40,144 nucleotides of DNA from Acidimicrobiia bacterium (GTDB lineage: Bacteria; Actinomycetota; Acidimicrobiia; Acidimicrobiales; AC-14), in NCBI GenBank assembly GCA_023265025.1, contig JAHFUP010000046.1:1-40144 (forward strand), read 5' to 3'. Within the stretch, counting starts at the first letter, position 1, and the number at the start of each line of letters is the position of its first letter. A program made the position numbers and the translations under genes. Positions 1 through 40,144 of the stretch are shown here, one piece after another. The notes below the pieces were generated by a model, which was not told where the DNA came from, did not search any database, and saw nothing but the letters and a program-made list of their open reading frames with translations.

Positions 1-2
1 AC

Positions 3-83
3 GGTGACTACGAAACCCTCCGCCGGAACATGGTCGGTCTCTTGGAGCACCTCGGCATCACCACCCGAGCCGCCGCGGCATAG
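3..83 (+). CDS. C-terminal end of an unidentified protein (partial, cut by window start)
   Basis: Reading from base 3 there are 26 codons before a TAG at 81-83, with protein-like composition (begins GDYETLRRNMVGLLEHL). It would be the 3' tail of a gene that starts before the window. The fragment is too short to assign a family; an amphipathic helix followed by an Ala-rich tail is all that can be seen. It lies in a stretch with many broken frames, so it could equally be part of a decayed gene. Confidence 0.3.
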   Translation, partial: GDYETLRRNMVGLLEHLGITTRAAAA

Positions 84-469
84 ACAACATCTTGTCGATC
101 GAAGGCGCCAAGCGCCTAGCCGAGCGGCCGGCGCCCACGTCGGCGGCGCGCACTCACCGCCCGCCAGTTCGCGGTCGTCATCGACACCTACGCCGAGCAT
201 GCGGCCCTGGCGATCGATGACCTCGCCGGCCTGGACATGTGCATCCGACTGCGCTAGGCCGCCCAGGCGTGGTATTTCGCCTGGCGGCTGCTGAACGACG
301 TCTCGACGGGTGGAGCCGGTCCAGAGTTCAACGCCGAAGGTGTCCGTCGATAGCTCGCCGCCCTCGGCCGGTAGACCGTGGACTGCCTTGTTCCTGGACG
401 GGTGCGCGGGAGATGCGGCCGGCGTGCGTCGCTTCGGGCGTGCATCTTCGATGAGGCAGACTTCCCGGA
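84..469. other. Degenerate stretch without an intact gene
   Basis: No convincing open frame runs through these ~390 bases. One plus-strand frame from about 147 reads as protein-like sequence (ARQFAVVIDTYAEHAALAID, faintly like the end of a GAF domain), meets a TAG at 255-257, and continues protein-like (AAQAWYFAWRLLNDV) to another stop near 350. That pattern suggests a decayed gene, but the family cannot be named. The long frames on the other strand here are Arg/Pro/Ser-rich and look like GC-driven shadows. Confidence 0.35.
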
Positions 470-1012
470 GTGGCAACGGAGCCGGCGACGAACCTCGCGC
501 TGCCCGTCCCTGAAGCCGAGGGCGCAGTGGAGGTGGCGAACGGGCTGGTGCCAGCGGAGCGGCGGCTGACCGCTCCGGCGCACATCACCCTCGTCTACCC
601 GTTCATCGCGCCCGAAGCGGTGACTGCACAAGCGACCGCAGAGCTGACGGCCTTCGTACGCCCCGTCGCCCCGTTCTCATTCGAGCTCGCGCTCGGGTGG
701 TTCGGACGTGAGGTCCTGTTGTTGCGGCCCGAGCCGGCGGACGCGGTGGTCGACCTGTCGCAATCCTGGACAACTGGCGGGCTAGTCGCCAGTTCGATCC
801 TGCGCTTCGGTGGTGCGGCTCCGGTCGCATCACGCCAACCGCAGTTCGTGCCACTCGAACTCCGAAACTTCGGCCGGCAGGACGGCTGTCGTGGTTTTGC
901 TTCCGGAGCCGCCAATGTGGATCGTAGGCCTTGGAGAACGGGTAGCCAAGGGCCGGGTGAGGAACCTACGTGGCCGCCCACTCCTTCGTCGCCGACGAGG
1001 GGATGCTCCTGA
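470..1012 (+). pseudogene. Broken 2'-5' RNA ligase (LigT)-like protein
   Basis: The first ~98 residues from a GTG at 470 look like the N-terminal half of an actinobacterial 2'-5' RNA ligase/cyclic phosphodiesterase family protein: a short strand (ALPVPEAE), then the first catalytic H-x-T box in PAHITLVYPF (about residues 36-45), then LALGWFGREVLLLRPEPAD. Members of this family have two H-x-[TS] boxes in ~170-190 residues. Here the second box, usually preceded by a PYGG-like segment, is absent, and from about base 765 the frame turns into low-complexity, non-family sequence up to the stop at 1012. I read it as a gene whose 3' half has been lost or replaced. Its intact relatives act on RNA 2',3'-cyclic phosphates. 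No clear ribosome-binding site precedes the GTG at a normal distance. Confidence 0.5.
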
Positions 1013-1035
1013 TGGCGGCGGATCAGAACTGAGCG

Positions 1036-2535
1036 CTACCGGTACGCCCGGGCCTGGAGACCGTACAGCTCGGCGTAGGCCCCGCCATTGGCCACCAGCT
1101 GTTCGTGGCGGCCGATCTCGCTTACCCGGCCGCCGTCCACCACCACGATGAGGTCGGCCATGCGCACGGTGGAGAAGCGGTGCGACACGAGAATCGTGAT
1201 GGCGCCCGACCGGGACGCCGTCCGGGCCGCGGCGCCCGCGTAGCGCTCGAACAAAGCGTGCTCGGTGGCGGCGTCGAGGCTGGCCGTGGGCTCGTCGAGC
1301 ACCAGCAGCAACGGCTCGTCGCGCATCATGGCCCGGCCGAGGGCCAGCTTCTGCCACTGGCCGGTCGACGGCTCGACCCCGCGGTCGAACGACCGCCCCA
1401 GCTGGGCGCTCAAGCCGCCCGGCAGCGTCCCCGACACGTCGGCGGCGTGGGCCCGCTCGAGCGCAGCCGAGACCGCGACCTCGTCCTCGACGCGCACCAC
1501 GTCGCCTACGCCGACGACCTCCCGTGCCAGCAGCTCCAGGCGGGCGAAGTCCTGGAAACAGCCGGACTGGCGCTCCCGCCACGCCGCCACGTCGAACTGG
1601 CGCAGATCGGCGCCGTCCACCGTGATGCGGCCTTCGGTCGGGTCGTAGAAGCGGCACAGGAGCTTCACCAGCGTGGTCTTGCCGGCGCCGTTGTCACCGA
1701 CGATGGCGACGGTGGAGCCGGCGGGCAGGAACAGGTCGACGCCGGGCAGAACCTCAGCCTCCGTGCCGGGATACCGGAAGGAAACGCCCTCGAAGCGGAT
1801 GCCGTCGCGTAATACCGAAGGGACCGGCGCCGCCTGGACCGGCGTGGCCCGTTCCGCCGCCTCCGCGGCGAAGTCCTCCAACCACGCCAGCCGGCGGCCG
1901 GTCTTGAGGTTGGTCAGGAACCAACCGGTGGTCGACGCGAGCCCGCTCACGCCGTAGTTGATCGACCCGGCGAGGGTCAGCGCCAACACGACGTCGCCCG
2001 GTGTGGCCCGACCGGCGGCGGCCTCGCGGGCGACGACCGCCATGGCTGCGACGAAGCCCAGCCCGACGATGAACCATCCGAGGGCGCCCAGCACCGCGGC
2101 GCGTATGGTGGCTGCGTCCTCGAGGTCATGGATCTCACGGCGGGCCTCGTCCGTGCAGGCGACGAGTTCGTCGGCGATTCCGTACAGCCGGATCTCCTTC
2201 GCCGCGTCCCGCGTGGTGGCCATCTGGAAGATCCGCAGCACAAGGCGGCGCGGCGCGGCCACGCGATCTTCGACCCGGTGTCCGTTGCGCACCACGTAGA
2301 CGTTGATCACCAGCGAGGGGACGCCCGCCAACGGCAGGAGGACGAGCAGCGGGTGGATGGCGGCGAGGAGGGCGATGGCCAACACGAGACGCAGCACGGT
2401 GGCGATGTTGTTGACCAGCGCCCCCTGCAACCCCGCCAGCTGCTGGTGGTTGTGCTGAAGCGTGGACAGCTCGTTGAGATAGTCGGGACGCTCGTGATGT
2501 TCGAGGTGGTGGATGCCGGCCGTCAACTGCGCCAT
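1036..2535 (-). pseudogene. 5'-truncated ABC exporter (membrane domain remnant plus complete ATPase)
   Basis: This would be a half-size ABC exporter with fused membrane and nucleotide-binding domains. Homology begins at HHLEHHERPDY, which lines up with residue ~104 of the intact exporter at 35394-37187, so about the first 100 residues (first membrane helices) are missing. What remains is the rest of the membrane region, including the DAAKEIRLYG coupling segment, and a full ATPase: Walker A GDNGAGKTT, Q-loop, an unusual signature PSTGQ instead of LSGGQ, Walker B LLLVLDEPTASLD and H-loop SHRFS. The frame stays open upstream only because it runs antisense-like through the adjoining DUF222 gene. 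ATG at 2535 is the first usable start. The 5' end abuts the truncated 3' end of the HNH gene, so a deletion fused two genes. It is probably non-functional. Confidence 0.75.
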
Positions 2536-3655
2536 CCGGGTGTGTGGAACCCGCACGCCACCCGCCCGTTGGCCTCGGTGGTCAACCCGCCGGCGGCCCA
2601 CGGCTGCACGTGGTCGATCTCGCACCGCTCCGCCGGCGCTCGCAGTAGGGGTGGAAGCACTGCCGGTCTCGCACCTCCACCGCCCGCCGGGTGGCGTCGG
2701 CGAACAGGCGCCGGCGCACGCCCACGTCGCTGACCCGGCTGGGACCGTCGAAGACCACCCGCTCCACCCACGCCTCGTCCATCCACGCCACGAGTGAGCC
2801 CGGGGCCACCACCGCCCCGTTGGCCAGCTCACAGATCCGCCCGGCGAAGGTCTCATAGCCCACCACGACGGTGAACAGCGGCTCGGGCGCCCGGGCGCCG
2901 GCGGGGACGGCCAGGGCCCGCCGGGCCATCTCCACCAGGGCGTCGGCCCGGCGCTGGGCCGGCGTGCGGGCCAGGTGGCTGAGGAGCACGTGGTCGCCGA
3001 AGCGCTCCCTGGCCTCGGCCCAGTCGGCCTCGAACAGCTCCTGCTCGATGATGCCCAGGGCCCGGGACAGCACCGCCCCGCCGATGGGGTCGAACTGACC
3101 ACTGAGGGCCCACGAACCCCCGAAGGTCTCCGACAGGTGCACCTTGCGGGCGGCGTGCTGGGCCTCGGCGCCGGCCTCGGTCCCTGCCGGATCGGCCAGC
3201 TGGGCCCAGTACGCCAACGCACGGACGAAGGAGCGGTACCCCAACCTCTGGGCCTGCTCGACCAGCATGGCCTCGTCGCGGGCCAGCACTTCCGCCGTCG
3301 CCGGCGTCCGCACCTCGGCGAACAGCCGCACCTGGGCCTCGCCCACCGCCCCGGCCAGCCACGCCGCCTCCACCGCCGGCAGGTGGCGCAACGAACGACC
3401 GAGCTGCACCCGCCGGCGGGCCGAGGTCGCCGGCACCCGGCACCGCACCGCCAGCCACGACGAGGCGGTCCGCGCCCCGTCGGCCTCCCAGGACCGGCCG
3501 GCGTCGAAGGCCGCCACCGCGCGGGTGGCGACCGCCGTCAGCCGCTCCAGCTGGCGCTGCAACGCCACCACCGTCTCGGCGTCGGCCAGCGCCGGCGGAT
3601 CGACGACGCACAGGCCGTCGACCACCGCTTCAAGTTCAGCTACCGCAGAAGACAC
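2523..3655 (-). pseudogene. DUF222/HNH endonuclease (13E12-type), frameshifted and 3'-truncated
   Basis: Residues 1 to ~330 from a GTG at 3655 (preceded by GAGGGAG, 5-base spacing) form a typical DUF222 domain, as in the actinobacterial 13E12-repeat family. The C-terminal HNH nuclease motif is split between frames: CFHPYCER is read in the main frame, and PAERCEIDHVQPWAAGG with TTEANGRVACGFH in the next. One missing base near 2632-2642 (a C restores CER-PAERCEIDH) explains this. Uncorrected, the main frame ends at 2582 after a nonsense tail. The second frame stops at 2523 just after GFHTPG, where sequence of the neighbouring ABC exporter begins, so the extreme C-terminus is also lost. Two independent lesions argue for a dead gene; a sequencing error could explain the frameshift but not the truncation. 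A LexA-type box lies 58 bases upstream of the GTG. Confidence 0.8.
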
Positions 3656-3712
3656 AACGGCTCCCTCAAGCGGAGGGCGGCCGGACCAGGGGGAAGTCAC
3701 CACCAAGGTACA

Positions 3713-3726
3713 CGAACGTACGTTCG
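3713..3726. promoter_or_regulatory. LexA-type SOS box upstream of the DUF222/HNH gene
   Basis: The 14-base sequence CGAACGTACGTTCG is a perfect palindrome of the form CGAAC-N4-GTTCG, the core of the Gram-positive/actinobacterial LexA operator. It sits 58 bases upstream of the HNH gene start at 3655. A second copy of the same pattern precedes the other DUF222/HNH gene at 39360. Mycobacterial 13E12-family genes are known to carry LexA boxes, so both pattern and context agree. Binding itself is inferred. Confidence 0.65.
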
Positions 3727-3752
3727 ACTGTCAACCCCTGATGTCGAACGTT

Positions 3753-4418
3753 TCAGCCGCTCCACCCAGGACGTACCAGCCCCGACTCGTAGGCGAAGAC
3801 CACCAGCTGGGCGCGGTCGCGGGCGCCCAGCTTCACCATGGCCCGGCTGACGTGGGTCTTCGACGTCGCCGGGCTCATGGAGAGCTTCTCGGCGATCTCC
3901 TCGTTGGTGAGGCCGCCGGCGGCGAGGGCCATGACCTCGCGCTCGCGCTCGGTGAGGCGGTCGAGCTCGGCGCCCAGCGCCGGCTCCTTGGCCCGGCTGG
4001 CGAACTCGCCGATCAGCCGGCGGGTCACGCTGGGCGACAGGAGAGCATCGCCGGCCGCCACCGCCCGCACCGCCCGCAGCAGCTCGACGGGCTCGGTGTC
4101 TTTCACGAGGAACCCGCTGGCGCCGGCCCGGATGGCCTCGAAGACGTACTCGTCCAGCTCGAAGGTGGTGAGGATGACGATGCGCACGCCGGCGAGGCGG
4201 TCGTCGGCGGCGATCAGCCGGGTGGCGTCAAGGCCGTCGCGGCCGGGCATGCGGATGTCCATGAGCACGACGTCGGGCCGCAGCTCCATGGTGAGCCGGA
4301 CGGCCTCGTCGCCGTCGCCGGCCTCACCCACCACCTCAATGTCGGGCTGGGCGTCGAGCAGGGCCCGGAAGCCGGCCCGCACCAGCGCCTGGTCGTCGGC
4401 CAGGACGACGCGGATCAC
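3753..4418 (-). CDS. NarL/LuxR-family response regulator
   Basis: This is the DNA-binding output of a two-component system. Residues 1-120 form a receiver domain with the acidic pair D8/D9, phosphoacceptor D54 (VLMDIRMPG), T84/T85 and K106 (GFLVKDTEP). Residues ~150-215 form a LuxR-type helix-turn-helix (LTEREREVMALAAGGLTNEE). The 221-residue length is normal for the family. The start overlaps the stop of the histidine kinase gene by 4 bases (ATGA), so the two are co-translated and form a cognate pair. Its targets cannot be read from the sequence; many such pairs regulate nearby ABC transporters, and the exporter gene nearby at 1036-2535 is broken. Phosphotransfer from the kinase at 4415-5581 is inferred from arrangement. 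Confidence 0.93.
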   Translation of the reverse strand: MIRVVLADDQALVRAGFRALLDAQPDIEVVGEAGDGDEAVRLTMELRPDVVLMDIRMPGRDGLDATRLIAADDRLAGVRIVILTTFELDEYVFEAIRAGASGFLVKDTEPVELLRAVRAVAAGDALLSPSVTRRLIGEFASRAKEPALGAELDRLTEREREVMALAAGGLTNEEIAEKLSMSPATSKTHVSRAMVKLGARDRAQLVVFAYESGLVRPGWSG

Positions 4419-5581
4419 GCCGACCCTGGTCTTTCGGGGGGCGGCGGCAGTGGGAGCGACGACCGGACGCGGAACCCGCCGTCGGGCTTGGGGCCGGCGT
4501 CGAGCCGCCCGCCGAGCGCCGCGGCCCGCTCCTTCATGCCGGGGATACCGTTGCCCCCCGCCGACGTGCCGTTCACAGACGACCGCCCCCGCCCGTCGTC
4601 GTCGACCTGCACGGTGAGGTCGGCGTCGCCGTAGGTCAGAGAGATGGTGGCCGTCGCCTGGCCGGCGTGGCGGGTGACGTTGGTCAGCGCCTCCTGGACG
4701 ATGCGGAAGGCGGCCAGGTCGACGCTGGGGGGCAGCGGCCGCGGCGTGCCCTCCGTCACGACCCGCACGTCGATCCCCGCCGCAGTCGCGCCCGACACCA
4801 GTCGGTCGAGATCCTCGAGGCCGGCGGTGGGTGCCCGGGGCGGCCCCTCGTCGACCTGGCGCAGGACGTCGAGCACCGAACGCAGCTCGCCGAGCGCGTC
4901 CTTGCTGGCCGCCTTGATGGCGGTGAGCGCGGTGCGGGCCTGCGCCGGCTGCTCCTCCATCAGGTGCAGGGCGACGCCGGCCTGCACGTTGATCAGCGAG
5001 ATGTTGTGGGCCAGCACGTCGTGCAGCTCCCGGGCGATGCGCAGCCGCTCCTCGCTGGCCCTCCGGCGGGCCTCCTCCTCCCGGGCCCGTGCCGCGTCCA
5101 GGACACGTACGCGCCGGACCCGGATACCTTCACCGACGCCGGCGAGCACGATGAGCCAGGCGGCCAGCCCTACCGCCGGCACCCATCCGGCGCCGGGCTC
5201 GTCGAGGAAGACGGCGTCGGCGAAGAGGAAGCTCACGTAGCCGGCGGCGAGCACGGCCATGGCGACCACCCGGTGACCGGCCAGCACCACGGTGAGGAAG
5301 GAAACGATGAGGGCGAAGAAGATCGGCCCCCGGGGGTAGCCGAGGGCGACGTAGCCCAGTGTCGTGGCGAAGGCGAACAGGTAGACCGCCACCGGGTAGC
5401 GCCGGCGCACGACGAGCGCGGCGGGGCCGACGGCCAGCAGCAGCCCGGCCGTCACGTCAAACGCCTCCCGGTCGGCCTGGTGCCGACCAGCCAGCCACGT
5501 CCCGCCGACCTGGGCCACCGCGATGGCGACGGCGAGGGCCGCGTCGACCACCCACCGCCGCCGCGGGTCGGTCACCTTCAT
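4415..5581 (-). CDS. Membrane sensor histidine kinase (HisKA_3 type)
   Basis: This 388-residue sensor kinase pairs with the response regulator that follows it with a 4-base overlap. Residues ~10-150 contain several hydrophobic membrane segments in place of a large extracellular sensor domain. Then come a basic/acidic coiled linker (AREEEARRRASEERLRIARE), the HisKA_3 dimerisation and phosphoacceptor box with H187 (ARELHDVLAHNISLI), and a HATPase_c domain with the N-box (IVQEALTNVTRHAG) and G-boxes (DDGRG, GNGIPGMKERAAALGG). This is the DesK/NarX-like class typical of actinobacteria. The ligand is unknown; the absence of a periplasmic domain suggests sensing within or at the membrane, as in kinases responding to membrane stress or cell-wall agents. 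The ATG start is followed by a short basic N-terminus. Confidence 0.92.
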   Translation of the reverse strand: MKVTDPRRRWVVDAALAVAIAVAQVGGTWLAGRHQADREAFDVTAGLLLAVGPAALVVRRRYPVAVYLFAFATTLGYVALGYPRGPIFFALIVSFLTVVLAGHRVVAMAVLAAGYVSFLFADAVFLDEPGAGWVPAVGLAAWLIVLAGVGEGIRVRRVRVLDAARAREEEARRRASEERLRIARELHDVLAHNISLINVQAGVALHLMEEQPAQARTALTAIKAASKDALGELRSVLDVLRQVDEGPPRAPTAGLEDLDRLVSGATAAGIDVRVVTEGTPRPLPPSVDLAAFRIVQEALTNVTRHAGQATATISLTYGDADLTVQVDDDGRGRSSVNGTSAGGNGIPGMKERAAALGGRLDAGPKPDGGFRVRSSLPLPPPPERPGSA

Positions 5582-5764
5582 GGTCCAGACGGTACGGCAA
5601 CGCCAGGCCGGTGTCGTCCGCCGTGGGGCGTCGCCGCCACTACGCCCGCCGGCGTAGCCGCTCGCAACGCTTGGCGTCTACGGACTCAGGAGGGGGGACC
5701 GTGTCGACGTTCGCAACGGCGGGTACGTGGAAGAACGCAGGGCTGACGCCGGTCGGGTGCCGCG

Positions 5765-6391
5765 CTACCTAGCCGTGGACGGCAGCGGGGCCGCGCCCGG
5801 GTCGCGATTGGCCTGCTCGACGATCGCCAGCCGCTTGAGCTCGGCGATGAGGGCGTCGACCTTGGATGCGTTCGCCGACGTTAGGACGTACCAGAGGTTG
5901 AGGTCGGGCTGGGGCCGGCCGGTGAGCGCCTCGACATCGGCCTTCTCCTTGGCCAGGTCGGCCTCCGGACGCTGGAACAGCCGCTCGATGCCGGTGCCCG
6001 GGTAGCGCTGGAGCACCTTGTTCAGCGGGGTCATGTCCTTCCCCGAAAGGCTGACGAGGCTCCCGCTCCGGAGCCGGACGTCGGTGCCGTCGGCGAACTT
6101 GACCAGCACGCGTGCGGCGGCCTTGCTGGGTGCGGTTGCCGTTGTCACGGACGCCCCCGCGCGGATCGTGGTCGGCGTGGTCGCCGCGGTGGTCGTCGGG
6201 ACGGTCGTCGCCGCGGTGCTCGTCGGGCCGGGCACCGTCGTGCTCGTGGCCCCGGTCCCCGCCTCCACCGGCGTGGCGTCGTCGTCGTCGCTGCCCACGA
6301 TGGCGGCGGCGACGATGCCGGCGACGAGCAGGAGCGGTCCACCGGCGAGGCAGATGGCGCGGACGACCCGCCGGCGGCGTGGGTCACCCAT
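5765..6391 (-). CDS. Membrane-anchored protein with a subtilase-propeptide-like domain and no protease
   Basis: A 208-residue protein. A basic N-terminus (RRRRVVR) and one hydrophobic segment (about residues 11-32) look like a signal anchor, followed by an acidic turn (SDDDD) and a Thr/Pro-rich linker (about 45-90). The extracellular part, residues ~93-195, resembles the N-terminal prodomain of bacterial S8 subtilases: VLVKFADGTDVRLRSG, a PLNKVLQRYPG helix, ERLFQRPEADL and a final PDLNLWYVL strand. It ends after 208 residues with no catalytic domain. Such propeptides act as chaperones and inhibitors of their protease, so a stand-alone copy may regulate a protease in trans; that is inference from pattern recall. 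ATG at 6391 overlaps the cca stop codon by 8 bases, so it is translationally coupled to cca. An in-frame ATG 24 bases earlier is possible. Confidence 0.7.
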   Translation of the reverse strand: MGDPRRRRVVRAICLAGGPLLLVAGIVAAAIVGSDDDDATPVEAGTGATSTTVPGPTSTAATTVPTTTAATTPTTIRAGASVTTATAPSKAAARVLVKFADGTDVRLRSGSLVSLSGKDMTPLNKVLQRYPGTGIERLFQRPEADLAKEKADVEALTGRPQPDLNLWYVLTSANASKVDALIAELKRLAIVEQANRDPGAAPLPSTAR

Positions 6392-7796
6392 CGTGGGCCT
6401 CCGCCCACCAGGCATCGAGGCGCCGGCGGGCCTCGTCCTCGCCCAGCGGGCCCTCGTCGAGGCGAAGCTCGTAGAGGAACCTCCACGCCTGGCCGACGGC
6501 GGGGCCGGGACCGATGCCGAGGTGCTCCATGATCTGGTTCCCGTCGAGATCGGGACGAACCTTCTCCAGCTCCTCCCGCTCCTTCAGGTGGGCGATGCGC
6601 TCGACGAGCAGGTCCATGCGCCGGGACAGCTCGGCCGCCTTGCGGGCGTTGCGGGTCGTGCAGTCGCAGCGGGTCAGCTCGTTCAACTTGTCCAGCAACG
6701 GGCCGGCGTCGGTCGCGTAGCGACGGACGGCGCTGTCGGTCCAGACGTCGTCGCCGTAGCCGTGGAAGCGCAGGTGCAGCTCGACCAGCCGGCGGACGTC
6801 GGCGATCTCGTGCTCGGGGTAGCGCAGGGCGCGCATGCGGTCCTCGGCCATGCGGGCGCCCACCACCTCGTGGTGGTGGAAGGACACGCCGCCGCTCCCG
6901 AAGGAACGGGTCTTGGGCTTGCCGATGTCGTGGAGGAGCGCGGCGAGCCGGAGGATCTTGTCGGGACTGGTCTTCTCCACGACGGCGACAGTGTGGGCCA
7001 GGACGTCCTTGTGGCGGTGGACAGGATCCTGCTGGAGGGCGAGGGCGGGCAGCTCGGGCAGGAACTCCTCGGCCAGGCCGGTGTTGACGAGGAACCAGAG
7101 GCCGTCGGCAGGGGACTCGACGGTGAGCAGCTTGTCCAGCTCGGCGCGAATGCGCTCGGGCGAGACGATGTCGAGCCGGCCGCGGAGCTTCTTGACCGCG
7201 TCGACCAACTCGGGCTCGGGCAGGAAGTTGTACCCGCTGATGAACCGGGCGGCACGGAGCATCCGCAACGGGTCGTCGGTGAAGGACTCCGTAGGCGACA
7301 GCGGCGTGCGCAGCCGGTACGCGGCCAGGTCGTCGAGCCCATCGAACGGGTCGACCAGCTCGGCGTCGGCCAGGCCCGAGGGGCCGGGAGCAGACGACAA
7401 CCTGAGGGCCATGGCGTTGACGGTGAAGTCACGCCGGGAGAGGTCGGCCTCGACGGCATCGGAAAATTCGACGTCGGGCTTCCGGGAGTCCGGCGAGTAG
7501 GCGTCGGCCCGGTGGGTGGTGATCTCGTAGGTCCGGCCGTCCTTCTTGACGCCGATGGTGCCGAACCGCCGGCCCTGGTCCCAGAGGGCGTCGGCCCAGC
7601 CCTTGACCACCGCCTCGATGTCGTCGGGGCGGGCGTCGGTGGTGAAGTCGAGGTCGACCGGCGTGGCCAGCGGGCGGCCGAGGATGGCGTCTCGCACGCT
7701 TCCTCCGACCAGGTACAGCCGCCAGCCGGCGGCCGCGAAGCGCTCGGCGAGGGGCGCGGTCTCATCGAGCAGGGGCTGGAGGCGCTCGGGGACCAT
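6384..7796 (-). CDS. cca: CCA tRNA nucleotidyltransferase
   Basis: The enzyme adds or repairs the 3'-terminal CCA of tRNAs from CTP and ATP in the cytoplasm. The 470-residue protein has the class II nucleotidyltransferase head with LVGGSVRDAILGR (about residues 29-41), the metal-binding pair in DLDFTTD (48-54), and the RRDFTVNAMALRL motif. Next come the neck/body (DDPLRMLRAARF) and an HD-type domain with LAALLHDIGKPKTR and HHHEVVGA. The frame is open much further upstream, but that sequence is Arg/Pro-rich shadow; ATG at 7796 gives the normal N-terminus. In actinobacteria this gene belongs to the origin-proximal cluster with DUF6049, murJ, kinase, sigma factor and trxBA. Here it is separated from that cluster by about 13 kb of accessory genes. 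Confidence 0.95.
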   Translation of the reverse strand: MVPERLQPLLDETAPLAERFAAAGWRLYLVGGSVRDAILGRPLATPVDLDFTTDARPDDIEAVVKGWADALWDQGRRFGTIGVKKDGRTYEITTHRADAYSPDSRKPDVEFSDAVEADLSRRDFTVNAMALRLSSAPGPSGLADAELVDPFDGLDDLAAYRLRTPLSPTESFTDDPLRMLRAARFISGYNFLPEPELVDAVKKLRGRLDIVSPERIRAELDKLLTVESPADGLWFLVNTGLAEEFLPELPALALQQDPVHRHKDVLAHTVAVVEKTSPDKILRLAALLHDIGKPKTRSFGSGGVSFHHHEVVGARMAEDRMRALRYPEHEIADVRRLVELHLRFHGYGDDVWTDSAVRRYATDAGPLLDKLNELTRCDCTTRNARKAAELSRRMDLLVERIAHLKEREELEKVRPDLDGNQIMEHLGIGPGPAVGQAWRFLYELRLDEGPLGEDEARRRLDAWWAEAHDG

Positions 7797-7903
7797 CGAT
7801 ATCCACGCTACCGGCAGGCCGGTGCGACGCCCGGTCGTTTCCCGGCCCGGGAGTGCTCCCTGAGGAACGTGATGATCGTCGTCGCGGTGTTCGCGGTCTG
7901 GCT

Positions 7904-8767
7904 TCACGGGTTGCGCATCAGCCCTCGGAACCTTGGCCCGAGGTAGTCCTTCGGCCCCGAGGCCACGAGTTGGCGCTTGACGATGGCCTCTGACTGGTGC
8001 ATGCGGCCCCAGGTGACCAGCAACATCGCTACTGGGTCGGCGTCGATGATGCAATCGACGGGCTGGCCCTCGGGGTCCTCGACGCTCAGTGCTCCGTCGT
8101 GGAAGACGAACATGTACCGGCGACAACCCTTGACTCGGATCTCGTAGGTCGCGCGCAGCCGGGAGGCCACGACCTGGTCGACGAAATCGCGGGGTCCGAG
8201 CGCGCGCAGGACCGGTATCAGGAACCCCTCGAGCACCAAGCAGGCCGTGTCCGGTCGCACCTCCCATCGCTGGCCGTCACCGCGGGCGATGTCCCAACCG
8301 TGCACGACCGTCTCGTTGAGCAAGTGGTAGGTCAGCGTGGACAAGGCGACCTCGGAGCCATCCACCAGCCAGGCCCTGGGGTCGGCGGCGGCCGTCTGGT
8401 CGATGGCGGCGAAGTAGCCGGCGGCCCGCTGCTCGATGCGATCAGCCAGCACGGAGCAGTTCCGCTCCGGATCGTTCCGTACGCCGAGGCTGGTCAGTTC
8501 GGAGAGATCCCAGAGTTCCCGGATGAGCGACGGGCCGGTGAGCTCGGGTAGCACCTCGCGGATCGCCGAGATGTCACGGCCGGCCAGGCCCGGCACCGCC
8601 ATCCAGGCCTGGGACAGGTGCATGGCCACCTCGGCGACCTTCCAGTCGCCGAGCGCCGGGGCCGTCGGGTTGCGGACCGAACGCAACAACCCGACGACCC
8701 GGCCGACCTCCTGGCGGAGGGCCTTCTGACCTCGACCCCACTCCAGCGGACGAGCCCGGCCGAGCAT
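7904..8767 (-). CDS. MDMPI N-terminal (DinB-like) / SCP2 sterol-binding domain protein
   Basis: A 287-residue protein built like the mycothiol-dependent maleylpyruvate isomerase-related family. An N-terminal four-helix DinB-like domain has metal-ligand candidates in VAEVAMHLSQAW and NETVVHGWDIARG. A C-terminal SCP2-like domain covers roughly residues 170-270 (CRRYMFVFHDGALSVED, DCIIDADPVAMLLVTWGR). Relatives are annotated as thiol- or metal-dependent enzymes of unknown substrate; the domain is common in mycothiol-producing actinobacteria. The start chosen is ATG at 8767, since the 59 codons further upstream are Arg/Pro-rich and not protein-like. No tight operon partner; its 3' end faces the cca gene across 107 bases. 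Confidence 0.8.
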   Translation of the reverse strand: MLGRARPLEWGRGQKALRQEVGRVVGLLRSVRNPTAPALGDWKVAEVAMHLSQAWMAVPGLAGRDISAIREVLPELTGPSLIRELWDLSELTSLGVRNDPERNCSVLADRIEQRAAGYFAAIDQTAAADPRAWLVDGSEVALSTLTYHLLNETVVHGWDIARGDGQRWEVRPDTACLVLEGFLIPVLRALGPRDFVDQVVASRLRATYEIRVKGCRRYMFVFHDGALSVEDPEGQPVDCIIDADPVAMLLVTWGRMHQSEAIVKRQLVASGPKDYLGPRFRGLMRNP

Positions 8768-8993
8768 CACCGGATGGCGCCCGGACGGCCAGCGCAGGCA
8801 TCGGGTGCGGCGGGCGGGAGCGAGGTCCGGTCGTCGAGGGTGGTCGGCATGGCGAGCAGCTTGACCGAGCGGCCAGGAGTCGCGCACGTCCTGCGTGACA
8901 ACCGCCGGCGACGAATCACCCGCATGCGAATACCAAGATCGCAATGCCGAGGGCGAGGGCCGCGCCGACGAGAGCCATCAGGCAAGGCGGCGT

Positions 8994-9815
8994 CTACCAG
9001 TCCTGGGCGGCGAGTAGTAGCGCGGCGAGCGGTTCGAGCGTGGCCATGAGCTCGTCGAGCTCGACCGGCTCGAGGCATTCGTAGGGCTTCGCCGCGAGGT
9101 CGTCGGTGAGCGCCTCGACCCGCTGTTTTACGGCGCGACCCTGTTCGCTGAGCCAACCGTCATCGCCGATCAGGCCGCGATCGCGCATCCCGTCGATCAC
9201 GGTGGAGAGTTGCGCTGCCGGGAGGTGGTGGATGCGCCCGAACTTCTCCGCGGGCATGCCCATGTCGAGGGCGAACAGGACGTGAGCCTCGAGGCCGCCG
9301 ACACCCTCGATCATCAGGGCTGCGATGTGTCCGTCGCCACGGTGCTCGCGCAGCAAGGAAGCGGCATGGAAGAGGCGGGCCACCACGTCATTCGGGATCG
9401 GGATGGCGCGCAGCGCGGCGTACATCGGCCGGCCCTCGAACGGTGCGCTGGTCCCGGCCCTGGTCAACAGTTCAGCGGCGCGGGCGAAGCCGGGAGAGTC
9501 GACGTGATCGCCGAGGATCCGCCGCAACGCCTTCACGCAGCCCGCCTGGCGAGCGGCGATCGCCGCTTCGGGTGTGGTGGTGCGCCACACCTTCGGAATG
9601 TGTCGGGCCACCTCACCAGGCGCAAAGTTGTAGAAGAGCGCGTCCACCACCTCCGCGGTGGCGAGGCCCAGGGGCGCCGCCCGTCCGGCGAAGTAGGTGT
9701 CCCAGTAGTTGGTGAACCCAAGGGCGAACATCGCTTCGTTGGGTTCGTCGGCTGAGTAGGGGATGGCACCGATCGGCTCGACCAGCTCGAACATCCGGCG
9801 TGCCATCGAGTTCAT
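8994..9815 (-). CDS. SCO6745-family (SalK-like) protein
   Basis: A 273-residue all-helical protein of the SCO6745 family, recognisable from ARRMFELVEPIGAIPYS near the N-terminus, GFTNYWDTYFAGRAAPLG, VVDALFYNFAP and LREHRGDGHIAALMIEGVGG. The family was named from a Streptomyces protein and is often annotated as helix-turn-helix or SalK-like; its biochemical role is unknown. ATG at 9815 is preceded by AGGAGA at about 9 bases, which decides the start; an in-frame upstream frame to 9857 and a second ATG at 9806 are less likely. It stands alone, with 282 bases to the divergent protease gene. Confidence 0.8.
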   Translation of the reverse strand: MNSMARRMFELVEPIGAIPYSADEPNEAMFALGFTNYWDTYFAGRAAPLGLATAEVVDALFYNFAPGEVARHIPKVWRTTTPEAAIAARQAGCVKALRRILGDHVDSPGFARAAELLTRAGTSAPFEGRPMYAALRAIPIPNDVVARLFHAASLLREHRGDGHIAALMIEGVGGLEAHVLFALDMGMPAEKFGRIHHLPAAQLSTVIDGMRDRGLIGDDGWLSEQGRAVKQRVEALTDDLAAKPYECLEPVELDELMATLEPLAALLLAAQDW

Positions 9816-10097
9816 TGTGCACTTCTCCTGTTGTTGCCCGGCGCCCTTCGCGGACACTCACGATGAGTTGGACGGCTGCGCGCCGCCAATCTCATCGCAC
9901 GACTGTCGACGACCGACGGTTCACGACCACGAGTACCGCCGGCGCGTGGTGGCCCGTCCAGTCCGGGCTTGACCAGCGGGTCGCCCGGGCTGGCCTTGAC
10001 GGCCGCCACAAATTCACTTACTACAACATCAAGTCAGATGAAGAAGCATCCTGTACCACCGACGCGCGGGATGGAGCCGATGCACGAAGACGCTCGA

Positions 10098-11105
10098 ATG
10101 CTGAACGGGGTGGTGGCGACGAGGCGCGCCTTGGGGGCGCTGGTGTTCGTGACAGCCTTGATCACGACCCTGATAGGCGTCGCTCCCGCGGGTGCGATCA
10201 CGAACGGGCAGACCGACGGCGACCGTCACCCATACGTGGTGGCGCTGGTCGACGACTGGCTGACGCCGGGTTACGTCCAGCGATTCTGTACCGGAAGTCT
10301 CGTCGCGCCGCGGCTGGTCGTCACCGCGGCGCATTGCCTACTCGGTCTCGTCGACTCCGACATCTGGGTCGGCTTCGAATCGGTCTACCGCCCCAACGTG
10401 ACGTCGGTCATTCACGGCACGGGGTATGCGGCCGTCGACCCAGCGATCTTTCGCGGCGAGTTCGGTACGAGCGCCAAGTACGGCAGCTCAGAGCTCGGCA
10501 ACGACATCGCCGTGGTCCACCTCGATGAAGTCGCGCCGGTCGATCGGTTCGCACAGCTCCCGCCGGCGGGGCTCTTGTCGACGCTGGACCTCAAGTCGCA
10601 GACGTTCACCGCTGTCGGCTTCGGCCGGACACGCCTGGACAGGACGAGGGGGCCGAACGGCATCGATCCGAACGTCGATCCGGACCTGCGAAACGTGTCG
10701 GTCGAGAGCTTCCGCAGTCTGCAATCGAGCGCGCTGACACTGTCGCAGAACCCGGCCACCGGCGACGGCGGCATATGCAACGGCGATTCGGGCGGCCCGC
10801 ACTTCCTCGGCGACTCGGACGTGATGGTCGCGATAACGACGTTCGCCGACATCGCCTGCCGCTCGCTCGGTCGGCACTATCGGGTCGACATACCGTTCGC
10901 GAGAGAGTTCCTCGCGTCTCTCAGGGTGTGCCGCTGCCATAGCACCGAACCTCGATCCATCGAATTCCGACTGACGCCGCCGTCTTGCCGGACTAGGGAT
11001 GGCGCTGAACCTCGGCTCCCTCTCAGGCAATCAGAGCCGCCACCGCTGCACCATGGCGAAGATGGCGATGAGCGGCAGTGCGCTGACGATCAAGGCCAGC
11101 GGTAG
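10098..11105 (+). CDS. Secreted trypsin-like serine protease (S1 family)
   Basis: From ATG 10098 the protein begins with a signal peptide (two Arg, hydrophobic core to about residue 30, Ala-x-Ala cleavage before ITNGQ). The mature part is a chymotrypsin-fold protease with the full triad: His79 in VVTAAHC, Asp136 in GNDIAVVHL and Ser231 in GICNGDSGGPHF. It should be an active extracellular peptidase, autoprocessed at the N-terminus like trypsin. In-frame ATGs at 10038, 10071 and 10080 are alternatives with no better ribosome-binding site. After the normal end of the fold (about residue 275, PFAREFLASL) there is a 60-residue Pro/Arg/Cys-containing tail of low quality that runs 75 bases into the convergent gene. 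The original stop may have been lost. Confidence 0.85.
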   Translation: MLNGVVATRRALGALVFVTALITTLIGVAPAGAITNGQTDGDRHPYVVALVDDWLTPGYVQRFCTGSLVAPRLVVTAAHCLLGLVDSDIWVGFESVYRPNVTSVIHGTGYAAVDPAIFRGEFGTSAKYGSSELGNDIAVVHLDEVAPVDRFAQLPPAGLLSTLDLKSQTFTAVGFGRTRLDRTRGPNGIDPNVDPDLRNVSVESFRSLQSSALTLSQNPATGDGGICNGDSGGPHFLGDSDVMVAITTFADIACRSLGRHYRVDIPFAREFLASLRVCRCHSTEPRSIEFRLTPPSCRTRDGAEPRLPLRQSEPPPLHHGEDGDERQCADDQGQR

Positions 11106-11483
11106 CTGACGGCGCTCGGCGGCGTGGGCCGCGGCGGGGTCGCCGGCCTCGAGCGCGGCCAGGCGCTGCTTGGCGATCGAGCCGAGCCCGCCGCCTCCCA
11201 GCGTCGCGCCGAGGACGATGGCGCCGACGCCGACCCAGATGAACGTCGACGACCACGACCAGTGGCCGTGGAGCACGAGGGCCACCCCGGTGACGGCGAT
11301 GACCACGGCCACGACGGCGTAGTAGACGTCGTGGAGCCAGACCTGCTGGCGGGCCCACGCCGTCACCACCTCCGGTGACTCCCGGGCGAGGCGGGGCGAG
11401 ATGACGTACCGGAGTATGTCGGCGCCGAGCCACCCCGTGACGGCGGCGATGTGGAGCGTCAGCAGGACGTTCCGGGTGTTCAT
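11031..11483 (-). CDS. Four-helix membrane protein, DUF2269-like
   Basis: A 150-residue integral membrane protein with about four hydrophobic segments (LLTLHIAAVTGWLGADI, a YYAVVAVVIAVTGVALVL stretch, FIWVGVGAIVLGATLG, LALIVSALPLIAIFAM). The early His and Trp-x-Gly pattern resembles DUF2269/CopD-type proteins, a family without an assigned reaction. ATG at 11483 overlaps the cupin gene stop by 4 bases (ATGA), making it the last gene of the TIGR03086-cupin-membrane protein operon, probably under the divergent TetR regulator. Its 3' end overlaps the convergent protease gene tail. The DUF assignment is tentative; the membrane topology is clear. Confidence 0.75.
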   Translation of the reverse strand: MNTRNVLLTLHIAAVTGWLGADILRYVISPRLARESPEVVTAWARQQVWLHDVYYAVVAVVIAVTGVALVLHGHWSWSSTFIWVGVGAIVLGATLGGGGLGSIAKQRLAALEAGDPAAAHAAERRQLPLALIVSALPLIAIFAMVQRWRL

Positions 11484-11944
11484 CGAGCCCTCCGCTCCAG
11501 CCACGCCTCGCTGGCGACGTCGTGGATGTCGTATTGCTCATGGTCGGACGGGTCGTGGGTATCCACGAGCCGGCGGAAGAACTCGAACCGCTCGACGCCC
11601 GGTGTGAGGACTACCAGGAGCTCGCCGTCGTGCCCCGCGGATGCCGCGAACGCGTGCGCGGCGCCGGCCGGCACGACGACGAGATCGCCGGCGGTGGCGG
11701 TGAGCGTCTGCTCGCCGGCCAGCAGGTCGACCGTGCCGTCGAGGACGTAGAACAGCTCGCTCGACCGCTCGTGGCGGTGGGGGCCGGCGCCGACGGCGCC
11801 GTCGACCAGGCGGACCCGGTGGGCGCTGAGGGCGCCGCTCGAGTCGAGGAGGAGCTGGAGCGTGCTCGAGCCGGCGACGAGCGTTTCGGCTTCCGCAGCC
11901 CGGACGACGGCGATGCGGTCGACATCCGAGGCGGGACCGGGCAT
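11480..11944 (-). CDS. Cupin-domain protein
   Basis: A 154-residue single-domain cupin. Motif 1 is read in GPHRHERSSELFYVLDG (metal-ligand His-x-His and Glu, about residues 54-70), and motif 2 in GDLVVVPAGAAHAFAAS (about residues 85-102). The ligand set suggests a metal-binding beta-barrel, either a small-molecule dioxygenase/isomerase or a binding protein; the substrate cannot be told. The gene begins one base after the stop of the TIGR03086 gene and overlaps the membrane-protein gene by 4 bases, so the three genes form an operon. A polar C-terminal extension (THDPSDHEQYDIHDVASEAW) follows the barrel. Confidence 0.88.
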   Translation of the reverse strand: MPGPASDVDRIAVVRAAEAETLVAGSSTLQLLLDSSGALSAHRVRLVDGAVGAGPHRHERSSELFYVLDGTVDLLAGEQTLTATAGDLVVVPAGAAHAFAASAGHDGELLVVLTPGVERFEFFRRLVDTHDPSDHEQYDIHDVASEAWLERRAR

Positions 11945-11945
11945 G

Positions 11946-12503
11946 TCAGGGCCGCCGGCCCAGCAGGGCCAGCATGCGATCGGCGACGGGCGCGCCGTCG
12001 GAGACCTCGACCTCGGGCCCGAGCATCCCGCCGGCCCGCATGCCGTCCAGCGGCACCGAGGCGTAGAGCTGGTGGACGAGCGCGGCCAGCGCCGGGTCGA
12101 CCGGCGCCGGTCGGCCGATCGCCATGGCCAGGTCCCAGGTGTGCACGACGACCTCGCCGAGGTTGATGATGGCCGACGCCGGCGACGGGAACGTCCCGTA
12201 GAAGTACGTCCGGTCGCCTTCGAGCCCGCTCTCCCGCCACGACGCCACGTTCTCGCGGGCGACCTCGGCCCACGTCGCGACCAGCGTGCCCCCGTCGCCC
12301 ACCAGGTCGCCGTGGTCGTTGCCCGCGGCCTGGCCCTGGTTGACCCGGGTCATCATCAGGGCCTCGCCGAGTGTGTGGTTGAGCAGGGCCCGCACGTCCC
12401 AGCCGGCGCACGGGGTGGGGGCGTCGAGCTGCTCGGCGGTGAGGCCGGCGACGACCTGCGCCCCCACTTCCCATGACCGCTCCAGTGCGTCGATGATGTC
12501 CAC
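11946..12503 (-). CDS. TIGR03086-family metal-binding protein (MDMPI/DinB-like)
   Basis: A 185-residue four-helix protein of the TIGR03086 family: start DALERSWEVGAQVVAGL, the conserved PTPCAGWDVRALLNHTLGEA with the first His ligand, and VVVHTWDLAMAIGR with the second. These relatives of mycothiol-dependent maleylpyruvate isomerase bind a metal ion; the reaction is not known for most members. It is the first gene of a three-gene operon with a cupin and a membrane protein, and it is divergent from a TetR regulator 53 bases away, which probably controls it. Confidence 0.88.
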   Translation of the reverse strand: MDIIDALERSWEVGAQVVAGLTAEQLDAPTPCAGWDVRALLNHTLGEALMMTRVNQGQAAGNDHGDLVGDGGTLVATWAEVARENVASWRESGLEGDRTYFYGTFPSPASAIINLGEVVVHTWDLAMAIGRPAPVDPALAALVHQLYASVPLDGMRAGGMLGPEVEVSDGAPVADRMLALLGRRP

Positions 12504-12524
12504 GGTGCCTCCTGTCAGTTAGAG

Positions 12525-12556
12525 TGGAACATGATTCTGGGCATAATAGTGTTCTA
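12525..12556. promoter_or_regulatory. Imperfect inverted repeat, probable TetR operator
   Basis: In the 53-base gap between the divergent TIGR03086 and TetR genes, TGGAACATGATTC (12525-12537) is matched by the inverse of TAATAGTGTTCTA (12544-12556) at 9 of 13 positions around a 6-base centre. This is the only AT-rich patch in the area and must hold both promoters. Size and position fit an autoregulatory TetR operator. Confidence 0.55.
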
Positions 12557-13222
12557 ATGTCAATACCGGCCGGTGACGGCTCGAAGCGGCCGTACGACGC
12601 CCGCCGCCGGCGCGAGCGCGCCGACGAGGAGCGCCGGGCCACCAGGCGCCGGGTGGTGGACGCGGCCAGCCGGGCGTTCGTCGCCAACGGCTACACGGCG
12701 ACGACCATGGCCGACATCGCCCGGGAGGCTGGGGTCGCGGTCCAGTCGGTCTACACGGCGGCCCAGAGCAAGGCCGACCTCCTGCACCTGGTCGTGGACC
12801 TCGCGGTGGCCGGCGACGACGAGGACGTGCTCGTGCACGACCGTCAGGCCTACGCCGAGATCGCCGCCGAGCCCGATGCCGAACGGCAGGTGCAGATGAT
12901 CGCCGGCCTGATCTGCTCGATCCAGGAGCGGTCGGCGCCCGTCCAGGCCGCCTACCGCGAGGCGGCGGCCGTCGACCCCAAGGTCGCCGCCAGCCTCGAA
13001 GCGGCACACCGGCGCCGGCACGAGTCCTTCACCGTCGCCATTCGCATGCTGCCGGCGCACCGCCTCCGGCGGTCACCCGAGGAGAGCACCGACACGATGT
13101 GGGCCATCGGCAGCTCCGAGGTGTTCCTGCTCCTCCGCACCGTGCGGGGATGGGACGCGAGCCACTACCGCGAGTGGCTCACCCGCACCCTCGTCGACCA
13201 GCTCCTCCTTCCCGGGGACTGA
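12557..13222 (+). CDS. TetR-family transcriptional regulator
   Basis: A 221-residue regulator. Residues ~25-75 hold the TetR helix-turn-helix (RRVVDAASRAFVANGYTATT, IAREAGVAVQSVYTAAQSKA); note the AQSK in place of the usual FxSK before the ligand domain. The C-terminal ~140 residues are the variable helical ligand/dimer domain. ATG at 12557 follows the probable operator directly; an upstream in-frame GTG at 12524 would run through the operator and is less likely. It is divergent from the TIGR03086-cupin-membrane operon, which it most likely represses together with itself. The inducer is unknown. Confidence 0.9.
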   Translation: MSIPAGDGSKRPYDARRRRERADEERRATRRRVVDAASRAFVANGYTATTMADIAREAGVAVQSVYTAAQSKADLLHLVVDLAVAGDDEDVLVHDRQAYAEIAAEPDAERQVQMIAGLICSIQERSAPVQAAYREAAAVDPKVAASLEAAHRRRHESFTVAIRMLPAHRLRRSPEESTDTMWAIGSSEVFLLLRTVRGWDASHYREWLTRTLVDQLLLPGD

Positions 13223-13300
13223 TGCAACGGCTTCGCCGTCAGTGACAGAGTCAGGTGTCCAAACGAGCCGGGTCGAAAGGAGATCGCGGTGGACCCCCCA

Positions 13301-13320
13301 GGACGACGGCTGGGTCGTCC
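13301..13320. terminator. Hairpin between convergent genes (probable bidirectional terminator)
   Basis: GGACGAC (13301-13307) and GTCGTCC (13314-13320) form a perfect 7-bp stem around a 6-base loop, lying between the 3' ends of the convergent tetR and DUF1801 genes. No T-run follows, which is common in very GC-rich genomes. A weaker 5-bp hairpin with a 3-base loop lies at 13227-13239. Confidence 0.4.
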
Positions 13321-13334
13321 GAGCGTATGGCTCG

Positions 13335-13781
13335 TTATGAGACGGCGGCCCTCACCAGTTCGACGACCTTCTTCTCGACTGCTGGGGTCCACGCGGTGAG
13401 GGCGTAGGAGGTCGGCCACATCGGACCGTCGTCGAGGTTCGCGGCCTCTTCGAAGCCGAGCGTCGCGTAGCGGGTCTTGAACTTGCCGGCGTCCTTGAAG
13501 AACACGATGACCTTGCCGTCGTCGTTCGCGTAGGCCGGCATTCCGTACCACGTCTTGGGCGACAGACCGGGCGCGGTGGACATCACCGTGGCGTGCATCC
13601 GCTCGGCGATGTCACGGTCGTCGGGCGCCATTGCCGCGATGCTGTCGAGCACCGCCTGGAGGGCGTCGGCCTTCCTGGCCCCCTTCTTCCCTTCGGAGCG
13701 CAGCTCGGCGGCGCGTTGCTTCATTGCCGCGCGCTCGTCGGCGCTGAACCCGTCGGAACTGGTGTCGGTCTTCGCAGGCAT
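13335..13781 (-). CDS. DUF1801/YdhG-like protein
   Basis: A 148-residue cytoplasmic protein. The first ~45 residues are charged and helical (MKQRAAELRSEGKKGARKA); the rest matches the YdhG/DUF1801 fold, with DRDIAERMHATV, LSPKTWYGMPAYAND and KVIVFFKDAGKFKTRYATLG. Relatives include the Bacillus frataxin-like iron chaperone YdhG (Fra), but most actinobacterial members are uncharacterised, so an iron role here is only a possibility. It stands alone between the tetR gene (convergent) and a small monooxygenase-fold gene. Confidence 0.85.
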   Translation of the reverse strand: MPAKTDTSSDGFSADERAAMKQRAAELRSEGKKGARKADALQAVLDSIAAMAPDDRDIAERMHATVMSTAPGLSPKTWYGMPAYANDDGKVIVFFKDAGKFKTRYATLGFEEAANLDDGPMWPTSYALTAWTPAVEKKVVELVRAAVS

Positions 13782-13886
13782 GGCGAGCCTCCGCTATCGG
13801 GCGAGTCGTGTCTTGTCGACTGACGTTACGCCCGGGGCCGCGGCACTACTTCTCGAATCCTGATCAGTTCCGAACCCAGCGTGAGT

Positions 13887-14177
13887 TCAGGATCCGGGCG
13901 TGAAGTAATTGTGGACGTCGAAGAACTGCATCTGCGGCGGTCCGGGCAGCCCGACTTCCGCGGAGAAAGGCCCGATCTGCTCCTGGGCGAACGTGTCGAA
14001 CTGCTCCCTCGTCTCCCACACGTCGACGACGCGCAGGCCCGAGTCGGTGAGGGTGGCGAAGTGGGAGATGGCCCCGGTCGGACCGGGCCCCCCGGGCGTC
14101 AGCCCCATCTTCCCGCACACCGCGTCGTACTGGTCGAGCGTGGCGCCCTCGAAGTCCATCTGCACCGCAACTGCCAT
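13887..14177 (-). CDS. Small dimeric alpha/beta-barrel (ABM/EthD-like) protein
   Basis: A 96-residue protein that looks like one ferredoxin-like half-barrel of the antibiotic biosynthesis monooxygenase/EthD group: strand MAVAVQMDFEG, helix TLDQYDAVCGKMG, a strand ISHFATLTDSGLRVVDVWET and helix REQFDTFAQEQIGPFSAEVG. Such proteins work as dimers; substrates vary widely. ATG at 14177 is preceded by GGGAGG at 5 bases, which decides the start even though the frame is open further upstream through the TIR gene region. It lies just downstream of the TIR gene on the same strand with 92 bases between, so it may be transcribed from the same promoter, but it is not tightly coupled. Confidence 0.75.
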   Translation of the reverse strand: MAVAVQMDFEGATLDQYDAVCGKMGLTPGGPGPTGAISHFATLTDSGLRVVDVWETREQFDTFAQEQIGPFSAEVGLPGPPQMQFFDVHNYFTPGS

Positions 14178-14269
14178 GTCGGCCTCCCGTGTCCACGTGC
14201 CGATCGGCAAACTGCCAACCGCCCGCACTCTCGCGCAGTCCGGCCGGCCGTGCTCGATGACCCCGTGGG

Positions 14270-15064
14270 CTACGGCAGGATCCGGGTCAACGCTGACATG
14301 AGCCGCTTGCCTGCGGCGTCCACATCGCGACCGAAGGACACCACGGGGACGTCCTCGCCGAGCTGCGGCGCATGATGTCGTCCGACGCCTGGTGGCCACA
14401 CCGCCACGATGGGCTTGTGGTGCTTTCGGGCGACGTCGAGCTCCAGCACGCACCAGCGCGACAGCCGCCACTGCGGCGTCGCCACGACGAGGAGCGCGGT
14501 GCCGGCGACGACGCAGCGTTCCAGCTCCGCGGGGAGGATCGCCGTATCGAGGCGTTCCGTGTAGAGGTAGTCGAAGGCTGGGATCCGCCGATCGCGGAGA
14601 AAGGAAGCGAGGTCGCCCAGGAACGCGACATCGGCCCGGCTGTAGGAGAGGAAGACAGCCGGCGACCGCCTCTTCGGACGCTTCCCGAGGATGGTGAAGA
14701 GGTGCTCGTAGCCGCCTGACTCCTGCCGGCTCGGCGGATAGGACTGACCGGGGATGAGAAAGAGGCCGGGGAACCCGTGCAGGAGGGGTGGCAGGCGGGA
14801 ACTGTCCGCTCGGGCGATGGCGACGGGGTGGCCGGGGCCCCGGCGCGCCACCAGCGTCTCGAACACCTTCTCGGGCCACCGCGTCTTCGATGTATGCACG
14901 ACGATCACGCCGGCGGAATCGTCGCGGTTGCCGGCGAGGAACTGCTCGACCGTCACCAGGACGGCCGGGAGCCCGGCGTCGGACAGGTCGCCGGCGATGT
15001 GTGTCGCAACCGTGCCGCTCCGGCCGGACCCGCCGAGGACCAGGACCGGGCGCGTCGGCTTCAC
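14270..15064 (-). CDS. TIR-domain protein, likely NAD-cleaving effector
   Basis: A 264-residue protein, last gene of the lipase-STAND-TIR operon. Residues ~135-240 are a TIR domain: AVFLSYSRADVAFLGDL, a BB-loop region near IPAFDYLYTE, ELERCVVAGTALLVVATPQW and SRWCVLELDVARKHHKPI. Glu208 in the WCxxE motif matches the catalytic Glu of NAD-hydrolysing TIRs, so NAD+ cleavage or cyclisation is expected when the domain is activated. Residues ~1-105 form a second Rossmann/TIR-like domain (PVLVLGGSGRSGTVATHIA, AGVIVVHTSKTRWPEKVFE) lacking such a motif; it may be the link to the NTPase. The GTG start overlaps the STAND gene stop by 4 bases (GTGA), so the two are made together. Start and length are therefore well supported. 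Confidence 0.85.
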   Translation of the reverse strand: MKPTRPVLVLGGSGRSGTVATHIAGDLSDAGLPAVLVTVEQFLAGNRDDSAGVIVVHTSKTRWPEKVFETLVARRGPGHPVAIARADSSRLPPLLHGFPGLFLIPGQSYPPSRQESGGYEHLFTILGKRPKRRSPAVFLSYSRADVAFLGDLASFLRDRRIPAFDYLYTERLDTAILPAELERCVVAGTALLVVATPQWRLSRWCVLELDVARKHHKPIVAVWPPGVGRHHAPQLGEDVPVVSFGRDVDAAGKRLMSALTRILP

Positions 15065-18000
15065 GACAGGAACGCAGCCTGGGAGCCGAACGAGCTCGGT
15101 GGCATGTCGTACTGGTGGAACAGGTCGAGGACGAGCTCTTCTATGTCGTCGACGTCGACGTCGAAGGCGACGGTCAGCAGCAGCCGACCGAGGATGGTGT
15201 CCATGGCCGTGACGTTGGTGACGGCCAGCGGCACGAGGCGCTGGATCGTCGACCGGCGCGCCTCGGGGCTGAGCTCGGCGACGGCCAGCGCCTCGGCCGC
15301 GAAGCGGGCGGCGAGGAGCGGGGCGAGCTCGGGGTCGGGCACGGCCACCTCCAGGCCGTCGGGCAGGAGGTCGTCGGGGCCCCACGGCGTGCCCGCATTG
15401 ATCCGTAGCAGCTCCTGCACCGAGCACTCGTAGACGTCGCGGGCGAGGGTCGCGAACGTTCTGGCATGGCGGATCCGGTTGGGGAGGGGGACCATCCCTG
15501 GATGCTGCGCCCGCCGCTCGTAGGGCTCGCCCACCACGTGCACGCCGGCGAACTGGGGCGCGGCCGGGTCGGCCAGGAAGCGGGCGACGGTGTCGTCGAG
15601 TGGCATCGCCGGCCACCAGCGCCGGGTCAGGGCGTTGATGCGGCTGGTCGTGCGGGCACAGAAGCGTGGGTCCTGGACGTTGTGCGCCGCCGTCACCGCC
15701 GCCCGCAACGCGGCCTGGACCGCGTCGTCGCCGGCGCCGCACACGAGGGCGGACTCGGCGAGGGTCAGGCACCCCGGCGCCTGGTACCCGGCGTAGCCGA
15801 ACGGGAGGCCGAGGCCCTGCTCCACCAAGGCGGCGGCGCCGGGACGGTCGTCGAGGAGCTTGGCCACCGACTCGGCGAGGCAGCCGAGCCGGCGCTTGTG
15901 GCCGCTCCAGCTGTCGCCCTGGCCCCGCTCGTGGCTGAGGCGTCCGGCCTCGTCTCGCACCTCGGTGATCCGTTCCTCGAAGACGGCCGGCGCCTCGACG
16001 TGTCCGTTCAGGGAGAGCACGGCCAGGCCGGTGAGCACGAGGCAGTCGTCGACGATGACGCTGCCGCCGCCGAGGGCGGCCGTCGTCAGTTGCTCGACCA
16101 GCTCCTGCACCAGGGCGGTGTCGGGATGATGGACGACGCTGAGAAGGAGTGCCCAGAGGGAGCGGTTGCGGTACTGCACGTAGGGGTTGGCCGCGTGCAG
16201 CACGATGTAGTCGCGGAGCAGCTCCTTGCCGCCGAGGGGCGCGGCGGCCGCGTAGGAGACCAGCATCGGCCCCTCGACCTCGGCGCGGTAGACCGGCGCC
16301 TCGTCAGAGGTCGGCGCCGGCGCCGCGCCGCCGGTCCATGTCAGCGACGTCTCGCGGCCCCGCTCGAGCTCCTCCAGCACCTGCTCGCCGGCGACGAGCG
16401 GTTCGGCCAGCGCGCTGGGGTCGTCCGGGATGCGACCACCGATCTGGGCCACGATCGACCGTGCCCGCCACTCGTCGGGCGGCGCCTGCAGCGCCGTCGC
16501 CGGCGGCGGTGCGCCGTCGACGTCGACCGCCACGCGACCGGCGAGCAGCTCGAGGCCGGGGGCCAGCCCGCCGGAGGTGACGTGCAGGAGCCGGCGGGCC
16601 TCCTCGGCCGCCGCCGGCGCCGCCAGCCAGGCACAGACCAGCGAGGTGGCCTGGCGCCACGGCTCGTCGACCGCGAAAGCGGCCAGGCGCCGGCGGGCCC
16701 CGTCGAGGTCGCCCTGGCGGGCCAGGTCGAAGGTACGCGCCGGGCGCAGGCCCTCGCGGCGGAAGCGGGCCGCAAGGGTGGCGGTGCGGACGACGCGCAG
16801 GTACCCCAGTTCGCCGGTGTCGAGCGCGCACGCGGCCAGCGCCCGGTCGAGGTCGTCCATCAGGGCCCGGGGGTGGCCGATGCGGCGCTCGTGGAGGTCG
16901 ACGAAGGTGTCGTTCACCGCCTCGGCCAACCGCCCGCTCCACGCCGACCGCTCGGCCGGCTCGGCGTGGGCCCGGACCCGTTCGGCGAGATGGCCGATGC
17001 CATGGCGGAGCGCGTACTCGGGCGTCTCGGTGTCCCAGCGGGGGGCGAACGTCGCACACCACGTGGCCAGCTTCTCCGCGAACCGGTCGAGGTCGGCGGG
17101 CAGGAACAGCTCCTGGGCGACGATCCGCTGCAGCTCCCGGTGCATGAGGCGAACCCGGTCGCCGCCTCGGAGGAACCGCCGCATCGGCGCGACCGCCCTG
17201 TCCACCCGCAGCTTGGTGACGCCCAGGGCGGCGGCGATCTCGGCGAGGGCGATGCCGCCGCGGACGACGGCGAGCAGTCCGAGGACCTCCTCGGCCGCCT
17301 CCGAGTCGACCCGCTGCTGGAGCTGGGCGAAGTCGGCCCGGAAGTAATCACGGACGCCGGCCACGCCCTGGGCCTCGAGCTCGGCGAGGCGGGGCTCGCC
17401 GCCGGCGGCGACGTCGGCGCTGACCAGCGAGGAGAACAGCGGCTCACCGCGTGTGACCGCCAGGACCCGTCCGGCCAACCGGGCCGCGTCGTGGGGGTCG
17501 GCGCCGTTGTCTGCCAGCAGCTCGGTGAGGGCGATCTCGTCGAGGTGGTCGAGCGCCAGGCGCTCGGCGGTCCCGAGCGGGTGCTGGTGGTCGAGCACGG
17601 GCAGGGCCCAGGGCCGGGACGAGGCGATGACGTGCACATATGGACGGTCGGCCGGCGGGAGGACGTCGAGGACGGTCAGCCCATCGGTCGCCATCTCGTC
17701 GAGGCCGTCGACGAGGAGCAGAAGCGGCCGGTAGGCGTCGGCCGCCCGCCCGGCCCGCGCCCACAGCTGCAGGAGCTGGCTGCGCTGGGCTTCAAGGTCG
17801 CCGACGACGCCGCCCGTCGAGCCGACCAAAACGAGCAGCTGGGCGTTGACCGCGGCCAGGAACGCGGCCGCGGTGTTGCGCTTCTGCTCCTCCCGGACGA
17901 AGAAGAACGCGACGTCGGGGACGATCCCGGACTCCCAGGTGCCGGCGTCCCAAGTGCCGGAGTCGATGCGGCGGACGAGCTCGGCGAAGAGCGCGGACTT

Positions 18001-18831
18001 GCCGAACATGGCGTCGCCCTCGACGAGGAGGCACCCGGGCGGCTCCTGGTTGGCGAACCGGGTGAGCCGGTCCAGCACCTGCTCCCGGCCCACCAGCGGG
18101 CGGCCGGCGTAGTAGGCCAGCAACTGGTCGACCTCGGCGCGGTAGTCGGCGCGGGCGCCGAGCGTCTCGGGGGACCGGACGCGCCACCGGTCCTGGAGCG
18201 CGGCCACGTCGAGGGCGAAGCGGAACGTCCGGGCGCCGAACTGGGCGGCCCCGGCCCGGCACGCAGCGTCGAAGGTGAGCAGGCCGTCCACCCGGTCGCG
18301 CCCCTCCGGGACGCCGGACGCCAGGGCGTTGGCCCGGGCGAAGCCGGTGCACTCGATGGCGAGGTAGTCGCCGTCGGTGATCCGCTCGGTGAGAGCGCCG
18401 ACCTCCGCGATGCGCCCCTTGTCGCGGTCGGACCAGTCGAGCTCGGCGCCCCGGCCGGCGTCGCGCTGCTCCCGCCGGCCGAACCGGGTGGACACCGCGA
18501 CGATGGCGTGGTCGTCGAAGACCACGATCAGGGGCAGCAGCTCGTAGCCCAGGCACACGCCTGCCACCAGGAGGGCGAGGTCGAGGCACGTCCCCTCACC
18601 CGGCGCCCGCAGGATCTCCTCGGGCGCGCGGATCTCCTGGAGCTCGGCCTGCGGTGCGTACTTCTCGGGCGCGTACCGGACGCCGGCGGTGGACAGGGTG
18701 TCGTAGATCGCCCGCACCAGGTCGCGCCGGCTGGTGCCCCGGTCGAGGGGGGTGATGAGCTGGACCGCGTCGGGCCGGGCGTAGCCGGCGAGGGCGACCT
18801 CCTCGGCCTTGGACCAGGGCGTCCAGGTCAC
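15061..18831 (-). CDS. Transglutaminase-like/STAND NTPase protein (1256 residues)
   Basis: A very large cytoplasmic protein. Residues ~30-165 are transglutaminase-like: Cys82 in GEGTCLDLALLVAGV, His108 in VVFDDHAIVAV and an acidic residue in YLAIECTGF (Glu160) are the likely triad. Residues ~245-560 are a NACHT/STAND-type P-loop NTPase: PLVGRE linker, Walker A EGDAMFGKSA (271-280), Walker B LLLLVDGLDE (370-379), VIASSRPW sensor and a winged-helix-like segment (LAEIAAALGVTKLRV). About 500 residues of helical repeat-like sequence follow. Near the C-terminus, SVQELLRINAG ... LLPDGLEVAVPDPE resembles a LysM domain. STAND proteins are NTP-driven switches that oligomerise on sensing a signal. Here the switch sits between a lipase and a TIR effector with GTGA overlaps on both sides. 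Opposite-strand open frames across it are GC shadows. Confidence 0.85.
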   Translation of the reverse strand: MTWTPWSKAEEVALAGYARPDAVQLITPLDRGTSRRDLVRAIYDTLSTAGVRYAPEKYAPQAELQEIRAPEEILRAPGEGTCLDLALLVAGVCLGYELLPLIVVFDDHAIVAVSTRFGRREQRDAGRGAELDWSDRDKGRIAEVGALTERITDGDYLAIECTGFARANALASGVPEGRDRVDGLLTFDAACRAGAAQFGARTFRFALDVAALQDRWRVRSPETLGARADYRAEVDQLLAYYAGRPLVGREQVLDRLTRFANQEPPGCLLVEGDAMFGKSALFAELVRRIDSGTWDAGTWESGIVPDVAFFFVREEQKRNTAAAFLAAVNAQLLVLVGSTGGVVGDLEAQRSQLLQLWARAGRAADAYRPLLLLVDGLDEMATDGLTVLDVLPPADRPYVHVIASSRPWALPVLDHQHPLGTAERLALDHLDEIALTELLADNGADPHDAARLAGRVLAVTRGEPLFSSLVSADVAAGGEPRLAELEAQGVAGVRDYFRADFAQLQQRVDSEAAEEVLGLLAVVRGGIALAEIAAALGVTKLRVDRAVAPMRRFLRGGDRVRLMHRELQRIVAQELFLPADLDRFAEKLATWCATFAPRWDTETPEYALRHGIGHLAERVRAHAEPAERSAWSGRLAEAVNDTFVDLHERRIGHPRALMDDLDRALAACALDTGELGYLRVVRTATLAARFRREGLRPARTFDLARQGDLDGARRRLAAFAVDEPWRQATSLVCAWLAAPAAAEEARRLLHVTSGGLAPGLELLAGRVAVDVDGAPPPATALQAPPDEWRARSIVAQIGGRIPDDPSALAEPLVAGEQVLEELERGRETSLTWTGGAAPAPTSDEAPVYRAEVEGPMLVSYAAAAPLGGKELLRDYIVLHAANPYVQYRNRSLWALLLSVVHHPDTALVQELVEQLTTAALGGGSVIVDDCLVLTGLAVLSLNGHVEAPAVFEERITEVRDEAGRLSHERGQGDSWSGHKRRLGCLAESVAKLLDDRPGAAALVEQGLGLPFGYAGYQAPGCLTLAESALVCGAGDDAVQAALRAAVTAAHNVQDPRFCARTTSRINALTRRWWPAMPLDDTVARFLADPAAPQFAGVHVVGEPYERRAQHPGMVPLPNRIRHARTFATLARDVYECSVQELLRINAGTPWGPDDLLPDGLEVAVPDPELAPLLAARFAAEALAVAELSPEARRSTIQRLVPLAVTNVTAMDTILGRLLLTVAFDVDVDDIEELVLDLFHQYDMPPSSFGSQAAFLS

Positions 18832-20273
18832 CCCGCCACCTCGAAGACGTCGTGGACCGGATCGGGCATGACGTCGGCCTGCACGGCGCGGACCTCGACC
18901 TGGTAGAGGCCCGGCGCCAGCACGGCGTCGGCCGACCACCGCCCGCCGGCCTCGCCCAGATCGATCCGCGCCGGCGGGCCCGACGAGCCCACCCGCGTCA
19001 CGACCGCTCGCACCCCGCCCGGTTCCGCGTCGACGTTCACCATCCGGGCACCGATCGTCACCGGCTCGTCCGGCAGGTAGAGGTCGTCGAGGTCGAGGCT
19101 GATGGCCGGCGCCTGCTCGGCCTCCCCGCTCAGCTCGCCCCGGATGTGGGCGACGCCCGGCGCCTGGATCACCTGGAGGCGGGTCCGGCAGTGCGGGTCG
19201 AGGACACGGGGGAGGTGGATGCAGCTGTGGCGCTCGGGCACGAAGGTGTCGTAGAAGCCGCGGTCGAACTCGATCGGGGTCGCCCCCACCATCGGGACGG
19301 TGCCGTCGCCGCCGCGCCATTCGGCGGGGACGGCGGGGGGCAGGTCGCTGGAGGTGGTTAGCCGGGCCCCCACGAGGCGGGCCGACTGCAACGTGTCCTC
19401 CTGGCGTGTCCCGACGATGGGAAGGACGGCGAAGTTGTCGCGGTAGGACAGGCTCGTGCGGTTCTCCGCCACCGCGTCCTCGATGCGCTGGTGGAAGGCA
19501 CGCGCGGCCACGGCCCGCGCCCGGTCGACGCCGGGCACGCCGGCCGTCTCGCACACCCGCTGCCAGGCGCCGCCGGCTTCGAGCATGGGGTAGATGGGCA
19601 GCAGCTCGTAGGCCGAGCTGCATGACCGCAGCAGCTCGGTCAGGTCGACGAACGCCTTCTTGTAACCGTTGGCCAGGAAGTCGAGGGCGTTGACCGAGCC
19701 CCGGTGGGGGGTGCCGAATGTCACGAGCGCCCGGCAACGCTCCCAGCCGCCCAGGACGTCGACGTACTGCCTGGCGACGAGGCCGCCCATGCTGTGGGCC
19801 AGCAGGATCACCTTGGCGTCGGCGGCCCCGCTGTGCTCCTGCCACCGGGGGAGGCGGACGTCGACCAGCTTGGCCAGGGCCCGGGCCGACGCGGCGTTGT
19901 GCCGGCGCCAGTCGTACGGGAACTCGTAGACGTTTGCCGGCCGGTCGGGCGGGTCGTCGAACGCGCCGACCGTGACCTCGAACCGGTCCTCCACCCAGGC
20001 CCGCATGGCGGAGTACCCGTTCACCTTCTTCAGGCCGGGCACCAGGATCAGATCGGGGATCACCCGGGTGGCGGTCACACCGTCGCCGAGGTCGTCGGCA
20101 TCGGGGTCGTCGCCGTCGAGGGCAAGGGCCTGCACCGACGCGCCGAGTGACCGGAGGGCGCCCCAAGCGGCCTGGCCCGAGAACGCCCAGACGTCGCGTT
20201 CGTCCTTGCGCAGGACGCTGCCCGTGATGCCCGGCAGCATGATGACGACGTCTCTCATGCGGACCTTGGGCAC
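18828..20273 (-). CDS. Alpha/beta-hydrolase, LCAT/PGAP1-like lipase
   Basis: A 481-residue protein, first gene of the lipase-STAND-TIR operon. It starts [12 protein letters not shown], with an oxyanion-hole loop typical of lecithin:cholesterol acyltransferase/PGAP1-like lipases. The nucleophile is Ser161 in [22 protein letters not shown] follows, and [13 protein letters not shown] plus [10 protein letters not shown] supply likely Asp and His. A C-terminal ~100-residue beta-rich domain ([20 protein letters not shown] onward) looks Ig-like. There is no signal peptide, so it acts in the cytosol or at the inner face of the membrane; phospholipid or acyl-ester hydrolysis is expected. GTG at 20273 follows GGAGGGGAC; ATG at 20258 is the alternative. 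Its stop overlaps the STAND gene start by GTGA. It is divergent from the ACP-MbtH gene 90 bases away. Confidence 0.83.
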
Positions 20274-20363
20274 GTCCCCTCCGACGTCGGGCTCGCAGCG
20301 CTGGGGCCAACGGTAGCGGCCGGCCATAGGCTCCGGTCGGTCGGCGACGGGAGGTCGGACGAA

Positions 20364-20906
20364 ATGGGCGTAGGTGACAAGGTCAGGGACATCATCGTCG
20401 ACGCGTTGGGCGTGGACGCGGCCGACGTGACCCTGAGCGCCGACCTGGTGGACGACCTCGGGGCCGACTCCCTGCGCCTGGTCGAGCTGCGCATGGGGCT
20501 GGAGGAGGAGTTCGGCATCGAGATCCTCGACGAGGACGCCGAGGGCATCATGACGGTCCGGCAGGTCGTGGAGTTCGTCATCGCCACCGCCGGCAAGGTC
20601 ACACCTGCGCCACCCGTCGACGACGCCGGCGAGGACGCCCCCACCGACACAGCGGAAGCGCCGGTCGCGCCGGCCGCCGCGGATGCGCCGGCCGCGGCGG
20701 GTGCGCCGGCCGAGGACGACGATGACGACGTCGTCTACGCCGTCGTCATCAACCACGAGGAGCAGTACTCGATCTGGCCGGCGGACCGCGAGCCCCCGAT
20801 GGGTTGGGCCCGGGTCGGCAAGGAGGGCACCAAGGCCGAGTGCCTGGCCCACATCAACGTCGTCTGGACCGACATGCGCCCCCTGAGCCTGCGCCACCCG
20901 ATGTAG
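20364..20906 (+). CDS. Acyl carrier protein fused to an MbtH domain
   Basis: A 180-residue two-domain protein. Residues 1-78 are an acyl/peptidyl carrier protein with the phosphopantetheine site Ser36 in [13 protein letters not shown] and a typical four-helix pattern. An acidic, Ala/Pro-rich linker (about 79-123) follows. Residues ~124-180 match the MbtH signature almost completely: [21 protein letters not shown] and WTDMRPLSL. MbtH proteins bind and activate adenylation domains of non-ribosomal peptide synthetases, and carrier domains hold the activated acyl or aminoacyl group. Having both in one small protein, with no synthetase in the window, is unusual. ATG at 20364 has GGGAGG about 8 bases upstream. 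It is divergent from the lipase-STAND-TIR operon, so co-regulation is possible. The fusion is read straight from the sequence; the role is unknown. Confidence 0.92.
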
Positions 20907-20930
20907 GTCCGGGGCCGGCCTTCCGGGACC
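20906..20930. terminator. Possible hairpin terminator after the ACP-MbtH gene
   Basis: GGTCCGG (906-912) can pair with CCGGGACC (20923-20930) with one bulged base around a short loop, directly after the TAG of the ACP-MbtH gene and before the GNAT gene at 20956. No T-run follows; in GC-rich DNA this is weak evidence. Confidence 0.3.
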
Positions 20931-20955
20931 GCCCCCCAGTACGATTGGCGGAGGG

Positions 20956-21681
20956 ATGACCACCGTCGCCACCGAGGTCCTGCAGTGGGGATGGGAACGG
21001 GCGCGGACCGGTCCGTGGCGGGGCGACGGGCAGATCGCCTACCTGGCGCCGCTGGCGCCGGCGGGGGCGCCGTCGGTCGACTTCCTGCGGCGGTGCATCG
21101 AGACCCTGTCGGCCCGCGGCTTCACCCAGGTGGTCACCAGCGCGCTGGCGCCGGCTGAGCAGTCCGGCTTCCTGGCCGTCGGGTTCGAGGAGTACGAGCG
21201 GCTCCACCTCCTCAGCCACAACCTCCGCGATGTCGAGCGGCCGGACAAGGAGGCGGCGCACCTGCTCCGCCGCGGCCGTACCGCCGACTGGCCGGCGGTG
21301 CTGGCGGTCGACGCGTCCGCCTTCGCTCCGTTCTGGCGGCTCGACGCCGGCGGGCTGAGCGAGGCCATCGACGCCACGCCGGTCACGCGGTTCCGGGTGG
21401 CCGCGGGCAGGAGGGGGTCCGGCATCTTCGCCTACGCGGTCACCGGGCTCAGCGTCAGCCAGGGCTACCTCCAGCGGCTCGCCGTCCACCCCGACCATCG
21501 CCGGCAGGGTCTCGGCCGGGCGCTGGGGCTCGACGGGCTCCGCTGGCTCCGCCGGCGGGGGGTGTCGGAGGCCGTGGTCAACACCCAGCTCGGCAACGAG
21601 CCGGCGCTGGCCCTCTACCTGTCGCTGGGGTTCCGCGAGGAGCCGATCCAGCTGTCCGTCCTCCACCGGCGGCTCGGGTGA
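20956..21681 (+). CDS. GNAT-family N-acetyltransferase
   Basis: A 241-residue protein. The C-terminal ~100 residues hold a GNAT domain with the acetyl-CoA pyrophosphate loop in LQRLAVHPDHRRQGLGRALG, then VVNTQLGNEPALALYLSLGF. The N-terminal ~100 residues (YLAPLAPAGAPSVDFLRRCI, GFTQVVTSALAPAEQSGFLAVGF) look like a degenerate second GNAT-like half. The acceptor is unknown. Its stop overlaps the DUF6049 gene start by 4 bases (GTGA). The pairing of a GNAT with DUF6049 near the origin cluster suggests a cell-envelope or housekeeping role, but that is inferred from position only. Confidence 0.85.
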   Translation: MTTVATEVLQWGWERARTGPWRGDGQIAYLAPLAPAGAPSVDFLRRCIETLSARGFTQVVTSALAPAEQSGFLAVGFEEYERLHLLSHNLRDVERPDKEAAHLLRRGRTADWPAVLAVDASAFAPFWRLDAGGLSEAIDATPVTRFRVAAGRRGSGIFAYAVTGLSVSQGYLQRLAVHPDHRRQGLGRALGLDGLRWLRRRGVSEAVVNTQLGNEPALALYLSLGFREEPIQLSVLHRRLG

Positions 21682-23654
21682 GGCGCGCTGGGGCCGTCGC
21701 CCTTCTCGTGCTGGCGTTGGCCACCGCGCTGGGGTCGATAGCGGTCGCCCAGCCGGCGCCGGCCAAGGGCCGGATGACGTTCGTCGCCCAGACGCCCTGG
21801 GTGGCGACGGGTGGCGACTTCCTGATGCGGGTCCACGTCGACCGCCCGACGGGTGCGTCGAACCTGGAGTTCCAGACGACGATCTTCCCGGCGGTGGCCA
21901 CCCGTTCGGAGTTCGGCGAGACGCTGGCCGACCGCATGGGCGACACCGCGCTCGTCGCCCTGACCCCCGTGCTGCTGGCCGACCTGCGCCCCGAAGCCAA
22001 CGGGGATGTCGTCCTCTCCATCCCCATCCGCAACCCGGCCCTCCCCCGGGACCCGTCGCGCGTCCTGCTGCCACCCCGTGACGGCGTGTACCCGGTCCGG
22101 GTCGAGCTGCGCGACCGGCTGGCCGGGTCGGTCGTCGACAAGTTCGTCACCCACCTGCTGCACACGCCCGAGCTGCACGCCACGCCCAAGCTCGGCGTCT
22201 CCCTGGTGTTCCCCGTCCACGCCCCGCCGTCGTTGCAGCCGAACGGCGAGCGCACCCTGCCCGCCGCCGACGTGCTAACGGCGATGACCCAGGGCGTCGA
22301 CGCGGTGCGCGCCACTCCCTTCACGCTGGCCCCGACGCCGGAGACCGTCGCTTCCCTGGCGGCCAGCGCCGATCCGAAGGCCAAGGCGCTCCTGGCCTCG
22401 CTCCGGGCGGCGGGGGTCGATCGTGCCACGCTCACCAGCACCTACGTCCCCACCAACCTGGCCGCGCTGATGGGCGCCGGCCTCGACGGCGAGGTGGCCA
22501 GCCAGCTCGGCCGGGGGGCCCAGACACTCGTCGACATCCTCGGCGGGCGGCTCGACGCCCGGACCTGGCTGCCGGAGGAGGCCCTCGACCCGCGGGTGAT
22601 CGACGCCCTCGCCGGCCGGGGCTTCGACCGGATGCTCACCGCCGAGCCGCTGCTCACCCCCATCGACCAGAAGCTGACGCTGACCCGACCGTTCGTCCTT
22701 CTCGGCCGCCAGACCCGTGTGCAGGCGGTAGCCACCGACGCCGGCCTGGCCGCCCATTTCAACCCGGCGGCGAACCAGGCCCTGTCCGCCTACCAGCTGC
22801 TGGCCGACCTGGCCGTGGTCTACCTGGACCGGCCGGGCGACGACGAGCGACGGGGCGTGGCGGCCATCGCCCCCCGCGACTGGCGACCGACCAAGCAGTT
22901 CCTCGACGTGCTGACGACCGGCCTGGCCCTGTCGCCCATCGTCGAGCCGATCTCCCTGGACACCCTCTTCGGAGCCGTACCGACGGCGCGGGACGACGCC
23001 GGCGCCAATCTGGTCCGCCGGCCCACCGCCCCGAGCCCGGGGAGCCTGGGGGAGGTAGCCACGGACCTGGGCGAGACCCGGCGGAACCTGGACTCCCTCG
23101 GCTCGGTGCTGGGCTCGGGCAACCCGACGTCGGCCGTGATCGAGGAGCAGTTGCTCGTGGCCGAGTCGTCCGACCTCAAGGCCCGTCGCCAGCGCGACGC
23201 CTACATCGCCGGCGCCGACCGCCAGATCCAGGGCCAGCTCGACCAGATCGAGATGCCGGAGGGCCGTTCGTTCACCCTGACGGCCCGGACCGGCGTGATC
23301 CCGGTCACGTTCAAGAACAACACCGGCAAGCCGGTGCGGGTGGTGGTCAAGGTCGAAAGCGACAAGCTCGACTTCCCCGCCGGCACCACCGTGGATCTGG
23401 AGCTGAACCGCCTCAACACCACCCAGCGCTTCCCGGTGGTCGCCCGGGCCTCCGGCGCCTTCCCCATCCGCATCACCCTGGAGTCCCCCGACGGGCACCT
23501 GGTGGTCGGGCGGGCCCGCATCACGGTACGGTCAACCGCCGCCTCGGGCGCCAGCCTGATCGTGGCCATGGGCGCGGCCACCTTCCTGGCCGTGTGGTGG
23601 GGCCGCAACGCCATGAAGGGCCGCCGAGCGAGAGGGTTGGTTCCCGAAGAATGA
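21678..23654 (+). CDS. DUF6049-family secreted/membrane protein
   Basis: A 658-residue envelope protein. It has an N-terminal signal peptide (GAVALLVLALATALGSIAVA), a large extracellular part and a C-terminal membrane anchor (ASLIVAMGAATFLAVWW) with a basic cytoplasmic end (KGRRARG). The middle includes a polysaccharide-deacetylase-like barrel pattern (LAALMGAGLDGEVASQLGRG, WLPEEALDPRVIDALAGRGF) and a beta-rich domain before the anchor (VIPVTFKNNTGKPVRVVVKV). This is the architecture of the actinobacterial DUF6049 family, usually followed by murJ (lipid II flippase) and thought to act in cell-wall assembly. Here the next gene is degV instead. The GTG start overlaps the GNAT stop by 4 bases, and its own stop overlaps the degV ATG by 4 bases. 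Confidence 0.85.
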   Translation: MRRAGAVALLVLALATALGSIAVAQPAPAKGRMTFVAQTPWVATGGDFLMRVHVDRPTGASNLEFQTTIFPAVATRSEFGETLADRMGDTALVALTPVLLADLRPEANGDVVLSIPIRNPALPRDPSRVLLPPRDGVYPVRVELRDRLAGSVVDKFVTHLLHTPELHATPKLGVSLVFPVHAPPSLQPNGERTLPAADVLTAMTQGVDAVRATPFTLAPTPETVASLAASADPKAKALLASLRAAGVDRATLTSTYVPTNLAALMGAGLDGEVASQLGRGAQTLVDILGGRLDARTWLPEEALDPRVIDALAGRGFDRMLTAEPLLTPIDQKLTLTRPFVLLGRQTRVQAVATDAGLAAHFNPAANQALSAYQLLADLAVVYLDRPGDDERRGVAAIAPRDWRPTKQFLDVLTTGLALSPIVEPISLDTLFGAVPTARDDAGANLVRRPTAPSPGSLGEVATDLGETRRNLDSLGSVLGSGNPTSAVIEEQLLVAESSDLKARRQRDAYIAGADRQIQGQLDQIEMPEGRSFTLTARTGVIPVTFKNNTGKPVRVVVKVESDKLDFPAGTTVDLELNRLNTTQRFPVVARASGAFPIRITLESPDGHLVVGRARITVRSTAASGASLIVAMGAATFLAVWWGRNAMKGRRARGLVPEE

Positions 23655-24490
23655 CTGTGAAGATCGTCACCGACAGCAGCTGTGACCTGCCCGACGCGCT
23701 GGTCTCGGAGCTGGGCATCGACGTGGTGCCCCTCACCATCCGCTTCGGCACCGAGGAGCTGGTCGACCGGGTGGACCTCACGCCGGCGGAGTTCTGGGCC
23801 CGATGCGCGACGTCGGCCGAGCTGCCGTCGACCGCAGCGCCGGCCCCGGGGGCGTTCGAGGAGGTGTTCCGGCGGGCGGCGGCCGGCGGCGCCGAGGGCG
23901 TCATGTGCGTGGTCCTATCGTCGAAGCTCTCGGCCACGGGCGAGTCGGCCCAGGCCGCGGCCCGGGCCGTGGCCGACGTGGTGCCGGTCAACGTCGTCGA
24001 CTCCCTGTCGGTCAGCCTGGGCCACGGGGTGATGGCGGTCCAGGGCGCCCACCGGGCCGCGGCCGGCGCCACCCTCGACGAGATCACGGCCATGGCCGAG
24101 GACATGGCCCGCCGCACCAAGATCTTCGCCACTATGGACACCTTCGAGTACCTCAAGCGGGGTGGGCGGATCGGCGGGGCCAAGGCCCTCCTCGGCTCGA
24201 TGCTGTCGATCAAGCCCTGTATCGAGGTGGTCGACGGCAAGGTGGAGCCGGGGCCCAAGCCGCGGACCCGCTCGCGCTCCCTGCAGTGGTTGGCCGACCA
24301 GGTCGGGGCCTTCAAGGGCGTGGAGAACCTGGCCGTCCTCCATGGCGACGCGCCCGACGTCGACACCCTCCTCGGCCTGCTGGCGCCGCACTTCCCGCGG
24401 GAGCAGATCGTCATCGGCCAGCTGGGCGCGGTGGTGGGGGCCCACACCGGCCCGCGAACCATCGGGGTGGCATTCCAGACCGCTCCGTAG
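23651..24490 (+). CDS. DegV-family fatty-acid-binding protein
   Basis: A 279-residue DegV protein: VKIVTDSSCDLPDALVSELG at the N-terminus, VVPLTIRFGTEEL, the second-domain hinge VVLSSKLSATGESAQ, then FEYLKRGGRIGGAKALLGSM and LSIKPCIEVVDGKVEPG. DegV proteins (FakB type) bind a fatty acid between two domains and in Firmicutes present it to a fatty-acid kinase; no FakA partner is visible here. ATG at 23651 overlaps the DUF6049 stop (ATGA), so it is co-translated with that gene. This slot is usually occupied by murJ in related clusters. Confidence 0.93.
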   Translation: MTVKIVTDSSCDLPDALVSELGIDVVPLTIRFGTEELVDRVDLTPAEFWARCATSAELPSTAAPAPGAFEEVFRRAAAGGAEGVMCVVLSSKLSATGESAQAAARAVADVVPVNVVDSLSVSLGHGVMAVQGAHRAAAGATLDEITAMAEDMARRTKIFATMDTFEYLKRGGRIGGAKALLGSMLSIKPCIEVVDGKVEPGPKPRTRSRSLQWLADQVGAFKGVENLAVLHGDAPDVDTLLGLLAPHFPREQIVIGQLGAVVGAHTGPRTIGVAFQTAP

Positions 24491-24508
24491 GCCGGTACCG
24501 TCTCTGAG

Positions 24509-26092
24509 GTGTCAGATGCCGGAGCGCTGGGGAGTGCCGGGCCTGTGGGTCAGGCCGGGAGCGTCCAGCGCGAGCGGTCTCTCGCCGGCCGCTACCGGCT
24601 GAGACGGCTGATCGCCAAGGGCGGCATGGCCGAGGTCTGGGAAGCGGTCGACGACATCCTGGGCCGTCCGGTGGCAGTCAAGATCCTCCACCCGCACCTG
24701 GCGGCCGACGAGTCGTTCCGGGAGCGCTTCCGCCGGGAGGCCATCGCCGCCGCCCGGCTGGCCCATCCCAGCGTCGTCGCCACCTTCGACACCGGCACCG
24801 ACGAGGGGATCACGTTCATCGTCATGGAGCTGGTGGACGCGCCCACCCTCCGTCAGGTGCTCAACGAGACCGGCCCCATGGCCCCCGGGCGGGTCGTCCA
24901 CATCGGCGCCCAGGTGGCCGACGCCCTCCAGTACGCCCACAAGTCCGGCGTGGTCCACCGCGACGTGAAGCCGGCCAACATCCTCGTCTGTCCCGACGGG
25001 CGGGTGAAGGTGGCCGACTTCGGGATCGCCAAGGCGGTCGAGGACTCCGAGCCCGAGCGGCCCCACCCGTCGGAGGCGCTGACCGGGACCGGATCCATCG
25101 TCGGCACCGCCCAGTACCTCTCGCCCGAGCAGGTCGACGGGCGCGCCGTCGACGGCCGGGCCGACGTCTACGCCCTCGGGGTCGTCCTCTACGAGATGGT
25201 GTGCGGCCGGCCGCCGTTCACCGGCGACACCGACATGGCCGTCGCCCTGAAGCACATCACGACCAGCCCGCTCGCCCCCCGCCAGGTGCGGGCCGGCATC
25301 CCCAAGGCCATGGAGGCGCTCGTCCTGCGGGCCATGGCCAAGAGGCCCGAGGACCGGTACCAGACCGCGGCCGAGCTGCAGACGGCCCTGCTGTCGGTCG
25401 ACCTGCGGGCCGGCGACGTCACCAACGTGGTGGCCGTGCCGCCCCTGCCCCGGATCTCGGGGCCCGAGGACACGCCACCCCGCGGCGTGCCGCCCACGTT
25501 CGTGCAGAGCGAGCGCCGGTGGATGGTGCCGGCGGTGGCCATCGTCGCCGTCGCCCTGACCTTCGGGGTGGTCGGCATCCTCTTCTTCCGGTCCGACACG
25601 GGCCAGAGCCTGCTCCGCGGCGACGACACCACCCAGGAGACGCCGGCGACCGCCCCGAAGGGCATCGGCACCATCACGCCACTCTCCTTCGACCCGCCGC
25701 CGGGCAGCGGTGTGGAGCACGACGAGCAGCTCACGTTCCTGATCGACGACGACCCGGCCACGGTCTGGCGGACCGAGAACTACGGCAGCAACCTGTTCGG
25801 GGGGCTGAAGCCGGGCGTCGGGGTCGTGCTGCGCCTCGACGGTGTGCACAAGCTCAAGGAGCTGAAGGTGACGTCGCCGAGCAAGGGATGGACGGCCGAG
25901 GTCGTGGTGGCCGACGCGCCGGGGAGCACCCGGGAGGCGTGGGGTCGGGCCGTCGCCAGCAAGAAGGCCGGCGGCGACGGGTCCATGACCTTCGACCTCG
26001 ACGGCCGTTCCGGTGGCGCCGTCCTGCTCTGGATCACCGACTTGGGCGAGGGTGGCTCCGTGGTCAGCATCGGGGAGCTCAAGCTCACCTAG
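24509..26092 (+). CDS. Transmembrane Ser/Thr protein kinase (PknB-like) with discoidin-like outer domain
   Basis: A 527-residue Hanks-type kinase. Residues ~28-300 are the kinase domain: glycine-rich IAKGGMAEVWEA, Lys58 in AVKIL, HRDVKPANIL with Asp152, DFG Asp170, activation segment to GTAQYLSPEQ. A Pro-rich juxtamembrane part and one membrane helix follow (about 343-366, PAVAIVAVALTFGVVGILFF). The extracellular ~150 residues (TPLSFDPPPGSGVEHDEQL, DDDPATVWRTENYGS) resemble an F5/8 type C (discoidin-like) carbohydrate-binding domain rather than PASTA repeats. It may sense an envelope glycan. GTG start at 24509, 18 bases after degV. The following sigma/anti-sigma pair suggests it belongs to an envelope-stress signalling unit. 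Confidence 0.92.
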   Translation: MSDAGALGSAGPVGQAGSVQRERSLAGRYRLRRLIAKGGMAEVWEAVDDILGRPVAVKILHPHLAADESFRERFRREAIAAARLAHPSVVATFDTGTDEGITFIVMELVDAPTLRQVLNETGPMAPGRVVHIGAQVADALQYAHKSGVVHRDVKPANILVCPDGRVKVADFGIAKAVEDSEPERPHPSEALTGTGSIVGTAQYLSPEQVDGRAVDGRADVYALGVVLYEMVCGRPPFTGDTDMAVALKHITTSPLAPRQVRAGIPKAMEALVLRAMAKRPEDRYQTAAELQTALLSVDLRAGDVTNVVAVPPLPRISGPEDTPPRGVPPTFVQSERRWMVPAVAIVAVALTFGVVGILFFRSDTGQSLLRGDDTTQETPATAPKGIGTITPLSFDPPPGSGVEHDEQLTFLIDDDPATVWRTENYGSNLFGGLKPGVGVVLRLDGVHKLKELKVTSPSKGWTAEVVVADAPGSTREAWGRAVASKKAGGDGSMTFDLDGRSGGAVLLWITDLGEGGSVVSIGELKLT

Positions 26093-26140
26093 TGCGCTCG
26101 GCGTACCCTCCCGGGCATCGAATCCGACGAGACAGGGCTG

Positions 26141-26686
26141 GTGCAGGCCGCCCGGGGCGGCGACAGGGCGGCCCTGGATACCCTGCTGCGCCGGCACTAC
26201 GACCGGCTCTATGCCCTGTGCCGGCGGATGACCGGTGACGACGCCGACGCGGCCGACGCCTGCCAGGAGGCCCTGATGGCCATCGTGCGGGGCCTTCCCG
26301 GGTTCGACGGGCGGTCGGCGTTCGGCACCTGGGCCTACCGGGTGGCGACCAACGCCTGCCTCGACGAGCTGCGCCGCCGGCGCCGGCGGCCCGAGCCGGG
26401 CCTGCCCGAGGGGTCGGCCGAGGTGGCCTCGCCGCTCGACGCCGTCGAGGGGTCGACCACCCGCATCGACCTCGACCGTGCCCTCCAGAGCCTGCCGGCC
26501 GACTACCGGGCGGCCGTCGTCCTGCGCGACGTGTGCGGCATGTCCTACGACGAGATCGCCACCACCCTCGGCCTCCCGGCCGGGACCGTCCGCTCCCGCA
26601 TCTCCCGGGGTAGGAGCGCATTGGTGCCCCTTCTCGCCCCGGGCCGGAACTCCGGGCCCTCCTCCGATCGTCCAACGAACGCATGA
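26141..26686 (+). CDS. ECF sigma factor (SigM-like position)
   Basis: An extracytoplasmic-function sigma factor of about 181 residues. Region 2 is DRAALDTLLRRHYDRLYALC with DACQEALMAIVRGLPGFDG and FGTWAYRVATNACLDELRRR; region 4 is LDRALQSLPADYRAAVVLRD with GMSYDEIATTLGLPAGTVRS. It overlaps the anti-sigma gene by 4 bases, the usual arrangement. The start is doubtful: GTG at 26141 is the only standard start near the N-terminus, but coding-like sequence (ESDETGLV) precedes it, back to an ATC near 26117 in the same frame as the kinase stop at 26090-26092. Translation may begin at a rare codon. By position it corresponds to SigM of the actinobacterial kinase-sigM-trxBA cluster. Confidence 0.9.
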   Translation: MQAARGGDRAALDTLLRRHYDRLYALCRRMTGDDADAADACQEALMAIVRGLPGFDGRSAFGTWAYRVATNACLDELRRRRRRPEPGLPEGSAEVASPLDAVEGSTTRIDLDRALQSLPADYRAAVVLRDVCGMSYDEIATTLGLPAGTVRSRISRGRSALVPLLAPGRNSGPSSDRPTNA

Positions 26687-27639
26687 GCTCCTCCGACCAC
26701 GCCGACCTCGAGGCGCTGAGCGCCTACATCGACGGGGAGGCCCCCGAGTGGGCCGACCACGTCGCCGGCTGCGAGGCGTGTCGCGGGACCGCGGCGGAGT
26801 TCCGGGCGGTGTCCGCGGCGGTGGGCCGGCCGGTGGAGGCGCCGGCGCCGGCGGTGCGGGAGGCCGCCATCGCCGCCGCGCTGGACGCCCTGCCGGCGCC
26901 GGCGGCCGGCGCCCGCGCCCCCAGCCGGTTGGCGCCCGACCGGCACGAGGCCGAGCGGGCCCGGTTCGCCCGCCTGCGGTCGCCCCGGCCGTGGGCCATG
27001 CCGGCGGTGGCGGCTGTGGTCCTGGCGGCGCTCGGCATGGCCGGCGTGATCCTGTCGAGCTACCGCAGTTCGGACGACTTCACGACGGCGACCGGGCCGG
27101 CCCTGGAGTCCAACAAGGCCGGCGGTCGGGACAGCCTGGCCGGCGCCCCGCAGGCCCCGGTGACCGACCTGGGCGATGTCGCCGACGCGGCCACGCTCCG
27201 TTCCCGGGCCCAGGTGGGGGCGCCGGCGGGTGCCGCCGCCGGCCGGGCATCGTCGTCGGCGAGCTCGGGCGCCGCCGCCGATTCCAGCGCCACCAACACC
27301 GGCAACACCGGGGCGCCGGCGGCGCTGGCGGCCCCGCCGTCGGGCGGCCCCAGCGTGGCCACGGGGGCGGTGTCGGGCGGCGCCGGCGGTGTGGCGGCGG
27401 GGTCGGGCGCGGGCGGCACCGGGGGATCCGTCGCGGTCGTCGGCACCCGGCCGTGCGAGGAGCAGGCCCGGACCCGGGAGCCGAACCTCGGGCCGGTCGT
27501 CTACTTCGCCACCGCCCGCCGCGGAACGGTCGAGGGCTACGTGCTCGGGTTCACCCCGGTCGGGGCCAGCTCGCCCGTCACTCTGTTGCTGCTGGCGCAG
27601 GACGGCTGCCGCGAGCTGCTGCGCGCGGCCGGGCCCTGA
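26683..27639 (+). CDS. Anti-sigma factor (zinc-finger ZAS type) with long outer domain
   Basis: A 318-residue membrane protein. The N-terminal ZAS motif (ALSAYIDGEAPEWADHVAGC with EAC following; His-x3-Cys-x2-Cys) should bind and hold the sigma factor encoded just upstream (ATGA overlap). One membrane helix is at about 106-125 (AMPAVAAVVLAALGMAGVIL). The outer part begins with ~150 residues of Ala/Gly/Ser-rich low complexity and ends with a small folded segment with two Cys (RPCEEQARTREPNLG, LLAQDGCREL). Signal release of the sigma factor presumably occurs through this outer part. The last 62 bases overlap a convergent membrane-protein gene. Confidence 0.88.
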   Translation: MSSSDHADLEALSAYIDGEAPEWADHVAGCEACRGTAAEFRAVSAAVGRPVEAPAPAVREAAIAAALDALPAPAAGARAPSRLAPDRHEAERARFARLRSPRPWAMPAVAAVVLAALGMAGVILSSYRSSDDFTTATGPALESNKAGGRDSLAGAPQAPVTDLGDVADAATLRSRAQVGAPAGAAAGRASSSASSGAAADSSATNTGNTGAPAALAAPPSGGPSVATGAVSGGAGGVAAGSGAGGTGGSVAVVGTRPCEEQARTREPNLGPVVYFATARRGTVEGYVLGFTPVGASSPVTLLLLAQDGCRELLRAAGP

Positions 27640-27943
27640 TCCCGCCGGCGGCGGTGGCTAGCAGGATGGCCGCCCAGCCCTTCCACGTCGCCGTGCCCAG
27701 CCGGTGGCCGGTGGAGATCCACCCCGCCCACGCCAGCGACCCGCCGGCGAGCAGGGCTGAGGCCCCGGCCAGGCGCCGCCTGCCCTTCCGGGCCACCGCC
27801 AGCACCGCCTCGGCGACGAACACCCCGGTGAGCACGCCGGCGCCGATCGTCGCCCAGCCGTCGAACCCGTACTCGCCGAGCACGGCGGCGGCGATGACAG
27901 CCACCGCGACGCCGGCGAGGAGGGCCAGGGACTCACGGACCAT
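27578..27943 (-). CDS. Small membrane protein, unknown function
   Basis: A 121-residue protein with about four hydrophobic segments (LALLAGVAVAVIAAAVLG, WATIGAGVLTGVFVAEAVLA, ASALLAGGSLAWAGWI, WAAILLATAAGG) joined by basic loops, ending in an Arg/Pro tail. The family was not recognised. It reads as a real gene because the hydrophobic pattern is regular and it starts with an ATG 21 bases from the divergent gene at 27965. Its 3' end overlaps the anti-sigma gene by 62 bases on the other strand, which is unusual but limited to the tail. Confidence 0.55.
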   Translation of the reverse strand: MVRESLALLAGVAVAVIAAAVLGEYGFDGWATIGAGVLTGVFVAEAVLAVARKGRRRLAGASALLAGGSLAWAGWISTGHRLGTATWKGWAAILLATAAGGIRARPRAAARGSRPAPAATE

Positions 27944-27964
27944 GCCCGAGGGTAGGCTCCCGAC

Positions 27965-28273
27965 ATGGCGCAGGAGGGCAAGGACTGGACAACCGACCTG
28001 CTGGACCGGCTCGACCACTACATCGACGTCGTCCGCAGCAACACCACTGACCGCCTGGTCAAGGTCGTCCGCGTCGTCGTGTACGGCGTCATCGCCCTGG
28101 TCCTCGGCTCGACGGCCGGGATCATCGCCCTCATCCTGCTGATCCGGGTCCTCGACGTAGCGCTGCCCCGCGACGTGTGGCTTCCGTACATGGTCCTCGG
28201 GGCAATATTCCTTGGACTCGGGCTGTTCTTTTGGAAGAAGAAGACGGCGCCGGCCGTGACAGGAGATACGTGA
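27965..28273 (+). CDS. Two-helix membrane protein upstream of trxB
   Basis: A 102-residue protein with an N-terminal amphipathic helix (LLDRLDHYIDVVRSNTTDRL) and two membrane helices (VVYGVIALVLGSTAGIIALI and LPYMVLGAIFLGLGLFF) ending in KKK. It resembles the phage-holin-like/YtxH-type small membrane proteins often found next to trxB in actinobacteria; the function is unknown. Its stop overlaps the trxB GTG start by 4 bases, so the two are co-translated. Confidence 0.8.
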   Translation: MAQEGKDWTTDLLDRLDHYIDVVRSNTTDRLVKVVRVVVYGVIALVLGSTAGIIALILLIRVLDVALPRDVWLPYMVLGAIFLGLGLFFWKKKTAPAVTGDT

Positions 28274-29259
28274 CAGACAACTTGAGCGAGACCCGGGACA
28301 TCATCATCGTCGGGTCCGGGCCGGCCGGGCTGACCGCCGCCATCTACACGGCCCGGGCCAACCTGCGGCCCCTGGTGTTCGAGGGGGCGCTGTCGTCCAC
28401 CGGTGACCAGCCGGGCGGCCAGCTCATGCTGACCACCGAGGTCGAGAACTACCCCGGGTTCGTCGACGGCATCCAGGGCCCCGAGCTCATGGCCGCCATG
28501 CGGGCCCAGGCCGCCCGCTTCGGTGCCGAGTTCATCACCGACAAGATCGACCGGGTCGACTTCAGCGCCCGCCCGACCAAGGTGTGGGTCGGCGATGCCG
28601 AGTACCAGGCCCGGGCCGTGATCGTGGCCACCGGCGCCAAGGCCAAGATGCTCGGCCTCGACAACGAGCGCCGGCTGATCGGGCACGGTGTGTCCACCTG
28701 CGCCACCTGTGACGGGTTTTTCTTCGGCGGGCAGACGATCGCGGTGGTCGGCGGGGGTGACTCCGCCCTGGAGGAGGCCAACTTCCTCACCAAGTTCGCC
28801 GACAAGGTCTACGTCATCCACCGGCGGGACACGCTGCGGGCCTCGAAGATCATGCAGGAGCGGTCGTTCAAGAACGACAAGATCGAGTTCGTCTGGGACT
28901 CCGTACCCGTCGAAGTGCACGGTGACGACCGCCTGAGCGGCATCACCCTGAAGAACGTCAAGACCGGCGAGCGGTCAGAGCTCGATATCACCGGGCTGTT
29001 CGTCGCCATCGGCCACCACCCCAACACCAACCTGTTCGTCGGCCAGCTGGCCATGGACGACGCGTCGTACCTGCTCACCCACCGGGGCACACACCTCAAC
29101 GTGGAAGGTGTCTTCGCCGCCGGCGACGTGCAGGACCGGACGTACCGCCAGGCGGTCACCGCCGCCGGGTCCGGCTGCATGGCGGCGATCGACGCCGAGC
29201 GCTGGCTAGAGAGCCAGCCCCACGACTCCAAGATCGTCACCACGCCCACCGAGTGGTAG
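28270..29259 (+). CDS. trxB: Thioredoxin reductase
   Basis: This FAD enzyme passes electrons from NADPH to thioredoxin in the cytoplasm. The 329-residue protein has the FAD-binding IIIVGSGPAGLTAAIYTAR (about 11-29), the redox-active pair Cys144-Ala-Thr-Cys147 in VSTCATCDGFFF, the NADPH loop VVGGGDSALEEANFL, and the second FAD motif VFAAGDVQDRTYRQAVTAAG. GTG at 28270 has AGGAG four bases upstream and overlaps the previous stop (GTGA). trxA follows after 61 bases. The C-terminal tail after residue ~315 (ESQPHDSKIVTTPTEW) is short and variable in this family. Confidence 0.96.
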   Translation: MTDNLSETRDIIIVGSGPAGLTAAIYTARANLRPLVFEGALSSTGDQPGGQLMLTTEVENYPGFVDGIQGPELMAAMRAQAARFGAEFITDKIDRVDFSARPTKVWVGDAEYQARAVIVATGAKAKMLGLDNERRLIGHGVSTCATCDGFFFGGQTIAVVGGGDSALEEANFLTKFADKVYVIHRRDTLRASKIMQERSFKNDKIEFVWDSVPVEVHGDDRLSGITLKNVKTGERSELDITGLFVAIGHHPNTNLFVGQLAMDDASYLLTHRGTHLNVEGVFAAGDVQDRTYRQAVTAAGSGCMAAIDAERWLESQPHDSKIVTTPTEW

Positions 29260-29320
29260 CGGAATGCCGCCGACCCGTTCGGCGTTCAACAATTCGACCC
29301 TTCGAGGAGGCAAGAGGCTG

Positions 29321-29647
29321 ATGGCAAGCATTCTGCAGGAACTGACCAACGAGACCTTCGACGAGGAGGTCGGTGCGTCAGAGGTCCCGCTGATCGTCGA
29401 CTTCTGGGCCGAGTGGTGTGGGCCGTGCCGCATGGTGGCGCCCGTGCTGGAGCAGATCGCAGCCGAGAACGTCGGCAAGATCCGCCTGGCCAAGCTGAAC
29501 GTGGACGACGCCCCTGCCGTCGCCCAGCGCTACAACATCATGAGCATCCCGACGATCATGGTGTTCCAGGACGGCGTCATGAAGAAGCGCATCGTGGGTG
29601 CCAAGGGCAAGGGCCAGCTGCTCGAGGACTTTGCTGAATTCCTCTAG
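29321..29647 (+). CDS. trxA: Thioredoxin
   Basis: A 108-residue thioredoxin with the classic fold: IVDFWAEWCGPCRMVAPVLE with Cys33/Cys36, the cis-Pro loop SIPTIMVFQDG, and a C-terminal helix. It is the substrate of the reductase encoded upstream and reduces protein disulfides (ribonucleotide reductase, methionine sulfoxide reductase). ATG at 29321 is preceded by GAGGAGG; an open frame further upstream is not needed. Its 3' end overlaps the start of the DUF5990 gene. Confidence 0.96.
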   Translation: MASILQELTNETFDEEVGASEVPLIVDFWAEWCGPCRMVAPVLEQIAAENVGKIRLAKLNVDDAPAVAQRYNIMSIPTIMVFQDGVMKKRIVGAKGKGQLLEDFAEFL

Positions 29648-30089
29648 GGCGGAAACTCCTCTCGACGTCCGCATCGTCGGGGTCAACCTGCCCGGGCGGG
29701 CCTGGGCGGGGTACGGGAACATCCACGTGGGCGTCCAGCGGGGGGCGGAGGTCGTCGACCTGGTGCCGGGCGACGCCGGCGAGGCGGTGTGGGAGCTCCC
29801 GGTCGACGTGATGCCCGGCGGGGACTTCCGGGGGCCGTTCGTCCAGGGCAAGAAGGGCGACCGGTTCCTCTACCTGAGCTGGGGGACGGTCGGCGCCGCC
29901 GGCGGGTTCACCATGTTCCGGCGGGCCAAGCTCATGCTCGCCGCGGTCGACGCCGGCGTGGTGGAGGCGGCCGCGGTGCCGGGGAATGTCCTGGTGGCCA
30001 CGTTGGCGCTGACCGACGGCCGGGGTGGGCCGCGGTGCGCCGCCGTCCGCCCGCCGTCCGTCAGCTGGACGGCGGCGCCGGCGGGCTGA
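29631..30089 (+). CDS. DUF5990-family protein
   Basis: A ~152-residue protein of the actinobacterial DUF5990 family: VRIVGVNLPGRAWAG, NIHVGVQRGAEVVDLVPGDA, DFRGPFVQGKKGDRFLYLSW and FTMFRRAKLML are its conserved blocks. The function is unknown; it looks cytosolic and beta-rich. There is no ATG near the homologous N-terminus. TTG at 29631 is taken as the start, overlapping trxA by 17 bases; a GTG at 29598 would add 11 poor residues. Overlap with trxA suggests co-translation. Confidence 0.8.
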   Translation: MLNSSRAETPLDVRIVGVNLPGRAWAGYGNIHVGVQRGAEVVDLVPGDAGEAVWELPVDVMPGGDFRGPFVQGKKGDRFLYLSWGTVGAAGGFTMFRRAKLMLAAVDAGVVEAAAVPGNVLVATLALTDGRGGPRCAAVRPPSVSWTAAPAG

Positions 30090-30105
30090 GCGGCCCTCCC
30101 CCTCC

Positions 30106-30127
30106 GAACTGGCTGCAGTTGGCCGCG
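30106..30127 (+). repeat. Left copy of a 22-bp direct repeat flanking the regulator-exporter module
   Basis: Bases 30106-30127 (core TGGCTGCAGTTGGC) match 37198-37219 (core TGGCTGCAGCTGGC) at 19 of 22 positions in the same orientation. The two copies lie just outside the BTAD regulator and the second ABC gene respectively. They could be module boundaries, or two copies of a genome-wide terminator-like intergenic repeat. Confidence 0.6.
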
Positions 30128-30149
30128 TAGGCGCGGCTACGTGCGGCCA
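30120..30149. terminator. Bulged hairpin between convergent DUF5990 and BTAD genes
   Basis: TGGCCGCGTAG (30120-30130) can pair with CTACGTGCGGCCA (30137-30149), leaving a 6-base loop and a two-base bulge. It lies at the meeting point of the two convergent genes and includes the TAG stop of the regulator on the minus strand, so it could terminate both transcripts. Confidence 0.45.
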
Positions 30150-33100
30150 GAACGAGGGGGGGCGAGGACCTCGTCCAGCAGGTCGGACAGCGCGTCCCGT
30201 GCGAGGCCGGCGCCGGCCTCCCACGCCGCGACGAAGCCGTCCTCGCCCAGGAGGTCGCGGGCGGTGGCGGTGATCCGGTCGTGCTCGGGCGGCAGGAACG
30301 GCCACTCCGCCGGCGGCTCGAAGGTGCGGCGGATGGCGCCGGACGCGCCGAGCAGCCGGGCGGCGGTGCCGGCGTCGCCGCGGTGCATGGCCACGCCGGC
30401 GGCGGTCTCGCCCACCATCGACAGGATCCAGCCCCATCCGCGGGCGTCGTCGGAGGCGGCCAGCGCCTCGGCGCCGGCGGCGGCCGCAGCGTCGACGTCC
30501 CCCTCGGCCAGCGCCACCAGGCTGAGCCGGGCGTGACCGCTGACGACGACCCCGGGCTGGTCCTGGCCGCGGGCGTCCTCGACCATCTCCTCGAGGCACG
30601 CCCGGGCCGCGGGAAGGTCGCGCTGCGAGGTGGCCACGTCGCCCAGGGCGTGGAGCAGCCATGCCGGCGGGGTACGGCCGCGCTGGCGGTAGAGGGCGAC
30701 GCTCTCGTCGAGCAGGACGCGGGCCTCGTCGAACTGGCGCTCGACCATGGCCACCTGGGCCAGGAAGCCGAGGGCCTCGGCCTCGTCGGCCGGCTTGCCC
30801 AGCTCGCGCTCGATGGCCAGGCACTCCTCGGACAGGCCCCGCGCCATCCCGCAGTCACCGGTACGCAGGGCCAACCGGCTGAGGAACCGGGCCGACGTGG
30901 CGATACCGGGCTTGTCGCCCAGCTCCCGGCGCAGGGCGAGGCTCCGCTCCTGGTAGTCGAAGGCGGCCTGATGCTCGTCCAGCCACGAGCTGGTGGAGCC
31001 GAGGTTCTCCAGGGCCAGGGCCATGCCGTGGCGGTCGCCCAGCCGCTCGTACTCGGCGAGGGCCTCGGTCAGGTAGGCCATGGCCCTCGGACCGGACACC
31101 TCGCGGGGCGTGCGCTTGCGCATGAACAGCGTGTGCTCGATGACGCCGAGGTTCAGCAGTGAGGCGGCCACCATGGGGCGGACGTCGATGGCGCGGGCCA
31201 CCTCCAGGTTCTCCTCGAAGCGGGCCGCGGCGGTGGGCAGGTCGTCGGTGAGGTAGGCGATGTTGGCCAGCCCGTGGAGGGCGCTGGCCTCGCCGAGCTT
31301 CTCGCCGAGCGACCGGCGGATGACGACGCACTCCTCGTACCAGGCCCGGGCCGGGACGGGGTCCTTCTGGCGCTGGGCCAGGATGCCGGCGGCGATGAGG
31401 AGGCGGGCCCGCAGCGACGGGGGGAGGTCGTGGCGGTCGAGCCACGCCGACAGGACGGCCCGGCCCTCGTTCAGCCAGCCCCGGATCTCCCAGAAGCGCC
31501 AGAGGGCGGCGGCCAGGCGGGCACCGGATTCGGGCGCGGCGCCGGCGCCGGCGGCCCAGTCGAGGGCGCCGCGCAGGTTGTCGTGCTCGGCGTCGAGGGT
31601 GTCCAGCCACTGCTCCTGGTCGGGCCCTTGGGTGCGGGGCTCGGCCGCCTCGGCCAGCAGCATGGCCCAGCGCAGGTGGGCGTTCCGGGCCGCCGTCTCC
31701 TCGCCGGCCTCGACCAGGCGCTCGGCCGCGTACTGGCGGACGGTCTCCAGCTGGCGGTACCGGGTGGCGGCCCGGGTGCGGTCGACGAGCACGAGCGACT
31801 TGTCGAACAGCCCGGAGAGCGCGTCGAGGACGTCCACGCCGGCCGGGCACACCGCTTCGGCGCCCCCCAGGCTGAACCCGCCGGCGAACACCGCCAGCCG
31901 GCGCAGCACCGCCGACTCGTCGGGGGACAGGGACTCGTAGCTCCAGTCGAGGGCGGCGCGCAGCGTCTGGTGGCGGGCCGGCGCGGTGCGGGGGCCGCCG
32001 ACCAGCAGCCGGAAACGGTCGTCGAGGCGCTGGGCGATCTCGGCGACCGACAGCACCTTGGCCCACGCCGCGGCCAGCTCGATGGCCAGCGGGATGCCCT
32101 CCAGCCGGGCGGTGACGGCGGCCACGTCGGCGAGGGCGTGGTTGTCGAGGTGCAACTCGGGGGCGACGGCTTCGGCCCGGTCGACGAAGAGGCGCACGGC
32201 CTCGAAGTCGAGGAGCCGCGCCGAGGGCCCGGCGGTGTCCGGCTCGGCCGGCGCGGTGAGGGGCGGCACCGGCCAGATGGTCTCCCCGGCGACACCCAAT
32301 GCCTCCCGGCTGGTCGTGAGGATGCGCAGGCCCGGGCAGCGGCGCAGGAGCTCGTCGGCCAGCGCCGCGCACGCCCCGACGAGGTGCTCGCAGTTGTCGA
32401 GGACGAGCAGCAGACGGGACGCGCCCAGGTGGCGGGCCAGCGACTCGGTCGGCGCCTCGACGCACGCCTCGGGGGTGCCGACCACCGACAGGACCTGCGA
32501 CGCCACCAGCCCGGGATCGCCGAGACCGGCCAGCTCGACCAGCCACACGCCCTGGGGGTAGTCGCCGGCCACCTCGCCGGCGACCTGCAGGGCAAGGCGG
32601 CTCTTGCCGACGCCGCCCACCCCCACCAGGCTCAGCAGGCGGGCGGTGCGCAGGTGCTTGCGGACGTCGGCGATGGCCTGCTGGCGCCCGACGAAACTGG
32701 TGATCGAGCTGGGGACGCGGCGGCCGGCGCTCGCCTCGTCGGCCGGCGCCGGCGCCGGCCCGTCGTCGGTGAGCAGCCGGAGGTACATGGCTTCGGTCCG
32801 GGCCGAGGGGTCGACGCCCAGCTCGTCGGCCAGGACCCGCCGGCAGCGTTCGTAGGCCCGCAGCGCCTCGCCCCGGTTCCCCGCGCCGTGGTGGGCGCCG
32901 GCCAGCAGCACGTAGGCCGACTCCCGGAGTGGCTGGGTGCCGATCGCTTCCTCGGCCGCCTCGACGGCCAGGGCGAACTGGCCGGCCGCAGCGGCGGCGG
33001 CGGAGAGCACCTCGAGGGCGTCGAGGCGGAGGTCGGCCAGAATCCGCCGGCGCCGCTCGACCCACTCGCCCTCGCACCCGGCGAGGAACTGGCCGGCGGT

Positions 33101-33523
33101 GAGCGACACCGGCTCGCGCGCGGTGTCGACGTCGAGGGTGTCGCGGGCGGCGTCGAGGGCCGCCGCCGCCCGCTCGACGTCAACCACCGCGCCGGCCGGC
33201 AGGTGGAGCTGGTAGCAGCCGGCGATGCTGGTCACCGTCTCCGCCGGCGGGAGGCCGGCGCCGGCCAGCACCGCCCGCACCCGCGACACGACGCCCCGCA
33301 GGGCGTCGGGCCAGGTCGCCGGCGGCCGCTCGCCCCAGATAGCGTCGGCCAGCTCGTCGCGGGACACCGTGCGGTGGCGCTCGGCGGCCAGGAACCCGAG
33401 GGCCAGCCGGCCGAGGTGGCCGAGCGGAGCCTCGTCCACGGCCCGACCGTCGACCTCGACGCAGACGCGGCCGCAGAGCCGGATCCAGACCCCGTTCCCG
33501 CTCGAACCGCCGGTCACTGCCAC
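30137..33523 (-). CDS. BTAD-type regulator: winged helix, bacterial activator domain, NTPase, TPR repeats (AfsR-like)
   Basis: A 1128-residue cytoplasmic regulator. Residues ~12-108 are an OmpR-like winged helix (GHLGRLALGFLAAERHRTVS, DELADAIWGERPP), and ~112-255 are the bacterial transcriptional activator domain (LADELGVDPSARTEAMYLRL). Residues ~275-560 are an NB-ARC-like NTPase with Walker A GVGGVGKSR (301-309), Walker B LLLVLDNCEHL and LEGIPLAIELAAAW. The last ~500 residues are TPR-like helical repeats (LLNLGVIEHT, MALALENLGSTSSWLDEHQA). AfsR/SARP proteins activate neighbouring genes, often for secondary metabolism or export. GTG at 33523 follows GGGAGGAAC; a GTG two codons later is an alternative. 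It is divergent from the ABC exporter pair across a 39-base gap with a perfect palindrome, so the exporter is its likely target. Confidence 0.9.
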   Translation of the reverse strand: MAVTGGSSGNGVWIRLCGRVCVEVDGRAVDEAPLGHLGRLALGFLAAERHRTVSRDELADAIWGERPPATWPDALRGVVSRVRAVLAGAGLPPAETVTSIAGCYQLHLPAGAVVDVERAAAALDAARDTLDVDTAREPVSLTAGQFLAGCEGEWVERRRRILADLRLDALEVLSAAAAAAGQFALAVEAAEEAIGTQPLRESAYVLLAGAHHGAGNRGEALRAYERCRRVLADELGVDPSARTEAMYLRLLTDDGPAPAPADEASAGRRVPSSITSFVGRQQAIADVRKHLRTARLLSLVGVGGVGKSRLALQVAGEVAGDYPQGVWLVELAGLGDPGLVASQVLSVVGTPEACVEAPTESLARHLGASRLLLVLDNCEHLVGACAALADELLRRCPGLRILTTSREALGVAGETIWPVPPLTAPAEPDTAGPSARLLDFEAVRLFVDRAEAVAPELHLDNHALADVAAVTARLEGIPLAIELAAAWAKVLSVAEIAQRLDDRFRLLVGGPRTAPARHQTLRAALDWSYESLSPDESAVLRRLAVFAGGFSLGGAEAVCPAGVDVLDALSGLFDKSLVLVDRTRAATRYRQLETVRQYAAERLVEAGEETAARNAHLRWAMLLAEAAEPRTQGPDQEQWLDTLDAEHDNLRGALDWAAGAGAAPESGARLAAALWRFWEIRGWLNEGRAVLSAWLDRHDLPPSLRARLLIAAGILAQRQKDPVPARAWYEECVVIRRSLGEKLGEASALHGLANIAYLTDDLPTAAARFEENLEVARAIDVRPMVAASLLNLGVIEHTLFMRKRTPREVSGPRAMAYLTEALAEYERLGDRHGMALALENLGSTSSWLDEHQAAFDYQERSLALRRELGDKPGIATSARFLSRLALRTGDCGMARGLSEECLAIERELGKPADEAEALGFLAQVAMVERQFDEARVLLDESVALYRQRGRTPPAWLLHALGDVATSQRDLPAARACLEEMVEDARGQDQPGVVVSGHARLSLVALAEGDVDAAAAAGAEALAASDDARGWGWILSMVGETAAGVAMHRGDAGTAARLLGASGAIRRTFEPPAEWPFLPPEHDRITATARDLLGEDGFVAAWEAGAGLARDALSDLLDEVLAPPRSGRT

Positions 33524-33547
33524 GTTCCTCCCACGTTCGCGGCCGTC

Positions 33548-33563
33548 CGTATGGTCCCATACG
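33548..33563. promoter_or_regulatory. Perfect palindrome between the divergent regulator and exporter
   Basis: CGTATGGTCCCATACG is an inverted repeat with 7-bp arms and a 2-base centre, in the very short gap between the BTAD regulator (start 33523) and the exporter. It is a likely operator. If the exporter starts at ATG 33551 the site lies inside the coding region, which favours the GTG at 33563. SARP proteins usually bind direct repeats, so a different dimeric protein might bind here. Confidence 0.5.
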
Positions 33564-35401
33564 TGCGGACCACCGGGCGTCGGGATTTCGCGACGCCACG
33601 GACCCGGGCGTCGATCGTCGACCTGCTCCGCCTCTGCCGGCGGACCAGCCCGTCGCTCACCGCGGCGACGGTGGGCGTCACCACCCTCGGCGGGCTCCTT
33701 CCCGTCGCCTTTTCGCTGGCGTCGGGGGCGACGGTCGGCGCCCTGCCCGCCGCCGTCGGGGCCGGGATGGATTCGGCCGCCGGCGCCCGGCTCACCGAGT
33801 TCCTCGTCGTGGCCGTCGCACTGTTCGTGCTGATGCAGGCGCTCGGGCCGGTGCGGGAGACGCTGGCCGACGCCCTCATGGTGCGGGTCGACACGGTGAT
33901 GGCCCGCCGCATCATCGCCCTCGCCTCCGCGCCGCCCGGCGTCGCCCACCTGGAGGACCCGGCGACGGTGGATCGCATCCAGCAGGCCCAGGGCGCCATC
34001 GCCGGCTCCACACCGGGCTCGGCGATCTACGCCCTCAGCATCATCTGGAACCGGCGGGTGGCCGGCGTCGCCGCCCTGGCGGTGGTGGCGACGTTCCGGT
34101 GGTGGCTGGCCGCGGCCATCGTGCTGGCCCAGGTAGTGGTCTTCCGGTGGCGCCGGCGGGTGTGGGAGGTGCAGACCAGTGTGATCTTCCGGCGGTCGAA
34201 GGAGCTCCGGCGGTCGGGGTACCTGCGCAACGTCGCCACCAATGCGGCCATGGCCAAGGAGGTGCGGGTCTTCGGGCTCGACCGGTGGCTGGCCGGTCGC
34301 TACCACGAGGAGTTCGTCGACAGCATGACGCCGGTGTGGCAGGCCCGCCGGGAGGGGGCGGCGGCCACCCTGGCCGTGTCGGTGCTGGTGGCCGGCGTGC
34401 ACGGCGGGGCGGCGTGGCTGGTGGCCCGCGACGGCCTCGACGGCGCCATCGGCGTCGGGGCGGTCCTCGTCTACATCCAGGCCGTCCTCGGTACCGCCGC
34501 CCTCGGTTCCTTCGCCCAGGACGACGGCTACGCCAACGACGGGCTGGCGTCGCTGCGCGTCCTGCAGGAGCTGGAGTCCGAGCTGCCGCCGGCGGCGGAT
34601 GCGCCGGCGGGTCAAGGGGTCGCCGGCCTCCCTCGACGGTCGGTCCGCTTCGAGTCCGTCGGCTTCGCCTATCCGGGGCGGGACAACGTGGTCTTCGCCG
34701 GCCTCAACCTGGAGATCGAGGCCGGCTGCTCCATCGCCATCGTGGGCGACAACGGCGCCGGCAAGACGACGCTGGCCAAGCTCCTCGCCGGCCTCTACCA
34801 GCCGACCAGTGGGCGGATCACCGTCGACGGCGTCGACCTCAGCGACCTCGACCGGCCGGCCTGGCAGCGCCGGGTGGCGGCCATCTTCCAGGACTTCGTG
34901 CGCTTCCCGTACTCGGCCTACGACAACGTGGCCGTCGGCGCCCTGGAGCGCGCGGGCGACCGGGACGCCGTCGCCGGCGCGGCGGCGAGGGCCGGCGTCC
35001 TGCCGACGGTCGAGCGGCTGCCGGCCGGTTGGGACACGGTCCTCGACCGCCGCTTCACCGGGGGCGCCGACCTGTCCGGCGGGGAGTGGCAGCGCCTGGC
35101 CCTGGCCCGGGCCCTGTTCGCGGTCCACGGCGGCGCCGGCGTGCTGGTGCTCGACGAGCCGACCGCCAGCCTCGACGTGCGGGCCGAGGCCGAGCTGTAC
35201 GACCGGTTCCTGGACCTGACCGCCGGCGTGACGACCGTCGTCATCTCCCACCGGTTCTCGACCGTGCGGCGCGCCGACCGCATCGTGGTGCTGGACGGCG
35301 GGCGGGTCGTGGAGGACGGCACCCACGACGGACTGGTCGCCGCCGGCGGGCGATATGCCCGCATGTACGCCCTGCAGGCCAGCCGGTTCGCCGATGCGTG
35401 A
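33563..35401 (+). CDS. ABC exporter half-transporter (first of a pair)
   Basis: A 612-residue protein with the exporter membrane domain fused to an ATPase. About five to six hydrophobic segments occupy residues ~30-330; the coupling segment is AKEVRVFGL. The ATPase has Walker A GDNGAGKTT (395-403), Q-loop FQDF, signature LSGGEWQRLALARAL, Walker B LVLDEPTASLD and H-loop SHRFS. It overlaps the next gene by 8 bases and most likely forms a heterodimer with it, exporting a peptide, lipid or drug. No substrate gene is recognisable in the window. ATG 33551 is an alternative start, four codons upstream, within the palindrome. Regulation by the divergent BTAD protein is inferred. Confidence 0.9.
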   Translation: MRTTGRRDFATPRTRASIVDLLRLCRRTSPSLTAATVGVTTLGGLLPVAFSLASGATVGALPAAVGAGMDSAAGARLTEFLVVAVALFVLMQALGPVRETLADALMVRVDTVMARRIIALASAPPGVAHLEDPATVDRIQQAQGAIAGSTPGSAIYALSIIWNRRVAGVAALAVVATFRWWLAAAIVLAQVVVFRWRRRVWEVQTSVIFRRSKELRRSGYLRNVATNAAMAKEVRVFGLDRWLAGRYHEEFVDSMTPVWQARREGAAATLAVSVLVAGVHGGAAWLVARDGLDGAIGVGAVLVYIQAVLGTAALGSFAQDDGYANDGLASLRVLQELESELPPAADAPAGQGVAGLPRRSVRFESVGFAYPGRDNVVFAGLNLEIEAGCSIAIVGDNGAGKTTLAKLLAGLYQPTSGRITVDGVDLSDLDRPAWQRRVAAIFQDFVRFPYSAYDNVAVGALERAGDRDAVAGAAARAGVLPTVERLPAGWDTVLDRRFTGGADLSGGEWQRLALARALFAVHGGAGVLVLDEPTASLDVRAEAELYDRFLDLTAGVTTVVISHRFSTVRRADRIVVLDGGRVVEDGTHDGLVAAGGRYARMYALQASRFADA

Positions 35402-37187
35402 GGCCCTGGCCAACGCCGCGACCATGGTCCGGCTGTCCTGGGCCGCCGACCGCTGGCGCTCGGTGGGCGCCCTGCTCACGGTCACCTTCCTGCCCCTCAC
35501 CGGGTCGATGCGGGCGGTGGGCGTGGCCGTGGTGGCCGACGGCGTGGTCAGGTCGCGGTCCTCCCGGGTGGCGACGGGCGTCATCGTGATCGCCGCGTTG
35601 ACCGGTGCCCAGCACGTCCTGGAATGGGCGAGCATCGCCCTGCGCATGCGGCTCCGCGAGCACACCGTCCTCTACCTCGACCAGCGGGTCATGGAGCTCG
35701 TCGGCGGCCTGCCGGGGATGGAGCACCACGAGCGCCCGGACTACTCCGACCGTCTGGAGCTCCTCGCCCGCCACCGCAGCCAGCTCGTCAACCCGTTCAT
35801 GCCCATCCCCTGGACGCTGGCCGCCGTCGTCCAGCTGGGGGCCACCATGGCCCTCCTCGGCCGCCTCCACCCGGCGCTGTGGCTCCTGCCCGTGGCCGCC
35901 GTCCCGACCCTGCTGGCGTCCATCCGCAACGAACGGCGGTGGCGGAACATGTGGCGGGACAACGCCGAGGATCACCGCCTCCTCACCCGGCTGTTCGAGG
36001 TCGGCACCAAGCCCGACGCAGCCAAGGAGGTGCGGCTGTTCGGCCTGGCCGGTGACCTCCACCGCCGGCACGTGGAGACGTTCGAGCGCATCGAGTGCCG
36101 GCGCCGGGGGGTGAGCGTGCAGGGGGCGGTCCTCAAGGGCCTGGGGTGGGCGGTCTTCGCCGGCGGCTACATGGCCGCGGTGGTGCTCGTCGTCCGCCGG
36201 GCCGTCGCCGGCGACTTGTCCGTCGGCGACGCGGTGCTGGTGCTCGGCCTGGGCGGCCAGGTCAACGGCCAGGTATCCGAGCTGGTCTACCTGACCTCGT
36301 GGTGGAGCCGGACCGTCGAGGCCGTCGGCCACTACCGCTGGCTGGTCGACCGCTCGCGGGAGGCGGCGGCGGCCGACGCCATGGTGGAGCGACTGCCGGT
36401 TCCCAACCGGCTCGCCTCCGGCATCACCTTCGCCGGCGTCGGGTTCACCTACCCGACGACGGACACGCCGGTGCTGTCGGGGGTCGACCTCCACCTGCCC
36501 GCCGGCGCCATCGTCGCCGTGGTGGGGGAGAACGGCGCCGGCAAGACGACGCTCGTGAAGCTGCTCCTCCGCTTCTACGAGCCGACGGCGGGCGCCATCA
36601 CCGTCGACGGCACCGACCTGCGCCGGCTCGGCGCGGCCGAATGGCGGGCCCGTACGTCGGCCGGGTTCCAGGACTTCGCCCGGCTGTTCTTCACCGCCCA
36701 GCGGTCGGTCGGGGTGGGGCTGCTGGACGACCTCGACGACGAGCCGGCGGTGCTCGGCGCCCTGGACCGGGGCGGCGGCGCCGGCCTCCCCGACGGCCTG
36801 CCCCACCGGCTGGCCACCCAGCTCGGCCCGGAGTTCGACGGTGGGATCGACCTCTCCGCCGGCCAGTGGCAGAAGGTGGCCCTGAGCCGGGCCATGATGC
36901 GCGAGGACCTCCTCCTGCTCGTCCTCGACGAGCCCACCGCCAGCCTCGACGCGGCGACCGAGCACACCCTCTTCGAGCGGTTCACCGACCAGGCCCGCCG
37001 GGCGGCGACGACCACCGGCGCGGTCACCGTCCTGGTCAGCCACCGCTTCTCCACCGTCCGCATGGCCGACCTCATCCTCGTCGTCGCCGGCGGCCGGGTC
37101 ACCGAGGTCGGCACCCACCGGGAGCTCGTCGACCTCGACGGCCACTACGCCGAGCTCTACCGCCTCCAGGCCCGCAGCTACACCTGA
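35394..37187 (+). CDS. ABC exporter half-transporter (second of a pair)
   Basis: A 597-residue exporter with fused domains. Membrane helices lie within residues ~25-320, with coupling segment AAKEVRLFGLAG near 209-220. The ATPase has Walker A GENGAGKTT (378-386), an unusual signature LSAGQWQK (487-494), Walker B LLLLVLDEPTASLD (from 506) and H-loop SHRFS. ATG at 35394 overlaps the previous stop by 8 bases, so the two halves are made together. It is the closest relative in the window of the truncated exporter at 1036-2535 (shared EHHERPDY, DAAKE, GQWQK and DAATEH blocks), implying an older duplication or a second such locus. Confidence 0.92.
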   Translation: MREALANAATMVRLSWAADRWRSVGALLTVTFLPLTGSMRAVGVAVVADGVVRSRSSRVATGVIVIAALTGAQHVLEWASIALRMRLREHTVLYLDQRVMELVGGLPGMEHHERPDYSDRLELLARHRSQLVNPFMPIPWTLAAVVQLGATMALLGRLHPALWLLPVAAVPTLLASIRNERRWRNMWRDNAEDHRLLTRLFEVGTKPDAAKEVRLFGLAGDLHRRHVETFERIECRRRGVSVQGAVLKGLGWAVFAGGYMAAVVLVVRRAVAGDLSVGDAVLVLGLGGQVNGQVSELVYLTSWWSRTVEAVGHYRWLVDRSREAAAADAMVERLPVPNRLASGITFAGVGFTYPTTDTPVLSGVDLHLPAGAIVAVVGENGAGKTTLVKLLLRFYEPTAGAITVDGTDLRRLGAAEWRARTSAGFQDFARLFFTAQRSVGVGLLDDLDDEPAVLGALDRGGGAGLPDGLPHRLATQLGPEFDGGIDLSAGQWQKVALSRAMMREDLLLLVLDEPTASLDAATEHTLFERFTDQARRAATTTGAVTVLVSHRFSTVRMADLILVVAGGRVTEVGTHRELVDLDGHYAELYRLQARSYT

Positions 37188-37197
37188 CCCCCGACTC

Positions 37198-37219
37198 GAA
37201 TTGGCTGCAGCTGGCTGCG
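37198..37219 (+). repeat. Right copy of the 22-bp direct repeat flanking the regulator-exporter module
   Basis: This copy matches 30106-30127 at 19 of 22 positions in the same orientation and starts 11 bases after the second ABC gene. It also forms the left arm of a hairpin with 37228-37239. Confidence 0.6.
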
Positions 37220-37239
37220 CCCACGCGGCCAACTGCAGC
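37204..37239. terminator. Strong hairpin after the ABC exporter operon
   Basis: GCTGCAGCTGGC (37204-37215) pairs with GCCAACTGCAGC (37228-37239) at 11 of 12 positions, with a 12-base loop. It lies between the convergent exporter operon (ends 37187) and the hypothetical gene ending at 37249, so it may terminate both. Confidence 0.5.
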
Positions 37240-37248
37240 AGACTCGGA

Positions 37249-38442
37249 TCAGGTGCCGGCGCCGGCCTTGCGCCGGATGCGGTAGTGGAGGACCAGGAAC
37301 GGCAGCCCGAAGACCCAGAAGGCGTGCTCGGCCCGTAGCGCGCCACCCTCGGTGTGGACGTGGAGCTCCTCGGCGAAGCCCTTGACGGCCAGCGCGGTCA
37401 TGTCCCGAGTCGTCGGGTCGATGTAGGCGAGGTAGTGCCCGGGGTGGGCCAGGTCGCTTTTCGACGACAGGATCAGGCCGCCGCCCGGGCGGCCCCTGGG
37501 CAGCAGCGTGGCCGTGAACGTGGCCGACGGCAGGGGAAAGCCGACGCTCACGTAGCCGCGGTCCTCGTGCCGGTAGGTGGTGTAGATGCCGACGTAGATC
37601 GGGGCCTCGGTGTCGGCGAAGGAGCGGATCCAGCCCCGGACGTCGGCCACACCGTCGCCGTCGCGGTCGATGGTGTCGATCCGGCTGTGGACGCCCCGTA
37701 GCGCCTCCCGCTGGTTCATGGGAACGTTGGCCTGGCCGAGCGGGCGGGCGACGACGGTCCGGTAGAGGAGGTAGCCGGGGCGCACCCACTGCCGCCACTC
37801 GGGAACGATGTCGAGTCGGAACCGGGTCGTGTGCTCGTAGAACTCGCGCACGGCGGGGTCGACCGTCGTGGGGTCGAACTCGGGCCCGGCCAGCTCGTCG
37901 AGGGAGGCGACGATGCCGGCGTCGGCCGAGTCGCGCTCGTAGGTGCCGCCCAGGACCCCGGCCAGCGCCCGCACGTAGTCGGTGCCGACATAGCGGGTGC
38001 GCGACTCCAGCGGCACGATGAAGGGAAGGTCCTGGGCACGGGCCCCCTCGGCGAGCAGGGAGAGCTGCGCGTCCCGGAAGACGGCGGCGGAGACGATCCG
38101 GTAGGCCGTCACCGTCGTGGCCGCGACGATCGCCGGCGGCATGTCGGGGTCGATCCTCGCGAGGAGCCGCCCGGTGGCGGCGCCGAACACGGGGCCGAGC
38201 GCCACCTTCTGGGGCCGGAACCCCATGAGGCCGGCGACGGCGCCGGCCCCGGTGGCCACGGGGAGGGGGCCGGCGCCGGACACGCGCCCGGCGGCCCAGC
38301 CCACGGGTGCGGCCATCGCCGCGCTGGCGACGATGCGGCTCCACAGCGCCGGGATCTCGTTCGGACGCTGGCGCCGGCGGGCCACCGTGTCGGATACGAC
38401 CAGGAGGCGACGCCGGCGGCGGCGCCGAAGGCGCGGTCCCAA
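37249..38442 (-). CDS. Hypothetical protein, probably frameshifted near its N-terminus
   Basis: The main body (about 390 residues) begins with hydrophobic Gly/Ala-rich segments ([31 protein letters not shown]), followed by a soluble part with [60 protein letters not shown] and [21 protein letters not shown] do not recognise the family. There is no good start in this frame; the TTG at 38442 begins with an Arg run. The adjoining frame from ATG 38540 reads smoothly ([20 protein letters not shown], then AAGVAS) up to about 38400, where one missing G would join it to [10 protein letters not shown] in this frame. The true gene is therefore probably 37249-38540 with a single-base deletion or sequencing error near 38396-38406. 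DGDGVAD may be a calcium-binding-like loop. Confidence 0.6.
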
Positions 38443-38565
38443 CGCCGGCGGTGGGCCGTGAGGGCCAGGCCGCCCACGGCGCCGATGGCGGCGGCGAAGG
38501 CCGGGCCGGAACGGTTCTTCCCCTCGGCGCCGACGGTCATGTCGGCGCCGAGTCTTTCAGGGGGA

Positions 38566-38718
38566 TTACCAGCTGGAGCGACGGCCCCGGAAACCGGTGA
38601 AGGCGCTGGCGACGGCCAGGGCGGCGGCGATGATCAGCACCCACCACAGGGCGTGGACGGCCAAGCCGACGCCACCGAGCAGTAACGCAATCAGCAGCAG
38701 AGCAAGTACGAGTCCCAT
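38566..38718 (-). CDS. 50-residue hydrophobic membrane protein
   Basis: A short gene with ATG at 38718 and AAAGGA six bases upstream. The product is almost entirely two hydrophobic helices (MGLVLALLLIALLLGGVG and VLIIAAALAVASAF) joined by AVHALWW and ending in FRGRRSSW. The H-x-LWW turn and basic Trp-ended tail are typical of the small hydrophobic proteins found in many actinobacteria, of unknown but often stress-related role. It is divergent from another tiny membrane-protein gene at 38868. Confidence 0.65.
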   Translation of the reverse strand: MGLVLALLLIALLLGGVGLAVHALWWVLIIAAALAVASAFTGFRGRRSSW

Positions 38719-38778
38719 TTACGTCCTTTCATTCAGACGGTTTGCTTCCTTGTACAGCTTTTCCGTCGGTGGTCGGCA

Positions 38779-38814
38779 GCCAAACCTTCGTGCTATCGGG
38801 TTCGGTTGTTTGGC
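38779..38814. promoter_or_regulatory. Divergent promoter region with inverted GTTTGGC elements
   Basis: In the 149-base gap between two divergent tiny membrane-protein genes, GCCAAAC (38779-38785) and GTTTGGC (38808-38814) are exact inverted copies 22 bases apart. To the right, GTTTGG is followed after 14 bases by GGGAAC (38828-38833); to the left on the other strand GTTTGG is followed at similar distance by GGAAAA. This resembles the GTTT ... GGGWAW promoters of actinobacterial SigB/SigF-type general stress sigma factors, one in each direction. Confidence 0.4.
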
Positions 38815-38867
38815 GCCGGCGTAGGCAGGGAACGTACGGAACCTACCTAGAACAAGGAAGGAACCGG

Positions 38868-38927
38868 ATGTACATCGGATTGGGAACGCTCATTCTGATC
38901 ATCATTCTCGTCCTCATCCTCACGTAA
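38868..38927 (+). CDS. 19-residue hydrophobic peptide gene
   Basis: ATG at 38868 is preceded by GGAAGGA at 6 bases, a strong ribosome-binding site, and the frame ends in TAA at 38925-38927. The product (MYIGLGTLILIIILVLILT) is a single membrane helix. Similar tiny peptides occur in other actinobacteria, but no function is known to me. The strong Shine-Dalgarno sequence and the position opposite another small membrane protein make it more than a chance frame. Confidence 0.5.
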   Translation: MYIGLGTLILIIILVLILT

Positions 38928-38957
38928 GGACGATCGAGAGAAAGGCGGCGAATAGCC

Positions 38958-39149
38958 GTGGACCCTGAAGTCTCATTTTTCTTCTATCTCGGTGCCGTGA
39001 TCTGCTTCGCGCTCGCCGCCCTCGGCGAGGGTTGGCGCTACGGCAGCCGGGGACGGCGTGGCCTGGCGCCCCGCCTGGTACTGGTCCCGCTCGGCTTGGC
39101 GCTGTTCGTGTTCCCGGTCATGTGGACGGCCGGCGTGGCCGCGTTCTAG
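38958..39149 (+). CDS. 63-residue membrane protein
   Basis: GTG at 38958 follows an AAAGGCGG stretch about 11 bases upstream. The product has two hydrophobic helices (FFFYLGAVICFALAAL and LVLVPLGLALFVFPVMW) joined by a basic loop (RYGSRGRRG). The family was not recognised. It lies 30 bases after the 19-residue gene on the same strand and is probably transcribed with it. Confidence 0.6.
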   Translation: MDPEVSFFFYLGAVICFALAALGEGWRYGSRGRRGLAPRLVLVPLGLALFVFPVMWTAGVAAF

Positions 39150-39307
39150 AAAGTCCCGACACCCCGAAGTCACGGCCGAGCATCAGGCCGGTGAGGAGCC
39201 CACGCCCGGCCGAACCACGGGCGGCGGGTCATCGACGAAGGCCGCTGGCAATGTCCGGCGACTTCCACTCGATTTGCTTGCGCCGGCCGCGTCGGTCCGC
39301 TAGTCTA

Positions 39308-39321
39308 CGAACACACGTTCG
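39308..39321. promoter_or_regulatory. LexA-type SOS box upstream of the second DUF222/HNH gene
   Basis: CGAACACACGTTCG has the CGAAC-N4-GTTCG form and lies 38 bases upstream of the GTG at 39360. The same pattern precedes the other DUF222/HNH gene in the window (3713-3726), which makes a chance match unlikely. Confidence 0.65.
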
Positions 39322-39359
39322 AGGAAGACGACACTTCCTCTTTCGTCCGGCCCTCCATC

Positions 39360-40144
39360 GTGACGGAGATGGCGCCGATGTGCGAGCGGTTGGCGGAGTT
39401 GCGGGATGCGATGGGTCGCTACGCGGCCGGGTTCGACGCGTCGCTGCTGAGTGCTGAGGCCGCCGGCGTGGCGGTGGCGGAAGCGGCGGCGATCGAGCGG
39501 ATGGCGGCGACGGTCAAGGGGCTGGCCGCGGCCCGGGCGGCCGACGGTGGTGAGTGGAAGCGGGCCGGCGAGCGATCGGCGGCCCACCATCTCGCTCGCT
39601 CGACGGGCACGTCGGTGGGGCAGGCGTCGGAAACGATCGCCACCGCCCGCCGGTTGGCGAAGTTGCCGGCTGTGGACGCTGCCGCTCGTGCCGGCGCGCT
39701 GTCGGCGCCGCAGGCCGCCGCGGTGGCCGACGCCGCCGCGGTCGACGCCTCCGCCGAAGCTCGGCTGTTGGCCAAGGCGGCCACGTCGTCGCTGGCCGAG
39801 CTGCGGGAGGAGTGCGCCCGGACCAAGGCGGCGGCGCTGCCCGACCCCGAGGCCCGGCGGGCCAAGATCCACGACGAGCGGTTCCTGCGTACCTGGGGTG
39901 ACGCCGAGGGTGGCTGGAATCTCCGCATGCGCGACAACCCCGAGGTGGGGGCGGCGATCATGGCCGAACTGCTGCCTCTGCGGGACCGGCTGTTCCGCAC
40001 GGCCCGCGCGGAGGGGCGCTCCGAGCCCTCCGAGGCCCACGCCGCCGATGCTCTGGCTGAGGCGGTGTGTGCGCCGGCGTCCCGGCCCGCTCGCTCGGGA
40101 GCCAAGACGATTGTCCGCATCGACCTGCCGGCGCTGCTGCGGGG
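39360..40144 (+). CDS. DUF222/HNH endonuclease (13E12-type), N-terminal part, cut by window end
   Basis: The open frame runs from GTG 39360 (or ATG 39369/39378) to the window edge without a stop: 261 codons of a DUF222 domain. Typical blocks are LRDAMGRYAAGFDASLL, ERSAAHHLARSTGTSVGQAS, TARRLAKLPAVDAAARAGAL and FLRTWGDAEGGWNLRM. The C-terminal HNH motif would lie beyond the window. DUF222/HNH proteins are multi-copy in actinobacteria and spread like selfish or mobile genes; the nuclease activity is predicted. A LexA-type box 38 bases upstream suggests DNA-damage induction. It appears intact as far as it can be read, unlike the copy at 2523-3655, from which it differs clearly in sequence. Confidence 0.88.
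   Translation, partial: MTEMAPMCERLAELRDAMGRYAAGFDASLLSAEAAGVAVAEAAAIERMAATVKGLAAARAADGGEWKRAGERSAAHHLARSTGTSVGQASETIATARRLAKLPAVDAAARAGALSAPQAAAVADAAAVDASAEARLLAKAATSSLAELREECARTKAAALPDPEARRAKIHDERFLRTWGDAEGGWNLRMRDNPEVGAAIMAELLPLRDRLFRTARAEGRSEPSEAHAADALAEAVCAPASRPARSGAKTIVRIDLPALLR

Follow-up and report, generated by a model that had tools for sequence, protein, structure and literature searches.

MbtH-like proteins, which serve as helpers of non-ribosomal peptide synthetases (NRPSs), normally either stand alone or are joined to adenylation (A) domain proteins, a generalization found in one part of PMC6668435 that agrees with the account of the family given in the original prediction for this locus. 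The joined forms named in that part of the source include SlgN1 and NikP1 (MbtH-A) as well as ObiF/ObiF1 (C-A-PCP-TE-MbtH), and an ObiF1 module lacking its own MbtH was restored by MbtH supplied in trans. The free-standing forms include PA2412 (the PvdL partner), FscK, TxtH and MXAN_3118; the last of these, from Myxococcus, is an ‘orphan’ that is encoded outside any NRPS cluster and is reported to interact with seven NRPSs (an excerpt of PMC7593251, citing Esquilin-Lebron 2018). The motif published for the family reads VxxNxExQxSLWP-x5-PxGW-x12-L-x6-WTDxRPxSL (PMC7593251). Among acyl carrier proteins (ACPs), the closest described systems are AcpP of type II fatty acid synthesis and the ACPs of daptomycin-type lipopeptide initiation, in which a small carrier is used in trans with an NRPS (PMC9113097, in part).

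The gene described here lies in a 40,144-nucleotide stretch of DNA (the whole of the stretch analysed, termed ‘the window’ below) and joins a carrier of the AcpP type to an MbtH domain. It has the complete MbtH signature in common with the free-standing proteins and, like MXAN_3118, is encoded outside an NRPS cluster, but places an acyl carrier protein, followed by about 42 linker residues, ahead of the MbtH domain. With SlgN1, NikP1 and ObiF/ObiF1 it shares the placement of MbtH within a larger chain; in contrast to them, that chain contains no adenylation domain (Pfam, whole chain), which sets it apart from the MbtH-A fusions of the SlgN1 type and means that any partner must be reached in trans. 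The WTDxRP tail, absent from ObiF1, is kept. The carrier scores above the TIGR00517 cut-off, as does AcpP of type II fatty acid synthesis, but is attached to MbtH and displays Arg38, Arg43 and Gly45 on its helix II. Unlike the daptomycin-type ACPs, it is not adjoined by a fatty acyl-AMP ligase (no AMP-binding domain is found on the contig), lies outside an NRPS cluster and carries an attached MbtH.

Architecture of the fusion gene

The features of the gene are as follows.

20364..20906, plus strand: ACP-MbtH fusion gene, 180 amino acids plus stop (translation, Pfam, NCBIfam)
20349..20354, plus strand: likely ribosome-binding site GGGAGG, 9 nt before the ATG at 20364 (by eye)
20376..20579, plus strand: acyl carrier domain, AcpP type, PF00550, residues 5-72 (Pfam, NCBIfam, structure alignment)
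20469..20471, plus strand: codon of Ser36 in DSL, the expected phosphopantetheine site (translation, alignment)
20475..20498, plus strand: helix II segment, residues 38-45 (carrier alignment)
20592..20717, plus strand: acidic Ala/Pro linker, residues 77-118, predicted to be unstructured (translation, codon composition, AlphaFold2)
20718..20903, plus strand: MbtH domain, residues 119-180, with a signature that includes WTDMRP (Pfam, motif, alignment to PA2412)

The central claim of the original prediction, that an ACP and an MbtH domain share one 180-residue frame, is borne out by the translation, which runs as a single frame to its terminal stop with zero internal stops, and by two Pfam matches, PF00550 (PP-binding) at 50.7 bits against a cut-off of 20.8 and PF03621 (MbtH) at 77.2 bits against a cut-off of 27 (residues 117-165). 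Because both models lie far above their cut-offs within one frame, chance is no explanation for their co-occurrence; the fusion is real, as far as the assembly goes, and is a rare arrangement made of two known parts. The GC content at the three codon positions is coding-like in both halves (0.75/0.31/0.97 for the ACP and 0.68/0.40/0.97 for the MbtH domain), the corresponding values for the linker being 0.90/0.71/0.83. The acidic linker, the intact DSL site at Ser36 and the nearly complete MbtH signature had likewise been read correctly from the letters.

An AlphaFold2 model built with 12 aligned sequences (mean pLDDT 67.1, pTM 0.40) predicts carrier helices at residues 3-15, 36-50, 56-61 and 65-77 and, for the MbtH half, strands at 125-130, 135-139 and 148-155 followed by a helix at 157-170, with low confidence (pLDDT under 50) in residues 78-119 and the C-terminal tail (168-180). 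The pTM is low, as would be expected of two bodies joined loosely, and is uninformative on their contact. Folding without an alignment gave a poor carrier half and a mean pLDDT of 54.8.

The carrier half

The carrier half belongs with AcpP by most measures: it scores 78.9 bits against TIGR00517 (cut-off 70.45) and 91.4 bits against NF002148 (cut-off 71), aligns to solved ACPs such as 1x3o (E 2e-17), and presents the DSL serine. The exception lies in helix II, which is the partner-recognition helix of these carriers and in which Asp38 is important. The fusion carries Arg38, Arg43 and Gly45, where Asp, Val and Ala occupy these positions in all 11 of the other aligned carriers, and it alone has arginine at both 38 and 43 among 22 distinct short-frame DSL-type stretches from the collected loci. 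The VELR of the fusion carrier resembles, we presume, the carriers of type I polyketide synthases. These substitutions are hints, drawn from alignment, that the partner of the carrier may lie outside the ordinary enzymes of fatty acid synthesis.

In the same alignment, six carriers that do not belong to the order (L069, L156, L158, L152, L150 and L154; five of them from other parts of the phylum, one from Methylomirabilota) share 58-64% identity with the carrier of the fusion, against 45-57% for five carriers of the order itself. A separate ACP gene of the same genome is located on contig C3, beside genes that we take to be plsX, rnc, mutM and smc; it is likely the genome’s housekeeping ACP. 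Two genes of the phosphopantetheinyl transferase (PPTase) family, both above cut-off, are also present in the genome.

The MbtH half

Over 61 residues (query 119-179, E 2e-22) the MbtH half can be aligned with PA2412 of Pseudomonas (2gpf/2pst) without a single gap. The published motif is found at residues 127-176 with a sole change, I for L in SLWP; PA2412 too reads SIWP in the alignment, and the signature in the form VxxNxExQxS[LI]WP-x5-PxGW-x12-L-x6-WTDxRPxSL is complete. No MbtH other than that of the fusion was found in the genome (1 match in 5,449,612 bases, 185 contigs). An NRPS adenylation domain is present in the same genome, on contig C150; location inside an NRPS cluster, which is usual for MbtH genes and not obligatory, is not observed.

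Distribution of the fusion and of MbtH

The joining of these known parts is the novel element of the locus, and was found nowhere else in the collections searched. In a genome scan, a carrier and MbtH in one frame were present in 0 of the best 80 of at least 559 relatives, the two loci with both domains in one frame (L001 and L082, obtained apart from these 80) belonging to the genome itself; the best match of the scan (L002), aligned over residues 38-180, is a stand-alone MbtH. Both halves were matched in this genome only, among 41 relatives and 396 genomes of the phylum. None of 433 matched plasmid records covers 80% of the protein (0/83 cover 80% of the gene as DNA), and the same is true of all 24 matched phage records. 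No description of an ACP-MbtH protein appears among the titles and abstract openings listed in the literature searches. A common and already characterized architecture, which the original prediction had named as grounds for its dismissal, was not encountered in the genomes, plasmids, phages and literature searched. Genomes outside those sampled may carry the fusion.

MbtH of any kind is rare in this lineage. Samples of genomes (‘draws’) were searched by scoring, for each genome, the best 8 or fewer first-look candidates in the phylum draw and the best 16 or fewer in the order and class draws. The order draw gave matches in 5 of its 397 genomes and the class draw in 5 of its 395, the fusion’s own genome being counted each time; one of the latter (G974) lies below the curated cut-off, and a rescan of its locus gave neither an MbtH nor a carrier match. 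The MbtH frames of G005, G038, G149, G340, G831, G837 and G917 gave no carrier match. In G005 (85% complete, with no condensation-domain match) there is a candidate 56-residue MbtH-like protein without the WTDxRP tail (L088:1483-1653), adjoined by frames that we take to resemble groES and hisF/hisA.

Ten stop-to-stop frames around MbtH in other genomes were also inspected, and eight contain MbtH only. In two from Acidobacteriaceae MAGs (L038:5959-6591 and L042:729-1343), MbtH is extended at its C terminus by about 130 residues, which give a weak match to CBF_beta (25.2 and 26.8 bits, cut-off 25); these frames represent a possible second unusual MbtH fusion, judged from profile matches.

Among 79 MbtH loci scanned with a profile that detects AcpP-like carriers only, two, both cyanobacterial, have such a carrier, at distances of about 0.6 and 1.8 kb from mbtH. 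In these loci (L067:6394-6993 and L078:7501-8196) the AcpP-like carrier ends a frame of 200 to 232 amino acids near mbtH, and the N-terminal stretches of the two frames are partly common to both (YPITGxN...INQTQYFE).

A variable insert beside a conserved flank

Comparison with congeners places the gene at one end of a large insertion.

7799..20916 (or 20927), no strand: stretch of about 13.1 kb that is absent at the same place in two congeners (alignment to congeners)
20956..21681, plus strand: GNAT acetyltransferase gene, a conserved flank (Pfam, locus comparison)

In both congeners (G001 and G002) pcnA and the GNAT gene stand back to back, the aligned blocks being 25 and 14 bases apart. Here the insert ends with the fusion gene, and 49 bases separate it from the GNAT gene. 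In the GNAT loci of other genera, pcnA lies 1.1-1.3 kb away in L126, L127 and L130, with another frame between; it was not found in the flanks of the other 14 GNAT loci, nor in a 7-kb stretch of G005. The place is therefore variable, and the comparison makes it likelier that the insert was gained in this genome than that it was lost in parallel. No direct repeats were found within either of the short stretches at the insert boundaries, each searched against itself only, and no tRNA was found in the window.

These flanks bear on the possibility that acpP and mbtH genes were brought together by an artefact of assembly or binning. The fusion is known from a single draft genome in 185 contigs, in which it has no second copy. 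However, the contig continues on both sides of the insert into genus backbone that is 80-85% identical to the congeners at the nucleotide level, and the junction between the domains is not an abrupt join but a linker of about 42 residues, in frame and with a composition ordinary for a linker. An artefact is, on this evidence, highly improbable.

The insert encodes two MDMPI-type proteins, an HTH_67 protein, a trypsin-like protease, a cupin, a TetR regulator, a weak DUF1801 match, a TIR protein, a STAND-type ATPase and an LCAT-type hydrolase; domain scans of the neighbours of the fusion gene gave no biosynthetic link. On the minus strand, positions 14273-20309 encode a TIR-domain protein, a STAND/NACHT ATPase and an LCAT-like hydrolase in a row. 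The lipase-like frame of the last starts at or near 20309, divergent from and close to the start of the fusion at 20364, a proximity that raises the question of whether the fusion forms part of this gene set. The lipase-STAND pair, however, recurs on contig C31 of congener G001 (59% and 45% identical), where 18 kb of sequence gave no match to ACP-MbtH, and none is found in the stretches around three further lipase homologues (G060, G128 and G001 C65; two other matches, G144 and G001 C81, lie outside this survey). Recurring as it does without an ACP-MbtH match in the stretches covered, the pair does not point to a joint system, and membership of the fusion in the set, an extremely remote prospect, was rejected. 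The recurrence of the pair on another contig of a congener suggests that the hydrolase and STAND genes may constitute a movable, conflict-type module.

The NRPS elsewhere in the genome and its dependence on MbtH

The original prediction noted that no NRPS was present. This holds for the contig of the window (C174), where no condensation, AMP-binding or second carrier domain is found beyond the fusion’s own carrier, but not for the genome, in which a four-protein NRPS is encoded on contig C150 together with an aminotransferase, a glycosyltransferase and a hydrolase; on no other contig of the genome were condensation domains found. N1 displays a partial AMP-binding match, a partial condensation match (profile 5-358 of 456) and no carrier match (Pfam); N2 is A-MT-PCP-C, N3 is A-PCP-C and N4 is A-PCP. 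N2 and N3 (in L145:911-13572) begin with the adenylation domain, an order described for TxtA/TxtB as well. The presence of this NRPS, together with the two PPTase-family genes, makes an MbtH that acts in trans possible.

The simplest reading of these data, in our analysis, is that the fusion supplies a trans-acting MbtH, with a tethered carrier, to the NRPS on C150. We infer a young gene fusion, borne on the insert, whose flexible acidic linker connects an AcpP-type carrier to an intact MbtH domain. The MbtH half would bind an adenylation domain of the NRPS encoded elsewhere and help to fold it or to activate its amino acid, one of the two PPTases would load the carrier half with 4′-phosphopantetheine to give its holo form, and the carrier could then hold an acyl group, if it has such a cargo, near the bound module. 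We place the probability of a young fusion with a trans-acting MbtH and a tethered carrier at about 0.4. In its favor are the integrity of both domains, each above its curated cut-off, the absence of any other MbtH match in the genome, the NRPS and PPTase genes just described, the precedents of MXAN_3118 and of ObiF1 restored in trans, and the occurrence of MbtH in 3 of the 63 order-draw genomes with condensation domains (this one included) against 2 of the 334 without, a comparison that joins two profile searches on the assumption, suggested by their handles, that both covered the same genomes.

The main evidence against the trans-acting reading comes from the two congeners. Both retain an orthologous NRPS (N1-N4 are 59-76% identical over the best segment, N1 being taken from L145:1991 because a start at L145:911 is too early; the aminotransferase and glycosyltransferase are 79-88% identical), yet the order-draw profile search gave no MbtH match in either. 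The idea, also part of the original prediction, that the fusion recruits an adenylation enzyme encoded elsewhere is thus possible in the light of the NRPS on C150 and at the same time weakened. More broadly, 60 of the 63 genomes of the order draw that have condensation domains are without an MbtH match, which indicates that this group mostly retains its NRPSs in the absence of MbtH. The position of the fusion outside the NRPS cluster, among genes with no biosynthetic link, also counts against a trans-acting role.

Residues of the adenylation domains do not discriminate. In ObiF1 the alanine reported to contact MbtH is Ala841 (a passage of PMC6668435), and the equation of that residue with the alanine of GDLA is our own. 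N2 has GDLA and N3 has GDLV; linear gramicidin synthetase shares GDLA, and the residue was set aside as a test of MbtH dependence. A structure search with N3, meant for the same purpose, added nothing.

The pattern in the congeners, and the single occurrence of the fusion, are explained equally well by a neutral or decaying fusion, in which a single half is at work (most probably the carrier or, as an ordinary chaperone, MbtH) while the other is carried along on an insert of recent acquisition. The position of the gene at the edge of a stretch that both congeners lack, and the retention by those congeners of the NRPS with no MbtH found, are as such a history would leave them, and no ortholog was found with which selection might be measured. 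Against it stands the condition of the gene: both halves retain their signature residues and coding-type codons, with no stop or frameshift, and decay would be expected to erode those signatures. We regard a neutral fusion as a rather unlikely account, while giving it real weight.

A more elaborate alternative would make MbtH, instead of a chaperone, a docking tag or ‘address label’: bound to the adenylation domain of a protein encoded elsewhere, it would hold the acyl-loaded carrier there for transfer of the acyl group to a condensation domain close by, and the fusion would operate as a lipid- or acyl-starter device in trans. Such a role would suit N1, which has a condensation domain and no carrier (Pfam), although the condensation match is itself partial; it would also be in keeping with the three helix II positions at which the carrier departs from all others aligned, and with the AcpP-like carriers near mbtH in two of 79 loci, where they end a longer frame. 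However, the NRPS possesses its own A-PCP protein (N4) that could serve as the donor, the NRPS persists in congeners that lack the fusion, and the contig of the fusion provides no AMP-binding domain. Docking is accordingly an improbable function, and the trans-acting MbtH with a tethered carrier is carried forward here as the preferred reading.

Implications

If the fusion is functional, it would represent a natural, one-chain link between a carrier of the fatty-acid type and an NRPS helper. MbtH would then be usable as a means of bringing other parts to an NRPS module, and the protein would offer a design for the engineered delivery of acyl groups in trans. Were the docking interpretation to prove true, an NRPS module would receive its acyl starter from a carrier outside itself, by a new route of recruitment. 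If the fusion is instead without function, it would provide a clean case of two small accessory parts that have become fused on a variable insert, in a lineage with few MbtH genes.
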